A stretch of 54,693 nt of DNA from assembly GCA_030594645.1 (NCBI GenBank), contig JAUVEU010000013.1, positions 1-54,693 on the forward strand, written 5' to 3'. The notes below the pieces were generated by a model. It ran no database searches. It was not told where the DNA came from and was given only the letters and a program-made list of their open reading frames with translations. This DNA is from Candidatus Aegiribacteria sp. (GTDB lineage: Bacteria > Fermentibacterota > Fermentibacteria > Fermentibacterales > JCC-6). The translations under genes and the position numbers were made by a program. Shown one piece after another: positions 1 to 54,693 of the stretch; position 1 is the stretch's first letter; every line of letters starts with the position of its first letter.

Positions 1-1
1 C

Positions 2-97
2 ACACTGTCCCTATCGTCAATCCGGACGGGATTTTACATTGTAAAGGTTACAGCCGCAGGTATATCAGCACAGACATCGGTAGTTATCCTCAGATAG
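2..97 (+). CDS. C-terminal end of a secreted protein with FlgD-like/T9SS sorting domain (partial)
   Basis: The window opens inside a plus-strand frame that runs to a TAG at 95-97. The last residues read ...TGFYIVKVTAAGIS...VVILR, the classic last strands of FlgD-like/type A secretion-sorting domains (pattern: aliphatic, G-x-Y-hydrophobic-V-x-hydrophobic ... and a final I-L-R). The full-length homologous ending is present at 28185 in the cysteine protease of this window. Only about 31 residues are visible, so the enzymatic or binding part lies outside. The gene converges with the TonB receptor remnant that ends at 160. Confidence 0.6.
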   Translation, partial: TLSLSSIRTGFYIVKVTAAGISAQTSVVILR

Positions 98-159
98 GAT
101 CTGCATCGTTCATTAACCGTTTTACCGATTGGTCGGCGACAGTTCGCTTTGCAGTACAT

Positions 160-902
160 CTACCAGATTAGGCTCAACCCGAACAGAATATGACGGGAAG
201 TTGACCATGCCGATGGATCACCGTAGTATCCTGTTGGATCATGATCCGGTTCACCATCACCGTTCATATCAGCATCATACCAGGATGCATCCATGATTGT
301 ACTGATATTTTTTCGTTGAAAATGTTAAGGATATTGCAGTACAAATTGAAAGTCAGATCATTTATCCAGATCTGTTTGTTAATCTTAAGATCAGCGATTG
401 TTTCAGCAGGATATCTGTTTTGATTTCGGAAAAACGGATGCGTTTCATGTTCCGGATTATCATATGGGCAACCGCTTCCATACTGCCAGATGAGGTTAAG
501 ACCAAATCCCTCAAGAAATGAATAATCAGCCAATCTGGGGCCTTCTCCCCTTGGTACACGGAAATCCAGGCTGATATTGACAGTATGACGCTGATCCCAG
601 TCATAGTAGGTATCGTCATCTGGAATTTGATAACCGGCCCAACCATAGGAATAGTTTTCAGTGGGACTGGAGTTTCTCCCTTTTACTATCGCGTAGGTGT
701 AATTTACAACCGAGGATAAGAATTCGCTCGCTCCTGTTGCAAGTGAGAGCTCAATACCACGAGCTGATCTGGATCCGGTGCTGTTTACATACATACAAAA
801 GTAATCCTCCAACGAAGCTCCTTCTTCTGTGAACAATTCACCTTCTTCGCTTACTACAATCCTGTCTCTGTTTGCATCAGCAGACGGGGAGTACCTTTTC
901 AT
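160..902 (-). pseudogene. TonB-dependent receptor, C-terminal beta-barrel fragment with frameshift
   Basis: The open part (264-902) encodes outer-membrane beta-barrel sequence: an SRSARGIELSL strand, a NYTYAIVKG strand, a DWDQRHTVNISL strand (typical of the TonB-receptor barrel) and LYCNILNIFNEK. The frame then ends prematurely. Adding one T to the T6 run at 308-313 (one A in the coding strand) restores a perfect family ending: NISTIMDASWYDADMNGDG, then PTGYYGDPSAW and HILFGLSLIW, stopping at 160-162. The N-terminal plug and most of the barrel are missing: the frame closes about 12 codons upstream of 902, where a propeller gene on the other strand begins. It is therefore both 5'-truncated and frameshifted. 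Either a real pseudogene or an assembly or consensus error; the barrel identity is secure. Confidence 0.7.
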
Positions 903-1200
903 ATTTAGTAAGTCAAGCTACGAACCGCGTTATGAAGTAGTAAGGTTGGCGAATGGTGAAAGCATTTACAATATCAGAACACTACAGGTTTATACTTACG
1001 GTATTCGTCTTCCCGGAACCAATGTTGCAGTCCTTGTATGTAAGGATGACGATAAAATCTCAATACTGAATCTGGACAACAGAATATTTGCTCCGACCGT
1101 AACCACCGGTCCTGACCCGATTGCTGTAGCGGCTTCACATGACGGTTCAGAACTGTATGTCATTGATGGCTTGACTTCCAGGATTTACTTCTTCAGATAA
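829..1200 (+). pseudogene. Beta-propeller (YVTN/lactonase-like) gene, 5'-truncated
   Basis: From about position 875 the frame reads like the end of a surface propeller: SADGEYLFIFS, a VVRLANGE blade, GIRLPGTNVAVLV, and a final GPDPIAVAASHDGSELYVID blade, which is the YVTN-type repeat signature. The beginning (829-875) lies antisense to TonB-receptor coding sequence, has no signal peptide and no ribosome binding site, and looks like read-through. The gene appears to have lost its 5' end at a junction around 875-905. The real protein family usually has several hundred residues; about 105 remain. The stop at 1198-1200 overlaps the next small reading frame. Confidence 0.5.
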
Positions 1201-1469
1201 AACTGTCATCAATAAGTCTTTTTCTTCTTATTTCACTTTTTACAGTTGCTTATGCGTGTTTCCACTTTCTAACAAAAGTAACTGGATATGGACACAAAGG
1301 AAGAGTTCATCCAGACTTCAATGATAAAATTGCAGGAAGACCAGATCCCCACTGGGTTCAGGAATATGGAATTGCTTTAATTAATCATGAGCCCAGGCTG
1401 TCATTCCGCTTTTTGCTCTTGTATGGACGACTTTGTTTGTGGTATTTTCGGGCGTTCAGAGCAAATTAA
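1197..1469 (+). other. Small membrane-anchored ORF lacking a canonical start (reads ATA)
   Basis: A 90-codon frame starts where the propeller fragment stops (TAA 1198-1200). Translated from ATA at 1197 it reads IKLSSISLFLLISLFTVAYAC, a convincing signal anchor or signal peptide. A plausible polar body follows: TGYGHKGRVHPDFNDKIAG and DPHWVQEYGIALINHEPRL, ending FRAFRAN-stop at 1467-1469. No ATG, GTG or TTG exists at the N-terminus in this frame. I infer either an ATG-to-ATA change or a fragment; I do not recognise the family. The overlapping stop/start geometry with the upstream gene suggests it was once translated with it. Confidence 0.35.
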
Positions 1470-1603
1470 CCGATACTGACCATTGTGCGGTAATAAAATT
1501 ATTCCACCAGATACACGTGCAGTTCAAGGTACTGTGATGATATTGCGTATGTGTGAACGGTACGATTGTCGCAATATGTGCGGCTGTTTATAGAAAGGTC
1601 CAG

Positions 1604-2671
1604 ATGAAAATACCGAGTCTTACAATCGGTGATCTGACTATTAGAGTTCCTATTATTCAAGGCGGTATGGGTGTATCCGTGTCAAAGGCATCATTGGCAT
1701 CTGCAGTCTCTCTTATGGGCGGACTCGGTGTAATTGCCAGTGTGGGTCTTGGCGAGGATATGGCTTCGACGATACCCTTCGAGGAAAGATCCCGCCAGGC
1801 TCTGGCAACCGAGATCAGGGAAGTAAAGCAGAAGGGTCTGCCAGTGGGTGTAAACGTGATGGTGGCGCTCACGAATTATAGCGATCTGGTGCAGACATCT
1901 GCGGAGGAAGGTGTTGATGTATTGTTTTCAGGTGCCGGGCTTCCCCTGCGTTTACCTGAATATATCGGCAATTCTCCGATGAAGCTGGTTCCTATCATTT
2001 CGTCAGGTCGAGCTGCGGATATGGTGTGCAGAACATGGTCCAAGAGATATTCGCGATTCCCGGACGCTCTGGTCGTGGAAGGCCCGATGGCTGGCGGCCA
2101 TCTTGGTTTCAAATTAGAAGATCTTGTGGATGGCACTGCTGCCAATCTCGAGACACTGGTGCGCGATACAATTGAAATCGCTGATCGCTATGAACAACAG
2201 GCAGGACGGAAGATTCCCGTTATAGCTGCGGGTGGTATCTACACAGGGGCTGACATTGTCAGGTTCCTGAATATAGGGGCAAGCGGCGTTCAAATGGGCA
2301 CACGTTTTGTGGCTACTCATGAATGCGATGTCTCAGATGCCTACAAGCAGTCGTATGTGGATGCGACCGAGGACGACATAGCTTTGATACTATCACCTGT
2401 AGGTCTCCCCGCACGCGTGATTAAGACATCATTCGTCCAGGAAAGTCTTGGTGAAAAACAGAAATTCGCCTGCTTTTACAAATGCCTGCTGACATGCGAC
2501 GCAGACGCAGCGAATTACTGCATCGCGCTTGCGTTGTTGAACTCATCTCGCGGGAAGCTCGATAAAGGTTTTCCAATGTGCGGCCAGAACGTATATCGGA
2601 TCAACAAGATAGTAAGCGTCGAGGAGCTGATGGAGGAATTAACCCAGGAAGCGGAATCTCTCCTTTCCTGA
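1604..2671 (+). CDS. Nitronate monooxygenase / FabK-like FMN oxidoreductase
   Basis: TIM-barrel flavoprotein of the nitronate monooxygenase (2-nitropropane dioxygenase) / enoyl-ACP reductase II superfamily. Visible motifs are the N-terminal VPIIQGGMGVSVS phosphate-side segment, VVEGPMAGGHLGF (the glycine-rich stretch with the His that acts as base in class I nitronate monooxygenases), PVIAAGGIYTGADI and GASGVQMGTRFVATHE for FMN binding. The C-terminal SPVGLPAR and late CxxxLLTC segment are typical of the anaerobe-type subgroup. About 355 residues, normal length. I chose ATG 1604, which has AGAAAGG about 9 bases upstream; the ATG-like codon at 1553 has no site. Physiological substrate is uncertain: nitronate detoxification or enoyl-ACP reduction. 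Confidence 0.85.
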   Translation: MKIPSLTIGDLTIRVPIIQGGMGVSVSKASLASAVSLMGGLGVIASVGLGEDMASTIPFEERSRQALATEIREVKQKGLPVGVNVMVALTNYSDLVQTSAEEGVDVLFSGAGLPLRLPEYIGNSPMKLVPIISSGRAADMVCRTWSKRYSRFPDALVVEGPMAGGHLGFKLEDLVDGTAANLETLVRDTIEIADRYEQQAGRKIPVIAAGGIYTGADIVRFLNIGASGVQMGTRFVATHECDVSDAYKQSYVDATEDDIALILSPVGLPARVIKTSFVQESLGEKQKFACFYKCLLTCDADAANYCIALALLNSSRGKLDKGFPMCGQNVYRINKIVSVEELMEELTQEAESLLS

Positions 2672-2814
2672 GCGGCCAATAACAGGAATAATTGACATTA
2701 TTTGAACATTCCTCCGGCTGGTATTTGTAACTAAAGCATTGACATGTACTTTCAAGGGTTTTAGCTTATTTGGCAGTAATGGTATTTACTTAATAAACTC
2801 CTGGAGGAACAATC

Positions 2815-3147
2815 ATGAAACCCGTTCTTCTGCTGCTATGCATATTCGCTTTTTCCGTTCTGGCCCATCAGGAACAGATTACGCAGCTTCGTGTTACCCC
2901 GTCTCCGCTGGATTCCGGCAGACCATCTGTTGAACTGATGCCATGTCAACCTGAGAATCATACATCTCCTCAACTTTCCCACTGGAAATCACACTGGTTT
3001 GACCACACTGCGATTTCTCACCTCCAGGCAGGACATTTTGTCACATGCTGCAATGATGATTCTTCGGATTCCCCGATACATACATACTCAACATGGGCAA
3101 AAACATCTGATGAGAGAAAGAAACGGAAAAAAGCAATTACTTCCTGA
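2815..3147 (+). CDS. Small secreted protein of unknown function
   Basis: Begins with a clear signal peptide (MKPVLLLLCIFAFSVLAHQ) behind an excellent ribosome binding site (CTGGAGGAAC, 7 bases before ATG 2815). The remaining ~90 residues are polar, rich in His, Ser and Pro, and end in a basic DERKKRKK stretch. No family is recognised. The last 11 bases overlap the convergent methyltransferase gene. The low-complexity second half could mean that the original C-terminus was lost through a frameshift; only the start is well supported. Confidence 0.45.
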   Translation: MKPVLLLLCIFAFSVLAHQEQITQLRVTPSPLDSGRPSVELMPCQPENHTSPQLSHWKSHWFDHTAISHLQAGHFVTCCNDDSSDSPIHTYSTWAKTSDERKKRKKAITS

Positions 3148-3946
3148 GAAGGTAGACATCCTGCGATGTATCCGGCGAACCTGATGGTTCGTAGTACAGA
3201 ATTTCCAATTGACCTGCAAGAACATTTCGAAAATAGCTGTCAGGATGATATGCAAGGCAGTAATTCGCCCCTGACCTTTCTGGTTCAATCACAACGAATC
3301 TTCCTGACCTGAACTCCGCAGCTTCCTTATCGGTGAGTTCTCCTATCCGATTTTTTCCCTTTATCGTTACAAGAAGAAATCCTCCCGGCATGAGCACACG
3401 GCACAGTTCCTTCATCCAGTGCCTCTGAAGACCTTCACGAAAATGTCCAAACACCGCGACTGCGAATACAAAATCAAAACTGTTATCTGCGTATTTCAGT
3501 GCTGACTCAAGCCCGTTTGTGCTGAACTGACCGAATGTCAGGTTCTTTCGGGACCATTCTATCAGCTTCGGGTTGATATCTGTGCCATACATCTTCAGCT
3601 CCTCAAAGCTCCGCCAGTGTCTTGCAATACGTCCGCAGCCACATCCGAAATCGAGTATTCTCTCGAAATCATCGATGTTTCTTCCATTCTTCTGAAGAAT
3701 GCTCAGGATTGCGGCTGCTCCTGTCTTTCCGGTTGAGAAAAAGTGAACCGGATCGTAATTAGCGGCTACCGGAAAACAAAGATGTGGAGGAGGGTATGGT
3801 AGACCGTCCGGCGCAAGTTCATTTCCGTGCTGAATGCGCCATTGCAGGGTTTTCAACTGTCCTGTCAGTTTTCTGTATGTATATCGCCCTGCTTGCAAAA
3901 GGTGAACTGATTTCAATAAATTGCCGGCTGTCTTTCGCATTTTCAT
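3137..3946 (-). CDS. Class I SAM-dependent methyltransferase
   Basis: Rossmann-type methyltransferase of about 269 residues. Motif I is ILDFGCGCGRIARHW, followed by the acidic motif II loop MYGTDINPKLIEW, motif III around YADNSFDFVFAVAVFGHF, and the post-motif VLMPGGFLLVTIKG. The substrate is not evident. ATG 3946 lies directly after the TAG (3948-3950) of the radical SAM gene, so the pair is probably translationally coupled; an ATG at 3961 would overlap it. The partnership suggests joint modification of one peptide, glycan or lipid. It converges on the small secreted protein gene. Confidence 0.8.
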   Translation of the reverse strand: MKMRKTAGNLLKSVHLLQAGRYTYRKLTGQLKTLQWRIQHGNELAPDGLPYPPPHLCFPVAANYDPVHFFSTGKTGAAAILSILQKNGRNIDDFERILDFGCGCGRIARHWRSFEELKMYGTDINPKLIEWSRKNLTFGQFSTNGLESALKYADNSFDFVFAVAVFGHFREGLQRHWMKELCRVLMPGGFLLVTIKGKNRIGELTDKEAAEFRSGRFVVIEPERSGANYCLAYHPDSYFRNVLAGQLEILYYEPSGSPDTSQDVYLLRK

Positions 3947-3947
3947 T

Positions 3948-5231
3948 CTATATTGATGCATCGGTTTTGTAATTGTTCAGTCCGTTTTTTAACAGTTTGT
4001 ATGAGTGTCCCAGATGTTTGTAAACAAATTCCGGATCATAGGCTGCATTGTGACTCACCGGTAATTGAACCATTCTATTAACATGCAGGAACAGCGCCTG
4101 CGCATCCCGCAGCCTCCCTTTACGGAGCAATTTATTGCCAAGGTTGAGGGTTTGTTTAAGTTCCGGTTCGTACAGTTGATAGAAGTCAGATGTTACTATC
4201 GTGCTGAGAGAAGGACTTCTTTTCACTTTCCTCCATAGTTTTCGTGCTGTACCGTGCAGGATTTGACTACGCTTAAGTAATTGGCTCAGTGTCTGTCTTT
4301 TTCTGAGGGATTTGAAAGAGTCCATTTGAATGCTCCGTGACGGCACTTCAAGATCGATGAGGCAACTTCGCAGCTCCTCAGAAGATGTAATATCTGTGGA
4401 CCAATTGCCTTTATGAGTAAAGACGAATCGAAGTTCGTGAACTCCTGTTTCAGAAGCCATTTCAAAGGCTTTTCTGAGCTGGTCAGTATTATCGTTGTGG
4501 CTGAACAGGATGTATCGCCAGATCATGCGAACGGATGATCCGGAGGATCTGGCAGCTCCGGTGAAGGATTTCATGTAACTGTATGCTTTCGCAAAGTTTC
4601 CACCGACTCTGTATTTTTCGTAACTCTCCTGATCCACGCCGTCTATGGAAAACTGTATCTGATCCAGACCGGAAAAAACATTATTCAGCTCGAAATCTCC
4701 ATGAGCGTTTGTAATTAAGGAGAGAAAGGCTTTGGGATAGTACTTTCGGGCCAGGCTTACTATCTGCCAGAGATCTGGATTCATCAGAGGCTCGCCATGA
4801 CCTGAAAAATCGAATGTTCGGATGTCGATCCCGCTCCCGGAGAAATCCTTCAGCACTTTCTGGAATACAGCGGGTGAGAGTGTGCTGGGCAGCGGCAGCC
4901 TTTCTCTTTCTTCAGGCGTTGCGCATGCTTTGCATTCAAGTGTACATCTGGAAGAGGGCTCAACCTGCATAACATTGAGCATGCGGCTGTTGAAGCAAGG
5001 CGAACCCCTGGAGGACAGGCAATAGCATCCAGGACAGGTTTCGGGAAATGGCAGAGTGTTTCCGGCAAGCTTCTTTGAAATCAATGAACATGGGCCATCA
5101 TCTGAGAAAATGCGGGACATCCTTTTTAAAGGATCGTATGCCTGCAGGACTTTGTCACTTCCCGCATCGTCCCAGCAGACGAAATTACCATTTGCCCTGA
5201 GGAAGAGACTGTCTGCGCCTGGACATTGCAT
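3948..5231 (-). CDS. Radical SAM protein
   Basis: Radical SAM enzyme of 427 residues. The [4Fe-4S] cluster motif is C96-x3-C100-x2-C103 (RCTLECKAC), followed by the FSGHGEPLMNPDLW segment that corresponds to the GGE/SAM-binding region, and ITNAHG and FSIDG strands of the partial TIM barrel. N-terminal Cys residues (CPG at 3, CW at 19, CPGCYC at 66-71, C79) precede the core, so an extra N-terminal metal site is possible. This resembles a SPASM-like site moved to the front. The C-terminus (310-427) has helical tetratrico-like character. It is followed without gap by a methyltransferase. Target unknown; modification of a peptide or glycan is an inference. Confidence 0.8.
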   Translation of the reverse strand: MQCPGADSLFLRANGNFVCWDDAGSDKVLQAYDPLKRMSRIFSDDGPCSLISKKLAGNTLPFPETCPGCYCLSSRGSPCFNSRMLNVMQVEPSSRCTLECKACATPEERERLPLPSTLSPAVFQKVLKDFSGSGIDIRTFDFSGHGEPLMNPDLWQIVSLARKYYPKAFLSLITNAHGDFELNNVFSGLDQIQFSIDGVDQESYEKYRVGGNFAKAYSYMKSFTGAARSSGSSVRMIWRYILFSHNDNTDQLRKAFEMASETGVHELRFVFTHKGNWSTDITSSEELRSCLIDLEVPSRSIQMDSFKSLRKRQTLSQLLKRSQILHGTARKLWRKVKRSPSLSTIVTSDFYQLYEPELKQTLNLGNKLLRKGRLRDAQALFLHVNRMVQLPVSHNAAYDPEFVYKHLGHSYKLLKNGLNNYKTDASI

Positions 5232-5397
5232 TCCTGTATCCTTCTGTTAATTATGGTCGTTCCCTGCACAGGTAGTATAAAGCTATAAATCCATAGAGAA
5301 AATCGCGCTGGTTTATAGATCAGGAGAAATCCTTGCTGCACCAATCAGTATTTTAGTATAAACGATAGATATCCTTATAATGAAATGGAGAGTCCCT

Positions 5398-6345
5398 ATG
5401 CTTAGAAAAAATCCTGTACAGAATTTCATGCGATCACTGATACGTCTTGTAGTATTCGCACCGCTCTGGCTGCTGTTCGTATGGTCTGATTTTGATGTTG
5501 TCAATTTCGAGTTCGATCTCACGGTGCTCTGGATCATCTTCAAGACTATCGCTATCTTCTGGTTTGCCAATATCTTCGCCAAGATGGTTCATGTCCTGCC
5601 CCAGTGGCAGAGGATGGTTCTTCTTCGGCTTGGAAAATCTGTTGGAGCGAGGGGTCCCGGTTTCTTTCTTGTTCCGCCATTTATTTATTCCGTTGCGCGT
5701 ATACTCGATATCCGCATAACCACCTATGAAGTAAAAGCCACCAAGACCCTCACAAAGGACAATATTCCCATTGACGTTACCGCTGCAGTTGAGCTGGAGA
5801 TCGAAGATCCTGAAAAAGCCGCCATCGATGTTCAGAACTACTGGAAGACAACCGAATGGGCATCAATGGAAGCGTTGAAGAGTACTATAGGAAGCAACGA
5901 CCTCAGACCTCTGCTGAGCGAAACGGACAGAATAGCGGAAGACCTGAAGAGGGGTATCGATTCCGCTGCATCGGACTTCGGTGTTAATGTTCGAGCTGTG
6001 AGGATAACCGATGTGGGTACGCCCCGTTCACTGGTGGAGGAGCTTGCAGTTATCGCCAGAGCAGAGAGGTCCGCAAAGGCCAAGAAGATACAGGCGGAAG
6101 CCGAGAAGTTTGTGGCAACTTCCCTTGCGGAAGCTGCAAAAACCCTTGCATCAGTGCCTAATTCAATGGATCTAAGGCAGATACAGGCACTGCTGGATAT
6201 CTCCAAGGAAGAGAATTCAATTGTGATTGTCTATCCGATGTCAAGCATGATGGGACAGCAGATAGCCGCGGCAACTGCCGGGAACAAGGTGAAAAATCGT
6301 AAATCTACCAATATTCCTCTGGAGGATCTGACCACCCAGCAGTAA
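5398..6345 (+). CDS. SPFH/band 7 (slipin-type) membrane protein
   Basis: N-terminal hydrophobic segments (about residues 12-30 and 40-60) are followed by a stomatin/prohibitin homology domain: the QWQRMVLLRLGKSVGARGPGFFLVPPF entry strands, TLTKDNIPIDVTAAVELEIEDPEKAA, and GVNVRAVRITDVGTP. An Ala/Glu-rich coiled coil follows (AVIARAERSAKAKKIQAEAEKF) with the LLDISKE region typical of slipins. Such proteins oligomerise in membrane microdomains and often partner with NfeD proteases; no NfeD gene is adjacent. I chose ATG 5398 (TGGAGAG upstream) over ATG 5380. It is divergent from the radical SAM gene. Confidence 0.85.
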   Translation: MLRKNPVQNFMRSLIRLVVFAPLWLLFVWSDFDVVNFEFDLTVLWIIFKTIAIFWFANIFAKMVHVLPQWQRMVLLRLGKSVGARGPGFFLVPPFIYSVARILDIRITTYEVKATKTLTKDNIPIDVTAAVELEIEDPEKAAIDVQNYWKTTEWASMEALKSTIGSNDLRPLLSETDRIAEDLKRGIDSAASDFGVNVRAVRITDVGTPRSLVEELAVIARAERSAKAKKIQAEAEKFVATSLAEAAKTLASVPNSMDLRQIQALLDISKEENSIVIVYPMSSMMGQQIAAATAGNKVKNRKSTNIPLEDLTTQQ

Positions 6346-6408
6346 CAGGAACTGTTATTCTATTCGAGGAATGCATAACGGATAGGAAAGAGAGGAATTT
6401 TGATACTA

Positions 6409-7023
6409 ATGAAATACACTGCTGCAGCACTGATCGCCCTGCTTTCGGTTCTTACCCTGTCATGCGGCGCTGACAGTTCGGATACAGCACAGGAATCTGA
6501 GGTTGAGGTTCCGTCCGAACTGGATACCGACCAGGCTGAACCGGCAACAGACGATGAAGATATTTTCCTTCTCGGAAACGGTCGTGCCGGACTCTTTGAA
6601 GTAGGAATGAGTGGTGAGATTATTGCGGAGATCGCACAAGCATACGGAGATGTTGAGTTAGAGGAAGTGGATCTGATGCTTGAAGGCATGCATGCACCGG
6701 CAATAAGCATTACATTTCCGCAGGATATTTCAGAATCCCTGGTACTGGAACTCGACATTGAGGATGCAACCGTTTACAGGATCAAGGTATACTCCGATCG
6801 CTTCGAAACCGACAGGGGAACTGGAACCGCTTCAACTTTGGAAGATCTTCAGGCTAACTACCAGTTCGAAGGTGTATTCTGGGGTGAAAGCGGTAACCCT
6901 TTTGTTTTTATCGAGGAACTGAACGCTTCGGTTATTCTTGTGCCGGGTGAATGGTGGAATATTGGAGTACTGGAAGAGGATATCCCACCAGATACGAAGA
7001 TATCATCGTTTCTGATCCTATAA
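6409..7023 (+). CDS. Predicted lipoprotein, unknown function
   Basis: ATG 6409 follows AGAGAGG and starts a lipoprotein signal, KYTAAALIALLSVLTLSCG, with the lipobox cysteine in LTLSC. A Glu/Asp-rich linker (about residues 20-55) leads to a small beta-rich domain containing GLFEVGMSGEIIAEI and VYRIKVYSDRF. That layout resembles substrate-binding or inhibitor-like lipoproteins anchored to a membrane. No family assignment is possible by eye. It converges on another lipoprotein gene at 7061. Confidence 0.6.
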   Translation: MKYTAAALIALLSVLTLSCGADSSDTAQESEVEVPSELDTDQAEPATDDEDIFLLGNGRAGLFEVGMSGEIIAEIAQAYGDVELEEVDLMLEGMHAPAISITFPQDISESLVLELDIEDATVYRIKVYSDRFETDRGTGTASTLEDLQANYQFEGVFWGESGNPFVFIEELNASVILVPGEWWNIGVLEEDIPPDTKISSFLIL

Positions 7024-7060
7024 CCCGTATCAACCTGAGACTGTGGCTTTCTTCGGTTTC

Positions 7061-7573
7061 CTACTGGATACCTAGACGGGCGGCTTCCTCCGGTTCCTGC
7101 TCTCTGAGTAAATCCCAAAAGGTGTATTGCGAGAGAATGTTGAAATCAGATATCTCATTCGCGAGATCGTTATCCACCTGCCTGTAGCGGACGATTGCAT
7201 CGTTAACCGAATTCAACACATCCCTGTTAATATGGTAGAACCTGCTCGATGTTGTGCTTGAAACAACTGCTTTCTGCTGATCAGTCATTCCCTCATGAAT
7301 AGCGCCCATCTCCACGAAACGGCTTATGTACTCATCCTTGAGATCAGTCAGTTCAGGCCAAAGCTGTTCAGGATCGAGTTCACGGGTCAGCAGTTCGTCC
7401 AGCTCGGAATACATTTCTTCGTATACATCCGCTATCCTGTTCCCAAGGGCTTCAGGATCAACAAGCTCTTCAGTCTGCTCAATGGTTACATCCGTACCGT
7501 TCTCCGCTTCACCGCCACATCCTCCAGCGAACAGAAAGAACAGAAAAATAATTCCAGTAAATAACAATTTCAT
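7061..7573 (-). CDS. Predicted lipoprotein, helical
   Basis: ATG 7573 has a perfect GGAGG site 7 bases upstream. The lipoprotein signal KLLFTGIIFLFFLFAGGCG ends at a lipobox Cys. The mature part is acidic and mostly alpha-helical (LGNRIADVYEEMYSELDELL, LWPELTDLKDEYISRFVEMG), and the repeated Asp/Glu/Leu pattern suggests a helical bundle. Function unknown. The following gene upstream on this strand (7664-8110) may be cotranscribed. Confidence 0.6.
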   Translation of the reverse strand: MKLLFTGIIFLFFLFAGGCGGEAENGTDVTIEQTEELVDPEALGNRIADVYEEMYSELDELLTRELDPEQLWPELTDLKDEYISRFVEMGAIHEGMTDQQKAVVSSTTSSRFYHINRDVLNSVNDAIVRYRQVDNDLANEISDFNILSQYTFWDLLREQEPEEAARLGIQ

Positions 7574-7663
7574 ATTTGCCTCCTTCACAAATATCGTATC
7601 CGGAACGCTTCAGAATAGAATACTTGATAATATCTCTTCCTGTGCTATTCGCTGCAAGAAGTG

Positions 7664-8110
7664 TCAATCTGTATTCAGCACACGGTCAAGTTCGATATAG
7701 TCTGCTGACTCGACATATTCGATAAGCTGCCTTACAAGATGAGTCAGTGCCGCCTTCGGGCTCTCGCTAATCTTCGATCTGTATTCCTTGATATCATCCC
7801 CGATGATAACGCCGGGGCTCCATTCCGAACTTTCTTCAGATCTTTTGCTTTCTGCGATAGCCTCATCAAGTCGAGCTTCCCGCAGGGCAGTAAGAATCTG
7901 ACTCTCCATCTCCTCCCTGACAGGGATGAGAATTTTGTCGAAGTAGAGCCGGCCCGGCATTTTGTCCGGATTGATTTGCTCTGTGAACATGTGCTGCCAG
8001 AGCACTATGTCATGTTCTTCACCCTCCGGATCCCTTACATTCAGGGCTATTGAACCGCCATCCATGGCATAAGCCCCATCCTCTATAACGAATCTGTCCG
8101 GAATTCTCAT
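7664..8110 (-). CDS. Hypothetical cytosolic protein
   Basis: Protein of 148 residues with no signal sequence or membrane segment. It has an N-terminal beta-rich half (FVIEDGAYAMDGGSIALNV, EGEEHDIVLWQHMF) and a helical C-terminal half (EEMESQILTALREARLDEAIAE, ALTHLVRQLIEYVESADY). The codon usage and length suggest a real gene, but I do not recognise a family. It lies 90 bases upstream of the lipoprotein gene on the same strand. Confidence 0.5.
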   Translation of the reverse strand: MRIPDRFVIEDGAYAMDGGSIALNVRDPEGEEHDIVLWQHMFTEQINPDKMPGRLYFDKILIPVREEMESQILTALREARLDEAIAESKRSEESSEWSPGVIIGDDIKEYRSKISESPKAALTHLVRQLIEYVESADYIELDRVLNTD

Positions 8111-8304
8111 GGCTCAGCTCCCTCCTGATATCGAGAATCCTGCCTGAAGCGACAATACTTCGGACACAGCAACCACGCAACTGAATAGAGCCATAGTCAG
8201 AACAGGAGTACCGGTTGCTTTCAATTCGTATTACAGGTATTTACATCAGATATACCGAGGATTATTAATAGTTAAGAGTCAGAATAACGTTGGATTGTTG
8301 AGAG

Positions 8305-9402
8305 ATGAAATTATTAAAGTATTCAGGATTATTGACGATATCAGTATTACTCTGTCTTTCCTGCAGCGATGAATGTTATGATCAAGATGTAAGCATTATC
8401 CCCATTGATACACTGCACATTGCGGGTTCAATAGGCATCGAAATAGGCGACAGCAACTACGTTTTCGGTACCATAAGCGACTTTGATTATGCACCGGACG
8501 GAAGAATCCTGATTCTGGACAATCTTAAGTGCTGCATATTTGTCTATTCCCTGGCGGGTGAATTCATAGAACGAATCGGCAGGCCGGGCTCCGGCCCCGG
8601 AGATATGCAGTTTCCATCTTTGTTTGAAGTCCTTGGAAACGGTACTATCTGCGTAAAAGATCAGCCTTTCTGGTATGTCTACGATTCCGGAGGTAATTTC
8701 ATTAATTCAACTCATCTGGGGCGAAGTGTTCCAATGAGCATGATTTCAGTGGGTAATGAAGATGTTGTCGGAATCCGGAACCGGATGGACTTTCTGGAAA
8801 CCGGAGAGCTGCATGTGACTAAGCGTATAGCTCTATGGAATGGAATAATCCCTGATACTACTGAAACAGTCTTTTTTGAGCAGGAGTTTCTACTTAATCT
8901 GGAGGACACTCCCAATAATGTTATTGAAATGGATCTATTTTCAGCAACAGCCGCCGCAGGAGAGGATAGAGTATACGTAGCGCCCTCCCCTACCGATACG
9001 CCTGTTATCTACTGCTACCGGTTTGATGGCTCAATAGCGGATACCCTGTACCTTCCGTATGCTGAAATCCCGAAATCTCCTCACGAAATCGAAGCAGAAA
9101 AGCTACTTATCGAGTTGAGAGTCTATCAGGGCGCTCAAAGGACCATGGTCTGGGAACCACTGCTGAACCGTCCTATGATACGCTGCATGGGAGTTGACAG
9201 TCTGGACAATTTATGGGTGCAGAGGGGAACGGAGCTTTCGCCAACCTTCGACATTTTCGATAACCGGGGCTTCTTTCTGTACACTGCCGGTCTGCCTGAC
9301 AGAGAAGATGCTTACAAATGGAAATTTGATATATCCCCTGGCGGTATCATGGCTGTCCCTGAGGATCCGGAATTCTACCCTTTGCTTTACATCGTTGAGT
9401 GA
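8305..9402 (+). CDS. Six-bladed beta-propeller lipoprotein
   Basis: Starts with a lipoprotein signal (KYSGLLTISVLLCLSCS, lipobox LCLSC). It continues into NHL/six-bladed propeller blades: ISDFDYAPDGRILILDNLKC, FVYSLAGEFIERIGRPGSGPGDMQFP, YVYDSGGNFIN, IYCYRFDGSIADTLYLPY and DNLWVQRG...FDIFDNRG. The IGRPGSGPG(D/E) insert is characteristic of the surface 6-bladed propeller proteins common in FCB-group bacteria. Length 365 residues, complete. The role is probably binding of a glycan or peptide at the cell surface; substrate unknown. Confidence 0.75.
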   Translation: MKLLKYSGLLTISVLLCLSCSDECYDQDVSIIPIDTLHIAGSIGIEIGDSNYVFGTISDFDYAPDGRILILDNLKCCIFVYSLAGEFIERIGRPGSGPGDMQFPSLFEVLGNGTICVKDQPFWYVYDSGGNFINSTHLGRSVPMSMISVGNEDVVGIRNRMDFLETGELHVTKRIALWNGIIPDTTETVFFEQEFLLNLEDTPNNVIEMDLFSATAAAGEDRVYVAPSPTDTPVIYCYRFDGSIADTLYLPYAEIPKSPHEIEAEKLLIELRVYQGAQRTMVWEPLLNRPMIRCMGVDSLDNLWVQRGTELSPTFDIFDNRGFFLYTAGLPDREDAYKWKFDISPGGIMAVPEDPEFYPLLYIVE

Positions 9403-9434
9403 ACGGTGCCACCCACCAATAAAGCGACATACAA

Positions 9435-10211
9435 TTACTGATTCTTGGCAATATATAGGAGGATAGAGGCGGAAATCGCTGCGTTTAGGGATTCCACTCC
9501 TTCTTTCATATGTATGCTGACAGTGCCATCCAGTCGTTCATGAACTTCTTCTGAGATTCCATGAGCTTCCGAGCCGATTACTATGCCGATGCTTCCGGTT
9601 GAGGATCTGATCTGCTCAATAGAGCCTCCAGAAACTTCAGCCCCGAAAAATGTGCATTTATCGGAGTTCTTCAGCATGAATGACGGCAGGTCGATATCAA
9701 ACAGAACAGGTACTTTCATATTGGTTCCAGTTGATGCACGGGTAACCTTTGGCGTAAATGGACAGCAGCAGCCTTCTCCCATAATCACACAGCTGCACCC
9801 GAATGCAGCAGCGGATCGAATGATTGTTCCTGTATTCCCGGGATCGGATATTCCGTCCAGCAGAAGAAAAGTTCCTTCCGGCTTCAATTCGTTTTCCTTG
9901 ATTTCAGGTAATGCACAGACAGCGATGATTCCCTGGGAGTGAGCGGTGTCTGATATTTCTGAAAAGAGTTTCGGAGGAATTTCCAGAATAACAATTCCTG
10001 CTTCGGATGCATTGTCAGCGACAGCTCTGGAAGCAGAAGTGGCTTCCTCAGAGAGGATGATCCACTTCGGTTCGCTATTACATAAATAGTCAGCAACGAA
10101 CCGTGAACCTTCCATAATGAAAGCTCCGTGTTTCATTATGTATGATCTGGAATGCAAACTTCTTGATATTTTCAATCGATTGTTTGAACTACCGGTTACT
10201 CTTAAATACAT
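9435..10211 (-). CDS. SpoU/TrmH-family RNA 2'-O-methyltransferase
   Basis: SPOUT methyltransferase of 258 residues. An N-terminal substrate-binding domain (LHSRSYIMKHGAFIMEGSRFVADYL, about 15-95) precedes the knotted catalytic domain. Motif 1 is FLLLDGISDPGNTGTIIRSAAAFG, motif 2 GIVIGSEAHGISEEV and motif 3 SIHMKEGVESLNAAISASILLY. These bind SAM in a trefoil knot and methylate a ribose in rRNA or tRNA; the exact nucleotide cannot be read. It lies downstream of the sugar-nucleotide epimerase gene, 32 bases away. Confidence 0.9.
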   Translation of the reverse strand: MYLRVTGSSNNRLKISRSLHSRSYIMKHGAFIMEGSRFVADYLCNSEPKWIILSEEATSASRAVADNASEAGIVILEIPPKLFSEISDTAHSQGIIAVCALPEIKENELKPEGTFLLLDGISDPGNTGTIIRSAAAFGCSCVIMGEGCCCPFTPKVTRASTGTNMKVPVLFDIDLPSFMLKNSDKCTFFGAEVSGGSIEQIRSSTGSIGIVIGSEAHGISEEVHERLDGTVSIHMKEGVESLNAAISASILLYIAKNQ

Positions 10212-10243
10212 ACTGCTCTGTTTCTGATAAATAGTGACAGGGA

Positions 10244-11209
10244 CTATTTAAGGATGTTTCCTATGATTTCTTCTATATCGGCTTTCGGGTAAGATCCTGT
10301 TAAAGACATCAAAAGGGTAACATCCGGTGCCCTTCGCCTCATATCTTCAAAGTCATCAGGATATGCTTCCTCGTATGAGATAAACCTGATCTCCGAATTT
10401 GAGCCCGATACTTCCCTTACTTTTTTCGCAAGATCACCAATCGATATCTCCTGCGTTGAACCGATATTGACTACTTTACCGATAGCCTCAGGATTTTCAA
10501 CAAGTGCGGCTATCGCATCGACAACTTCATAAACCATGCTGAAGCTTCTAGTCTGTTCTCCATCACCAAAAACTGTAATTGGCTTCCCTGAAAGGGCCTG
10601 CTCAATGAATCTCGGAAGTACCATTCCATACCTTCCGGATTGCCTGGGACCAACCGTATTGAAAAGTCTTCCGATGATTACCGGAAGCCCCTTGTCCTTC
10701 CAGTAGGCCAGGGCAAGGAATTCATCTATCGCTTTTGAACAGGCGTAGCTCCACCGGCTTCTGCTGGTTGCGCCGAGGACTATGTCCCCATCCTCACGAA
10801 AAGGTATGCTTTCACTCTTCCCATACACTTCGGAAGTGGACGCGATGAAGACTGGAGTACTATCTCCACTTGCGGCCAATAAGATGTTTTCTGTTCCCTT
10901 CACATTTGTTTCAATCGTCTCAACCGGCCTTTGTATGATGTTTTCCACACCTACAGCGGCTGCCAGATGTATGACTTTATTGCACTGGTGTACCATTCCG
11001 CGGGTGAGAGATTCGTCAAGAACAGACCCTATAACGAATCTGAATGATGAATTGTCTGAGCAGTCGTCAAGGTTTGAAAGGCTTCCTGTTGACAGATCGT
11101 CCAGAACCAGAACGCTGTTTCCCTTCGACAACAGGAACTCACAAAGATGTGAACCTATGAATCCGGCTCCACCTGTTACAAGGTAATCGTATCTTCTAGG
11201 TCCTGGCAT
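10244..11209 (-). CDS. NAD-dependent sugar-nucleotide epimerase/dehydratase
   Basis: Extended short-chain dehydrogenase of 321 residues. N-terminal LVTGGAGFIGSHLCEFLL (GxxGxxG NAD fold), HLAAAVGVENIIQRP, ASTSEVYG, the catalytic YACSKAID (YxxxK), GRLFNTVGPRQ and GDGEQTRSFSMVYEVVDAI match UDP-glucose 4-epimerase / UDP-glucuronate decarboxylase-like enzymes. The product is probably a nucleotide sugar for envelope glycans. Start ATG 11209 has AGAGAGGAA upstream; an upstream ATG at 11251 would intrude into the decarboxylase gene. It sits 13 bases after the Na+ pump gene although it has no obvious role in that pathway. Confidence 0.85.
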   Translation of the reverse strand: MPGPRRYDYLVTGGAGFIGSHLCEFLLSKGNSVLVLDDLSTGSLSNLDDCSDNSSFRFVIGSVLDESLTRGMVHQCNKVIHLAAAVGVENIIQRPVETIETNVKGTENILLAASGDSTPVFIASTSEVYGKSESIPFREDGDIVLGATSRSRWSYACSKAIDEFLALAYWKDKGLPVIIGRLFNTVGPRQSGRYGMVLPRFIEQALSGKPITVFGDGEQTRSFSMVYEVVDAIAALVENPEAIGKVVNIGSTQEISIGDLAKKVREVSGSNSEIRFISYEEAYPDDFEDMRRRAPDVTLLMSLTGSYPKADIEEIIGNILK

Positions 11210-11222
11210 ACTTGTTCCTCTC

Positions 11223-12431
11223 TTAATGCGGCACAATGCTGAGAAGCACACCGGCAGCTATCGCGCTTCCGATAACTCCAGCAACGTTTGGTGCCATTGC
11301 ATGCATCAGAAGATGGTTTTTAGGGTCATACTTGCGACCCTCTATCTCAACAACCCTTGCGGAATCCGGAACCGCGGACACTCCCGCTGCACCAATAAGC
11401 GGGTTGATCTTATTGTCACCCCTCAGGAAAAGGTTCATGAACTTCGCGAAAAGCACTCCTCCAGCGGTCGCTATCGCGAAACTGACAGCACCGAGCACAA
11501 ATATCTTCAAGGAATCGAATGTAAGGAAGTACATCGCCTGTGTGCTGGTTCCGACAGCAAACCCAAGCAGGATTACTACAATATTGTTAAGTGAACCCTG
11601 AGCGCTTTTCGCAAGTCTGTCTGTGACTCCGCTCTCTTTTAACAGATTCCCGAAGAACAGCATTCCCAGAAGAGTAATAGCCCCCGGAGCGATAAAGGAA
11701 GTTATCAGGAAAGCTATGATCGGGAACAGCATTTTTTCCGTTTTTGAAACATGTCGCACAGGTTTCATTCTACGCCTGCGTTCTTCGTCAGTTGTCAGAA
11801 GACGCATTATTGGCGGCTGTATCACAGGCACAAGCCCCATGTAGGAATATGCGGCTATTGCTATTGCTCCGAGTAAGGTGGGTGACATCTGGCTCGCGAC
11901 GAAAATCGCGGTCGGGCCGTCTGCCCCTCCTATTATTCCAATCGATGCCGCCTCCTGCAGATTAAAACCAAGGAGAAGAGACCCGAGCAGGGTGATGAAT
12001 ATTCCTATCTGTGCAGCAGCTCCCAGAAGGAGCAGTTTAGGATTGGAAAGAAGGGCACTGAAATCAGTCATCGCGCCGATTCCAAGAAAGATCAGTGGCG
12101 GGAAGAGACCGCTTTTTACGCCCATATAGAAAAGACTGAACACCGAGTGCTGGCCTCCAAGAACATCCTGATAGCCGATTGGCATGAGTTCTGGATTGTA
12201 TGGGATATTACCCGCGATAATTCCAAATCCGATGGGAACAAGCAGCAGCGGTTCGTAGTCTTTCTTGATAGCCAGATAGATCATCACCAGACCTATGGCG
12301 ATCATAACGATATTACCGATCTCCGCTCTTCCAAAGCCCGTATCATCAAGATACGAAAGAAGGTCAAGTCGCTGACCGTCACCCTGAAGACTACCTGTAA
12401 TCCACATGATCAGCTTTGAGGAAAAGGACAT
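11223..12431 (-). CDS. mmdB: Na+-translocating decarboxylase, beta subunit (methylmalonyl-CoA decarboxylase)
   Basis: Integral membrane subunit of 402 residues with about ten hydrophobic segments. It shows the hallmark of OadB/MmdB/GcdB pumps: SIGIIGGADGPTAIFVAS, whose Asp takes part in Na+ and proton movement. Other hallmarks are the PIGYQDVLGGQHSVFSLFY loop, FLGIGAMTDFSALLSNP, and the C-terminal NPLIGAAGVSAVPDSARV and HAMAPNVAGVIGSAIAAG. In the complex it decarboxylates carboxybiotin and uses the energy to export Na+. It follows the biotin protein gene by 3 bases in the methylmalonyl-CoA operon, which sets the substrate as methylmalonyl-CoA rather than oxaloacetate. Confidence 0.93.
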   Translation of the reverse strand: MSFSSKLIMWITGSLQGDGQRLDLLSYLDDTGFGRAEIGNIVMIAIGLVMIYLAIKKDYEPLLLVPIGFGIIAGNIPYNPELMPIGYQDVLGGQHSVFSLFYMGVKSGLFPPLIFLGIGAMTDFSALLSNPKLLLLGAAAQIGIFITLLGSLLLGFNLQEAASIGIIGGADGPTAIFVASQMSPTLLGAIAIAAYSYMGLVPVIQPPIMRLLTTDEERRRRMKPVRHVSKTEKMLFPIIAFLITSFIAPGAITLLGMLFFGNLLKESGVTDRLAKSAQGSLNNIVVILLGFAVGTSTQAMYFLTFDSLKIFVLGAVSFAIATAGGVLFAKFMNLFLRGDNKINPLIGAAGVSAVPDSARVVEIEGRKYDPKNHLLMHAMAPNVAGVIGSAIAAGVLLSIVPH

Positions 12432-12434
12432 TCG

Positions 12435-12875
12435 TCAGCTCCCGATTTTCATGATGATGGCGTTCTCCAGAATAGTATCTCCCTCAGAAGCAACTATTTC
12501 CTGAACCGTTCCTGTTATGGGAGATTCAATTTCATTCTCCATTTTCATGGCCTCCATGATGGCAACAGGCTGCCCTGCGGAAACCTTATCTCCTTCTTTG
12601 ACAAGAAGTTTCAGTATTAATCCAGGCAATGGTGACAGGATTTCTCCGCCTGTCATAACTGATCCTGGTGCCGAAGTTCTGTCCGGAACTTCAGCAACAT
12701 TCATGACTTCATGTCTTCTTTTGATGACAGGTGTTTTGGATACTCTTCGCATCGGGGTTTCTACGATGACCTGATAAGTTTTTCCGTCAAGAACAACATC
12801 AACTTTATCATCTACAATTCTACCTATGTCTACTGAATAGGTTGTTCCGTCAATTGTTATCTTATATTCACGCAT
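12435..12875 (-). CDS. mmdC: Biotin carboxyl carrier subunit of methylmalonyl-CoA decarboxylase
   Basis: Protein of 146 residues. It has an N-terminal KITIDGTTYSVDIG domain found on decarboxylase/carboxylase carrier proteins, a short linker with Pro, Ser and Ala (about 60-75), and a C-terminal biotinyl domain. The biotin-accepting Lys is K111 in VAIMEAMKMENEI, flanked by LSPLPGLILKLLVKEGDKV and SPITGTVQEI. It carries CO2 from the carboxyltransferase (MmdA) to the membrane pump (MmdB). The start overlaps the OadG-like gene by 8 bases, as expected for coupled subunits. Confidence 0.92.
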   Translation of the reverse strand: MREYKITIDGTTYSVDIGRIVDDKVDVVLDGKTYQVIVETPMRRVSKTPVIKRRHEVMNVAEVPDRTSAPGSVMTGGEILSPLPGLILKLLVKEGDKVSAGQPVAIMEAMKMENEIESPITGTVQEIVASEGDTILENAIIMKIGS

Positions 12876-13287
12876 CTTCTCGGCTCCTGTTCCACACCGA
12901 TCCGGTTTTCTGGAGCTGTTCTGCTTTGCCGGCCAATCTCCAGGGAGAGTAGGGCTTTTCGTGAGTCTCCCACGTAAGTTTCATATTTTCAATCTGATCA
13001 AGGAAACAGAAGTGAGCATGTATTGCCGCTGATACCGCAGTAATTTCATGAGGGGAAAGGTGCCGGATAGATTTTCCTTCGGCATTTTCTCCTTTTTCTG
13101 TCTTTTTTCTTAATCCGAAACCATTTTCGACCCACTTCTCCAGAACAGGCAGAAAAAAGGAAAGGCAGACAAGGCCGGAAAATACAGTAAGCATGCCGAC
13201 AAGGGCAATTCCAAGTCCTCCATGAATGCTTTCAGAGTTCGATTGAGCCTGTGCTATTATCTGTATTATCGTTGCTGTAATTATCAT
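12868..13287 (-). CDS. mmdD: OadG/MmdD-type small membrane subunit of the decarboxylase
   Basis: Protein of 139 residues with one N-terminal membrane helix ([29 protein letters not shown]). A charged linker and an unusual C-terminal extension follow, with [14 protein letters not shown] and then [11 protein letters not shown]. This is the layout of the gamma/delta stabilising subunits. [13 protein letters not shown] matches the segment that in such proteins helps bind the other subunits, and the WRLAGK motif recurs in decarboxylase-associated OadG proteins. Its ATG overlaps the stop of MmdA (ATGA). Confidence 0.85.
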
Positions 13288-14834
13288 AACGGGATATTCC
13301 CATGTTTTTTCGGCGGAAGGGTCTGCCTTTTTCCTGAGAGCATTTCCAGAGCTTTGATCAGGCGAAACCTTGTGTTGGAAGGCATTATCACATCGTCAAT
13401 GTAGCCTCTTGAAGCGGCGTCGTATGGATTGGCGAACTTGGTCCTGTATTGATCAACCAGTTCTTTCTTCCTTTGAACGGGGTCATCCGCCTCTTTTATG
13501 TCATGATGGAAGATGATCTCAACAGCCCCATCAGGACCCATAACAGCGATTTCCGCTGTTGGCCAGGCGTAATTAATATCAGCGCCGATATGTTTGGAAC
13601 TCATGACGTCATATGCTCCGCCGTATGCTTTTCTGGTAATAACAGTGATTTTTGGTACCGTTGCTTCCGCATAAGCGAAGAGAAGTTTTGCGCCGTTTCT
13701 GATGATCCCACCGTACTCCTGTGCGGTACCGGGCATGAAACCGGGTACATCAACAAAAGTCATTATCGGAATATTGAATGCATCGCAGAATCTTACAAAT
13801 CGTGCAGCTTTTATGGAAGCATCATTATCGAGAACCCCTGCAAGGTAGGAAGGCTGATTCGCTATTACTCCAACAGAGTGACCGTTCATTCTTGCGAATC
13901 CTGTTATGATATTCGGAGCAAACATTCTCTGGATCTCAAAGAACTCTTCATTATCCGTAACAGCCTCAATCAGTGTTCGCATCTCATATGGTTTGTTCGG
14001 GTTGGCAGGGATGTAATCGTCCAGCCACATCTCCTGTCTGTCTACAGGATCAGTGCATAGCACTCTGATAGGGTCTTCCATGTTGTTCTGAGGCAGGTAG
14101 CTGATCAGCTTTCGAATAAGAAGAAGAGCTTCCTCTTCGTCATCACAGGCAATACTGCAGACGCCGCTGCGCTTGCTGTGGATTGAAGGCCCCCCAAGCT
14201 GCTCCTTGGTAACATCTTCCCCTGTTACAGTCTTTACAACGTTTGGGCCGGTCACAAACATGTAGCTTATGCCCTTTACCATTATGGTGAAATCCGTAAT
14301 TGCCGGACTGTAAACAGCTCCTCCTGCGCAGGGGCCAAGTATTGCGGATATCTGCGGTATTACTCCTGAATAGAGAACGTTCTTCAGAAAGATCTTCCCG
14401 TAACCAGCAAGACTTTCAATACCTTCCTGGATTCGGGCTCCTCCTGAATCGTTCAGTCCAATAAGGGGAGCTCCGTTCATAGCGGCCATATCCATTATTT
14501 TAAGTATCTTCTCAGCGAATGTTTCTGAAAGACTTCCTCCAAACACCGTGAAATCGTGGGAGAAGACATAAACCTGTCTGCCGTCGATAGTTCCATAACC
14601 GGTAATCACACCGTCTCCCGGAATTTTCTTCTTGTCCAGTCCGAATGCTGTGGATCTGTGTGTAACAAGCATGTCAAATTCCTCAAAACTGTCATGATCA
14701 AGCAACAGATCGATTCTTTCCCTTGCTGTCATCTTTCCCTGAGCGTGCTGCTTCTCAATTCTTTTCTCACCGCCACCGGCAAAGGCTTCTTCACGAAGAG
14801 CGCGGAGTTTGTCAGCTTTCTCAAGAGAACTCAT
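13284..14834 (-). CDS. mmdA: Methylmalonyl-CoA decarboxylase / propionyl-CoA carboxyltransferase subunit
   Basis: Carboxyltransferase of 516 residues, the normal length for MmdA/PccB. Diagnostic segments: [49 protein letters not shown] (first oxyanion hole), [33 protein letters not shown], the C-terminal [13 protein letters not shown], and [13 protein letters not shown] (second oxyanion site). It transfers the carboxyl of (S)-methylmalonyl-CoA to biotin, giving propionyl-CoA. It is 2 bases after the epimerase gene and overlaps the OadG gene by 4, so the operon is tightly coupled. The neighbouring Na+ pump indicates the decarboxylase rather than the ATP-driven carboxylase direction. Confidence 0.93.
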
Positions 14835-14836
14835 TA

Positions 14837-15259
14837 TCAGTTATCCTCTTCCGTTTGTGAATGTTCACATAATTCTGTGAGTACTTTCCCGCTGTCGGAA
14901 GGATGTACAAAGGCTATTTTCGAGCCTCCGGCTCCAGCCCTGGGAGTCGTGTCTATCATCCTGATTCCTTTTTCTATGAATGATTCAATTTCAGCCGCGG
15001 CGCTGTCAACCGCATAGGCGATATGGTGTACTCCCTGACCTCTCTTCTCGATAGCCTTTGCAATCGGACTTTCAGGCGATGTAGGTTCGAGAAGCTCTAT
15101 TCGAGTGTTTCCTATCGCAAACATCGCTACCCGCACTTTTTGTGAAGGCACTTCTTCGATACCGAGTAATTCCAGATCAAGAACGTCTCTGTAGAATGGA
15201 ATTGTCTTCTCAAGACTCTCAACAGCAATTCCGATATGATCAATTCTGCTTACTGCCAT
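14837..15259 (-). CDS. mce: Methylmalonyl-CoA epimerase
   Basis: VOC-fold enzyme of about 140 residues. [27 protein letters not shown] carries the first metal His. [11 protein letters not shown] carries the second His, and the Glu ligands are in RIELLEP and [22 protein letters not shown] is the family C-terminal signature. It interconverts (R)- and (S)-methylmalonyl-CoA between the mutase and the decarboxylase. ATG 15259 has AGGAGAAGG just upstream and overlaps the end of the MeaB gene by 20 bases, preferable to the ATG at 15283. Confidence 0.92.
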
Positions 15260-16247
15260 TATCCTTCTCCTGTATCCCTTCAAGGAATCCGCTGAACATC
15301 TCCCCTATCATGTAAGGTGTCGTCTCACCGGAGAGAACCTTTTCAATTGCTCCAGTAATACTGCCGTATTTCTCCGAAATAAGCTTTTTCGCAATATCCG
15401 ATCCTTTTTCCCTGATAATCCCATTCAGTATAAGGGTTGTTCTCCGTTTCGCATTATCCTGGCCGACGACTTCAGACGAAAGCATGGTGTCTACGGCACA
15501 GGTAAGATAATCGATTCCTTCTCCCGTCTGAGCGGAACACCTGATAACGCTTGGTCGGGCTGCATCATCATTCATGAATTCAAGGCTGGCATTAACCGCT
15601 GTTTCGAGCTGTTCTATACCGGGTCTATCCGCCTTGTTCAAAACGATTACATCAGCAATTTCCATAATACCGGCTTTCATGGTCTGAACTTCATCACCAA
15701 GACCTGGCACAAGTACAAGCAGAGTGATATCCGCTAGAGAGGCAACTTCCACTTCCGCCTGACCTACTCCAACCGTCTCCACCAGCACAGGGTCATAGGA
15801 AGCCGCAGTCAGTACTTCAAGAGCGTCCCTTGTTGCCCCGGAAAGACCTCCAAGATGTCCCCTGCTGCCCATGCTCCTGATAAATACTCCAGGATCTGAA
15901 GCGTGGGTCTGCATCCGTACCCTGTCCCCCAGCAGAGCACCGCCGGAAAAAGGTGACGACGGGTCAACGGCTATAACTCCTACTTGCCTGTTGAGATTTC
16001 TCCAGTATTCAATGAGAAGGTTCACAAGAGTACTCTTGCCGGCTCCCGGCGGGCCGGTTACTCCGATGGTTTTTCCCTGCCTGTCCGGATTGTAAAGAGA
16101 GTGGAGTATCATGGAGCTGAGTGGGTGCCCGTTTTCAACCATTGAGAGAACTCGGGCCAGACCTCTGGGTCTGCTTTCCCTCACATCCGTGATAAAACCT
16201 TCAATTTCCGCTGGAAGCAGATTTAGACCTTGACGGATTTGCGCCAT
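15240..16247 (-). CDS. meaB: MeaB/ArgK-type G3E GTPase, methylmalonyl-CoA mutase chaperone
   Basis: GTPase of 335 residues. Walker A is GPPGAGKST (65-73). Then come VIAVDPSSPFSGGALLGDRVRM, FIRSMGSRGHLGGLS (a MeaB hallmark), ETVGVGQAEVEVASLAD (Switch region) and VLNKADRPG (NKxD base specificity). It loads and repairs the B12 cofactor of methylmalonyl-CoA mutase. The gene lies 7 bases after the B12-binding subunit gene, which fits the role. The C-terminal dimerisation tail is present, so the protein looks complete. Confidence 0.93.
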   Translation of the reverse strand: MAQIRQGLNLLPAEIEGFITDVRESRPRGLARVLSMVENGHPLSSMILHSLYNPDRQGKTIGVTGPPGAGKSTLVNLLIEYWRNLNRQVGVIAVDPSSPFSGGALLGDRVRMQTHASDPGVFIRSMGSRGHLGGLSGATRDALEVLTAASYDPVLVETVGVGQAEVEVASLADITLLVLVPGLGDEVQTMKAGIMEIADVIVLNKADRPGIEQLETAVNASLEFMNDDAARPSVIRCSAQTGEGIDYLTCAVDTMLSSEVVGQDNAKRRTTLILNGIIREKGSDIAKKLISEKYGSITGAIEKVLSGETTPYMIGEMFSGFLEGIQEKDNGSKQN

Positions 16248-16254
16248 TGTGGAA

Positions 16255-16653
16255 TTACCCTGACTGGAATTCGTTCTGAATAAAGTCTATAACTTCACTC
16301 GCAGCAGTTCCCGGAGTGAATATAGCCTTGAATCCAGCCTTCTTCAGATCCGGGATATCCTCCTCCGGAATAACTCCTCCTCCAAAAAGGATTATATCAG
16401 TGGCACCCTTTTCATTAAGAAGTCTGGCTACTTCAGGGAACAGGTAATTGTGAGCACCTGACAGCAGAGACAAACCGATGAAATCAACATCCTCCTGGAT
16501 GGCCGCATTCGCTATCGCTTCCGGTGTCTGGCGAATTCCAGTGTAGATAACTTCCATGCCGGCATCGCGCAGAGATCTCGCGATATATTTGGCTCCTCTG
16601 TCATGTCCATCAAGACCCGGTTTTCCGATCAGTATACGTATTCTGCGATCCAT
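16255..16653 (-). CDS. mcmA2: Methylmalonyl-CoA mutase, B12-binding (small/C-terminal) subunit
   Basis: Stand-alone cobalamin-binding domain of about 132 residues. The B12 signature DxHxxG is D15-G-H17-D-R-G20 in [14 protein letters not shown], followed by GLSLLSGAH (SxL motif) and [12 protein letters not shown] (GGG nucleotide-loop pocket). It binds adenosylcobalamin through H17 and pairs with a separate catalytic TIM-barrel subunit; that subunit is not encoded in this window. Start ATG 16653 has GGAGG at good spacing. First gene of the operon, divergent from the PRPP synthetase gene with a 224-bp spacer that must hold both promoters. Confidence 0.9.
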
Positions 16654-16877
16654 AATCGCCTCCGGCATTTAGTATTTATGCAATCCTGAATAATCAATAT
16701 GAGAAACCTTCATCTGAGCACTTCCCGAAGGCTCTCCCAATCAGCATAATATAAGCATCTATATTTCCTGTGCATAATCCTGACCTGGAGGTTGAATTAT
16801 AACCGCCTGTACAGTGCTGTTGATGAAATCCGGGATACACTTTTAACTCTCTGTTATCTTTGAATGGAGGGGCGTGA

Positions 16878-17918
16878 ATGTTTGGAAACATTGCCATCTG
16901 CTGCGGGAGATCAAGCCAGTCTCTTGGAAACCGGATCTGTGAAATACTTGGAATAGATCCCGAACCGGTTGAGTTCATCCAGTTCTCCAATGGCAATCTC
17001 ATGGTTAATTTCACCGGTGAATCCGTTCGCGAAAAGGATGTGTTTGTCATACAGTCCGGCGAAAGGTCGATCTTCCAGGACAGGGATCGGTCTTTCGGTA
17101 AAATATCAGGTGATATCATCGAGCTTCTACAGATGATCTATGCCCTGAAAGACAGTGCCGGCAGGATAACGGCTGTAACGCCCTATTTTCCTTACGCAAG
17201 AAGCGATAAGAAAGACAAACCCAGAATACCTATATCCGCGAAGATGTCGTTTGATCTGCTTGAAGCCGTTCAGGCTGACAGGGTTCTAACCATGACCCTT
17301 CACTGCCCTCAGAGCCAGGGATTCAGTAATATCCCTGTGGACCAGCTTCATGCAGACAGTGTATTTCTGGAGAAAATATTGTCATTCGGTACAGAGAAAC
17401 TGGCCTTTGTTGCTCCGGACTCCGGAAGTATCATGAATAACGATTTTCTTGCGATGCACACGGCAAGATCAATCAGGGAGGAAGGCGGTACTCCTGATAT
17501 AATAACAGGATACGTCAAAAAGATAAGGGTTGATGATAGCGAAACTCCGCATGTAAGAACAGTTGAAGGAGTTGACGATCTCACCGGCAGAACCGTCATT
17601 ATAAACGATGATGAAACTCTTTCTGGAAAAAGCCTGGTTATGTGCGCCGATATAGTGGTTGAACGGGGAGCGGAGGACGTATATGCATTTGTTACACACG
17701 GCATTCTTTCAGGAAACGCTGTAAAGAGAATAGAAGACAGTCCTTTTACAAAACTCTTTGTCACCGATACAGTTGAGTTCGATACTGAAGCCGCTGAGAA
17801 GGTTGTGAACGGCCCTCTGAATAAGATTGAAACCCTTTCTGTTGCCAGAGTCTTTGCTGAGGCCATCAAGCGAATACATGAAGGTCGAAGCCTGAGTTCA
17901 CTCTTCCTTGGAAAATAA
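16878..17918 (+). CDS. prs: Ribose-phosphate pyrophosphokinase-like protein (divergent)
   Basis: PRPP synthetase of 346 residues, two phosphoribosyltransferase-like domains. Recognisable: QFSNGNLMVNFTGESVREKDVFVIQS, VTPYFPYARSDKKDK, RIPISAKMSFDLLEAVQADRVLTM, LHCPQSQGFSNIPVDQLHAD and FVAPDSGS. In canonical enzymes the ribose-5-phosphate/PRPP loop reads roughly DDMIDTAGT; here it reads NDDETLSGKS, so several loop residues differ, and YARQDRK is YARSDKK. It probably makes PRPP for nucleotide synthesis, but altered kinetics or a different pentose substrate are possible. SD GGAGGGG precedes ATG 16878. Confidence 0.85.
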   Translation: MFGNIAICCGRSSQSLGNRICEILGIDPEPVEFIQFSNGNLMVNFTGESVREKDVFVIQSGERSIFQDRDRSFGKISGDIIELLQMIYALKDSAGRITAVTPYFPYARSDKKDKPRIPISAKMSFDLLEAVQADRVLTMTLHCPQSQGFSNIPVDQLHADSVFLEKILSFGTEKLAFVAPDSGSIMNNDFLAMHTARSIREEGGTPDIITGYVKKIRVDDSETPHVRTVEGVDDLTGRTVIINDDETLSGKSLVMCADIVVERGAEDVYAFVTHGILSGNAVKRIEDSPFTKLFVTDTVEFDTEAAEKVVNGPLNKIETLSVARVFAEAIKRIHEGRSLSSLFLGK

Positions 17919-18021
17919 GGGGTTCTGAAAATATCATCAATAGTACGAGTGCGGTAAGGTTACTAACCGGATATCTAATTACATAGATAAAAATTCACTG
18001 CTATTTTGAAAGAGAACTGCT

Positions 18022-21018
18022 ATGGAAAATACTATAATTCTTGAAATCTATGAGAAGCGCCACGCGAAGGGTGTGGCAACCATGTGGTCTGAGAGCAGGG
18101 AAGGCTGGCCTCCCGGATTTCTGGGCGCTTCCGAGTTCACTGCTGAAAGCGTTGAGATGGAAGAGCTATCATCCGGTAAGCTCTTTACTGTACTGGCTCT
18201 GGACGGAGACCGTGTGGTGGGTTTTTGCCGCACAACACCGTACGGAGGCGAGCCGGACGCCGCATATGTGGCTCTTGTAAATGTAGTTCCGGACCTGCAC
18301 GGAAAGAAGATTGGCAAACGACTCCTTCTGGACGCTGTGGAAAGAACCGCTGAGAGGGGCTACTACAGAATTGACCTTCATACATGGCCTGCCAATCTCA
18401 AGGCTATGCCTCTTTACAAGAAGACAGGCTTCTTCTGGGTACCTGATACCATGGTCTACATGCAGAACTACATGCCTTTCCTGATAGGAAGGCCGGAGTT
18501 CAAGGAATTCCTGGATGGTGAATCATGGTACGACAGTTTCGAGCGGGAACTGGCAGTTGAACCAGATGAACAGAAAACTGCTTCGGGCAGGGAGGTATTC
18601 AAATATCGATTTGTGATCAAGGATAGATCCTTTGAGGCTGTGTTCGACAGAAGGGGAAGAATATTGTGCGGGATAAATGCCCCCGGCGTGACTGCTTCCA
18701 TCGAACGTGAAGTGGGGAAGATCTTCTTCGGCAGAGAAGTCAGCATAAATCTTGCAGGGGATTCACTGCCTGATAGAATTGATATAAAATCTCATGAGTA
18801 TCTTTCAGCTCCATCATCGGTCACGCTGGATAATGCGACTTCGGGCTTTAAAATCGTTCATGAACCGGTAGAGGTTCCTGTTCCTGAGAGAGATCGATCC
18901 CCCAGAGTATCAGCACTGATTCCCGGGAAAATCCCTGTGGAATTAGGCCTCGGGATAAGAGCTGAAGAGCCTGTATCGCTGCTTTCGCCTCCTGTCAGGA
19001 GGATCCGCCAGGGACAGGGTGTACTTGAGCTTGACCTCAAGAAACTTACTGATGCCGATTCCGTGACTGTGCTTACTTCATTGAACGGTGAAAAGCTTCA
19101 GGAACAGAAATTCAAACTTGATGAATCCGTCTTTCAACGGATCAGAATTCCTCTCCCTGAACTACCGAACGGAGTATACGAACTTGCGCTCAGATTCAAG
19201 CTGTTCGATCAATGCGGAGCCGAGGAAAAACTCATACTTGTATCCGGACCCTTTACAGGCATTCCTGAATCTAGAATCACAAGGAAATCAGCAGTGATTA
19301 TCGGCAGGGATATTTCTATTGAGGTTGCCAGCACCGGGGCATGGACGTCCGTCTGGGGGCACAGTATGGACGACAAACCATCCAATCTGGGAGGACTCAG
19401 ACTCTACGCCGGTCCGCCTTACTGGAACTCGGATCTTCCGCATCAGTTGTATGATTTCAAACTTGACGGAAATGTTGTCAAAGCAAGCACTGTCTGGTCT
19501 GCCAGACCCGGAATGGTTCATGAATGCAGTTTTTCACTTGATCCGGCAGGTTTCATCAGGGCGAGCAGTATTGTTCGGAATGGATCGGATTCAGTGCAGA
19601 AAATCAGGTTTTCGGCTGTATGGGGCGGGGGGCAGACATTTACGCCCGGAACTGACGCTATCCCTTTGAAGGAAGGTGTCTACACCGGCAGCAGAATATA
19701 CAACCAGATTCCTGACTGGACGGAAGATCTACCGAAAATAGTAGACGAACTCGGTGCGCCATGGCTGGCTTTGTCCGGCTCCGACATATCCTTGATAGCT
19801 TATTTCCCTGACTGGTCCAATCTTCGGTATGATAGACCCGAAACTGAGGAAATTCGTATTAAACCCGGTGAATGTGCTGAATCACCCGTATTGAAGCTGC
19901 TTTTCTCTGACGGCAATTTCGACTGTCTTTTCAGGAGAGCCACATCCCTTGGCTGGGAGCTTGGAGAAACGGAGAAACGATTCAGTTTTCTCAACCACAA
20001 TATTACGCCTGTCATGCGGAATGGAGCAGAAGTAAAGCTATCGCACCGCCTGCTTGGAAAGCGTAAAGCTGCCATTACTCTCGATGGTGAAGTGTTCTCC
20101 GAAGGATCTGTATCCAAAGAATCTTCCATCTCCGCTGCGATATCCGGTTCCGGCTTCAGTGAGATCGGCCTTGTGATGGCGGAAAGAAAGACCGTATATC
20201 CGGTTCTAATACTTCCCGAAACCGTTGAATCCACAAAACTTATCGAGGACGACGGGATACTTGTTCTTCAGAATGAGAGAATGAAAGCTTTTCTTGACCC
20301 TACGGAATTCGGGCATGTATTCAGCCTGAAACTGGACGATGTGGAGTTTCTCATGTCCTCTCATCCCGGCCCTTCGGACTTCGCCTGGGAGAAACCATGG
20401 TTCGGGGGAATAATACCCAGGGTAAATACTTCTGGAGAAAAACCCTTCAAACTCGACACGCTAAAGCCTGAATGGAGCAAATTCGAGCTGGAAACAAACG
20501 GTCTGGCGGAAAAAGGCTGGGAACTCAGATGGAAGATAGACCATAAGAAATACGGCTCATTGAATCTGACCTGGCGAGTCTCAATGTTCCCGGGTATTCC
20601 TGTTATCCGAACCAGGTTCTGTCCCGAGGCTCTTCACGAAACGTATCTGGGTGGAGAATTCGATGTCCGCGGTTTCCTCTCCCCAGGAGGAGAACATGAG
20701 AATGCAGTATTCTCATCAAAGATTGAACCGCTCCTTCGACAGGGAAGAAAGCATGCGGGATCGTGGTCCTTCGTCGGTGACTGGGCCAGGGTCGAGACGC
20801 CCGGAAAGGGTTTTGTCGAGGCATATTCTCTTGAAAAGGGTGTTTTCTTCTCTGAAGACTACGCTGAACATGGTTGTCATCTTTCCGTTTTTTCAACACA
20901 CGATAAAAAGAACATCGTTGAGATGCTCTGGCTGTTCGGCTCAAGCGAAAATGATGACAGGCTCTCGAAAATCTTCAGAAAACACCTTGGGGAGAAGGGG
21001 GCGCATCTTTACTCTTGA
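18022..21018 (+). CDS. GNAT acetyltransferase fused to a large beta-sandwich (carbohydrate-active-like) region
   Basis: Protein of 998 residues with no signal peptide. Residues about 1-155 form a GNAT N-acetyltransferase domain: FTVLALDGDRVVGFCRTTP strands, ALVNVVPDLHGKKIGKRLLLDAV (acetyl-CoA pyrophosphate motif A) and AMPLYKKTGFFWVP (motif B). The remaining ~840 residues have no recognised family; alternating beta-strand patterns look like Ig-like and galactose-mutarotase-type sandwiches (for example LVLQNERMKAFLDPTEFGHVFSLKLDDVEFL and the WGGG/WFGG turns), suggesting glycan or glycoconjugate recognition. Acetylation of a sugar amine with a built-in recognition module is an inference. The stop codon lies inside an 11-bp inverted repeat. 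Monocistronic. Confidence 0.6.
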   Translation: MENTIILEIYEKRHAKGVATMWSESREGWPPGFLGASEFTAESVEMEELSSGKLFTVLALDGDRVVGFCRTTPYGGEPDAAYVALVNVVPDLHGKKIGKRLLLDAVERTAERGYYRIDLHTWPANLKAMPLYKKTGFFWVPDTMVYMQNYMPFLIGRPEFKEFLDGESWYDSFERELAVEPDEQKTASGREVFKYRFVIKDRSFEAVFDRRGRILCGINAPGVTASIEREVGKIFFGREVSINLAGDSLPDRIDIKSHEYLSAPSSVTLDNATSGFKIVHEPVEVPVPERDRSPRVSALIPGKIPVELGLGIRAEEPVSLLSPPVRRIRQGQGVLELDLKKLTDADSVTVLTSLNGEKLQEQKFKLDESVFQRIRIPLPELPNGVYELALRFKLFDQCGAEEKLILVSGPFTGIPESRITRKSAVIIGRDISIEVASTGAWTSVWGHSMDDKPSNLGGLRLYAGPPYWNSDLPHQLYDFKLDGNVVKASTVWSARPGMVHECSFSLDPAGFIRASSIVRNGSDSVQKIRFSAVWGGGQTFTPGTDAIPLKEGVYTGSRIYNQIPDWTEDLPKIVDELGAPWLALSGSDISLIAYFPDWSNLRYDRPETEEIRIKPGECAESPVLKLLFSDGNFDCLFRRATSLGWELGETEKRFSFLNHNITPVMRNGAEVKLSHRLLGKRKAAITLDGEVFSEGSVSKESSISAAISGSGFSEIGLVMAERKTVYPVLILPETVESTKLIEDDGILVLQNERMKAFLDPTEFGHVFSLKLDDVEFLMSSHPGPSDFAWEKPWFGGIIPRVNTSGEKPFKLDTLKPEWSKFELETNGLAEKGWELRWKIDHKKYGSLNLTWRVSMFPGIPVIRTRFCPEALHETYLGGEFDVRGFLSPGGEHENAVFSSKIEPLLRQGRKHAGSWSFVGDWARVETPGKGFVEAYSLEKGVFFSEDYAEHGCHLSVFSTHDKKNIVEMLWLFGSSENDDRLSKIFRKHLGEKGAHLYS

Positions 21019-21112
21019 CTTTTTGCTTTCATCATTAGTAAATCTTATTAGAGATAGTTTTAATGACATGTCCGATTTTTCTCTTTTGGTATCAAGGAAA
21101 TGTCAAGAGTAA
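21009..21112. repeat. 11-bp inverted repeat spanning the GNAT fusion stop codon
   Basis: TTACTCTTGAC at 21009-21019 is exactly repeated in inverse at 21102-21112 (GTCAAGAGTAA) with an 82-bp AT-rich loop. The left arm includes the TGA of the upstream gene. Neither arm has the GC-rich stem plus T-run of a simple terminator. It may be a transcript-end structure. Confidence 0.35.
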
Positions 21113-21134
21113 GTATTTTGATCTCCTTTTTGCA

Positions 21135-21172
21135 GTGCTTATTTAATATTAAATATATATAAGTATAAGCAC
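21135..21172. terminator. AT-rich hairpin between convergent genes
   Basis: GTGCTTAT at 21135-21142 pairs with ATAAGCAC at 21165-21172; the loop is AT-rich with an AATATT palindrome. It lies just before the end of the convergent TadA gene (21179), where a bidirectional terminator is expected. The stem is weak and has no strong T-run, so confidence is limited. Confidence 0.3.
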
Positions 21173-21178
21173 AAAATG

Positions 21179-21631
21179 TTAAAATACAAGGTTTGACCCT
21201 GTTAAGCGACCCTGACGGAAGAATTTTTTAAGCAGGACGGATGACCTGTCCGCAAGGCATCCACCCTTAACATCAGGGTAGTGATTAAGGTTCGGCATCT
21301 CAAGAATATTCGTGACAGATCCAAACGCTCCGAACCTTTTATCCCAGGCACCGTAGATGATTCTCGGTATGCGGGAGATCACAGCGAGTCCCGCGCACAT
21401 AAGGCAGGGTTCAAGTGTTGTGTAAAGGGTACAATCCTCAAGTCTCCAGTCTCCCCTTGCTTCCGCGGCAGCGGTTATCACAAGATGTTCGGCATGAGAA
21501 GCCGGAAGACCTGTTTCCCTTGTTCGATTCCGATCAGAAAAGAACCTCCCCGAAGGTTCCACAAGCACAGCTCCTACAGGAACTTCTCCCGCTCCAAAAG
21601 CCTCTTCAGCCTGATCGAGAGCCAGTTCCAT
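21179..21631 (-). CDS. tadA: tRNA-specific adenosine deaminase
   Basis: Zinc deaminase: GEVPVGAVLVEPSGR, the zinc-His/catalytic Glu motif HAEHLVI and PCLMCAG (two zinc Cys) in TLEPCLMCAGLAVISRIPRIIYG. The FGAFGSVTNILEMPNLNHYPDVKGG stretch is TadA-like, pointing to A34-to-inosine editing in tRNA-Arg rather than nucleoside deamination. Homology extends upstream of ATG 21631: the ten preceding codons read IEFSIEDNKW, matching the usual pre-helix. That extended frame starts at ATA 21661, overlapping the TGA of the upstream gene as TGATA with GGAGG 8 bases before it. So the natural start appears to be a mutated or non-canonical codon. Confidence 0.85.
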   Translation of the reverse strand: MELALDQAEEAFGAGEVPVGAVLVEPSGRFFSDRNRTRETGLPASHAEHLVITAAAEARGDWRLEDCTLYTTLEPCLMCAGLAVISRIPRIIYGAWDKRFGAFGSVTNILEMPNLNHYPDVKGGCLADRSSVLLKKFFRQGRLTGSNLVF

Positions 21632-21662
21632 CCATTTATTGTCTTCAATGGAAAACTCTATA

Positions 21663-22916
21663 TCAGCTTCCTCCAGCCATTATCGCTTCGATCTCATCAG
21701 GATGCTTCGGAATGCTCTCTGAAAGCACTGTATTCTCTTTCTCTCCAATAAGAACATCGTCCTCTATTCTTATGCCGATACCTTCTTCCTCAGAATAGAA
21801 TCCGGGTTCAACAGTAAGTACCATACCCGCCTGAAGTTTATCACTGATAACGTTTTCATCATGTGTATCCAGTCCAAGATGGTGCCCGACAGGGTGATAG
21901 TAGAATGTCTTAAGGTCCTCTTCCTTTTCAATTAAGCCCTTTTTCATCAGAATCCGGGCATAAAATTCTTCAACTTCGGAGTTCCACTTCGAGTGCAGCT
22001 TCCCGGGCCGAAGGAGCCGTATGGCTTCCTCCTGAACTTCTATCACCATCAAAACAAGCTCTCGCTGTCTGTCTGTGTATTTGCCGTTCACCGGAATGGT
22101 TCTGGAAATATCCGCATTGTACAGCTGTTTCCTGGCCCCGAAATCCAGGAGTAGCATAGTTCCATCCTCTAGAGGCTGATCATTGTCGCTATAATGAAGG
22201 CATGTTGCACGGCTTCCCCCGGCAACTATTGCTGGAAACGCTGGTGTTTTCTCTCCGTTTCGCATGAATTCGTACAGCAGCTCTGCTTCAAATTCATACT
22301 CAAGCATCCCCGGTTTCAATGCTTTGAGAGCACGGGCGAAACCCTTTCTCGAAAGCTCTATTGCCTGCCGCAATAGATCCAGTTCTTCTGTATCCTTTAT
22401 CATGCGCATACGGAAGACGTTTCTGGATAGCCTGCCAAAATTCAGATGCGGGTATGCGGCGAGAAGTTCATCTGCAAACCTCAGCCTGCTGCCTTTTTCA
22501 CCTGTAACACCCGCAATTGGATAGTCCATCAGAACATTTTCTATGCCCCAGCGCTGTATGATTCGGTCAATCCATTTCTTCACGCCCGTATTGAATGAAA
22601 TGTTCTCTATTCCGCTCTTTTCCTGAGCTTCTTCTTTTGTCAGAACAGATCCAATCCATTTCGCGTGAGTTTCGTCGTAGGCATCTATGAACAAGTCTTC
22701 CCTGACGTCCATATTCTTTCTTCTGTGTATGACAAGCCAGGTTCTCGGTTGTGTTATCCCTGTCAGATAGACAAGATTCAAATTCGGGGTATAAGGATAA
22801 TGCCCGTCCGCACTGGAAGGTTTTGATGTTGAAGGGGGGAGAATCAAAGCAAATTCTTCAGGCATTTCCTTTATCAGTCGTTGTCTGCGATCCGAGTATA
22901 TCTCCGAGCTGAACAT
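21663..22916 (-). CDS. pepP: Xaa-Pro aminopeptidase (M24 family)
   Basis: Two-domain metallopeptidase of 417 residues. The N-terminal creatinase-like domain (about 1-165) contains LVYLTGITQPRTWLVIHRR. The C-terminal pita-bread domain carries the di-metal ligands: Asp in LLLDFGARKQLYNADISRT (two Asp), His in GHHLGLDTHD, Glu in LTVEPGFY and Glu in GIRIEDDVLIG. It removes N-terminal residues preceding proline, in the cytoplasm. It overlaps the TadA frame (stop TGA 21663-21665) and is preceded, 19 bases away, by the nitroreductase gene. Confidence 0.92.
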   Translation of the reverse strand: MFSSEIYSDRRQRLIKEMPEEFALILPPSTSKPSSADGHYPYTPNLNLVYLTGITQPRTWLVIHRRKNMDVREDLFIDAYDETHAKWIGSVLTKEEAQEKSGIENISFNTGVKKWIDRIIQRWGIENVLMDYPIAGVTGEKGSRLRFADELLAAYPHLNFGRLSRNVFRMRMIKDTEELDLLRQAIELSRKGFARALKALKPGMLEYEFEAELLYEFMRNGEKTPAFPAIVAGGSRATCLHYSDNDQPLEDGTMLLLDFGARKQLYNADISRTIPVNGKYTDRQRELVLMVIEVQEEAIRLLRPGKLHSKWNSEVEEFYARILMKKGLIEKEEDLKTFYYHPVGHHLGLDTHDENVISDKLQAGMVLTVEPGFYSEEEGIGIRIEDDVLIGEKENTVLSESIPKHPDEIEAIMAGGS

Positions 22917-22935
22917 TACTATCCTCCAATAAATG

Positions 22936-23505
22936 TTACTGTTTCGTCAGTATGTCTTTCAGTCTGAGTTTAGGAACATGGTGTCTGCCAAGTTCGTCTC
23001 TCCAGTATTTTATATCCTTCTGCACAGTCTCAAGAATAACTTCTTCCCCGGAAACGCCGAGGGCTATAACAAGTTGCGGTCTGTAATCCTCTGGAGTATT
23101 TACTGCTTTTGAAATAATTCCGCAATCAAAACTCATTATGATGCATGAACCGTAACCCGCTTCTCTCGCAGAGAGAACTATATAAGCCGCTGCAATTCCT
23201 ACATCTATTTTTGTATATGGTTTTTCCTCGTCCGGAGCATGAATAACTATGTAGGCTGACGGCTTCTCACCCTCTTCCGGACCTTTCCACTCATCAAGAT
23301 AGCCGGCCCATTTCAGTGCCGGAAATATCTTTTCACAATTATTCTCTGAAGTTACAACGCTGAATCGCAATAACTGAAGATTGGCCGCATTGGGGGCAAA
23401 TCTGGCTGAATCAATGAAAGTATAGATGTTTTCTCTTGAAAATCTGACATTCTGTTTGAATCGTCGAATCGATCTGGTCTCCAGTGCAAGTTCCGAAAAA
23501 CGCAT
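22936..23505 (-). CDS. Nitroreductase-family flavoprotein
   Basis: FMN-dependent oxidoreductase of about 189 residues. SELALETRSIRRFKQNVRFSRENIYTFIDSARFAPNAANLQLLRF is the hallmark N-terminus (RSIRxF, then the SA-R-aPnAaNlQ segment binding FMN). Later come DVGIAAAYIVLSAREAGYGSCIIMSFD and IALGVSGEE. Substrate unknown. ATG 23505 has AGAGAGG upstream; reading from farther upstream would run through the 98-bp palindrome. It lies 19 bases before the Xaa-Pro peptidase gene, probably one transcript. Confidence 0.85.
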   Translation of the reverse strand: MRFSELALETRSIRRFKQNVRFSRENIYTFIDSARFAPNAANLQLLRFSVVTSENNCEKIFPALKWAGYLDEWKGPEEGEKPSAYIVIHAPDEEKPYTKIDVGIAAAYIVLSAREAGYGSCIIMSFDCGIISKAVNTPEDYRPQLVIALGVSGEEVILETVQKDIKYWRDELGRHHVPKLRLKDILTKQ

Positions 23506-23517
23506 AGAATCCTCTCT

Positions 23518-23615
23518 GGGGGCCGGGCCTAACATTTTAACTTCGCCCCACGGGGACATGCACTCTACGGTGCGTGTCCCCGCATAAAAATGTTTAAATG
23601 TTAGGCCCGGCCCCC
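23518..23615. repeat. 98-bp nested palindrome (MITE/REP-like element)
   Basis: Outer arms at 23518-23541 and 23592-23615 are 24 nt long and complementary at 23 of 24 positions (GGGGGCCGGGCCTAAC...). Inside them, 23551-23563 and 23570-23582 form a second 13-bp stem (12 pairs plus one wobble) closing a 6-base loop, TCTACG. The inner stem reads CGGGGACA-C/T-GCAC, resembling the GGGGAC ends of IS200/REP-associated elements. The outer arms are much more GC-rich than their surroundings. It sits between the TldE stop and the nitroreductase start and could also terminate or process transcript. Confidence 0.75.
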
Positions 23616-23619
23616 TATT

Positions 23620-24930
23620 CTATTTAGCGGCAACACTGACGTTATCGATCAGTATCGCGGGATATTTACCCCCCGTTACTGAATCATGAAGCGTATCCTC
23701 GACATGCTCGACATTCATCAGTATCTCGTAGACATTGCCTGCAACCATTCCGTCCTTGACCCTTCCCTTGATCTCGCCATTCTCAACGTAAAATCCGGGG
23801 TTGAGTCCAACAGAAAAATCACCGTTCAGGATGTTGCCTGAATGGGCGCCTAGAACTCCGAGAATAATGACTCCTTTGTCAATACACGCGATCATCTCCT
23901 CTAAAGAAGCAGATCCGGGCGCAATCCTGCTGCATTGCAGTGAAGGTGCAGGTGGTAAAGAAATCGTCTCGCCTCCCCACATTCCGCCTCTGAATCCATT
24001 CCCCGCAGGTTTCTCGTTGAGTTTTTCAGCGTAATCAAGATTGAGGATAATATCCTTGAAAATTCCTCTGTCTATTATCGTGTGTTTCCCGGTTGGCACG
24101 CCTTCATCATCGAAATACTGCTGGGAAACGTCGTCCGGGTCGGTCGGGTCTCCATATAGTGTAAACTTTTCTGAAACGATCTGCTCTCCCCGTTTATTCT
24201 GAAGAGGAGATATTCTATTGTAGAAAGATTTGCCGGACGCAGCGGCTGAGAGTCTCCAGATAAGAGTGTACATTGAGTCAGGCATGAACATAACCTTCAT
24301 TTTTCCGGTGGGAATCTCCACTTCAGGCAAGCCTGCATTGTACATATTCACAAGATTATCTAGTTCCCCTTTCGGGAAATCCGCCGCTTTTCTGCTCATG
24401 AATATTCTGCGTACCGCAGTCTCTGTGTTGGGAAAGAGCAAGGAAGCGAACGTGTACATGAAAGAAGTTTTGCTGGAGACATCGAGTCCGCTGGTATTGA
24501 TAATCGAGAGATCAGTGATACCTCGACCGCCATGGATATCAATCTGTCCCTCAATCTTTCCATTAAGATGATCAAGTACTCTATCCGAGAACCTATGAAG
24601 ATCATGATACCCCATAGCAGCAATAGAATCGTCAGGAACCATCTGGCCGGGGATATCCGCGGGGGCTGGAAAAGAAAATCCGGCTTTCACATTCCCTTTT
24701 AGAGAATTGAGAGCGTTTTCAACGAGTTCTTCCCGGTCAAGAAGATTCTTTGTATAAGCCGTTCCTATTCTGCCATCCTTCAGCAGCCTGATCGCATATC
24801 CTGATTGAATTGATGCGGATAGATCCGTCGGAGTTCCGTTTCTCATCTCGAGAGAGCTTGAATCAGTGCGTACACTGTATACTTCTGCCTGATCCGATAC
24901 TCTTGATGCCGTTTCCAGAAGTTTTTTCAT
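23620..24930 (-). CDS. pmbA: TldE/PmbA-family modulator protein
   Basis: U62-family protein of about 436 residues that pairs with TldD. It contains SSSLEMRNGTPTDLSASIQSGYAIRLLKDGRIG, the ITDLSIINTSGLDVSSKTSF stretch, YFDDEGVPTGKHTIIDRGIF, and SLEEMIACIDKGVIILGVLGAHSGNILNGDFSVG, all TldE hallmarks. TldE lacks the HExxxH metal site and supplies the partner half of the protease channel. TldD/E processes leader peptides and modified toxins or activates unfolded substrates. The gene follows TldD with the TldD TGA within a few bases of ATG 24930 (overlapping, GGGGGTG upstream). Confidence 0.88.
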   Translation of the reverse strand: MKKLLETASRVSDQAEVYSVRTDSSSLEMRNGTPTDLSASIQSGYAIRLLKDGRIGTAYTKNLLDREELVENALNSLKGNVKAGFSFPAPADIPGQMVPDDSIAAMGYHDLHRFSDRVLDHLNGKIEGQIDIHGGRGITDLSIINTSGLDVSSKTSFMYTFASLLFPNTETAVRRIFMSRKAADFPKGELDNLVNMYNAGLPEVEIPTGKMKVMFMPDSMYTLIWRLSAAASGKSFYNRISPLQNKRGEQIVSEKFTLYGDPTDPDDVSQQYFDDEGVPTGKHTIIDRGIFKDIILNLDYAEKLNEKPAGNGFRGGMWGGETISLPPAPSLQCSRIAPGSASLEEMIACIDKGVIILGVLGAHSGNILNGDFSVGLNPGFYVENGEIKGRVKDGMVAGNVYEILMNVEHVEDTLHDSVTGGKYPAILIDNVSVAAK

Positions 24931-24931
24931 G

Positions 24932-26296
24932 TCATACACCCCCTACTACCATATCGCGAATGAGGACATGAGGCCCTCCAAGAGCGGATTTAATATTCAG
25001 CTGCCCTTTTCCGCAGCCTCCCCTTTCCGACAGAATCATGTCATTCCCGACTGCGGTAATATTCTGCAGTGTGGTGAACAGGTTGCCCATAATATTTATA
25101 TCACGAATCATCGGGCCGACTTTTCCGTTTTTAACGATAAAACCGTACTGAGCTCCAAACGTGAAATTCTCTCCGCTTGTCTGACCGCCTTTACCATCAA
25201 CCAGATAGAGTCCTTCATCGAGTTCTTCGAGCAGTTTTTCAAAGCTTTTTTCTCCGGGTTCGATATAGATGGTCCCCATTCTGATTATGGGTTCAAAACT
25301 CATATCTTCAGCCACTGAATGACCTGTTACGGGCTCTCCGTAAGCTTTTGCGGTACGACGTGAATGAAGTCTTCCTGTCAGTACTCCTCTGTCCATAAGA
25401 GTCACCGGTTTCACTTCGACGCCTTCGTCGTCGTATCTGTAGTAACCGATCTGATTCGGGATCGTTGAATCCGCGATTATAGTAACTTGTTCCGTACCCA
25501 GACTTTCCCCGAGAGACATCTTCTCTCTCAAAGAGGGATTATCCTCAATGATATCCGCTTCACTGAAATGTCCAAAAGCTTCATGAACGAATACACCGGT
25601 TAGAAGAGGGCTGAGTATCACATTGTATGTGCCGCCCTTTACCGGTTCTGCGTCAAGCAGCTTTCCTGCTATCCGCGCTCGTTTGATAAAATCCTCATTT
25701 CTGCCAAGAAGACGGTCATATCCGTCAGCTCCGCCTATTGAAATTCTTATGTTCTGAAGCAGGTTGTCCCGTTTTGCAATGACCTCACCTGCAATATTTG
25801 TTGTCAGGATCTCTTCCGAAACAGCAGATCCTTCGGAGTTGACGTAATACTTCTCTCTGCCGATCTCCTTGTATGAAAGGTTAGTTGTTTCAACAGAAGG
25901 CTGCTCCAGTAAAAGATCGTTGTACATGCTGGTCAGGGCAAGTTTCTCATCAATCGGGATTTCTCTGGGATCTCCGTTCAGCTCAAGCACGACTCTGTCC
26001 CGGACAACCGGAACCTGCTCAAGCGCAGATTTCCTGCCTCCTGTCGCGACTATTGTCTCTGCTCCTTCGACAGCAAGCTCCAGCGCACGGCTGACATCTT
26101 CTTCCTTTGTTACAGTAGCGGTGGAGAATCCACCATCTTTCAGGACTCTCACGACATATCCGTCAGTGCTGTTGGAACCTATCTGCCTGATTTCCCTGCC
26201 GGTGAAACCTATATTGGTCTCCCTCTTGATCTCGTACCGGATATCAATGAAATCCGCTTTAACTCCTTTGATCATCGTTCTGAGTTTTTCGAGCAT
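24932..26296 (-). CDS. tldD: TldD-family zinc metalloprotease
   Basis: Protein of 454 residues. The zinc site HExxxH is HEAFGH in GVFVHEAFGHFSEADIIEDNPSLREK; the third ligand lies in the C-terminal ERGGCGKGQ region. EVTIGSNSTDGYVVRVLKDGGFS-like N-terminal and YYRYDDEGVEVKPVTLMDRGVLTGRLHSR segments fit TldD/PmbA. With TldE it forms a heterodimeric protease. The GQTSGENFTFGAQYGFIVKNGKVG region is typical of this family. It is the first gene of the tldDE pair; the 280-bp gap upstream separates it from the divergent cysteine protease gene. Confidence 0.9.
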   Translation of the reverse strand: MLEKLRTMIKGVKADFIDIRYEIKRETNIGFTGREIRQIGSNSTDGYVVRVLKDGGFSTATVTKEEDVSRALELAVEGAETIVATGGRKSALEQVPVVRDRVVLELNGDPREIPIDEKLALTSMYNDLLLEQPSVETTNLSYKEIGREKYYVNSEGSAVSEEILTTNIAGEVIAKRDNLLQNIRISIGGADGYDRLLGRNEDFIKRARIAGKLLDAEPVKGGTYNVILSPLLTGVFVHEAFGHFSEADIIEDNPSLREKMSLGESLGTEQVTIIADSTIPNQIGYYRYDDEGVEVKPVTLMDRGVLTGRLHSRRTAKAYGEPVTGHSVAEDMSFEPIIRMGTIYIEPGEKSFEKLLEELDEGLYLVDGKGGQTSGENFTFGAQYGFIVKNGKVGPMIRDINIMGNLFTTLQNITAVGNDMILSERGGCGKGQLNIKSALGGPHVLIRDMVVGGV

Positions 26297-26531
26297 GAAA
26301 TGCTCCTTCCAAATTGAACAGTACTAATGATAGTCGAATGATGAATTTTTGATTTGCGTCTGTTCTTTAATAAAGTTTCTACGCAATGACTCCGTATCTG
26401 CAATAACAAATATATAGCTTTCTTTTCCATCTGCGCCAGCGAATTAGAATATACAACCACCCTGCAAACTTGACCTGTTCAAAGGATACAGGCATTATTA
26501 CTGGAACTGTCCAGCCAAATTCATGTTACAA

Positions 26532-26537
26532 TATAAT
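26532..26537 (+). promoter_or_regulatory. Candidate -10 box (TATAAT) for the cysteine protease gene
   Basis: TATAAT at 26532-26537 lies 40 bases upstream of the protease ATG (26578), itself preceded by TGGAGG. No good -35 hexamer is visible 16-18 bases upstream, so this is weak evidence. The same spacer must also hold the tldD promoter on the minus strand. Confidence 0.3.
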
Positions 26538-26577
26538 GTCAGACTACTAACAGAACTTATTCTTTGGAGGTTCATCT

Positions 26578-28185
26578 ATGAAAAAACTTATGCTGATTTT
26601 CCTGCTTTTATCCTTTGTTTCCTTTTCAACAGCTGATCCGCCTTCAACTTACGATCTGCGCGATGTCTTTGGTGAAAGCTACGTAACTTCGGTTAAAAGC
26701 CAGCAGGGCGGCACATGCTGGACCTTTGGAGCAATGTCAGCCATTGAGGGAAATCTATTGATGACAGGTGCATGGGCAGCAGCGGGAGAGACCGGTGAGC
26801 CTAATCTTGCTGAATACCATCTTGACTGGTGGAACGGTTTCAACCAGTTCAATAATGATGACACAGATCCTCCAACCGGCGGCGGACTTGAGGTGCATCA
26901 GGGAGGTGATTACCTTGTGACTTCAGCTTATCTCACCAGAGGGGAGGGAGCCGTTAGAAACATCGACGGGCAATCCTATGATACTCCTCCCGAAAGATCT
27001 CTTCCAAGTTATCATTACTACTATCCAAGGTCGATCGCGTGGTACACCGCGGGAGCAGGCCTTGAGAATATCAATGAGATCAAGCAGGTCATTATGGACT
27101 ATGGAGTCATAGGAACATGCATGTATTCCGGTGGCGGCTTCATGTCAGGCTATATTCACTATCAGCCGCCTTCCAGCACACTTGATCCGAACCATGCCAT
27201 ATCGATCATAGGCTGGGATGATGCAAAGGCAACACAGGCTCCGCAGCCAGGCGCCTGGCTCTGCAAGAACAGCTGGGGTACCTGGTGGGGAAATGACGGA
27301 TTCTTCTGGATTTCCTATTACGACAAACACTGCTGCCAGAATCCCACAATGGGCGCTATTTCCCTTCGCGACGTTGAGCCTCTTGGATATTCGAATATTT
27401 ACTACCACGACTACCACGGATGGAGAGATACTCTTCTTACAGCAACAGAGGCATTCAATGCTTTCGTGGCTGATAACTATGAAACGGTGGAGGCGGTGAG
27501 TTTTTTCACTGCTGTGGATGATGTCGATTACACAGTGAAGGTCTTCGAAACTTTCTCCGGCGGAGAACTCCTTAATGAACTTTCGAGCCAAAGTGGTACG
27601 GCTTCATATACCGGATTTCATACCATTGACCTTTCAACTGCTGTAAATATCGATACAGGATGTGATTTCTATGTCTACCTGGAGCTTCTGGATGGAGGAC
27701 AACCCTTTGGCTGTACATCGGATGTTCCTGTACTGCTCGGAGCCAGTTACAGAACTATTGTAGAATCATCTGCAAGTCCTGGTGAGAGCTTCTACCTTGA
27801 CAGCTCGACCTGGACTGACCTTACAACAGTGGACACAACAGCGAATTTCTGCATCAAGGCTCTCAGTAATTACTATGAAGGAATTGAGGGGGAAAACGCG
27901 GACGCTTCTGCTCTTTCCATAAATCCTCTCTATCCCAATCCCTTCTCTGCCCAGGTTGTCATACCGTTCAGCCTTGCTTCACCTGGATTTGCGGAAATCT
28001 CCGTTTACGACCTCTCCGGAAGGCAGATTAAGACCATTGCCGGACAGGAGTTCATGGCCGGAGAACATACAGTCATATGGCAGGGCAGGGACGCAAATGA
28101 AAATCCAGCAGTTTCTGGAATCTACTTCGTACGTATATGGACAGAAGTCGGTTCTGTAACCAGGCAGGTTATGCTTATCAGATAA
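26578..28185 (+). CDS. Secreted papain-like cysteine peptidase with C-terminal sorting domain
   Basis: Signal peptide [18 protein letters not shown] is followed by a papain-fold peptidase (about residues 22-265): [10 protein letters not shown] entry, oxyanion Gln and catalytic C47 in [18 protein letters not shown]206 in [13 protein letters not shown] and N231 in [18 protein letters not shown] beta-rich domain (about 290-430) and a C-terminal FlgD-like/T9SS type A sorting domain ([41 protein letters not shown]) follow. There is no propeptide of standard length, so activation may differ. Predicted to be exported and anchored at or released from the cell surface to digest external protein. SD TGGAGG. 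Confidence 0.9.
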
Positions 28186-28197
28186 AAACTATGGAAC

Positions 28198-28223
28198 GGG
28201 GGGCACAGTTATCTGTGTCCTCC
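28198..28223. terminator. Hairpin between convergent protease and phosphohexomutase genes
   Basis: GGGGGGCACAG (28198-28208) pairs with CTGTGTCCTCC (28213-28223) around a TTAT loop: 11 pairs including two G-T wobbles. It lies between the protease stop (28185) and the last codons of the phosphohexomutase, as a shared terminator would, but lacks a T-run on the plus strand. Confidence 0.4.
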
Positions 28224-29576
28224 GGATTCCAGTATCTGGTTTATCTTCTTCAGCTTCGATTCCAGGAGCTTCTCGTCAACCGCTTCAGCTACGAGGCGCA
28301 GATATGGTTCTGTATTGGAAGGTCTTATACTGAACCACCAGTCGGAAAATTCAATTCTATACCCGTCAAAGTCATAAATCGCTTCCGGTTTCTCTATTGA
28401 AGTGAAGTAATTTTTAAGACTCTCCATCGCCGCTTCTTTATCATCAATCCTGAAGTTGACTTCTCCGGAGTTCGCGTAAATTGAAATTGAATCGATCAGA
28501 GAGGAGAATGTTATTCCAGTAGCTTTCAGCCGCACCGCTATATTCAGTACAAGAAGCGCCGCAATCATGCCGGAATCGCAGTTGAAGAATTCACTGAAAT
28601 AGTAATGACCTGCCAGCTCCCCTCCATAAATCGCGTTCAGTTCTCTCATTTTCATCTTGGCATGAGAATGACCGACTTTCCACATGAACGGTCGGCCTCC
28701 AAGTTTTTTAATGTATTCGATAACAGCGCGTGATGTTCTTATGTCACATAGAACGTATCCCTTCCGTTCAAGAAGATAATGCAGTCCGAGAACGGCAGTG
28801 ATCAGATCAGGAGGGACAAATCTTCCTCTGTCATCAACGAACATGACCCTGTCCGCGTCACCATCAAAAATAACTCCTATATCCAGTCTGTTTTCTATTA
28901 CGAGGGCTTTCAGGTCACTGGTATTCCTTTCATCGAGAGGATTAGGAGGGTGGTTAGGAAAAGTACCATCCAGAATATTGTAAATGACTTCCGGGGCGTA
29001 TCCAAAAAGATTACGCACAAGTATTGAAGCCATTCCGTTTGAGCAGTCAATCCCAAATTCAAGATCAGTATAATCTCCCCGGAACTTATTCAGAAATGAC
29101 AGATATTCAGCCTTTATATTTGGCAGTTCAAGTTCTTCGCCCTTTAGTTCAGACAGCTCTACTTCCTTACTTTCAACCATTGCCTCCAGTTCCCTCAAGC
29201 CGGAATCATATCCGACGGGAAGAGCTCCCTCGCGGGAAATTTTCAAGCCATTGTACTCTCCTGGATTATGCGAAGCTGTAATCTGAACCGAGGCTTTGAA
29301 TCCATGTGTGGCTGTCGCGAAGTAGACCATTGGAGTTGTCGCGAGCCCCATGTTGAAAACATCTGCTCCACCGTCTGTGATGCCTTTGATGAGATTCTGT
29401 AATATTTCGGGTGTTGATTCCCTGCAATCATAACCGACCAGAACTTTCCTTGCCGAAAGAAGTCCGGGAAGGAAGAATCCTATCCTGTAAACTGTCGCCC
29501 CGTCAAAATCCTTACCGTAAACTCCCCTGATATCGTATGCCTTGAATGCTCTCAATTCAAACCTCTCCTGTATCAT
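28209..29576 (-). CDS. manB: Phosphomannomutase/phosphoglucomutase
   Basis: Alpha-D-phosphohexomutase of 455 residues with four domains. KAYDIRGVYGKDFDG is the N-terminal loop; the active-site phosphoserine lies in VQITASHNPGEYNGLKIS; the metal loop is IFDGDADRVMFVD; the sugar specificity loop is GGELAGHYYFSEFF (GExSGH-like, GEL-A-GHYY); the phosphate-binding loop is IRPSNTEPYLRL. It interconverts hexose 1- and 6-phosphates to feed nucleotide-sugar synthesis. It overlaps the flippase-like gene by 20 bases, so the two are cotranscribed and possibly work on the same glycolipid. Confidence 0.93.
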   Translation of the reverse strand: MIQERFELRAFKAYDIRGVYGKDFDGATVYRIGFFLPGLLSARKVLVGYDCRESTPEILQNLIKGITDGGADVFNMGLATTPMVYFATATHGFKASVQITASHNPGEYNGLKISREGALPVGYDSGLRELEAMVESKEVELSELKGEELELPNIKAEYLSFLNKFRGDYTDLEFGIDCSNGMASILVRNLFGYAPEVIYNILDGTFPNHPPNPLDERNTSDLKALVIENRLDIGVIFDGDADRVMFVDDRGRFVPPDLITAVLGLHYLLERKGYVLCDIRTSRAVIEYIKKLGGRPFMWKVGHSHAKMKMRELNAIYGGELAGHYYFSEFFNCDSGMIAALLVLNIAVRLKATGITFSSLIDSISIYANSGEVNFRIDDKEAAMESLKNYFTSIEKPEAIYDFDGYRIEFSDWWFSIRPSNTEPYLRLVAEAVDEKLLESKLKKINQILESGGHR

Positions 29577-30659
29577 TTGTTCTGTTTCCGGTTGTATTCA
29601 CTTTTTCTGTTCTGCGAACCGCATTCAGCACCGTAAAGATTCCCAGAATTACTGGAATATAGAGCAGAAAAAATCTCTGCAGAAGTGTAAATAGAGGAAG
29701 AAGATTCCTTGATATTATAGAACTCATCAACGCAGCAGTTGTAAGTTCCGCTACTCCACTGGCCCCCGGGCTAGGGGCAAAATAGGAGATAAAAAAGATT
29801 ATCATGTGTATTGCGATCACATCCATATATCCTCCGGTTCCCCCTATACCCCTCATAATGAAGTATGCAAGTGTAAATTTATTCAGGTACAGCAGTCCTG
29901 TGAGCACAAAACTCTGTAGAACTACCACTAATTCCTTGTTGAAAAAGAACTTGCAGGTATCTCCATAATGTTCAACAAACAGGCTGAACCATTTTCGCAG
30001 AGCTTCAGACTTTTTTGCGATACTGGGGACCCTGCTGAAGAATCCTGTAAGAAAATTGAAGAATCGTTCAAAGATCGATGGTTTCAGCAACGCTGTCAGG
30101 ACAACTATGAACTGAAGGCAGAACACCACAAAACCCGCGACTATCAAGTGATTTACTACTTGCGATGAAAAACTTCCTCCAAGAAACAGAAGTGCTCCTC
30201 CCGAAGCAATAATAAAGAACACTATGGTTGACAGGAAGTTAATAACACCAATCGACACTCCCTTTGCAATGGATATCTCTCCCTGGTTCAGAATGAAAAG
30301 CTGTGCCGGGCCACCGCCTGTCTGTGACGGAGTAACCGCACCCATAAAGATATTAGCAAGATTTGCCCTGAAACTCAGCCATGTACTTGTACCCGGTTTC
30401 AGCTTACGGGTAAAGACATGAATCCTGAGCCCCCCCAGCCAGAGGTCAAGAAACGACAGCGGTAGAATCAAAAGAAGATATACTGGCTGTAGATTTGAAA
30501 GAGCTTCAAGGGAATTCTCAGTATTTGAGTAAAGAAAAATGCCTGCAAGTGCTGCTATTGAGATGAAGAGAAAGAGGATAATTCCTTTTCTGATTGTATT
30601 CCTGTTAAATATCCTGCTTGTATCCTCAAGATCAAATCCCGGCTTCTGGCTGCTTTCAT
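29557..30659 (-). CDS. LPTM/UPF0104-type membrane protein (flippase-like), N-terminus frameshifted
   Basis: Polytopic protein of the lysylphosphatidylglycerol synthase TM/UPF0104 family. LGGLRIHVFTRKLKPG, FRANLANIFMGAVTPSQTGGGPAQLFIL and PSPGASGVAELTTAALM are hallmarks. Uninterrupted family-like sequence continues upstream of the first in-frame start (TTG 30471): SNTENSLEALSNLQPVYLL and a helix RKGIILFLFISIAALAGIFLY, back to about 30650, with no ATG, GTG or TTG. The kinase stop overlaps an ATG at 30659 (AATGA); its frame enters this one if a single A is added to the A3 run beside it (MKSSQKPGFDL). That would give about 367 residues. So the gene seems complete but for one missing base. Lipid or undecaprenyl translocation is plausible. 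Confidence 0.75.
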
Positions 30660-33388
30660 TTACTGAGGACAGAGCGAATCTCTCGTTTCAGCGTTGATAC
30701 CTTGAATGGTTTTGTGAGTCTTCCGGAAAAACCGTAATCGGAGAAATTGGATATCACTGCATTATTTGAATATCCACTGGATACTATAGCTTTTATTTCA
30801 GGATCAATTTCCCTGAGGTATTTGACCGCTTCTTCCCCGCCCATTCCTCCGGGTATGGTTAAATCCATGATAACAATGTCGAATGGTTTCCCGGAAGATA
30901 TCTGCTTTTTGTAAAGGGATACTGCATCCGCACCATTTTCACATTCTTCAACCTTATGTCCGAGGATCTCAAGCATACCTGTCAGAACATCTCTTATACC
31001 TGGGTCATCGTCCATAACCAGAACATACATCGAATCACTAACCGGATCATGATTTTCAATATCTTCTGTTTTCGCTTCATCAGTGGAAATACCTGTTGCA
31101 ATCGGCAGATATACTGCGAATTCAGTTCCTTTACCCTGTTCTGAAAAAACTCGAATAGTACCTGAGTGTCGGGAAATAATTGAATAGCACATAGATAGTC
31201 CCAATCCTGTCCCACCTGATTTTGTTGTGAAGTAGGGATTGAATATCTTTGAAATATCCTCGGAGGAAATTCCTTCTCCGAAATCCTTCACTGAAGTAAG
31301 AACATAACTTCCTTTCTTCAAATTGTTATCATCTTCTGTGATTTCCATATTTCTGCAGGTAATTTTAATTATTCCACCATCCGGCATAGCTTGAGCTGAG
31401 TTCAGGACTATGTTCTTGATAACCTGAGAAATCTGTTCAACATCAACTTCAACAAAATTAAGATCGTCGTTAATGTCGAATTCCGCCAGAATACTGGAAC
31501 CTCTCAATGCAAACCTCGCTGAAGTGGGAACTATACTCTTTAGGTCAACTTTTTTCTTTACCGGCACTCCGCCTCTTGAGAATGTAAGAAGCTGTCTTGT
31601 TAAATCGGCAGCGTCATCTGTAGCTGCTTCAGCCAGAAGAAGCCGATTTCGGTTTTCTTTTTCGTCAGTGCCGGATATTGCGAGCGAGATGTTTCCCTGA
31701 ATGCTCATCAGGAGGTTATTGAAATCGTGTGCTATACCACCGGCAAGGGTTCCTATTGATTCCAGATTCTCAACTTTCTGCTGATCTTCCTCTATTCTTC
31801 GCTGATTTGTTATGTCTCTGATTATACCTTCAATGTACTCTATTCCTCCGCTGCTTCCTACTATTCCTTTTGCTGAAATTGAAGCAAGAAAAGCGGTTCC
31901 GTCCTGCCTTTTAAGTTCCGCTTCAAAATTCTCAACCACTTCTTCGCGATGGATCTTTTCAATTAAGTCCAGTCTTCTATCAGTATTAACGTAAAGTTCC
32001 TGAACACAGATGTTTCCGAGATCCTCGACATTCTCAATTTTGAACATATTGAACATCTCAGGGTTTGCGGATAGTATGCGTCCTCCCGGCTCCGACGTTG
32101 ACCGGTAGATTGCAACCGGAATATTTCTGGAAAGTTCTCTATACTTGTCTCGCGTTACTTCGAGTTCTTCCCTGGTTTTGAACGATTCGGTGAGGTCTGC
32201 CGTCAGTGTGATGACTTTATCAACTTCTCCTTTTTCATTCTTGAGAGCGTAAAAGTGGTGAGAAATCCATTCAGTTCCTTCTATATAAGGGTTAAGAAGC
32301 CTGAGTTGCGGGATGTAGAGTTCTCCTCCGTTACGGTATATATCCTCTACCGGCCTGATATAATCTCCGAGATAGGAGTCTTTCTCATCCATTACGAGTT
32401 TAGATCTGGGAATCATCTTTTCCAGCTGGTCTTCCTTCGTCTTCATCCAGATTCTTCTCCAGGATTCATTAGCCATCAGAAGTGTTCCATTTCTGTCGTG
32501 AACAGATATTCCAATCGGTGAATTCTCTATTAACGCTTCCAGAAAGTCGCGATTATCCTGTCGTTCCTTCTTAATCTTTTTACGCTCCGAAAGCTCTCTG
32601 ATGGAAATGAACACCGCATGGCTATCACGGTACTTGATACCGACAGTGGATAGTTCTCCCTGGAAATATCCTTCTCTCCTGCGTACTCTGGCTTCAATAA
32701 CTGCAGTTCTCTTTAAATCTTTTCCTTCTGCTCTGATTATTGAGAGCAGCTTGCTCACGTCATCCTGATGAAACAGCGTAATAGGGTTAACAGAGTAAAT
32801 ATGTTCACGAGTCTGATCGGTCATGCTGCAGAAACTGGTATTTGTAAAAAGAACTCTGTCTTTACTGCAGATCAGAATGCCATCTCTCGTGTTTTCAATG
32901 GCAGCGCGATATCTTTCTTCGCTCTCTGCTGCCTTATTCTGGGCTTGAATCACTTCAGAAAGATCTTTAAGCACTACTATTCTATCATCAGTTCCTGGAA
33001 TGAACCCTACATTTGCCTGCATAAGCCGGGTTTCTTTCCCTGGAAGGATAACTCGAAGGCTGTATGTTGATGGAGAATCACCGGAAGCCATTGTTCTGTC
33101 AAGGAAGAATCCTTTAGCATGTTCGATGTCTTCTTCAGAAACAAACCGGAACCAGTTTACTTTACCGACCAATTCATTTGTGCTGAACCCGACAACTTTC
33201 TCAAATTGCATATTTACGAACTGGATGATTCCATCTTTATCAATTATAACAACAAGATTATCAATAAGATCAAAAATTGTTTCAAGCATTGTTTTTCGCG
33301 AATTCAGTTCTTCTTCAAGTTTTGACATCCTTTTTGTAACAGATTCAAGATGTTTCAGTATCTGATCGTTTTCCACAGGCTTTTTCAT
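30656..33388 (-). CDS. PAS-domain hybrid sensor histidine kinase with C-terminal receiver
   Basis: Cytoplasmic kinase of 910 residues without a membrane segment. After a coiled start it has four PAS-like domains (about 35-150, 158-275, 285-405, 415-535), then HisKA with phospho-His H554 in GGIAHDFNNLLMSIQGN. The HATPase region (about 640-770) contains ISQVIKNIVLNSAQAMP (N box), DFGEGIS and GTGLGLSMCYSII (G boxes). A receiver (about 785-905) has acidic DDDPGIRDVL, phosphoacceptor D842 in IVIMDLTIPGGMGG and K in RLTKPFK. The HDFNN H-box class senses internal signals such as redox or small ligands. No DNA-binding regulator is adjacent. Its stop overlaps the flippase ATG, so output may be tied to envelope lipid genes. 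Confidence 0.93.
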   Translation of the reverse strand: MKKPVENDQILKHLESVTKRMSKLEEELNSRKTMLETIFDLIDNLVVIIDKDGIIQFVNMQFEKVVGFSTNELVGKVNWFRFVSEEDIEHAKGFFLDRTMASGDSPSTYSLRVILPGKETRLMQANVGFIPGTDDRIVVLKDLSEVIQAQNKAAESEERYRAAIENTRDGILICSKDRVLFTNTSFCSMTDQTREHIYSVNPITLFHQDDVSKLLSIIRAEGKDLKRTAVIEARVRRREGYFQGELSTVGIKYRDSHAVFISIRELSERKKIKKERQDNRDFLEALIENSPIGISVHDRNGTLLMANESWRRIWMKTKEDQLEKMIPRSKLVMDEKDSYLGDYIRPVEDIYRNGGELYIPQLRLLNPYIEGTEWISHHFYALKNEKGEVDKVITLTADLTESFKTREELEVTRDKYRELSRNIPVAIYRSTSEPGGRILSANPEMFNMFKIENVEDLGNICVQELYVNTDRRLDLIEKIHREEVVENFEAELKRQDGTAFLASISAKGIVGSSGGIEYIEGIIRDITNQRRIEEDQQKVENLESIGTLAGGIAHDFNNLLMSIQGNISLAISGTDEKENRNRLLLAEAATDDAADLTRQLLTFSRGGVPVKKKVDLKSIVPTSARFALRGSSILAEFDINDDLNFVEVDVEQISQVIKNIVLNSAQAMPDGGIIKITCRNMEITEDDNNLKKGSYVLTSVKDFGEGISSEDISKIFNPYFTTKSGGTGLGLSMCYSIISRHSGTIRVFSEQGKGTEFAVYLPIATGISTDEAKTEDIENHDPVSDSMYVLVMDDDPGIRDVLTGMLEILGHKVEECENGADAVSLYKKQISSGKPFDIVIMDLTIPGGMGGEEAVKYLREIDPEIKAIVSSGYSNNAVISNFSDYGFSGRLTKPFKVSTLKREIRSVLSK

Positions 33389-33647
33389 ACTTCCACCAGG
33401 TTTCCTTGAGCCATCTTATTTGTAAACAGTATTGTATAACTCCTGGTTCCAGAACACTTTCTTGCAAGCTGATCTAAAGAATTTAGTAACAAAATAAACT
33501 AGTAAAAATTTGTCTTTTTCTGTCCTCTTAAATATATAGGTAACAGCCGTCTCCGTCATATAGAAGTATCATTCTCTTTCGAGTTTTCTTCATCTCCTCG
33601 GGGTAATTGCTTCATGTTCAGAGGACTGATAATCCCGGAAAAAGAAC

Positions 33648-33675
33648 TTGACATTGAATTATATGTTATTATCAT
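33648..33675 (+). promoter_or_regulatory. Sigma-70-type promoter of the PadR/NifX/MinD operon
   Basis: TTGACA at 33648-33653 and TATCAT at 33670-33675 with a 16-base spacer, upstream of ATG 33711. The -10 box runs into the inverted repeat at 33674-33698, an arrangement typical of repression by the downstream PadR protein. The rest of the 320-bp spacer (33389-33647) is AT-rich, with no other feature seen. Confidence 0.6.
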
Positions 33676-33698
33676 CTAGGTGCTACTTGCACATAGAT
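33674..33698. promoter_or_regulatory. Inverted-repeat operator, probable PadR binding site
   Basis: A 25-bp near-palindrome: left arm ATCTAGGTGC, centre TACTT, right arm GCACATAGAT; 10 of 12 position pairs are complementary. It overlaps the -10 box and lies about 13 bases before the PadR start codon, next to AAAGGA. PadR regulators often bind ATGT-n-ACAT-like repeats; the central match here is GTGC-GCAC with TGT-like flanks. Autorepression is inferred. Confidence 0.55.
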
Positions 33699-33710
33699 GA
33701 AAGGAACACT

Positions 33711-34124
33711 ATGCAGCGAAGGGGGCGAAACGGGTACGGAGCACAGGGTAGATGCAGACGAAGAATCGGAAGATTTCTGGAACCCTGCCTTCTTCTGCTG
33801 CTTCATGCCGGAGAATCGCACGGTTACGAGCTTCTTGAAAACCTTGACCGCTTCGGTTTCAGTGGAAATCCAGCCGATTCCAGTACTATTTACAGAATTC
33901 TAAGGAGTCTCGAGGAAAGAGGATTTGTTACATCAATGTGGTCCGAGGGTGACTCAGGCCCTGCCAGAAGAGTCTACACTCTTACGGAAGAAGGCAATCT
34001 CTACCTTGATACATGGGTTGTGGATCTTGAGGAAACTGACAGAATTCTGCACAGTTTTTTCAGTGAATATCACAGCCATATGAAAACTCATCATGGAAAC
34101 GATAATGAAAAGAGAAAGGAGTAA
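33711..34124 (+). CDS. PadR-family transcriptional regulator
   Basis: Winged-helix regulator of 137 residues. An Arg/Gly-rich N-terminus (RRGRNGYGAQGRCRRR) precedes the PadR domain: LLLLHAGESHGYELLENLDRFGF, PADSSTIYRILRSLEERGFVTSMW (recognition helix), ARRVYTLTEEGNLYLDTWVVDLEE. ATG 33711 has AAAGGA just upstream and the palindrome overlapping the promoter in front. It is the first gene of the DUF5320/NifX/MinD operon, 3 bases before the next gene. The basic, Gly-rich N-terminal tail, as in other members of this operon type, is unusual for PadR. Confidence 0.9.
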   Translation: MQRRGRNGYGAQGRCRRRIGRFLEPCLLLLLHAGESHGYELLENLDRFGFSGNPADSSTIYRILRSLEERGFVTSMWSEGDSGPARRVYTLTEEGNLYLDTWVVDLEETDRILHSFFSEYHSHMKTHHGNDNEKRKE

Positions 34125-34127
34125 GAA

Positions 34128-34469
34128 ATGCCAGCAGGAAATGGAACCGGACCTCTTGGTGAAGGTCCAATGACGGGGAGAGCTATGGGAAGGTGCGCCG
34201 GTTTTCCAGCAGAAGGGTATGCCTCAGCTCCCGGAAGGGGAGCGGGAAGAGGATTTGTCAGATATGGCAGGGGAGGTGGAAGAGGCTACAGGAACCGTTT
34301 CTATGAGACGGGTCTGCCGCTCCCGCAGAGATATCCGCAGTACAATTCTCCAGGAAATCCTGAATCCGTTGAAACGGATTCACTGAAGAGGCAGGTACAG
34401 AATGTAGCGGACACGATTGAGTATATTGCGAGCCGCATCAAGTACCTGATAGAACAAAGAAAGGGATAA
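34128..34469 (+). CDS. DUF5320-family protein
   Basis: Small protein of 113 residues. The family signature PAGNGTGPLGEGPMTGRAMGRCAGF opens it, followed by a Gly/Arg-rich, probably disordered stretch (GRGAGRGFVRYGRGGGRG) with a Tyr/Phe-rich segment. A C-terminal helix that may form a coiled coil ends it (SLKRQVQNVADTIEYIASRIKYL). DUF5320 proteins occur next to NifX-domain and MinD-type ATPase genes in anaerobes; no biochemical function is established. It starts 3 bases after the PadR stop. Confidence 0.85.
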   Translation: MPAGNGTGPLGEGPMTGRAMGRCAGFPAEGYASAPGRGAGRGFVRYGRGGGRGYRNRFYETGLPLPQRYPQYNSPGNPESVETDSLKRQVQNVADTIEYIASRIKYLIEQRKG

Positions 34470-34477
34470 TGAATTAG

Positions 34478-34975
34478 ATGAAAGTAATAGTCAGTTCACT
34501 GGGGGAGAATCTTGATTCAAAGATAAGTCCCATTTTTGGAAGAGCTCAATGGTTTATTCTTGTTGACACGGATGACATGTCACACGAATCCTTTGAAAAT
34601 CCTTCTACCAGCCAGAGCAGCGGAGCAGGTATAATGGCAGCTCAGTTCGTTCTTAAGAAAGACCCTGCTTCTGTTCTGAGTGCAAACATAGGTCCAAATG
34701 CGTTTGAGGTGCTGCAGGCCGGTTCGATATCATGCTACATCGCAGAGAACGGGACTGTGAGGGAAGCTGTAGATTCATTCATAAACGACAAACTCAGGAA
34801 AATGGGATCAGCTACGGCAAACAACCATACTGGTATAGCTGGTAATTCTGAAGTCAGTTCAGAAGGAACCAGCGGAAACGTTGAGGAGCTTGAGATGCTT
34901 ACAGAAAAACTTCGCGATCTCAGAGCACAGGTTGCGGACATTCTTGAACAACTCGACACTATCAGTGAGGGATAG
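34478..34975 (+). CDS. NifX/NafY-type dinitrogenase cofactor-binding-domain protein, copy 1
   Basis: Domain of the dinitrogenase iron-molybdenum cofactor family (about residues 1-105): VIVSSLGENLDSKISPIFGRAQWFILVDTD, a SSGAGIMAAQFVLKKDPASVLSANIGPNAFEVLQAG stretch and IAENGTVREAVDSFI. These ribonuclease-H-like folds bind FeMo-co precursors or FeS clusters in nitrogenase assembly, but here no nif structural genes are near. A Ser/Gly linker leads to a C-terminal heptad coil (EELEMLTEKLRDLRAQVADILEQL) shared with the next gene. It may carry or deliver an iron-sulfur or other metal cluster. Confidence 0.85.
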   Translation: MKVIVSSLGENLDSKISPIFGRAQWFILVDTDDMSHESFENPSTSQSSGAGIMAAQFVLKKDPASVLSANIGPNAFEVLQAGSISCYIAENGTVREAVDSFINDKLRKMGSATANNHTGIAGNSEVSSEGTSGNVEELEMLTEKLRDLRAQVADILEQLDTISEG

Positions 34976-34979
34976 CCCT

Positions 34980-35456
34980 ATGAGAATTGTAGTATCATCG
35001 GACAGCGATCAAGCTCTTGACAGCTCTGTAAGTCATCATTTTGGAAGATGCCCTTACTTCACGGTTATCAATATCGAAAATAGTGAAATACTGAATACTG
35101 AAGTGGTTGAAAATCCTTTTTTCTCCTCTCATTCTCCCGGACAGGTTCCAGATTTCATAAACAGCCTTGGAGCTGACGTAATGATCTCTGGAGGAATGGG
35201 AGGCCGCGCAATCAGCATTTTCAGCAACTATGGTATTAAATGCTCAACAGGCGCGTCAGGCTTTGTAAAGAAAGCTGTAACGCAGTTTCTCTCGGGTTAT
35301 CTTTCTGATGCCGCACCATGCAGGGAAAGCGTAGAACACGGTCATGGTACTTCTGAATATGAGAAAGAACCTGTTGACCGACTAAAAGAGGAAGCTGAAG
35401 ATCTGCTTAATAAACTTGATAGTATCATCCCGCCACTTACAGAGAAAGGCAGTTGA
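34980..35456 (+). CDS. NifX/NafY-type dinitrogenase cofactor-binding-domain protein, copy 2
   Basis: Second cofactor-binding-domain paralogue of 158 residues: MRIVVSSDSDQALDSSVSHHFGRCPYF (the HHFGRCPYF metal-site motif is intact, unlike the more drifted SPIFGRAQWF of copy 1), DVMISGGMGGRAISIF and GASGFVKKAVTQFLSGYL. It ends in a Glu/Lys coil (DRLKEEAEDLLNKLDSII). ATG 34980 starts 5 bases after the copy-1 stop. Tandem NifX copies in a MinD/ferredoxin operon suggest partners in the same cluster-handling complex. Confidence 0.85.
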   Translation: MRIVVSSDSDQALDSSVSHHFGRCPYFTVINIENSEILNTEVVENPFFSSHSPGQVPDFINSLGADVMISGGMGGRAISIFSNYGIKCSTGASGFVKKAVTQFLSGYLSDAAPCRESVEHGHGTSEYEKEPVDRLKEEAEDLLNKLDSIIPPLTEKGS

Positions 35457-35469
35457 AAGGAGTTTGACA

Positions 35470-35664
35470 ATGAGCCGAGGTATTGGAAGAGGTCAGAGAA
35501 GAGATGGCATCGGTGGAAGAGGTCGTGGCGGAGGTCCATACGCTGCCGGCCCTGGAGGAAACTGCGTCTGCCCGGCTTGTGGTCATAAGGGTCAACATCA
35601 ACCGGGACAACCATGTAACAAATTAACCTGTCCAAAATGCGGGACAGGAATGACTCGAGAGTAA
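35470..35664 (+). CDS. Small Gly/Arg-rich zinc-ribbon protein
   Basis: Protein of 64 residues: basic Gly-rich N-terminus (SRGIGRGQRRDGIGGRGRGG) and then GPGGNCVCPACGHKGQ...GQPCNKLTCPKCGTGM, two CxxC pairs plus extra Cys. This zinc ribbon or small Fe/S-binding module recurs in MinD/NifX operons of anaerobes; its function is not known. SD AAAGGAG before ATG 35470. It is immediately followed by the first MinD gene. Confidence 0.8.
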   Translation: MSRGIGRGQRRDGIGGRGRGGGPYAAGPGGNCVCPACGHKGQHQPGQPCNKLTCPKCGTGMTRE

Positions 35665-35672
35665 GTTACGGA

Positions 35673-36539
35673 ATGGTTATAGCAGTAGCAAGCGGCAAAG
35701 GTGGTACGGGCAAGACCATGGTAGCAGTCAGTCTTGCCCTCGCTGCTTCCGAAGAGGAAACCGGTATTCGTCCCCTTCTCCTCGATTGCGATGTTGAAGA
35801 ACCTAATGCCGGTCTCTTTCTTGATCCCGATTACACTTTCAAAAGAGAGACCGGTGTCCTGGTTCCGGAGGTTGATGAAGACAAATGCACATACTGTGGA
35901 CGATGCGCTGAAGTCTGCGTCTGGAACGCCATCGCTGTTGCGGGCAGTAAAACACTCGTGTTCCGGGATATGTGTCATGGCTGTGCCAGCTGTATGCTTG
36001 TTTGTCCGGAGAATGCAATCAGGGAAATACTGCATGTTACCGGTAAAATAGAGGGGGGAAATACTCCTTCATTGGATTTTGCAAGAGGGGTTATGAATAT
36101 CGGTCAGGCGATGCCGGTTCCGACAATATCCTCTCTGTTAAAAGAATACCTTCATCAGGAGCGGGAAGGTCTTGTTGTAATAGATGCTCCACCGGGGACA
36201 TCCTGTCCTGTCGTAGAAGCCGTCAGCAGAAGTGATTACGTTGTGCTCGTAACAGAGCCAACTCCCTTTGGACTGCATGACCTGAAAGCCGCTGTCGATG
36301 TCGTTGTAAATCAGCTCGATATCCAGGCAGGGGTAATAATCAACAGGGATGGAATCGGTGACATGAAGGTAGAAGAATACTGTAATTCAGAAAATCTCCC
36401 TATCCTTGCCAGAATTCCGATGGATCGGAACATAGCAGAAGTGCTTTCGGAGGGAATCCCCCTGATTCAAGGTTATCCGGAATACAGAATAGTATTCCTG
36501 GATATCCTTAACAGAATTCGAGAAGAGATTTCATTATGA
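35673..36539 (+). CDS. MinD/ParA-type P-loop ATPase with inserted ferredoxin domain, copy 1
   Basis: COG1149-type ATPase. Walker A is deviant P-loop SGKGGTGKTMVAVSLALA; DCDVEEPNAGLFL and VVIDAPPGTSCP are the other nucleotide motifs. Between them is a [4Fe-4S] ferredoxin insert, residues about 70-125: CTYCGRCAEVC and CHGCASCMLVCP. Such proteins couple ATP hydrolysis to iron-sulfur cluster or electron transfer chemistry, but the substrate of the family is unclear. An in-frame ATG at 35637 overlaps the previous gene; I prefer ATG 35673, which starts just before VIAVASGKGG. Stop overlaps the next ATG by 4 bases (ATGA). Confidence 0.85.
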   Translation: MVIAVASGKGGTGKTMVAVSLALAASEEETGIRPLLLDCDVEEPNAGLFLDPDYTFKRETGVLVPEVDEDKCTYCGRCAEVCVWNAIAVAGSKTLVFRDMCHGCASCMLVCPENAIREILHVTGKIEGGNTPSLDFARGVMNIGQAMPVPTISSLLKEYLHQEREGLVVIDAPPGTSCPVVEAVSRSDYVVLVTEPTPFGLHDLKAAVDVVVNQLDIQAGVIINRDGIGDMKVEEYCNSENLPILARIPMDRNIAEVLSEGIPLIQGYPEYRIVFLDILNRIREEISL

Positions 36540-37474
36540 GGCAGATCGTCATACTCAGCGGGAAAGGGGGAACCGGCAAAACTTCTCTGACCGCAGCTCT
36601 TGCACATCTTGCGTTCGATGAGAATGAACTTGTTCTCGCCGACGCGGATGTGGATGCTGCCAACCTGGAGATTCTTCTGAAACCAGAATTAGAAGAGGAG
36701 CATTCATTCAAAGGTGGCTTTAAGGCTGAAATCGATACCAGCATTTGTACCGGCTGCGGAAGATGCTTCGATATATGCAGATATGACGCAGTCATCCCGC
36801 CTTCTTCCAATCAGGAGAAAAGTGACTACAGAATTGACAGAATAAGCTGTGAGGGATGTAACTCCTGCCTTCATCAGTGCCCCGTGAACGCGATCAGCAG
36901 CCAGAGAGCAACAGCGGGAAAATGGTTCAGATCCGGATCTCTGTATGGACCTCTTTTTCATGCGGAAATGAAAGCCGGAGAAGAGAATTCCGGAAAGCTT
37001 GTAACAATTGTTAAGAATGCTGCTGTTGAAGCCTGTGAAAAAGCGGGATGCACTCTTCTCATGGTTGATGGTCCGCCGGGAATCGGCTGTCCGGTTATAG
37101 CGGCATCCGCAGGCGCTGATCTTGCCTTCATTTCAACAGAACCGGGTGTTTCAGCCATTCATGATCTTTCAAGAATTCTCGGGACTGTAAGACACTTCGG
37201 AATAACCCCTGCTGTATGTATTAACAGGAGCGACATAAATTCAACTAAAACTATTGAAATTGAGTCGTTCTGCAGAGCAGAGAATATCATTCTTCTGGGG
37301 AGAATTCCGTACGATGATTCAGTAACCATTGCCATGTCGAAAGGGATACCAGTAACTGCATATGATCCTGAAACTCCCGCTTCAGTAGCTATCAGGGAAA
37401 TCTGGAAAATCCTTTCGGCTCTGCTGCAATCCTCCGCCTTTCCGGAATTGACGGAATTTCAGGGATTGCCTTGA
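36536..37474 (+). CDS. MinD/ParA-type P-loop ATPase with inserted ferredoxin domain, copy 2
   Basis: Paralogue of the previous gene with the same layout: Walker A SGKGGTGKTSLTAALAHLAF, DADVDAANLEILLKPELEEE, then CTGCGRCFDICRYDAV and CEGCNSCLHQCPVNAI (two [4Fe-4S] sites), and VDGPPGIGCPVIAASAGAD. The pair probably forms an ATPase heterodimer, as MinD-like proteins dimerise around the nucleotide. ATG overlaps the upstream stop (ATGA). Last gene of the operon; the following gap of 80 bases leads to the pilin-like pair. Confidence 0.88.
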   Translation: MRQIVILSGKGGTGKTSLTAALAHLAFDENELVLADADVDAANLEILLKPELEEEHSFKGGFKAEIDTSICTGCGRCFDICRYDAVIPPSSNQEKSDYRIDRISCEGCNSCLHQCPVNAISSQRATAGKWFRSGSLYGPLFHAEMKAGEENSGKLVTIVKNAAVEACEKAGCTLLMVDGPPGIGCPVIAASAGADLAFISTEPGVSAIHDLSRILGTVRHFGITPAVCINRSDINSTKTIEIESFCRAENIILLGRIPYDDSVTIAMSKGIPVTAYDPETPASVAIREIWKILSALLQSSAFPELTEFQGLP

Positions 37475-37555
37475 GATTTACTGCAATTATGTTTCAAATA
37501 GTAACTGTTCCAGGTAGCAATCTGTTATTATGAATCGGTTTGAGATGGTGTGATA

Positions 37556-38044
37556 ATGTCTGATATTACAGAATCAAAGAATTGCGAATTTGATACCGCT
37601 GAAAGGGAATATCAGAAGAATAAAACGTTAAGAGAAACTCAACAGAAGAGCTTCAAGGATAATTCAAAAAAGTGGAAATTTATTCTGATGTGTGTTGGAG
37701 TTGTCCTGCTCATTCTGGTTATTATCAATTCACTCAACGAAATACACGAGCTTAACAACCCAGTAAGACCACTTGGTATGCAACTGGAAGACGCAAAACT
37801 CACCATGTTCATGATATCTCTCAAGCTGGAAGAGTACCGGATCACAAATACCTGCTATCCTGATTCTCTTGGTACTGGAATGGATATATACGACGTTGGC
37901 TATATTCTCCATCCTGATGGATCATATATGCTATCCTGCCAGGCGGGCGATTCAACCGTGACTTTCAGATCAACGGAGAATCCTGGTGATCTTGTCAGTG
38001 AGGATTTCCTGAGCGAAGTTGTAAAGGTAGGGGCAGGTGAATAA
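37556..38044 (+). CDS. Single-pass membrane protein, pilin-like partner
   Basis: About 162 residues: polar N-terminus, one membrane helix (KFILMCVGVVLLILVIINSL, about 45-65) and a periplasmic domain with QLEDAKLTMFMISLKLEEYRITNTCYPDSL and a Cys pair in NTCYPD...LSCQAG. The sheet region (YILHPDGSYMLSCQ) resembles the C-terminal part of GspG-type pseudopilins, but the prepilin cleavage site is absent. It overlaps the following pilin gene by 8 bases, suggesting a shared assembly. ATG 37556 is preferred to GTG 37550. Confidence 0.6.
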   Translation: MSDITESKNCEFDTAEREYQKNKTLRETQQKSFKDNSKKWKFILMCVGVVLLILVIINSLNEIHELNNPVRPLGMQLEDAKLTMFMISLKLEEYRITNTCYPDSLGTGMDIYDVGYILHPDGSYMLSCQAGDSTVTFRSTENPGDLVSEDFLSEVVKVGAGE

Positions 38045-38510
38045 AAAAAGGGGCTTTACTCTAGTTGAGTTGATGACAGTCATTATCATTATCGGAATAC
38101 TTGCGGCCATAGCGGTTCCAAAATTCATGGGAATGAAACTGAATGCACATGCTGCAAGAATAATCAGTGACTATGACATGTTCAGAACCGCTCTTTACAG
38201 ATATTATGCTGTGTCGGGGGAGTTTCCCAGGGATAGATATCCCGGAGGTGCTGTTCCCGAGCTTATTGAATATCTGCCTGACGGTTTCAAATACAACCTC
38301 CGACCTGAGCTGGATGTCAGATATGACTGGGAGAAATGGGTATCCAACGGTAACCCATGGTATCCCTGGACAGGTACTATTCTCGGACTGTCCGTTACTA
38401 CAAAAGACAAAGCTCTTGTCAATGCGATAGATGGATTATACGCCGGCGATTTCCATTATACGCTTGGAAACAATTACACTTTCATAATAGAAGCAGTTCC
38501 TAACAACTGA
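38037..38510 (+). CDS. Type IV prepilin / type II pseudopilin
   Basis: Protein of 157 residues with a textbook prepilin N-terminus: KKRGFTLVELMTVIIIIGILAAIAVPKFMG (cleavage after Gly, Phe1, Glu5, one long hydrophobic helix). The globular part contains DYDMFRTALYRYYAVSGEFPRD, a GspG-like fold, with RYDWEKWVSNGNPWYPW. The start is GTG 38037, within the last codons of the upstream gene (overlap). No secretion ATPase, inner-membrane platform or peptidase genes are in this window, so the machine is encoded elsewhere. Confidence 0.85.
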   Translation: MNKKRGFTLVELMTVIIIIGILAAIAVPKFMGMKLNAHAARIISDYDMFRTALYRYYAVSGEFPRDRYPGGAVPELIEYLPDGFKYNLRPELDVRYDWEKWVSNGNPWYPWTGTILGLSVTTKDKALVNAIDGLYAGDFHYTLGNNYTFIIEAVPNN

Positions 38511-38638
38511 AGCTTTTGTATCGGCATATTTCTTTATCGCTGAGCTTTGCTTAATCTATCACAAATAATAACTGTTGGCGCTGAATATTCAATTTGCATA
38601 TCATTACTAAGTATGTGTAACTACAACTGGAGTTTTAT

Positions 38639-41305
38639 TTGAAAGAACAACAAAGTACTGATCTGGCAGCGGCAAGACTGGCGAAAGCCGTGTCTTCTCA
38701 AGAAAACGCTGAAGAAAGAGTTAAAACTCTTTCAACTTTCATTTCCGGATATGAACCGGACGACATTGGACCTGTTCTCGGTTTGATAATCAATGATTCG
38801 TGCAGACGAATTGAAGCAGGTCTTACTTTCATGTTCCTTATAGACAGAACCCGCCTCTCGAGCTTTTATCCTGACTGGAAATGGCCGATTCTTTTTGACT
38901 GGTTCTCGAAAACATCTCTTGAAACAGCCTGGGATATGTTCGAAAGAATACCATCAGAAACAAGGAAATACGTCTTTGCAAAAATCGCCATGCTGATTGA
39001 GGTTATCTACATTCTCATACTGGATGATCTTCTGGATCCTGATACCGACCTTGACTGTTCAGGCGCTGACATCGCTGTCAGAGTGCTTAAAGGCTCAGAA
39101 CCTGGCAGCAGTACTTTTTCTATCAATCTGAGTTCTTACCCGGTAAATATTCGCAAATTCATGAAGGAGATTCTTTCTGAACTGGATTTTATAGAAAATA
39201 TCCCTGGTCAATGGCAGTTCACATTCAGTAAGGAAATGCTTGAAGATTACTCTATCGGGAATAATCTGATTTCTCACAAGGGTACAGGTCAGATGTCTCA
39301 GGCTCTGGCTCAGAGAAATGCTGAAAATCTGATCAAGCGCCTTGAACTGCTGATGAAGACTTTGCAGATGTTCCCTTCCGGGCACCCTTCAATTGAACCC
39401 TCTACCGAATCCTTTACCAATATCCTTTCAAAGTTTCTCGGAGAAAACGCACAGGTAACCCTGTCAATTATGGGTGATACGGTTATGGTAAATGATTTAC
39501 GAGTAGAGAGAAAAAGCCTGGGGGCTGGCGGATTCATACGATCATTTTCAGATAGAAGTATAAGCAGTATTTCATTCAGTCCGGGAATAACCGGAGATCA
39601 AATACAGACTTTTGCGAAGATATTCAACAGACCTCCCGTTTATATAGCTGAGCATGGTGGAATGGCCAGACTGATTGAGCTCCGCGGACTAGATACAATT
39701 TCAATTAACCGCTTCCACTACGAGCTTATCGCGGAAAAGGGTGATTCTGACAGGACACTTGCACGGAGCGAAGTAACTGTTGAAGATGCAATCTTTTCCG
39801 AACTAATCGACAGGCTGGAAAGGGGAGACAGCATTGATACTCTTCCCGGCAAGAATATCGGTGATGCTCTGAAAGCCGTTCTTGCCGCCGCGAAGGATGA
39901 TAAGGAAGAACAACGGGGTTTGATCGCAAGGTTTATTACCGCACTCGACCCATCTCTACTGGAAAAGGGATTGTTATCAAACATTTACGTTCAACGGGGA
40001 ATGGCATGGAAAGCTATCCGCAAAATCATTGACAGTCTTCTGCGAAGCCTGACTTCACCTGATCCGGACGTTCGTCACAATGCTGTTGGAAAACTCCAGG
40101 ATATGGCTCTTCTTGCTGTTGAGCGCGGAAAGGAGAACTCCTCTTCCCAGATTATAGAGAATATTTCGAGAACGCTGAAACGGGAGCATGATCCTGATGT
40201 GCTTTACAGGGCGGTAATTCTTACTGCTTCACTTATGGAGACTCTTCTTGCCCGCGGAAATATGTCCATCGCACTGAAAGCCGGCAACATCCTTAGCAAT
40301 CTTCAGGCAATGCAATATCCAAGAACGGAACTGGAAGCAGCCAGAAAAAGATCTCTTTCAGAAGCTCAGCGGAGACTTGATACCCTTTCAGCAGCCGAAG
40401 CTCTGGTTCCCAGACTGCTTTCAGATGACCCGAACGTTTCAAAGGAAGCTGCACAGCTCTCCGCAATTCTACCGCCTGATAATCTTGTTTCACAGCTCGT
40501 CAACATATTCAATGAAGACAATAGACGGCTCAGAGCAAAGGCATTCAGAATTCTTCTTTCTATGGGTAAAAGAGGTCTTTCTCCAATTCACAGTAAACTC
40601 AAGGATATTGTTACCGCTTTCAACTCCCAGGTAGATAAAGCATCATTCCATCTCCCTGACTCTGACTGGTACACGGCCCGAAACATGATACAGGTTCTTC
40701 GAGATATCGGGTCGCAGTCAAGTGAAACTGTCCTTGCGGATTTATGCAGAATCCCGGACCAAAGAATAAGGCGGGAATGTCTTCTAGCTCTGATCAAGAG
40801 TTCCAATACTACCGCTGAAAGCCTTGCGCTGCATCTTATTTCGGATGAATCAATGGATGTTGCTATTATCGCTCTGAATATTCTCACAAAGCAGGCTGCT
40901 TTCAATCCTGCCTTCATTCCAAAGATAACTTCCGCCTTTCGCAAGAATAAGCAGATCAGACCGGAGATCATGGAATCTTTAAGCATTCTTGGTAAAAATG
41001 AACTGGTCAGGGACTTCCTTCTGAAATGCATTAATGAAGGTGAATCAGGTCAGCTGTTTGAAGACGCAAACCTCGCTTCGGGGGCTTTCCGAATACTGAA
41101 AAGATATGGCGGAAACAAGGAACTGGCCGTTCTTGAGAATCTGCTTTCCAATGTTGAAGGCGGTTTCTTCAGAAAGAGCAAAATCAATCGACAGCTTCTT
41201 CTGGAACTGAAGGATGTGGTTCTTACGCTGCAACTGTCTTCCGATGTTATCGAGAGCGAAGAGAAGAAACCAGACGACGATGAGATTACTATTCTAGGAA
41301 TTTAA
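38639..41305 (+). CDS. HEAT-repeat scaffold protein
   Basis: Cytoplasmic protein of 888 residues made of alpha-helical repeats. Start is TTG 38639 with GGAG 9 bases upstream; no ATG precedes it in frame. Residues about 230-390 hold a distinctive region (RLELLMKTLQMFPSGHPS, SIMGDTVMVNDLRVE, GGFIRSFSDRSISSISFSPGIT) found in proteins with FHA/response-type signal modules. The second half (about 470-850) is HEAT repeats with the Ser-Pro-Asp-Pro-Asp-Val-Arg pattern (LTSPDPDVRHNAVGKLQDMA, LSDDPNVSKEAAQLSAIL, DNRRLRAKAFRILLSMG). No enzymatic motif. It probably scaffolds a complex; the adjacent pilin genes hint at motility or secretion. Confidence 0.7.
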   Translation: MKEQQSTDLAAARLAKAVSSQENAEERVKTLSTFISGYEPDDIGPVLGLIINDSCRRIEAGLTFMFLIDRTRLSSFYPDWKWPILFDWFSKTSLETAWDMFERIPSETRKYVFAKIAMLIEVIYILILDDLLDPDTDLDCSGADIAVRVLKGSEPGSSTFSINLSSYPVNIRKFMKEILSELDFIENIPGQWQFTFSKEMLEDYSIGNNLISHKGTGQMSQALAQRNAENLIKRLELLMKTLQMFPSGHPSIEPSTESFTNILSKFLGENAQVTLSIMGDTVMVNDLRVERKSLGAGGFIRSFSDRSISSISFSPGITGDQIQTFAKIFNRPPVYIAEHGGMARLIELRGLDTISINRFHYELIAEKGDSDRTLARSEVTVEDAIFSELIDRLERGDSIDTLPGKNIGDALKAVLAAAKDDKEEQRGLIARFITALDPSLLEKGLLSNIYVQRGMAWKAIRKIIDSLLRSLTSPDPDVRHNAVGKLQDMALLAVERGKENSSSQIIENISRTLKREHDPDVLYRAVILTASLMETLLARGNMSIALKAGNILSNLQAMQYPRTELEAARKRSLSEAQRRLDTLSAAEALVPRLLSDDPNVSKEAAQLSAILPPDNLVSQLVNIFNEDNRRLRAKAFRILLSMGKRGLSPIHSKLKDIVTAFNSQVDKASFHLPDSDWYTARNMIQVLRDIGSQSSETVLADLCRIPDQRIRRECLLALIKSSNTTAESLALHLISDESMDVAIIALNILTKQAAFNPAFIPKITSAFRKNKQIRPEIMESLSILGKNELVRDFLLKCINEGESGQLFEDANLASGAFRILKRYGGNKELAVLENLLSNVEGGFFRKSKINRQLLLELKDVVLTLQLSSDVIESEEKKPDDDEITILGI

Positions 41306-41613
41306 TCAGATTCCGGTCCGTACTTTTCAAATGAAGACCGCGAAATCTTGCTGTGTATAGCATCAAATTCTCTCAGGATTAGATGAAAGCCGGTATCATT
41401 CAATTATCAGTAATGACTTGACGGAAGCCTTTATATGTATAATGAATTGAATTAGATGGCACTATGCCTAATAATTCCGTATCAACAGAGGGAGGGTTTC
41501 TCTGAGTTTTATTTCCTTTCAGATGTGCTATACACAAGTGTGCGGAACCGGCTTCCGGTTTTTCGTGAAGGGAGCAGCTGTAATCCGCACTCGCTGAAAG
41601 GAAGGTAAGCATC
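41306..41613. other. Intergenic region with no gene
   Basis: 308 bases between the HEAT gene and the lipoprotein pair. It contains TATAAT at 41438-41443, but the nearest TTGACG (41418-41423) is only 14 bases upstream, so any promoter is imperfect. It also holds a hairpin at 41546-41563 and a AAGGAAGG ribosome site next to ATG 41614. Nothing coding is seen. Confidence 0.5.
41546..41563 (+). terminator. Rho-independent terminator-like hairpin in the leader
   Basis: AACCGG-CTT-CCGGTT stem (6 bp, 3-base loop, 41546-41560) followed by TTT, about 50 bases before the lipoprotein start. It may terminate upstream transcription or attenuate the lipoprotein operon. Confidence 0.4.
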
Positions 41614-42120
41614 ATGAGAAGGCTGACTGACGCCCTGCTCATAGTCATATCATTTTTATTGCTCACGACCGGCTGCGGATCAAGCAGTCAGGAGATAACC
41701 ATTGAGCCATGGGAGCTTCTCCTTGTAAACCTGGAGAACGCCTGGAACAACCGGGACATGGCCCTGCTGGAAAGCTGCTTCAGAAATGACTTCGAGCACC
41801 ATCTGTCATCTGAGGATTGGTTCGACTACAACGGTGACGGTACCATTGATACCTACTGGGGATTGGATATCGAGCTGGACTTCGCTGAGTCGGCTTTCAA
41901 CAACGCCGACTCTATCTTCTTCTCGCTGTCAGGAGGCACTTCTTATACATGGCCCGACGACAGCACCGGTGTGTCAATTGCAATAACCAGAGACATGACC
42001 AGGAATATCTACTATCCGAACGATACCCTGCTGGAATCTGAACAGGTCATGTTCGTATGCAGACCCGACTCAGAGAATGACTGGTACATACAGCACTGGT
42101 TCGATCAGGGGGAATGGTAA
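41614..42120 (+). CDS. Predicted lipoprotein, tandem paralogue 1 (NTF2-like)
   Basis: Lipoprotein signal DALLIVISFLLLTTGCG (lipobox TTGC) and a ~150-residue domain starting WELLLVNLENAWNNRDMALLESCFRNDFEHHL. The pattern of helix, NRDM, LESCFRNDF and the final VFCRPD-like strand (VMFVCRPDSENDWYIQHWFDQ) is typical of SnoaL/NTF2-like domains. Binding or catalytic role unknown. Start ATG with AAGGAAGG. Stop TAA at 42118-42120 overlaps the next ATG (TAATG). Confidence 0.65.
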   Translation: MRRLTDALLIVISFLLLTTGCGSSSQEITIEPWELLLVNLENAWNNRDMALLESCFRNDFEHHLSSEDWFDYNGDGTIDTYWGLDIELDFAESAFNNADSIFFSLSGGTSYTWPDDSTGVSIAITRDMTRNIYYPNDTLLESEQVMFVCRPDSENDWYIQHWFDQGEW

Positions 42121-42731
42121 TGATTAAACTCATGAGAACTGAAAGAAGAAAGTATATTTCCCTGGCTTCTGCAATCTTATCCACTATACTGATTTCGTTA
42201 ACATGCACCAGCAGCGTCCCCACTGATCCGGAGGTTGAATTGCCGGATGGTCCGCCATGGGCAGCCACCGACAGCGCCTGGAAAGTACTCGAGAATCTCC
42301 GATACGCTTACATAACTATGGATATGGAGCTCTATATGAGCTGCTTCAGGGATGATTTCGAATTCTGGCTGCTAACCTCACAGCAGGATACCTGCTGGGG
42401 ATACGATTTCGAGGAGCAGTGTCACCAGAACATGTTCGACTGCGTGGAACTCATCGAGCTGCAGTTCTGGGGTGACACCGAGTACTCCTGGACTGGCGAT
42501 TCGACCGGTCAGTCGCTCGCGCTGGTCAGGCAATTCCTTCTGAAGGTCTATATTGACCTCTATAGTGGTTATTGTGCTGCAGGCGGCTCTCTTTTCATCT
42601 GCAGACCTGACTCAACCGGTGAATGGTACGTCTGGAAGTGGTACGATCAGTCGGATGTCAAGGAGAACATTTCCTGGGGATCGATAAAGAAAGTCTTCGC
42701 AGAGACCGGACGCAATCCTCTATTGCTGTAA
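42120..42731 (+). CDS. Predicted lipoprotein, tandem paralogue 2 (NTF2-like)
   Basis: Second copy of the upstream gene: signal (ISLASAILSTILISLTCTS, lipobox LTCT) and homologous domain WKVLENLRYAYITMDMELYMSCFRDDFEFWLL, ...SYTWPDD/YSWTGDSTG-type centre and LFICRPDSTGEWYVWKWYDQ end. Spacing and motif order match copy 1 throughout, so this is a tandem duplication that has diverged. An added C-terminal basic tail follows the domain. Translationally coupled by TAATG. Confidence 0.6.
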   Translation: MIKLMRTERRKYISLASAILSTILISLTCTSSVPTDPEVELPDGPPWAATDSAWKVLENLRYAYITMDMELYMSCFRDDFEFWLLTSQQDTCWGYDFEEQCHQNMFDCVELIELQFWGDTEYSWTGDSTGQSLALVRQFLLKVYIDLYSGYCAAGGSLFICRPDSTGEWYVWKWYDQSDVKENISWGSIKKVFAETGRNPLLL

Positions 42732-42870
42732 TCGAAAAGGTTAATTCCCTTTCACTGATTATCGGCGCGGAAATCGTACTCGTAGGAATCGCTCCAGCAG
42801 TGGCTTCACTTGTCCGGGAGGAATAGCCCACATAAATCACCCTGGGTGCAATGTTGCTGCAGTAAACAGG

Positions 42871-44220
42871 TTAGTTTATTATCAAGAATCGCTCTGTTGA
42901 ATTGAAATCCCCCGACCGTAACTGTACTAAATACATACCTGATGTAAGATCGTTAAGAACAACGCTGTTCTGACCATGTTCATATTCACTGCTTGCGGAA
43001 TTCACCATCCTGCCTGAAAGATCGAACACCTGAATATCCACAGATGAACCGGACGTGAGAATGAAGCGTATTTCAATGCTACCGCAGGAAGGGTTGGGAA
43101 AAGCTCCAAGAAGCTGAACAGGGTTATCTGAAGGTTCATCGTCTTCTATTCCGGTCGGTCCGTAATAAGCATACATTAAATCAAAACTGCCGCTGTCGTA
43201 ATAAGAAATATGTGGCTGTTCATTTGAGTCAAGAGCAATCGAAGTTGTTCCGCCTGGGTACGTGGAACCTGCTGAATAATCTACTGTTGTGATTTCCCAT
43301 GAGGTTCCGTTCCAATAAGCATATTTCAGATCAGACTCTGTATTGCTAAGATAGGAAATATGCGGGTGATCATCTGAATCAAGGGCTATGGATGTCATCG
43401 TGCCCACATCTCCCTGTGTGTCAACTGCTGAGATCTCCCAGGAGGACCCGTTCCATCGGGCATAATTCAGATCGTCATTCGAATGATCGTAATATGAAAT
43501 ATGAGGATAATTGTTGGAATCAAGAGCAATCGATGTGTACCTGCCCACATCACCCACTATGTCTACAGGCGTGATAACCCAGCTGGTTCCATTATAGAGG
43601 GCATGATTCAGGTTCTTGTTCGTGTGATCATAGTACGAAATATGCGGGTTATTGTCTCCTGTACTTTCCAGTGCAAGTGATGTGTATTCTCCCACATATC
43701 CATTGTCATCCACGATGCAGGTGTGCCAGGATGCTCCATCAAAGTATGCATACCACAATCTACAAAAGCCCCACTCAAAGTATGATATATGTGGATAGCT
43801 ATCTCCATCAAGAGCAATCGACGTGTAATATCCCGTATTGTATGGATCGATGGTTGTGAAATTCCAGGAAGTTCCGTCATGCTGTACATACTCACAGTGG
43901 CTCCAGCCTTCTCCACTTCTATTATACGATATATGCGGATGGTCATATTCATCAATTGCGATTGATGTATGTCCGAAAGAATAATCCTTAATGATACTTA
44001 TTTCCCAGGATACTCCATCATGGAACGCGTACTTCAATTGATCCCACAGAGTTCGATAGTACGAAATATGCACATTATCATTGGAATCAACAGCAAGAGA
44101 TGAGTGTCTTCCCTCATTACCTTCAGAATCAACTATTTCTATATGCCAGCTATCTCCAAGAGATGATTCTATGAAAACCAGGCTGATTGCCATTAATACC
44201 GCTGCCTTCATGATTGTCAT
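42871..44220 (-). CDS. Secreted beta-propeller repeat protein with C-terminal sorting domain
   Basis: ATG 44220 with GGAGG 7 bases upstream starts a signal peptide (MKAAVLMAISLVFIESSLG). The body is about seven repeats of ~48 residues with the consensus TSIALDS-x-x-x-P-HISYYD ... L-x-YA-x-WNGTSWEI-x-x-VD, as in seven-bladed propellers. The C-terminus is a FlgD-like/T9SS sorting domain (LLGAFPNPSCGSIEIRFIL, VFDLSGRMVNS, LTSGMYLVQLR). The ligand is unknown; repeats this close to one another suggest recent expansion. Exported and likely surface attached. Confidence 0.85.
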   Translation of the reverse strand: MTIMKAAVLMAISLVFIESSLGDSWHIEIVDSEGNEGRHSSLAVDSNDNVHISYYRTLWDQLKYAFHDGVSWEISIIKDYSFGHTSIAIDEYDHPHISYNRSGEGWSHCEYVQHDGTSWNFTTIDPYNTGYYTSIALDGDSYPHISYFEWGFCRLWYAYFDGASWHTCIVDDNGYVGEYTSLALESTGDNNPHISYYDHTNKNLNHALYNGTSWVITPVDIVGDVGRYTSIALDSNNYPHISYYDHSNDDLNYARWNGSSWEISAVDTQGDVGTMTSIALDSDDHPHISYLSNTESDLKYAYWNGTSWEITTVDYSAGSTYPGGTTSIALDSNEQPHISYYDSGSFDLMYAYYGPTGIEDDEPSDNPVQLLGAFPNPSCGSIEIRFILTSGSSVDIQVFDLSGRMVNSASSEYEHGQNSVVLNDLTSGMYLVQLRSGDFNSTERFLIIN

Positions 44221-44413
44221 GCAAAATCCTCCTTGCAATTTATTCTCGCTGGTCATTTATATTGATTATACACAAATAAGCCAGAGCAGCAAGTGATAAT
44301 GGCATAACATAGAATGTTGCAGGCTCGCTAACAGTTCGCGGTAGGAATGCCGGTTACCCACCCCCCCTACTTTACAGAACCCTGGAAGGCGTTGGCCGGT
44401 AATCGCCAGAGTC

Positions 44414-44647
44414 ATGATACGCGATGCGCAAATTAATGAAACCTCTTTACTGAAAACGGTATCGAAACTGGAAACAGCAATCGAGGCTGCGAAGGGAAGC
44501 GGAATCTTCTCCGTCATCATCCCTGTTGATTATACCAGGGTTCAGTATGTTAACCGCATGAGAAAAGGAAAACCTGGACAGGTAGTATATTACAGGGAAA
44601 AACTGTCTTTATTGATCTGGACAGACTGTTCTGAATTGAATAGTTAA
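44414..44647 (+). pseudogene. NFACT-R-like (RqcH/Tae2 C-terminal type) fragment
   Basis: The 77-codon frame matches the C-terminal half of an NFACT-R domain: a helix SLLKTVSKLETAIEAAKGSG, then VDYTRVQYVNRMRKGKPGQVVYY and a final hydrophobic strand. In full proteins the N-terminal part carries the WLH and GSHV motifs; here upstream sequence (about 44353-44413) reads in another frame and ends in GNRQSH, so the join appears to be shifted. NFACT-R proteins handle stalled 50S-tRNA complexes. A remnant, not a working gene, if the reading is right. Confidence 0.5.
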
Positions 44648-44681
44648 TATACTTAATCAGAAGATGATATGGAGTAAGGAC

Positions 44682-45088
44682 ATGAACAGTAAATTCACAC
44701 TGGCACATACTGAAATATTCAAGTCTACCTATCTCTCCCAGGCCCTCGAACCGCCAGAACTTGAGCTTTTCATGTTACGGCGGTTCTTGAAGATGAGATT
44801 GGCGGGTTTCACACTGGAGTGAATATCGAAAATTCCTCTTATGGGTTTACTGTATGTGCCGAAAGGGTGGCGGTTTTCTCAGCAGTTTCAAAAGGACATA
44901 AGAAATTCAAAAGGATCCTGATGTATTCACCCGATGGTGAACCTCGTCAATGTGGCGCCTGCAGGGAAGTGCTGGCAGAGTTCTGCAATGATGATTTTTC
45001 GGTGATTGTGGCAACGGATAATACTGTTAACCAATACACCCTCGCCGAACTCCTTCCTAACCGCTTCAAGGTCGTGTTTGCTCCGTGA
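44682..45088 (+). pseudogene. cdd: Cytidine deaminase with frameshift near the N-terminus
   Basis: GGAGTAAGGAC precedes ATG 44682. The frame stays open to TGA 44820-44822. A second frame from GTG 44819 encodes VNIENSSYGFTVCAERVAV and RQCGACREVLAEF (zinc Cys and CAE motif intact), the body of cytidine deaminase. Adding one T to the T4 run at 44767-44770 joins both: ...LELFHVTAVLEDEIGGFHTG and on through NIENSSYG, giving about 135 residues, the usual length. So it is either a working gene with a sequencing or assembly error or a one-base pseudogene. The NFACT-R fragment before it is also damaged. Confidence 0.7.
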
Positions 45089-45224
45089 AAACGAGATTCA
45101 GAACTGTATATCCATCTCGGTATCCCATTCGGAATTGCCTGATTCTTCTCCGACAGGAAGATCTGTGTGAGTTCAACGATATTCTGATACTCCATTGTAA
45201 TCGATTTGAACAGGGAGCAGAATA

Positions 45225-46643
45225 GTGCGTATATTGATGGTGAAAGGATCCTCTTTCAATCGCGAGGTTCCGCAATATTCATATCCGCTTGGATTGATGT
45301 ATATGGCCTCATATCTTCGATCAAAGCAGCCGTATCATGAAATAGAAATTATGGATCTTCATTGCCACAGGCATCCATACGATCTTCTTCAAAAGCGGCT
45401 GGAGACCTGGGATCCGCAGGTAATAGCAATCTCCGCTCTTACATGTGAAGCAGATAGCCTTCACAGGATTTCAGCAATGGCAAGGGCAAGAAACCCTTTG
45501 ACTGTTGTTGTGGTCGGCGGACCCCACATCTCAGCATGCACGAATGACGTAGAAGAAGACATGAATATAAACATGCTGGTTGTAGGAGAAGGTGAAAGTG
45601 CTTTTTCAGAGCTTATTGAAAGACTATCAAACGGTGATAGTATATCTGGAATTCCCGGAACTGCATTAAGAGTTGATGGAAAAATGGAGTGGGGTGTACC
45701 TGGAGAGCTTATCTCCGATCTTGATTCGATTCCATTTCCTGCCTGGGATCTCGTGGATATCAAGAAGTACGCGCGGATGGGCCGTGCGGGTAATACCCGG
45801 CGGGGCAGGTACATGCCTATCTTCACGTCGAGAGGATGTCCATACCGGTGTTGCTACTGTCACAACGTTTTCGGTAAAACATTTAATTGCAGATCTGCTG
45901 AAAATGTAGTCGAGGAAATAAAGCAGATAGTTGATACATTTAGAATTACCGATATCGAGATATTCGACGATGCCTTCAATATTAACCATGACCGTGCCAA
46001 GTCCATCTGTAACATGCTGCTCGAACTCGACCTTGGATTATCTCTTGCCTTTCCAAATGGTGTAAGGGCTGACCATCTTGATCGGGAGCTTGTAAACCTT
46101 CTCGCCAGAGCAGGAACCACAAATCTCGCGGTTGGAGTCGAGACGGCATCTCCGGAGCTTCAGAAAGCGATTGGCAAGAACCTGAATCTCGAAAGCGCGA
46201 AGAAAGCAATAACCTTAGCCGATAGAGCAGGAATCGTTACCAGTGGATACTTTATGTTTGGATTCCCGGATGAAACTGCAGAACAGATACAGGAAACTAT
46301 TGCCTACGCTGAGAGTACCGATCTCTTTTTCGCAAGCTTCTTTATTGTAACACCGTATCCAGGAACACCTCTGTGGGTACAGACCATGTCAACAGTCGAT
46401 TCATCTGTTATTAATTTCAGCGACTACAATTATCTTTCAGGCTACTTCAACCTCGGTGAAGTAAGCGGTAACGAACTGCGTCGCCTGCAGAAGGAAGCGT
46501 ATAGACGGTTTTATTCGAAGAAAAAGTGGAAAATACTAAAGTCTATTTTCAGGCTACGTATTGACTTTCGTAATGCTGCCTGGCTCTGGCTTGGACGGAT
46601 GCGGGATAAAGCCAGGTTAAAAACATACAGTAGTGAACCCTGA
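45225..46643 (+). CDS. Cobalamin-binding radical SAM protein (B12-rSAM)
   Basis: Protein of 472 residues starting at GTG 45225 (GGGAG upstream). The N-terminal B12-binding Rossmann domain (about 1-150) has PLGLMYMASYLR and VVVVGGPHISA; the canonical DxHxxG is absent, as usual in this class. The radical SAM core has C205, C209 and C212 in GCPYRCCYC, EIFDDAFNIN, NGVRADHLDRELVNLLARAG and GVETASPELQKAIGKN. A short C-terminal domain follows. Members methylate unactivated carbons or cyclise; substrate unknown. The adjacent GT39-like gene (57 bases later) suggests a lipid or polymer target. Confidence 0.88.
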   Translation: MRILMVKGSSFNREVPQYSYPLGLMYMASYLRSKQPYHEIEIMDLHCHRHPYDLLQKRLETWDPQVIAISALTCEADSLHRISAMARARNPLTVVVVGGPHISACTNDVEEDMNINMLVVGEGESAFSELIERLSNGDSISGIPGTALRVDGKMEWGVPGELISDLDSIPFPAWDLVDIKKYARMGRAGNTRRGRYMPIFTSRGCPYRCCYCHNVFGKTFNCRSAENVVEEIKQIVDTFRITDIEIFDDAFNINHDRAKSICNMLLELDLGLSLAFPNGVRADHLDRELVNLLARAGTTNLAVGVETASPELQKAIGKNLNLESAKKAITLADRAGIVTSGYFMFGFPDETAEQIQETIAYAESTDLFFASFFIVTPYPGTPLWVQTMSTVDSSVINFSDYNYLSGYFNLGEVSGNELRRLQKEAYRRFYSKKKWKILKSIFRLRIDFRNAAWLWLGRMRDKARLKTYSSEP

Positions 46644-46700
46644 TCCGGTACAGGCTTGAATAATCAAAACTGCTTCAATTTGATACGGAGACAGATTAAG

Positions 46701-48458
46701 ATGCGAAATATTACACTGCTTATACTGGGAATTATTCTACTCTCCGTTTTTGCAGCGTATGCTCTTTCAGGTTCAAGAACTGAGGGTCCGTTCGATAAGG
46801 TAATTCAAATTCTGGTTCTTTCCCCGGCTATTGTCTGTATTGCCTGGCCATTATCGAAGTGGATAAGAAAGGATCTGACGCTTTCTGCGGTTCGATTTCT
46901 GGACGGAATAAGAGTCAGTCATTTTCTGACTCTTTCATCGATCCTTTTATTCGCATTCACCGCCTGGATGGCCATGTATCCGCTTGAAGGAACGGCAAAG
47001 GGGGCAGACGAAGCAGCGCATCTTTTTCAGGCGAAGATATTTGCCTCCGGTGAGCTATCAGCCCCCATCCCACCTGTGTCCGATCCAGAGAGATTTTTCC
47101 CCAGCAGGCATTTGATAATGAAAGATGAAATGTGGTTCTGTCAGTATACTCCTACTCATTCATTCCTTATGGTACCATTTGTCTGGTTCGACCTGACCAG
47201 TCTACTGGGACCGCTTGAGGGAGTTTTATCTCTTATCGGTATCTTCCTGCTTATTCGATTGTGGACAAATAGCAGAATGGCGAAATTGACCATAATCCTG
47301 CTTCTGCTTTCTCCCTTTTTCCTGATGATGACATCGACCTATATGGCGCACAATTCAAATCTGATGTTCGTTACCTGGAGCCTGTATTTCCTCAGTATTT
47401 ACTGGAAAAGCGACAGTTACATATGTACTCTGGCATCCGGCTTTCTCCTGGGGCTGGCGCTTACAACAAAACCATACCCCATAATCGTTTGGAGTGTGTT
47501 CCTATTAATCGTACTTGCGCTGAAAGGACGAAGGGGATTCAAAGCGCTGCTGGGTCTGGTTCTGGGTTCCATACTTCCCGTCGCGGGATTCCTGTTACTG
47601 AACCTGTATTACACGGGAAGTCTGTTAACAACGCCGTATCAGATATCCAGAGGGGGAAGACTGATCGGATTCGGATTGGATAAGACATGGTTCCCCGTGT
47701 ATGGAGATTACAATCACACATTATGGCGGGGTATCAAGATCGGACTCGGGCAGATTGCGGCTGGCGCTACAACTCTTTTTGGCTGGCCTCTTTTGTCCAT
47801 TGTTCCCCTCATCGCTTCTTTTGGACTGATGAGGGAGGACAGGAGAGTTCTCTGGCTGTTTCTACCCCTGCCCGCAATGTTCATCCTGTTACTCCCGCAC
47901 GCATGGCCTGCAGTGATATACGGACCGCGTCACTACTTCACTTTCCTCCCTGTTATACTCTTTCTGTCAATTCTGGGATTGATATTCATTATTCGTGTCG
48001 CAAAAACAAAGTGGGGAGATCGGGGAGGAAATTTCGTCTTTCTGGTTCTGGCAGGACTGTTCGGGATCACCATATTTCTCTACCTCCCTGAGGAAATCAG
48101 ATTCAAGTCAGGTGCATGGCTGACAATCGATGGAAAGCCCCTGGAACTGGCTCAGGAAACTGTCGAGATTCCTGCTGTGGTATTCATGGAGGCTTCCGAT
48201 CACGGTTACCCGAACCTTTTCAGCGGCCTGAATTTCACCTCGCCGTTCCTGGACAGCGAAATCATCTTCTGTGTACATCAAACAGCTGAAGAGGATCAGG
48301 AGTTCATGGCAGCTTTTCCTGAAAGGGAATACTATCTCTATTTCATCGACGAAACAGGATCTCACTCTATGAAATCCTGGAACCTCGAACTTGCGGAAGA
48401 TTTAGTTCCCTCAAGGTTTTTGCATGATGACCCTACCGAGAATCGGGATTCTCCCTAA
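46701..48458 (+). CDS. GT39-like polytopic glycosyltransferase/membrane protein
   Basis: Membrane protein of about 585 residues with ten or more hydrophobic segments. The first lumenal loop has EGTAKGADEAAHLFQAKIFASGEL, with acidic residues (D-E) placed like the catalytic Asp/Glu of ArnT/PMT-type GT39 enzymes that use polyprenyl-phosphate sugars. A soluble C-terminal part (about 500-585) follows. ATG 46701 with GGAG upstream is preferred to TTG 46656. A polyprenyl-linked sugar transferase for lipid or protein glycosylation is likely; the exact sugar is not. Confidence 0.7.
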   Translation: MRNITLLILGIILLSVFAAYALSGSRTEGPFDKVIQILVLSPAIVCIAWPLSKWIRKDLTLSAVRFLDGIRVSHFLTLSSILLFAFTAWMAMYPLEGTAKGADEAAHLFQAKIFASGELSAPIPPVSDPERFFPSRHLIMKDEMWFCQYTPTHSFLMVPFVWFDLTSLLGPLEGVLSLIGIFLLIRLWTNSRMAKLTIILLLLSPFFLMMTSTYMAHNSNLMFVTWSLYFLSIYWKSDSYICTLASGFLLGLALTTKPYPIIVWSVFLLIVLALKGRRGFKALLGLVLGSILPVAGFLLLNLYYTGSLLTTPYQISRGGRLIGFGLDKTWFPVYGDYNHTLWRGIKIGLGQIAAGATTLFGWPLLSIVPLIASFGLMREDRRVLWLFLPLPAMFILLLPHAWPAVIYGPRHYFTFLPVILFLSILGLIFIIRVAKTKWGDRGGNFVFLVLAGLFGITIFLYLPEEIRFKSGAWLTIDGKPLELAQETVEIPAVVFMEASDHGYPNLFSGLNFTSPFLDSEIIFCVHQTAEEDQEFMAAFPEREYYLYFIDETGSHSMKSWNLELAEDLVPSRFLHDDPTENRDSP

Positions 48459-48741
48459 CCAGGCCGGGCTTACCTTTCTGACCCTTATTAGTACATTATC
48501 ACTCTATGGGAAATATAAATATCTGAAAACTATTCAATTCCGATCAGATTTACCACCTTGCTTAAGGTATAGTCAGCGAAACTGATTACTGTACGATTGA
48601 TAATCATGCAATCACAGTATTGTCTTTCTCGATTATGACATAAATACCATAAAGGTGAACTCCGCAAACTATAGACTGAGAGTCAGAGCATTATGTACTT
48701 AAATCGGATAGGTGCCCCTGTTAATGGTGTAGAGCCAAGAA
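48459..48741. other. Gene-free spacer before the first HTH element
   Basis: About 280 bases without a credible ORF or RNA gene. It ends at the conserved leader of repeat copy A. Nothing else recognised. Confidence 0.4.
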
Positions 48742-48870
48742 ATACCACACAACCTACTGTCATTTTTGTAAATATGTGTTCTCAGTATTTGCGCTGATAA
48801 GGCGGTTTCTTCTGATAAGTTGAAGAAGTGTGGTACGTCCCCTAGGTTTCCTACTTTGTTTTACTGGTAC
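48742..48870 (+). repeat. HTH-element repeat, copy A (leader plus 54-bp core)
   Basis: Core 48817-48870 (AAGTTGAAGAAGTGTGGTAC...TTTTACTGGTAC) is repeated at 51249-51302 and 54640-54693. This copy differs from the others at one position (CCTAGG for CCTGGG). The 75 bases before it (ATACCACACAACC... to GGTTTCTTCTGAT) match copy C at roughly 87%. ATACCACAC at 48742 can pair with GTGTGGTAC at 48829, so the unit may fold as a hairpin. The core starts with the TTG codon that opens the following HTH reading frame. Confidence 0.85.
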
Positions 48871-49323
48871 ACCGGACTTGTGTCCAGTCGAACTCGCGCA
48901 AAGCACACATATCCTGTCCTTATAGTGCGTCCTGATCTATTGAAAGTAAAACCTAAAACCAAGAAATACCGGAATCCTGTCATGTACGCTCAGGAGCTTC
49001 GTGATGAGATGGTCCGTGATAACCTCACCAGGAAGCAGCTAGCAGAACGGCATGGGATTTCGTCTGATAGGATAACTCAGTGGCTATGTTTGCTAAAGCT
49101 TCCTGAAGAGATGAAGAGAACGATAAGGGCTCTTGGGAACCATTTGGATAGGCCGGCAATAACAGAGAGATCTCTACGGAAAATGAGAAGAAACAAAAAG
49201 CCGACGAACCCTCAGAGGCTCCGTTTTCAAGTTCATCAGCGTGATTTCAATCGAATTAAAATACAAACTACAGTGGAACCCTCCGAAACCAGATCACCCT
49301 TACCCAAGAACTTGCTGAGCTGA
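48820..49323 (+). CDS. ParB/KorB-like HTH protein, element copy A
   Basis: Frame runs from TTG 48820 inside the repeat core. The core codes KKCGTSPRFPTLFYWYT, followed by a variable 35-residue stretch and then a strongly conserved HTH: YRNPVMYAQELRDEMVRDNL, TRKQLAERHGISSDRITQWL (helix-turn-helix) and LLKLPEE, ending in ITERSLRKMRR. The pattern is that of ParB/Spo0J-like DNA-binding domains. The paralogue at 51252 is identical at 39 of 46 residues over the HTH core. The true start is uncertain; ATG 48984 would give only the HTH domain. After residue ~130 the frame drifts, and other frames look coding. Confidence 0.6.
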   Translation: MKKCGTSPRFPTLFYWYTGLVSSRTRAKHTYPVLIVRPDLLKVKPKTKKYRNPVMYAQELRDEMVRDNLTRKQLAERHGISSDRITQWLCLLKLPEEMKRTIRALGNHLDRPAITERSLRKMRRNKKPTNPQRLRFQVHQRDFNRIKIQTTVEPSETRSPLPKNLLS

Positions 49324-49391
49324 TGAAGCGGTGGGAAGATTTCCAGACCGAATTAGCAAAAAGGTCTGGTTCTTCTAAAGCGTCGGACTAG
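49240..49391 (+). pseudogene. Decayed 3' extension of the HTH gene, copy A
   Basis: Beyond the conserved HTH two other frames look coding in turn: one reads SVISIELKYKLQWNPPKPDHPY, then a second reads TLTQELAELMKRWEDFQTEL ending at TAG 49389-49391. This pattern suggests a longer C-terminal domain broken by frameshifts. The family is not recognised. Confidence 0.3.
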
Positions 49392-49580
49392 CCAAATTCG
49401 TGATTCCTGCTCTAGTGAAGTTGATACGCCAAACGTGCGTCAAATAGAGCTGAATCACAATAAGCACAATATCCTGTGGTTATGCGCGGTCTGTTGCCTA
49501 TATCTTGTGGTAGAAGTAACGTCGATCAAATAACAGTCAAATAACGAGCAAATGAACCCTGCTTCACCGTATCTGCGTTG

Positions 49581-51050
49581 TTAAGCCCAGAATGGAACGT
49601 AACTTGCATGCCGTCTTGACTCACTTTCCGGGTTATAGGAGTGGATCAAGTCTGCCTCAATAGTATCTTTTATCACACGAGAGACCTGGGCAAGGTTCTT
49701 CTTCTCAATACCGAATCGTTTCCGCAACGTTGTGTTGGTCATCTGTTTTCGCTGCACATGCTGCAGACAGGCATGAAGGTAGCATGCTCGGACGCGGTCG
49801 GATTTGTCCATGTCTGCGAAGGTCTTGTGAGCAAATAGAACTGCCCGGGTGTGGCCACCGACCACTTCGAACAGTGGGGCAGGCAACTGGGCAAACTCGG
49901 TCTCGAACACAACCTTATCCACACCACTACCTCGCTCTTCGCAAATACCTATTCGCCGCAAGAAAGAAGCAAGAGCTTCATTGCGCGACTGGGGTGGCGT
50001 ATCCAGGAAGCGCATCGTATCCACTAGTGGTTGTCCTGGGTTTGTAATCTCCAATCTACTGTCGAAGATTTCGACCATCGGCCCGGTGCCGGTTATAGTG
50101 AAATCCTGGTGAATGATGACATTGGCCACCAACTCACGAATAGCCAATTCTGGGTACATCGGAATGGTCTTCCGAAAAGCCTCGCCGATCACCTCGCTCT
50201 CGGGCAGCATGTCTTTAAGAAAACCAATTATACCTTCGAATCCGACTGCATAACCCTTATGGCCTTGATATTCGCGTTTCGTTCGAACCCGACCGTCGCC
50301 GTCGTACTCAATAACCCGTAGCGCTTTTCGCTCAAGATGTCGAAAACGCGACAGATCTGATGCGAAAAGGATTGCACCCAGGTTTAGAATATCCCATTGT
50401 CCACATTCACGGGTTTGAATCATGTGGTCTTCGCTTAACCGAGCAAGAATTGCATCACGGTTTTCAGGAAGGGGTACATCCAGTAGCCTGAAATAGGATG
50501 GATAGTCCAGCAATCGCAGGACATCTGTACCACTGACAGACTCTTCCGCGACCTGCTGTTCAAACGGAGTTGTATCGAAAACGCGCCAGAGAACGCGTTC
50601 CTTCTCCTGAAAATCCTTCAGCTTCTTCTTATAGGAACCCACCCGGATGTATTCGATCCCCTTAAACTGCACCGGCTGATGATTCGCACGGGGGATCTCA
50701 ATCATAGAGATTTGTTTGCTGTTAACCTCGAATTCGATGAACCTGAAATGAATCCGAGGGGTGAGTAAATACAGCAGCCAGTTCTCTAACTCTTCGTTGC
50801 CCTTCTTGGCTTGGGATGGCTTGAATGTTGTACCGATCACATCATGTGTTGCATCGTACACTCCCCATACAAGATAGGCATTTGCCTTACCGTATAGAGC
50901 AGCAGAATTAGCTAGTGCTGAGATGTACTCACCGATCTCCACAGTATTGGCATTGTCGCACTTGAACTCTACCCACTCTGTTTCCTTTGGTAACTGGCAA
51001 AGTTCATGCAACAAACCTGCAAGAAAAACGGGGTTATCATTTTGTATCAC
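49581..51050 (-). CDS. Schlafen AlbA_2 / ATP-binding regulator-like protein
   Basis: Protein of 489 residues. The N-terminal AlbA_2 domain (about 15-165): ETEWVEFKCDNANTVEIGEYISALANSAAL, AYLVWGVYDATHDVIGTTF and IEYIRVGSYKKKLKDF. A linker follows, then a GHKL-type ATPase (HATPase_c_4): YPELAIRELVANVIIHQDF, MVEIFDSRLEITNPG and ICEERGSGVDKVVFE. The C-terminus has a winged-helix-like LRKRFGIEKKNLAQVSRVIKD. These proteins occur as accessory regulators and near anti-phage genes. It is bracketed by copies A and B of the HTH repeat, opposite in strand to both. No partner gene is next to it. Confidence 0.85.
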   Translation of the reverse strand: MIQNDNPVFLAGLLHELCQLPKETEWVEFKCDNANTVEIGEYISALANSAALYGKANAYLVWGVYDATHDVIGTTFKPSQAKKGNEELENWLLYLLTPRIHFRFIEFEVNSKQISMIEIPRANHQPVQFKGIEYIRVGSYKKKLKDFQEKERVLWRVFDTTPFEQQVAEESVSGTDVLRLLDYPSYFRLLDVPLPENRDAILARLSEDHMIQTRECGQWDILNLGAILFASDLSRFRHLERKALRVIEYDGDGRVRTKREYQGHKGYAVGFEGIIGFLKDMLPESEVIGEAFRKTIPMYPELAIRELVANVIIHQDFTITGTGPMVEIFDSRLEITNPGQPLVDTMRFLDTPPQSRNEALASFLRRIGICEERGSGVDKVVFETEFAQLPAPLFEVVGGHTRAVLFAHKTFADMDKSDRVRACYLHACLQHVQRKQMTNTTLRKRFGIEKKNLAQVSRVIKDTIEADLIHSYNPESESRRHASYVPFWA

Positions 51051-51248
51051 TAATGCCCTCCATGACAGCCTTTTCGGCAGAATTTGAAATAGGAACCTTG
51101 ATTATTCACTTTCTGTAACTGTTTCCCTAAACAGTCTATATGCTCTTTTCTATATCTGCTTATTCACTTGAAACTTATGATACCGCTGTCAACAGTAACC
51201 AGTCAAGGTCTCTATCAGATGAGGAGCTTCGTTAATGGCGTGAAGCAT

Positions 51249-51302
51249 AAGTTGAAGAAGTGTGGTACGTCCCCTGGGTTTCCTACTTTGTTTTACTGGT
51301 AC
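51249..51302 (+). repeat. 54-bp core repeat, copy B
   Basis: Identical to copy C over all 54 bases and to copy A at 53. Before it, GTTAATGGCGTGAAGC resembles the GTTAATGGTGTAGAGC at 48720, but the ~75-bp leader seen in A and C is absent, as if deleted. The core again opens the HTH frame (TTG 51252). Confidence 0.85.
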
Positions 51303-51662
51303 ACCAACCCAATGACCATACGAACCCTTTTTGCTCCTGTTATTCTGCTGAAATCTTCGTTCATTTGTGCTAATAGAGTGAAACCCGCTATGAAGATCTA
51401 TCGTAATCCTGTGATCTACGCTCAAGAACTGCATGAAGAGATGATCCGTGATGACTTGACCAGAAAGCAGCTTGCTGAAAGACAGGGCGTCAGCTCAGAC
51501 CGGATAACACAGTGGCTTTGTCTGCTGAAACTTCCCAAAGAAAAGCTTAATGAGATAGAAGCGCTGGGTGATTATTGGAGCAGGCAGATGGTCACGGAAA
51601 GGGAGTTACGTAAGATCAGAAGGAGTTTGGGCCAGAAGAACAAAGCAATTACTTATAATTAG
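51252..51662 (+). CDS. ParB/KorB-like HTH protein, element copy B
   Basis: Paralogue of the copy A gene, about 136 residues from TTG 51252. Order and spacing are the same: core-encoded KKCGTSPGFPTLFYWYT, exactly 35 variable residues, then YRNPVIYAQELHEEMIRDDL, TRKQLAERQGVSSDRITQWL and LLKLPKEKLNEIEALG, with VTERELRKIRR. Between A and B the HTH core (46 residues) keeps 39 identities while about a quarter of the bases differ, mostly silent, so the protein is under selection. ATG 51390 (MKIYRNP) is an alternative start. The frame ends cleanly with no extra 3' domain. Confidence 0.65.
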   Translation: MKKCGTSPGFPTLFYWYTNPMTIRTLFAPVILLKSSFICANRVKPAMKIYRNPVIYAQELHEEMIRDDLTRKQLAERQGVSSDRITQWLCLLKLPKEKLNEIEALGDYWSRQMVTERELRKIRRSLGQKNKAITYN

Positions 51663-51702
51663 TAGAATATTTACCAAATACCAGATAACTGGTTCTGCAG
51701 GA

Positions 51703-54267
51703 TCAATAATCACTGACTTGATTTAGATTAAGGATATAGATAAAACCACCAGCGGAATATGCTATGTTCTGTCCATCATCTGACAAATAGCAGAAAAGCA
51801 TATCATTACAACCATGATGCCTGACAGGTGATAACCACAGAACCATACCTTTTTTATCAACAAGCACATACCGTCTGGGAGTACCCTGATCAAGGTAGAA
51901 TAGAGATGAACCATTATCAGCAAGATCACACCCTATTCTTAAAGACCAGGTATCATTCTTCGTATCAGTTTCTCGCTCAATCTCATGTTCAAAAGTGATA
52001 GCTCCACTCGGAAGTTCTCTGATAATGTATTTGTAAGTATCTCCGTATACATCCTCAGTAAGAAAATAGCTTACATAACTTCCATTTGGAGATAATCTTC
52101 TAGCCCTGTTGATCAATTCGCTACCATGCCAGTGATGCAGCAGTTCGCCTGTCTGACCACTGTAAATGAACACCCCCGAAAAACCTTCCCCTCTCATTAT
52201 TACAGAGATATTTTCATCAGTAATAGTTTTTCCCATAGATGCTTCAGATTCTGTAAGAGGAACTAAGGTTAAAACCCTTCCTTCCTCATTCATGATCACC
52301 AGACATAGTTCATCCTGATGCTTTCCCATCAGACAGATTCGAGAACCATCAGGAGACGTATAGTTTTCCGCATATGCAAAAAATTCAACAATGTCAGAAA
52401 AGGCAGCATGAACTAATTCCATTTTGTCGTTGAAGAGGTTTAATCTTATTGGATTTGGTGACATAGGGTAACTATCAAGTCGTGCATATCTTCCATCGTT
52501 TGAAATATGTCCCAGAGGATGAGAGTTACCTACTGTAATGCGAAGCTCTGTTGATACATAGTATGGATCCAGGTATTCTCTTTGCGGGCTTGGATCAAAT
52601 CGGATAGTATCTCCGGTTTCAGTATTGAGAAGTACTGCGTCGCCTCCTCTATGTTTGAATCCATATGCATCGAAGGCTATTACATACTTTCCATTTTCAG
52701 AAAAGGTGCAATGAACAGTCTGAAGGCCAAGTTCGAATGATGAAGGTTCGCTATTCTCTTCTAATACAACTACTTTCTCATGGTATACAAGAACAACCCT
52801 CCAATCATTTCTGCCATCTGAATCATCGAAAAAGACTCTCGCCTTTACTAATCCTGTCCCTGTAAGTTCTGGATGGCCCAGTTCCGATATATCGATAACA
52901 GTTCTATCAAACTCATAAGCCGCAGGTAACCATTCATTTTCAATACTAACTGTTCCTTCAAGTATCTCCTCAAGACACAACTCATCGATTCTCGGATCGG
53001 AGTTGGCTGTACTGACTTCAACAGAACCTATTGGACTGAAGTTTGTTGAATCAAGGCTTATGACTCGACCAGAAATACCAGGCAGATAGCAGGTTATCTG
53101 TTCTGTTTCTCTTGGTAGACTAACTCTGTATGTACTGTCAGAAATTCGATCTGTCGGAACGAATTTTCTTTCATGGTACACCGATAAGCCATCAATATCT
53201 TCAGATGAACCAGCTGATAATCGAATATTGAGGTCTATGAGTTCATCAGAAGTATCTGTAGAAACCGTATCCCAATGGAACCTGGCAAAATCAGCGTAGG
53301 GTATTCGAAAATCCAGGTTCACTGTTGAATCAGCCAGTATTCTTAAGCCTCGGGCTAATAAGGAATTGTATACATCTCCGCGAGCAGCCAGCATATATGT
53401 TCCGGGAATAAGGAATAAAGTGTACTCACCAAGGGAATCAGTAATACAAACAAATTCCGTATCAACATATCTAATACCATATCTACCGCTGGAATCAGCC
53501 CTTAATACGCGCAATTCTTCTACAATAGTTACTCTATATCCAGGCAGGGGGGCGCCACTATCAGCACTATATACGTGCCCGGTAACAGCTCCGTATGAAC
53601 CAGAATCAAACATACTCACAAATACATCATAGATCTTTTCTCTCCAGCAGTGAGTTGAGGAATCATGTGTCACAGTGTCCAACAAAGGGTCAACAATCAC
53701 AAACGGATCACTCCACATTTCTACATACTCATCTAATTCCGAACCTCTACTGGAAGATACAATCCTGATCTGGTAATCAATACCGGGAGGATATCGATCC
53801 AGCCGATCGCTTGCATCAAATCTGGGAAAACGTGATCCTCTTTGTGAATACCAGTGATTATTAAGACTGTTCAAATCCACAGGGGGTAACATCGTACCTG
53901 GAATGGGAGGAAGAATATTATAGATAAACTCTCCATTCTGATACAACTCTATCTTGCAATACCAGAAAGGACTATCACAATGATAACGTACTGAGTCTAC
54001 GCAATGGATACTACCAGCACTTGAAAGTGATGCCCCTTGCCAGGTTACGATAGCAGAGTCTCCCACCATCCAAATTGTTGAGGTGCAAGGTTGAAGGATC
54101 CTCGGTTCAGCTTCAGCTAGACGGAAGATTTTATAGATATGGTCTGGTATTATTCCGTAAAATTCATGGAAATTTTCAGACGTAACATAGACGTCTTCAA
54201 AGCCGCTATCACCGAAACATATTGATGTTACGCAGATTAGAAATAGAAATTTATATACATTCAACAA
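51703..54267 (-). CDS. Large secreted protein: Kre9-like, carboxypeptidase-regulatory and WD-like domains
   Basis: Signal peptide MLNVYKFLFLICVTSICFG, then about residues 45-215 a Ser-Thr-rich/KNH-like binding domain (STIWMVGDSAIVTWQG, CKIELYQNGEFIYNI, YQIRIVSSSRG...EYVEMWSDPFVI). A carboxypeptidase-regulatory-like fold (about 235-330: GAVTGHVYSADSGAPLPGYRVTI, CITDSLGEYTLFLIPGTYMLAARGD) follows. The C-terminal half (about 480-850) has propeller-like blades (FSENGKYVIAFDAYG, ISNDGRYARLDSYP, SPNGSYVSYFLTED, LSDDGQNIAYSAGGFIYIL). No T9SS sorting motif is seen at the end, so export is probably by Sec to the periplasm or outer surface. Function unknown. AT-richer than the other genes. Confidence 0.65.
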   Translation of the reverse strand: MLNVYKFLFLICVTSICFGDSGFEDVYVTSENFHEFYGIIPDHIYKIFRLAEAEPRILQPCTSTIWMVGDSAIVTWQGASLSSAGSIHCVDSVRYHCDSPFWYCKIELYQNGEFIYNILPPIPGTMLPPVDLNSLNNHWYSQRGSRFPRFDASDRLDRYPPGIDYQIRIVSSSRGSELDEYVEMWSDPFVIVDPLLDTVTHDSSTHCWREKIYDVFVSMFDSGSYGAVTGHVYSADSGAPLPGYRVTIVEELRVLRADSSGRYGIRYVDTEFVCITDSLGEYTLFLIPGTYMLAARGDVYNSLLARGLRILADSTVNLDFRIPYADFARFHWDTVSTDTSDELIDLNIRLSAGSSEDIDGLSVYHERKFVPTDRISDSTYRVSLPRETEQITCYLPGISGRVISLDSTNFSPIGSVEVSTANSDPRIDELCLEEILEGTVSIENEWLPAAYEFDRTVIDISELGHPELTGTGLVKARVFFDDSDGRNDWRVVLVYHEKVVVLEENSEPSSFELGLQTVHCTFSENGKYVIAFDAYGFKHRGGDAVLLNTETGDTIRFDPSPQREYLDPYYVSTELRITVGNSHPLGHISNDGRYARLDSYPMSPNPIRLNLFNDKMELVHAAFSDIVEFFAYAENYTSPDGSRICLMGKHQDELCLVIMNEEGRVLTLVPLTESEASMGKTITDENISVIMRGEGFSGVFIYSGQTGELLHHWHGSELINRARRLSPNGSYVSYFLTEDVYGDTYKYIIRELPSGAITFEHEIERETDTKNDTWSLRIGCDLADNGSSLFYLDQGTPRRYVLVDKKGMVLWLSPVRHHGCNDMLFCYLSDDGQNIAYSAGGFIYILNLNQVSDY

Positions 54268-54564
54268 ATTTTATTCCCCCCGAAGCAATAGGAAACTTTA
54301 TTCAATGCCATCGACAACACCGCTTTGAACAACCTATGGCTTTTCCTAGCAAGCCGATTTTTCAGTCTTATGTAAGAATACTGAGTCTAATCCTGTCTGG
54401 TCAATCCCTTAAGAATAGAATTAACTCTGTAGAAAAGTAATGAATACCCTGTTACTGGTACACTTTCCAGGGCTTACTTCGACTCATTATCGCTCGCTCA
54501 GGATAAATTTTGCTTTTACTGGCTTGTTGATGAAATGAGTGAATTGCTTTCGTAAGTTGAAGAA
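54268..54564. other. Spacer with partial repeat remnants
   Basis: No gene seen. TTACTGGTACAC near 54453 matches the end of the 54-bp core (TTTTACTGGTAC), and AAGTTGAAGAA at 54554 matches its start, so fragments of earlier repeat copies may be present. The promoter of the 854-residue protein must lie here. Confidence 0.4.
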
Positions 54565-54693
54565 ATACCGTACAACCTGCTATCATTTTTGAAAATATGT
54601 GATCTCAGTATTTGCGCTGATAGTGCGGTTTTTTCTGTTAAGTTGAAGAAGTGTGGTACGTCCCCTGGGTTTCCTACTTTGTTTTACTGGTAC
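54565..54693 (+). repeat. HTH-element repeat, copy C (leader plus 54-bp core, ends at window edge)
   Basis: Leader 54565-54639 matches copy A (about 87%), then the 54-bp core 54640-54693 matches copy B exactly. The window stops on the last base of the core (ACTGGTAC), as expected if assembly broke in a multi-copy repeat or if the window was cut there. An HTH gene probably follows outside. Confidence 0.85.

Follow-up and report, generated by a model that had tools for sequence, protein, structure and literature searches.

Genomic islands that target tRNA genes use the tRNA 3' end as attB, are bounded by direct repeats and accumulate by tandem accretion, and integron cassette arrays or integrase-less arrays consist of numerous small mobile cassettes, all oriented alike, and contain few recombinases. 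tRNA genes are also the targets of the archaeal "suicidal" integrases. In these tyrosine recombinases (SSV1/pTN3/pT26-2-type), according to a 2021 review, the integrase gene contains attP, the fragments Int(N) and Int(C) are left at the ends of the element, and chimeras are possible; the review regards self-disrupting recombinases as exclusively archaeal (PMC8371274). In the integration-dependent immunity of mycobacteriophages, it is reported that integration removes the 3' end of the repressor gene and that tandem prophages recompose genes (PMC9934374). No split or bacterial self-splitting serine integrase was found in the literature (openly licensed PMC full text). Here we describe mobile elements of Fermentibacterota in which, very probably as judged from sequence comparison, a serine recombinase gene holds its own attP and splits when the element integrates at a tRNA gene.

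The window (the whole 54,693-nucleotide stretch that was analysed) ends in an array of two tandem elements without a recombinase body, namely cassette A (48865-51296) and cassette B (51297-54687). Three near-identical copies of a 54-bp core, which had been noticed from the sequence alone, are located on the forward strand at 48817-48870 (A), 51249-51302 (B) and 54640-54693 (C), with identities of 53/54 for A/B, 53/54 for A/C and 54/54 for B/C. Core copies A and C belong to longer repeats of 134 bp (48737-48870, whose last 54 bp are core copy A, and 54560-54693, at the contig end, both on the forward strand) that are 92% identical, and copy B, which shares only about 56 bp, indeed lacks the leader common to the other two. 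The length and identity of these repeats exclude chance. The conserved unit extends past the core, and the TGG at the core 3' end is a junction at which the DNA differs on either side; the last six bases of the core, TGGTAC, correspond to a tRNA 3' end. By sequence match, core copy A is the left half of junction A (flank, then TGG), and the same left half adjoins tRNA-Arg in copy C. Core copy B is both the right end of cassette A and the left half of junction B. Another contig, C36, overlaps the window end exactly over 141 bp and then leads directly into an antisense tRNA-Arg(ACG) (C36:16209-16285, ARAGORN). The 54-bp core is the DNA left of the junction, either tRNA 3' flank or cassette end. 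The proposal that it forms part of a mobile element and serves as a recombination site was borne out by this tRNA-like end, by the junctions and by the empty site described below.

Two other interpretations of the DNA near the core were rejected. A structured RNA leader had been suggested, and copy A can pair ATACCACAC with GTGTGGTAC; copy C instead has ATACCGTAC, so that the pairing is not kept, and folding was not clearly above that of shuffled sequences (z -1.2 for copy A and -0.1 for copy C on the forward strand, -0.8 and -0.3 on the reverse strand). A 31-bp "leader" common to many HTH loci, located left of cassette A (48706-48736, forward strand; one occurrence in the window, none expected), was considered as an att site and ruled out, as it belongs to an ISL3-family insertion sequence, of which it forms the end. 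In some relatives this leader follows a transposase tail (PF01610 DDE_Tnp_ISL3, 36 bits, cut-off 23), and no transposase ORF of more than 100 aa was present next to it in the loci examined.

The HTH genes of the window are the C-terminal ends of large serine recombinases (IntC). IntC-A (48865-49323, forward strand, 152 codons from TGG to stop) aligns over 77 aa with residues 574-649 of the recombinase P0002 at 48% identity, and IntC-B (51297-51662, forward strand, 121 codons from TGG to stop) aligns over 77 aa with residues 573-649 at 52% identity. Against the HTH_ParB profile (cut-off 22.6), IntC-A scores 26.5 bits and IntC-B, slightly below the cut-off, 21.9 bits. The fragments are followed in cassette A by a gene for a 489-aa protein with Schlafen AlbA_2 and HATPase_c_4 domains according to domain profiles (49581-51050, reverse strand), and in cassette B by a gene for an 854-aa protein with a carboxypeptidase-regulatory-like domain (51703-54267, reverse strand). 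The contrast that the sequence-only reading had drawn between core and HTH genes was reproduced: in both A and B, 32 in-frame codons separate the end of the core from the HTH motif YRNP, the linker DNA in between is divergent (36/96 bases identical), and the HTH core keeps 39/46 residues and 104/138 bases (75%). With pS at 0.77 and pN at 0.21, the synonymous sites are saturated, and the changes in the HTH core are therefore largely silent. The link between core and HTH did not hold in the form proposed. DNA matching the core left of TGG was found at both window fragments, with a 34-bp part of it at one more, and was absent in 90/93 HTH fragments; core and HTH therefore have no link by descent, and the connection that stands is the junction TGG.

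P0002, the sole full-length gene found, encodes 654 aa with the HTH as its C-terminus (HTH_ParB match at 581-633, above cut-off). It has the features by which a large serine recombinase would be recognised from its sequence, including Resolvase (PF00239, 67.4 bits) and Recombinase (PF07508, 42.6 bits) domains, both above cut-off, an R-x-S motif near the N-terminus and putative inverted attP arms. The motif reads RVS, with S14 presumably the catalytic serine, and is present in nine of ten aligned sequences; P0001 is without that part. The top Foldseek matches of P0002 were serine integrases including PhiC31 and Bxb1, although the whole-chain TM-scores were low (about 0.2), and matches to CcrB/CcrC/XisF profiles were far below cut-off. 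The AlphaFold model has a mean pLDDT of 72.6 and a pTM of 0.35, with low values at residues 539-654, where the alignment holds essentially one sequence. Among the phage and plasmid matches listed (15 of 280 and 15 of 39), identity to P0002 was 22.7-28.0% and the match ended at or before residue 538, ahead of the HTH. No relatives of P0002 were detected in viral contigs by one scan with this single protein as query, which detects close relatives only.

Recombinase bodies gave ten matches in 36 genomes (that of the window and its relatives, all drafts). Eight of them continue in frame into an antisense tRNA (five tRNA-Asn, three tRNA-Arg); of the other two, one is P0002 and one is followed by an HTH in another frame. 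The window's genome yielded a single body, P0001, which lacks the catalytic N-terminal part. The ends of the bodies were compared for inverted repeats with 93 IntC starts and with 42 control tRNA left halves, the controls omitting nine established or suspected bodies and any left half under 45 bases long. For each of the ten body ends, the best-scoring inverted repeat was formed with IntC starts, always at one fixed offset, and nine of these ends exceeded all 40 shuffles (L170 scored 12 against a best shuffle of 14). The inverted arms are centred between bases 5 and 6 of TGGYRC, the probable location of the central dinucleotide of attP. Pairing of the arms also points to tandem insertion: the right arm of P0002 agrees in 18/25 bases with a body 29 kb away at tRNA-Asn, as against 7/25 with its own left half, and P0002 is a tandem hybrid. 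The C3 body of the window's genome agrees in 18/25 bases with the nearest IntC and in 9/25 with the next. Since the lone full-length recombinase is such a hybrid, the free circular form has never been seen.

G024 has an empty site relative to G021, with a left flank of 696 bp and a right flank of 3,899 bp at 91-92% identity; the flanks share 9 bp (TGGCACGCC), and the insert in G021, which runs from IntC to body|tRNA-Arg, is 4,178 bp long. Between G025 and G028 the left flank is homologous (86%) over 1,499 bp up to TGG, after which IntC follows in one genome and tRNA-Asn in the other. In all 25 listed matches that share a contig with a tRNA (15 contigs, pairs compiled by hand), IntC lies on the tRNA 3' side in antisense orientation.

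The full-length gene, body|tRNA junctions, in-frame IntC, inverted repeat of the predicted attP, empty site and tandem pairing, all seen by comparison, agree with the following course of integration. The crossover would fall in codons reading ...|TGG-YRC..., which equal the antisense 3' end (CCA plus acceptor stem) of tRNA-Arg(ACG) or tRNA-Asn(GTT), and because it lies inside the recombinase gene, integration would cut that gene. The body, with its catalytic, recombinase and zinc-ribbon/coiled-coil parts, would be joined to the antisense tRNA and gain a short tail and a stop, and the C-terminal HTH would move to the far end of the element, next to the former tRNA flank. Repeated integration at one tRNA would build tandem arrays to which each element contributes one IntC. 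The IntC fragments are what is left where attP, itself part of the recombinase gene, recombined with one of these two tRNA genes at its 3' end. The circular form would make the full-length enzyme, loss of the HTH domain may alter activity or direction, and cassettes without a body are presumably mobilised in trans. The HTH dN/dS medians of 0.13 and 0.17 also favour this course of integration. The scant protein constraint on the linker from TGG to the HTH, the low score of L170 and the missing body in the window array count against it.

It is unlikely, though worth serious attention, that the repeats of 54-134 bp let the window array grow by ordinary homologous recombination or by duplication, instead of by site-specific cassette insertion. 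Simple attP x attB integration does not predict that the core or the tRNA flank is repeated at successive junctions, and yet the core stands at all three junctions with 53-54 of 54 bases identical, copies of the tRNA flank (183 and 107 bp) recur at later junctions of the G025 array, and in 38/93 fragments the left half, as far as TGG, is similar to another fragment's. Against a history of repeat recombination, the saturation of synonymous sites implies that neither IntC-A nor IntC-B is a recent copy of the other, homologies halt at TGG, and G006 lacks cassette B next to its tRNA-Arg, where region 49204-51281 is 95.7% identical. Such recombination or duplication may well be the source of the core copying.

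Much less probable is that the HTH ORFs are independent small regulators (e.g., directionality factors or repressors) beside attP, with the fused recombinase secondary. Possible starts are present downstream of TGG, and an expressed small protein would fit the HTH dN/dS medians of 0.13 and 0.17, the 70 of 87 in-frame fragments that are open up to the HTH end, and the little or no protein constraint on the linker from TGG to the HTH (median dN/dS 0.42 in the 22-codon class; 2.2 in the 27-codon class, a class of mixed arm types and doubtful alignment). However, the reading frame extends back as far as TGG in 87/93 fragments, with one third expected by chance, and the DNA left of TGG is unlike any other fragment's in 55/93, so that the HTH ORFs have no common upstream start. 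Moreover, a single inverted repeat is common to body and HTH, and 8/10 bodies are open exactly through the junction codon. The earlier proposal of a ParB-parS-like partition or silencing system, with the HTH protein binding the core, is hardly credible despite the HTH_ParB profile match and the weak Foldseek matches to Noc/ParB DNA-binding domains (E 0.02), because the ParB/Noc-like HTH is a recombinase C-terminus, the core is absent from 90/93 fragments, the junction inverted repeat sits in the recombinase gene outside the core, and no ParB N-terminal domain occurs among the Pfam matches of the ORFs, the N-terminal part of P0002 being a recombinase.

If the recombinase gene is split by integration, as we propose, the event could also act as a switch. 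In this tentative extension, which we consider somewhat less likely than its converse, the full-length enzyme exists only in the circle and integrates, the tRNA-tailed body cannot integrate or only excises, and tandem integration restores full-length hybrids whose arms are newly combined; if true, gene splitting would provide directionality control of serine integrases together with an engine for mixing recombinase domains. Since the catalytic body survives here, the reason for an integrase to split its own gene can be tested as a domain-loss switch. The elements also offer serine integrases with defined tRNA targets and with an attP that is legible in the gene sequence, and they would account for many of the phylum's ParB-like HTH genes as position markers of past insertions.

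Among known serine recombinases, PhiC31, Bxb1, the Listeria LSR and CcrB share the domain order Resolvase-Recombinase-zinc/coiled coil with the present enzymes, which differ from them in the extra C-terminal ParB-like HTH, the attP in the gene and the tRNA 3' targets. In integration-dependent immunity attP lies in the repressor gene, whereas here it lies in the recombinase gene itself. As in tRNA islands, the tRNA 3' end is used as attB and an empty site is present in a relative (G021/G024), but the left end of each element is here formed by a retained piece of the recombinase gene. The small cassettes of one orientation with few recombinases recall integron arrays, from which the att sites at tRNAs and the IntC fragments set them apart. 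The elements also resemble the SSV-type integrases, in which attP is likewise within the integrase gene, the gene is split on integration and a tRNA is the target (8/10 bodies here); unlike them, the present recombinase is of the serine and not the tyrosine family, it occurs in bacteria, and its catalytic body stays whole with only the C-terminal HTH severed. The present elements correspond, in bacteria and in the serine family, to the "suicidal" split tyrosine integrases of archaea, which would mean that the strategy of gene splitting arose twice, in unrelated enzymes.

One match of the HTH family sits within a frame of 668 codons that encodes P0002 (654 aa), a large serine recombinase. Its domains by profile search are, in this order, Resolvase (67.4 bits), Recombinase (42.6 bits) and HTH_ParB (32.1 bits, residues 581-633), and the two HTH fragments of the window, IntC-A (48865..49323) and IntC-B (51297..51662), share 48% and 52% identity with its residues 573-649. 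In fold comparison of the P0002 model, serine integrases including PhiC31 and Bxb1 ranked at the top (best E 1.1e-19), but TM-scores over the whole chain were low (about 0.2; model pTM 0.35). The HTH model, built from 50 fragments, is weakly Noc/ParB-like (E 0.02).

The remaining, catalytic part of such recombinases, here called the body, was found 10 times in 7 of 36 genomes at E <= 1e-20, a limit that missed a truncated body in genome G021. In eight of these bodies the frame stays open into an antisense tRNA, which is tRNA-Asn(GTT) at loci L166 (in the window's genome), L168, L170, L172 and L174 and tRNA-Arg(ACG) at L169, L171 and L173, and these eight frames run to a stop over the anticodon region, 13 or 14 tRNA-encoded residues further on. 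The two others are P0002 and L167; the HTH behind L167 lies in a different frame. Nine of 10 aligned proteins have the RVS catalytic serine motif; P0001, the body of the window's genome, is without its N-terminal part.

On the HTH side, the first codon is TGG (W), in frame in 87 of the 93 fragments with an assignable TGG and mostly 22 or 27 codons ahead of the HTH model. Body and fragment together make up an inverted repeat, to which the end of the body contributes ~25 bases and the start of the fragment ~30. Each of the 10 tested body ends had its best partners, and its entire top five, at a single offset (scores 12-17), and 9 of the ends score above all 40 of their shuffles, the exception being L170 (12 vs 14). 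Among 42 other tRNA left halves, meaning the DNA left of the junction TGG, L188 (21) and L215 (13) are high at the same offset and are probably body remnants, while the remainder score <=11. The symmetry centre between bases 5 and 6 of TGGYRC suggests a central dinucleotide GC (Asn) or AC (Arg). The arms are element-specific; in the window's genome, the body on contig C3 matches its nearest fragment at 18/25 bases and the next at 9. The right arm of P0002 matches a body at a tRNA-Asn 29 kb away at 18/25 bases and its own left half at 7, which makes a tandem-integration hybrid with the full reading frame restored the best reading of P0002. Sequence comparison supports an attP within the recombinase gene and the splitting of this gene by integration; the full-length enzyme would be made by a circular or tandem form only.

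The three 54-bp core copies A, B and C (at 48817, 51249 and 54640) claimed by the sequence-only reading are present as described, with 134 bp common to A and C. The window is the entire contig C10 of a draft genome (3.07 Mb, 158 contigs). An exact 141-bp overlap joins its right end to the end of contig C36, and a complete antisense tRNA-Arg(ACG) gene lies beyond the overlap; copy C is therefore the immediate 3' flank of tRNA-Arg. The core closes with TGGTAC, which is antisense to the GTACCA end of this tRNA. Copies A and B have this left half and TGGTAC too, but continue into an open frame leading to the HTH instead of into the tRNA. Core parts of 34-35 bp also adjoin tRNA-Arg in genomes G003 and G006. 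The core makes up the left half of the junctions: it is flanking sequence of tRNA-Arg, and copies B and C are also cassette right ends. The co-occurrence of core and HTH gene, proposed earlier as a check, did not hold, the core being absent from 90/93 HTH fragments; it lies outside the HTH gene and need not co-evolve with it.

A core copy in every cassette is not accounted for by simple integration. In G025, too, tRNA-flank copies occur at later junctions, one of them 95% identical to the flank in G032. The copies may have come from a flank-plus-tRNA segment imported by homologous recombination once the element had integrated, or from duplication through the repeats. A 26-bp motif in the core, AAGTTGAAGAAGTGTGGTACGTCCCY (48817-48842, 51249-51274 and 54640-54665), is a dispersed repeat of its own, with about 13 other places in this genome (L021, L026, L031-L041). 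Its 17-bp part was found at 19 places with <=3 mismatches (17 of them within 2, and one being copy C again on C36) vs 8 for the reversed pattern, and a mirrored ATCAACTT is close to some of the motif's places. The end of an ISL3-type insertion sequence lies at 48706-48736; in relatives, several IntC and tRNA junctions have the same end immediately to their left, as would be seen if this element preferred such sites.

Empty sites were compared among relatives. A 4,178-bp insert separates a flank from tRNA-Arg in G021, and the same flank lies directly on the tRNA in G024, the two alignments overlapping by 9 bp (TGGCACGCC). In a G025 array, the DNA left of the first fragment matches the tRNA-Asn flank of G028 at 86% over 1,499 bp, ending at TGG. 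In 22/93 fragments, the left half shows homology with the 3' flank of a tRNA within 6 bases of TGG; in 38/93, it resembles that of another fragment. The Schlafen region of the window (49204-51281) has a 95.7% identical counterpart in G006, with tRNA-Arg 30 bp beyond it, so that cassette B (51297-54687) is absent there; this junction is not clean, its last 15-30 bp being different. On G006:C203 (L235), a relative of cassette A (48865-51296), the Schlafen region is kept, while the match on its left is limited to ~32 bp from the start of a B-type fragment, and the IntC fragment thus seems dispensable for keeping the cassette.

With alignment A1 (five HTH segments from the window's genome; E <= 1e-10) as query, matches were obtained in 34/42 genomes of the phylum, 142 in total over the phylum match table, some being two pieces of one broken copy. 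In a second collection, 47/52 HTH loci carried Fermentibacteria-type names (Ca. Aegiribacteria, Sabulitectum, Fermentibacteria and Hyd24-12, the last of which we take to be the same phylum) and five carried others. The IntC fragments at L095, L103 (Sphaerochaetaceae MAG) and L092 (Dehalococcoidia MAG) are very close to Aegiribacteria ones although these MAGs bear the names of other phyla; the contigs are possibly misbinned, otherwise a transfer is indicated. HTH copies form same-strand series, such as eight on the 16.4-kb contig G007:C18 (spacing 1.3-2.8 kb) and five on G033:C2 (1.8-4.6 kb); CRISPR-like direct repeats of 61-bp period occur on an array's contig, G033:C3 (L143:21-191). Of the listed fragments sharing a contig with a tRNA, 25/25 (15 contigs, compiled by hand) lie antisense on its 3' side. 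Cargo of surface and conflict type was seen at L142, L145, L057, L058 and L236: several cassettes encode secreted beta-propeller or FG-GAP proteins that end in a C-terminal sorting tail, and others encode Fic, XRE-type pairs, patatin-like proteins or IS3-like transposases.

Seventy of 87 in-frame fragments remain open to the HTH end. Median dN/dS was 0.13 (69 pairs) and 0.17 (86 pairs) for the HTH, and 0.42 and 2.2 for the linker from TGG to the HTH. The HTH constraint reflects at least the time that fragments spent within whole genes, and may or may not be a sign of IntC expression. Since synonymous sites are saturated between fragments A and B, their sequences place them in old, separate recombinase lineages. 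Fragments (136 matches in 36 family genomes) far outnumber the 10 bodies, with query and thresholds differing, which suggests that most cassettes, if still mobile, would depend on help in trans.

Repressor genes split by phage integration are known (PMC9934374). According to a review of tyrosine recombinases, self-disrupting recombinases occur exclusively in archaea; for the archaeal split tyrosine integrases it gives the fragments as inactive and an intact integrase as necessary for excision (PMC8371274). Among openly licensed PMC papers on the mechanism, no self-disrupting recombinase of the serine family or in bacteria was found. Unlike in the archaeal split integrases, the catalytic parts here stay on the body, so HTH loss may act as a switch instead of inactivating the enzyme. 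The self-splitting logic of the Fermentibacterota serine recombinases is the same as in those archaeal enzymes; the two cases differ in enzyme family, these being unrelated, in domain of life and in the part that is lost.
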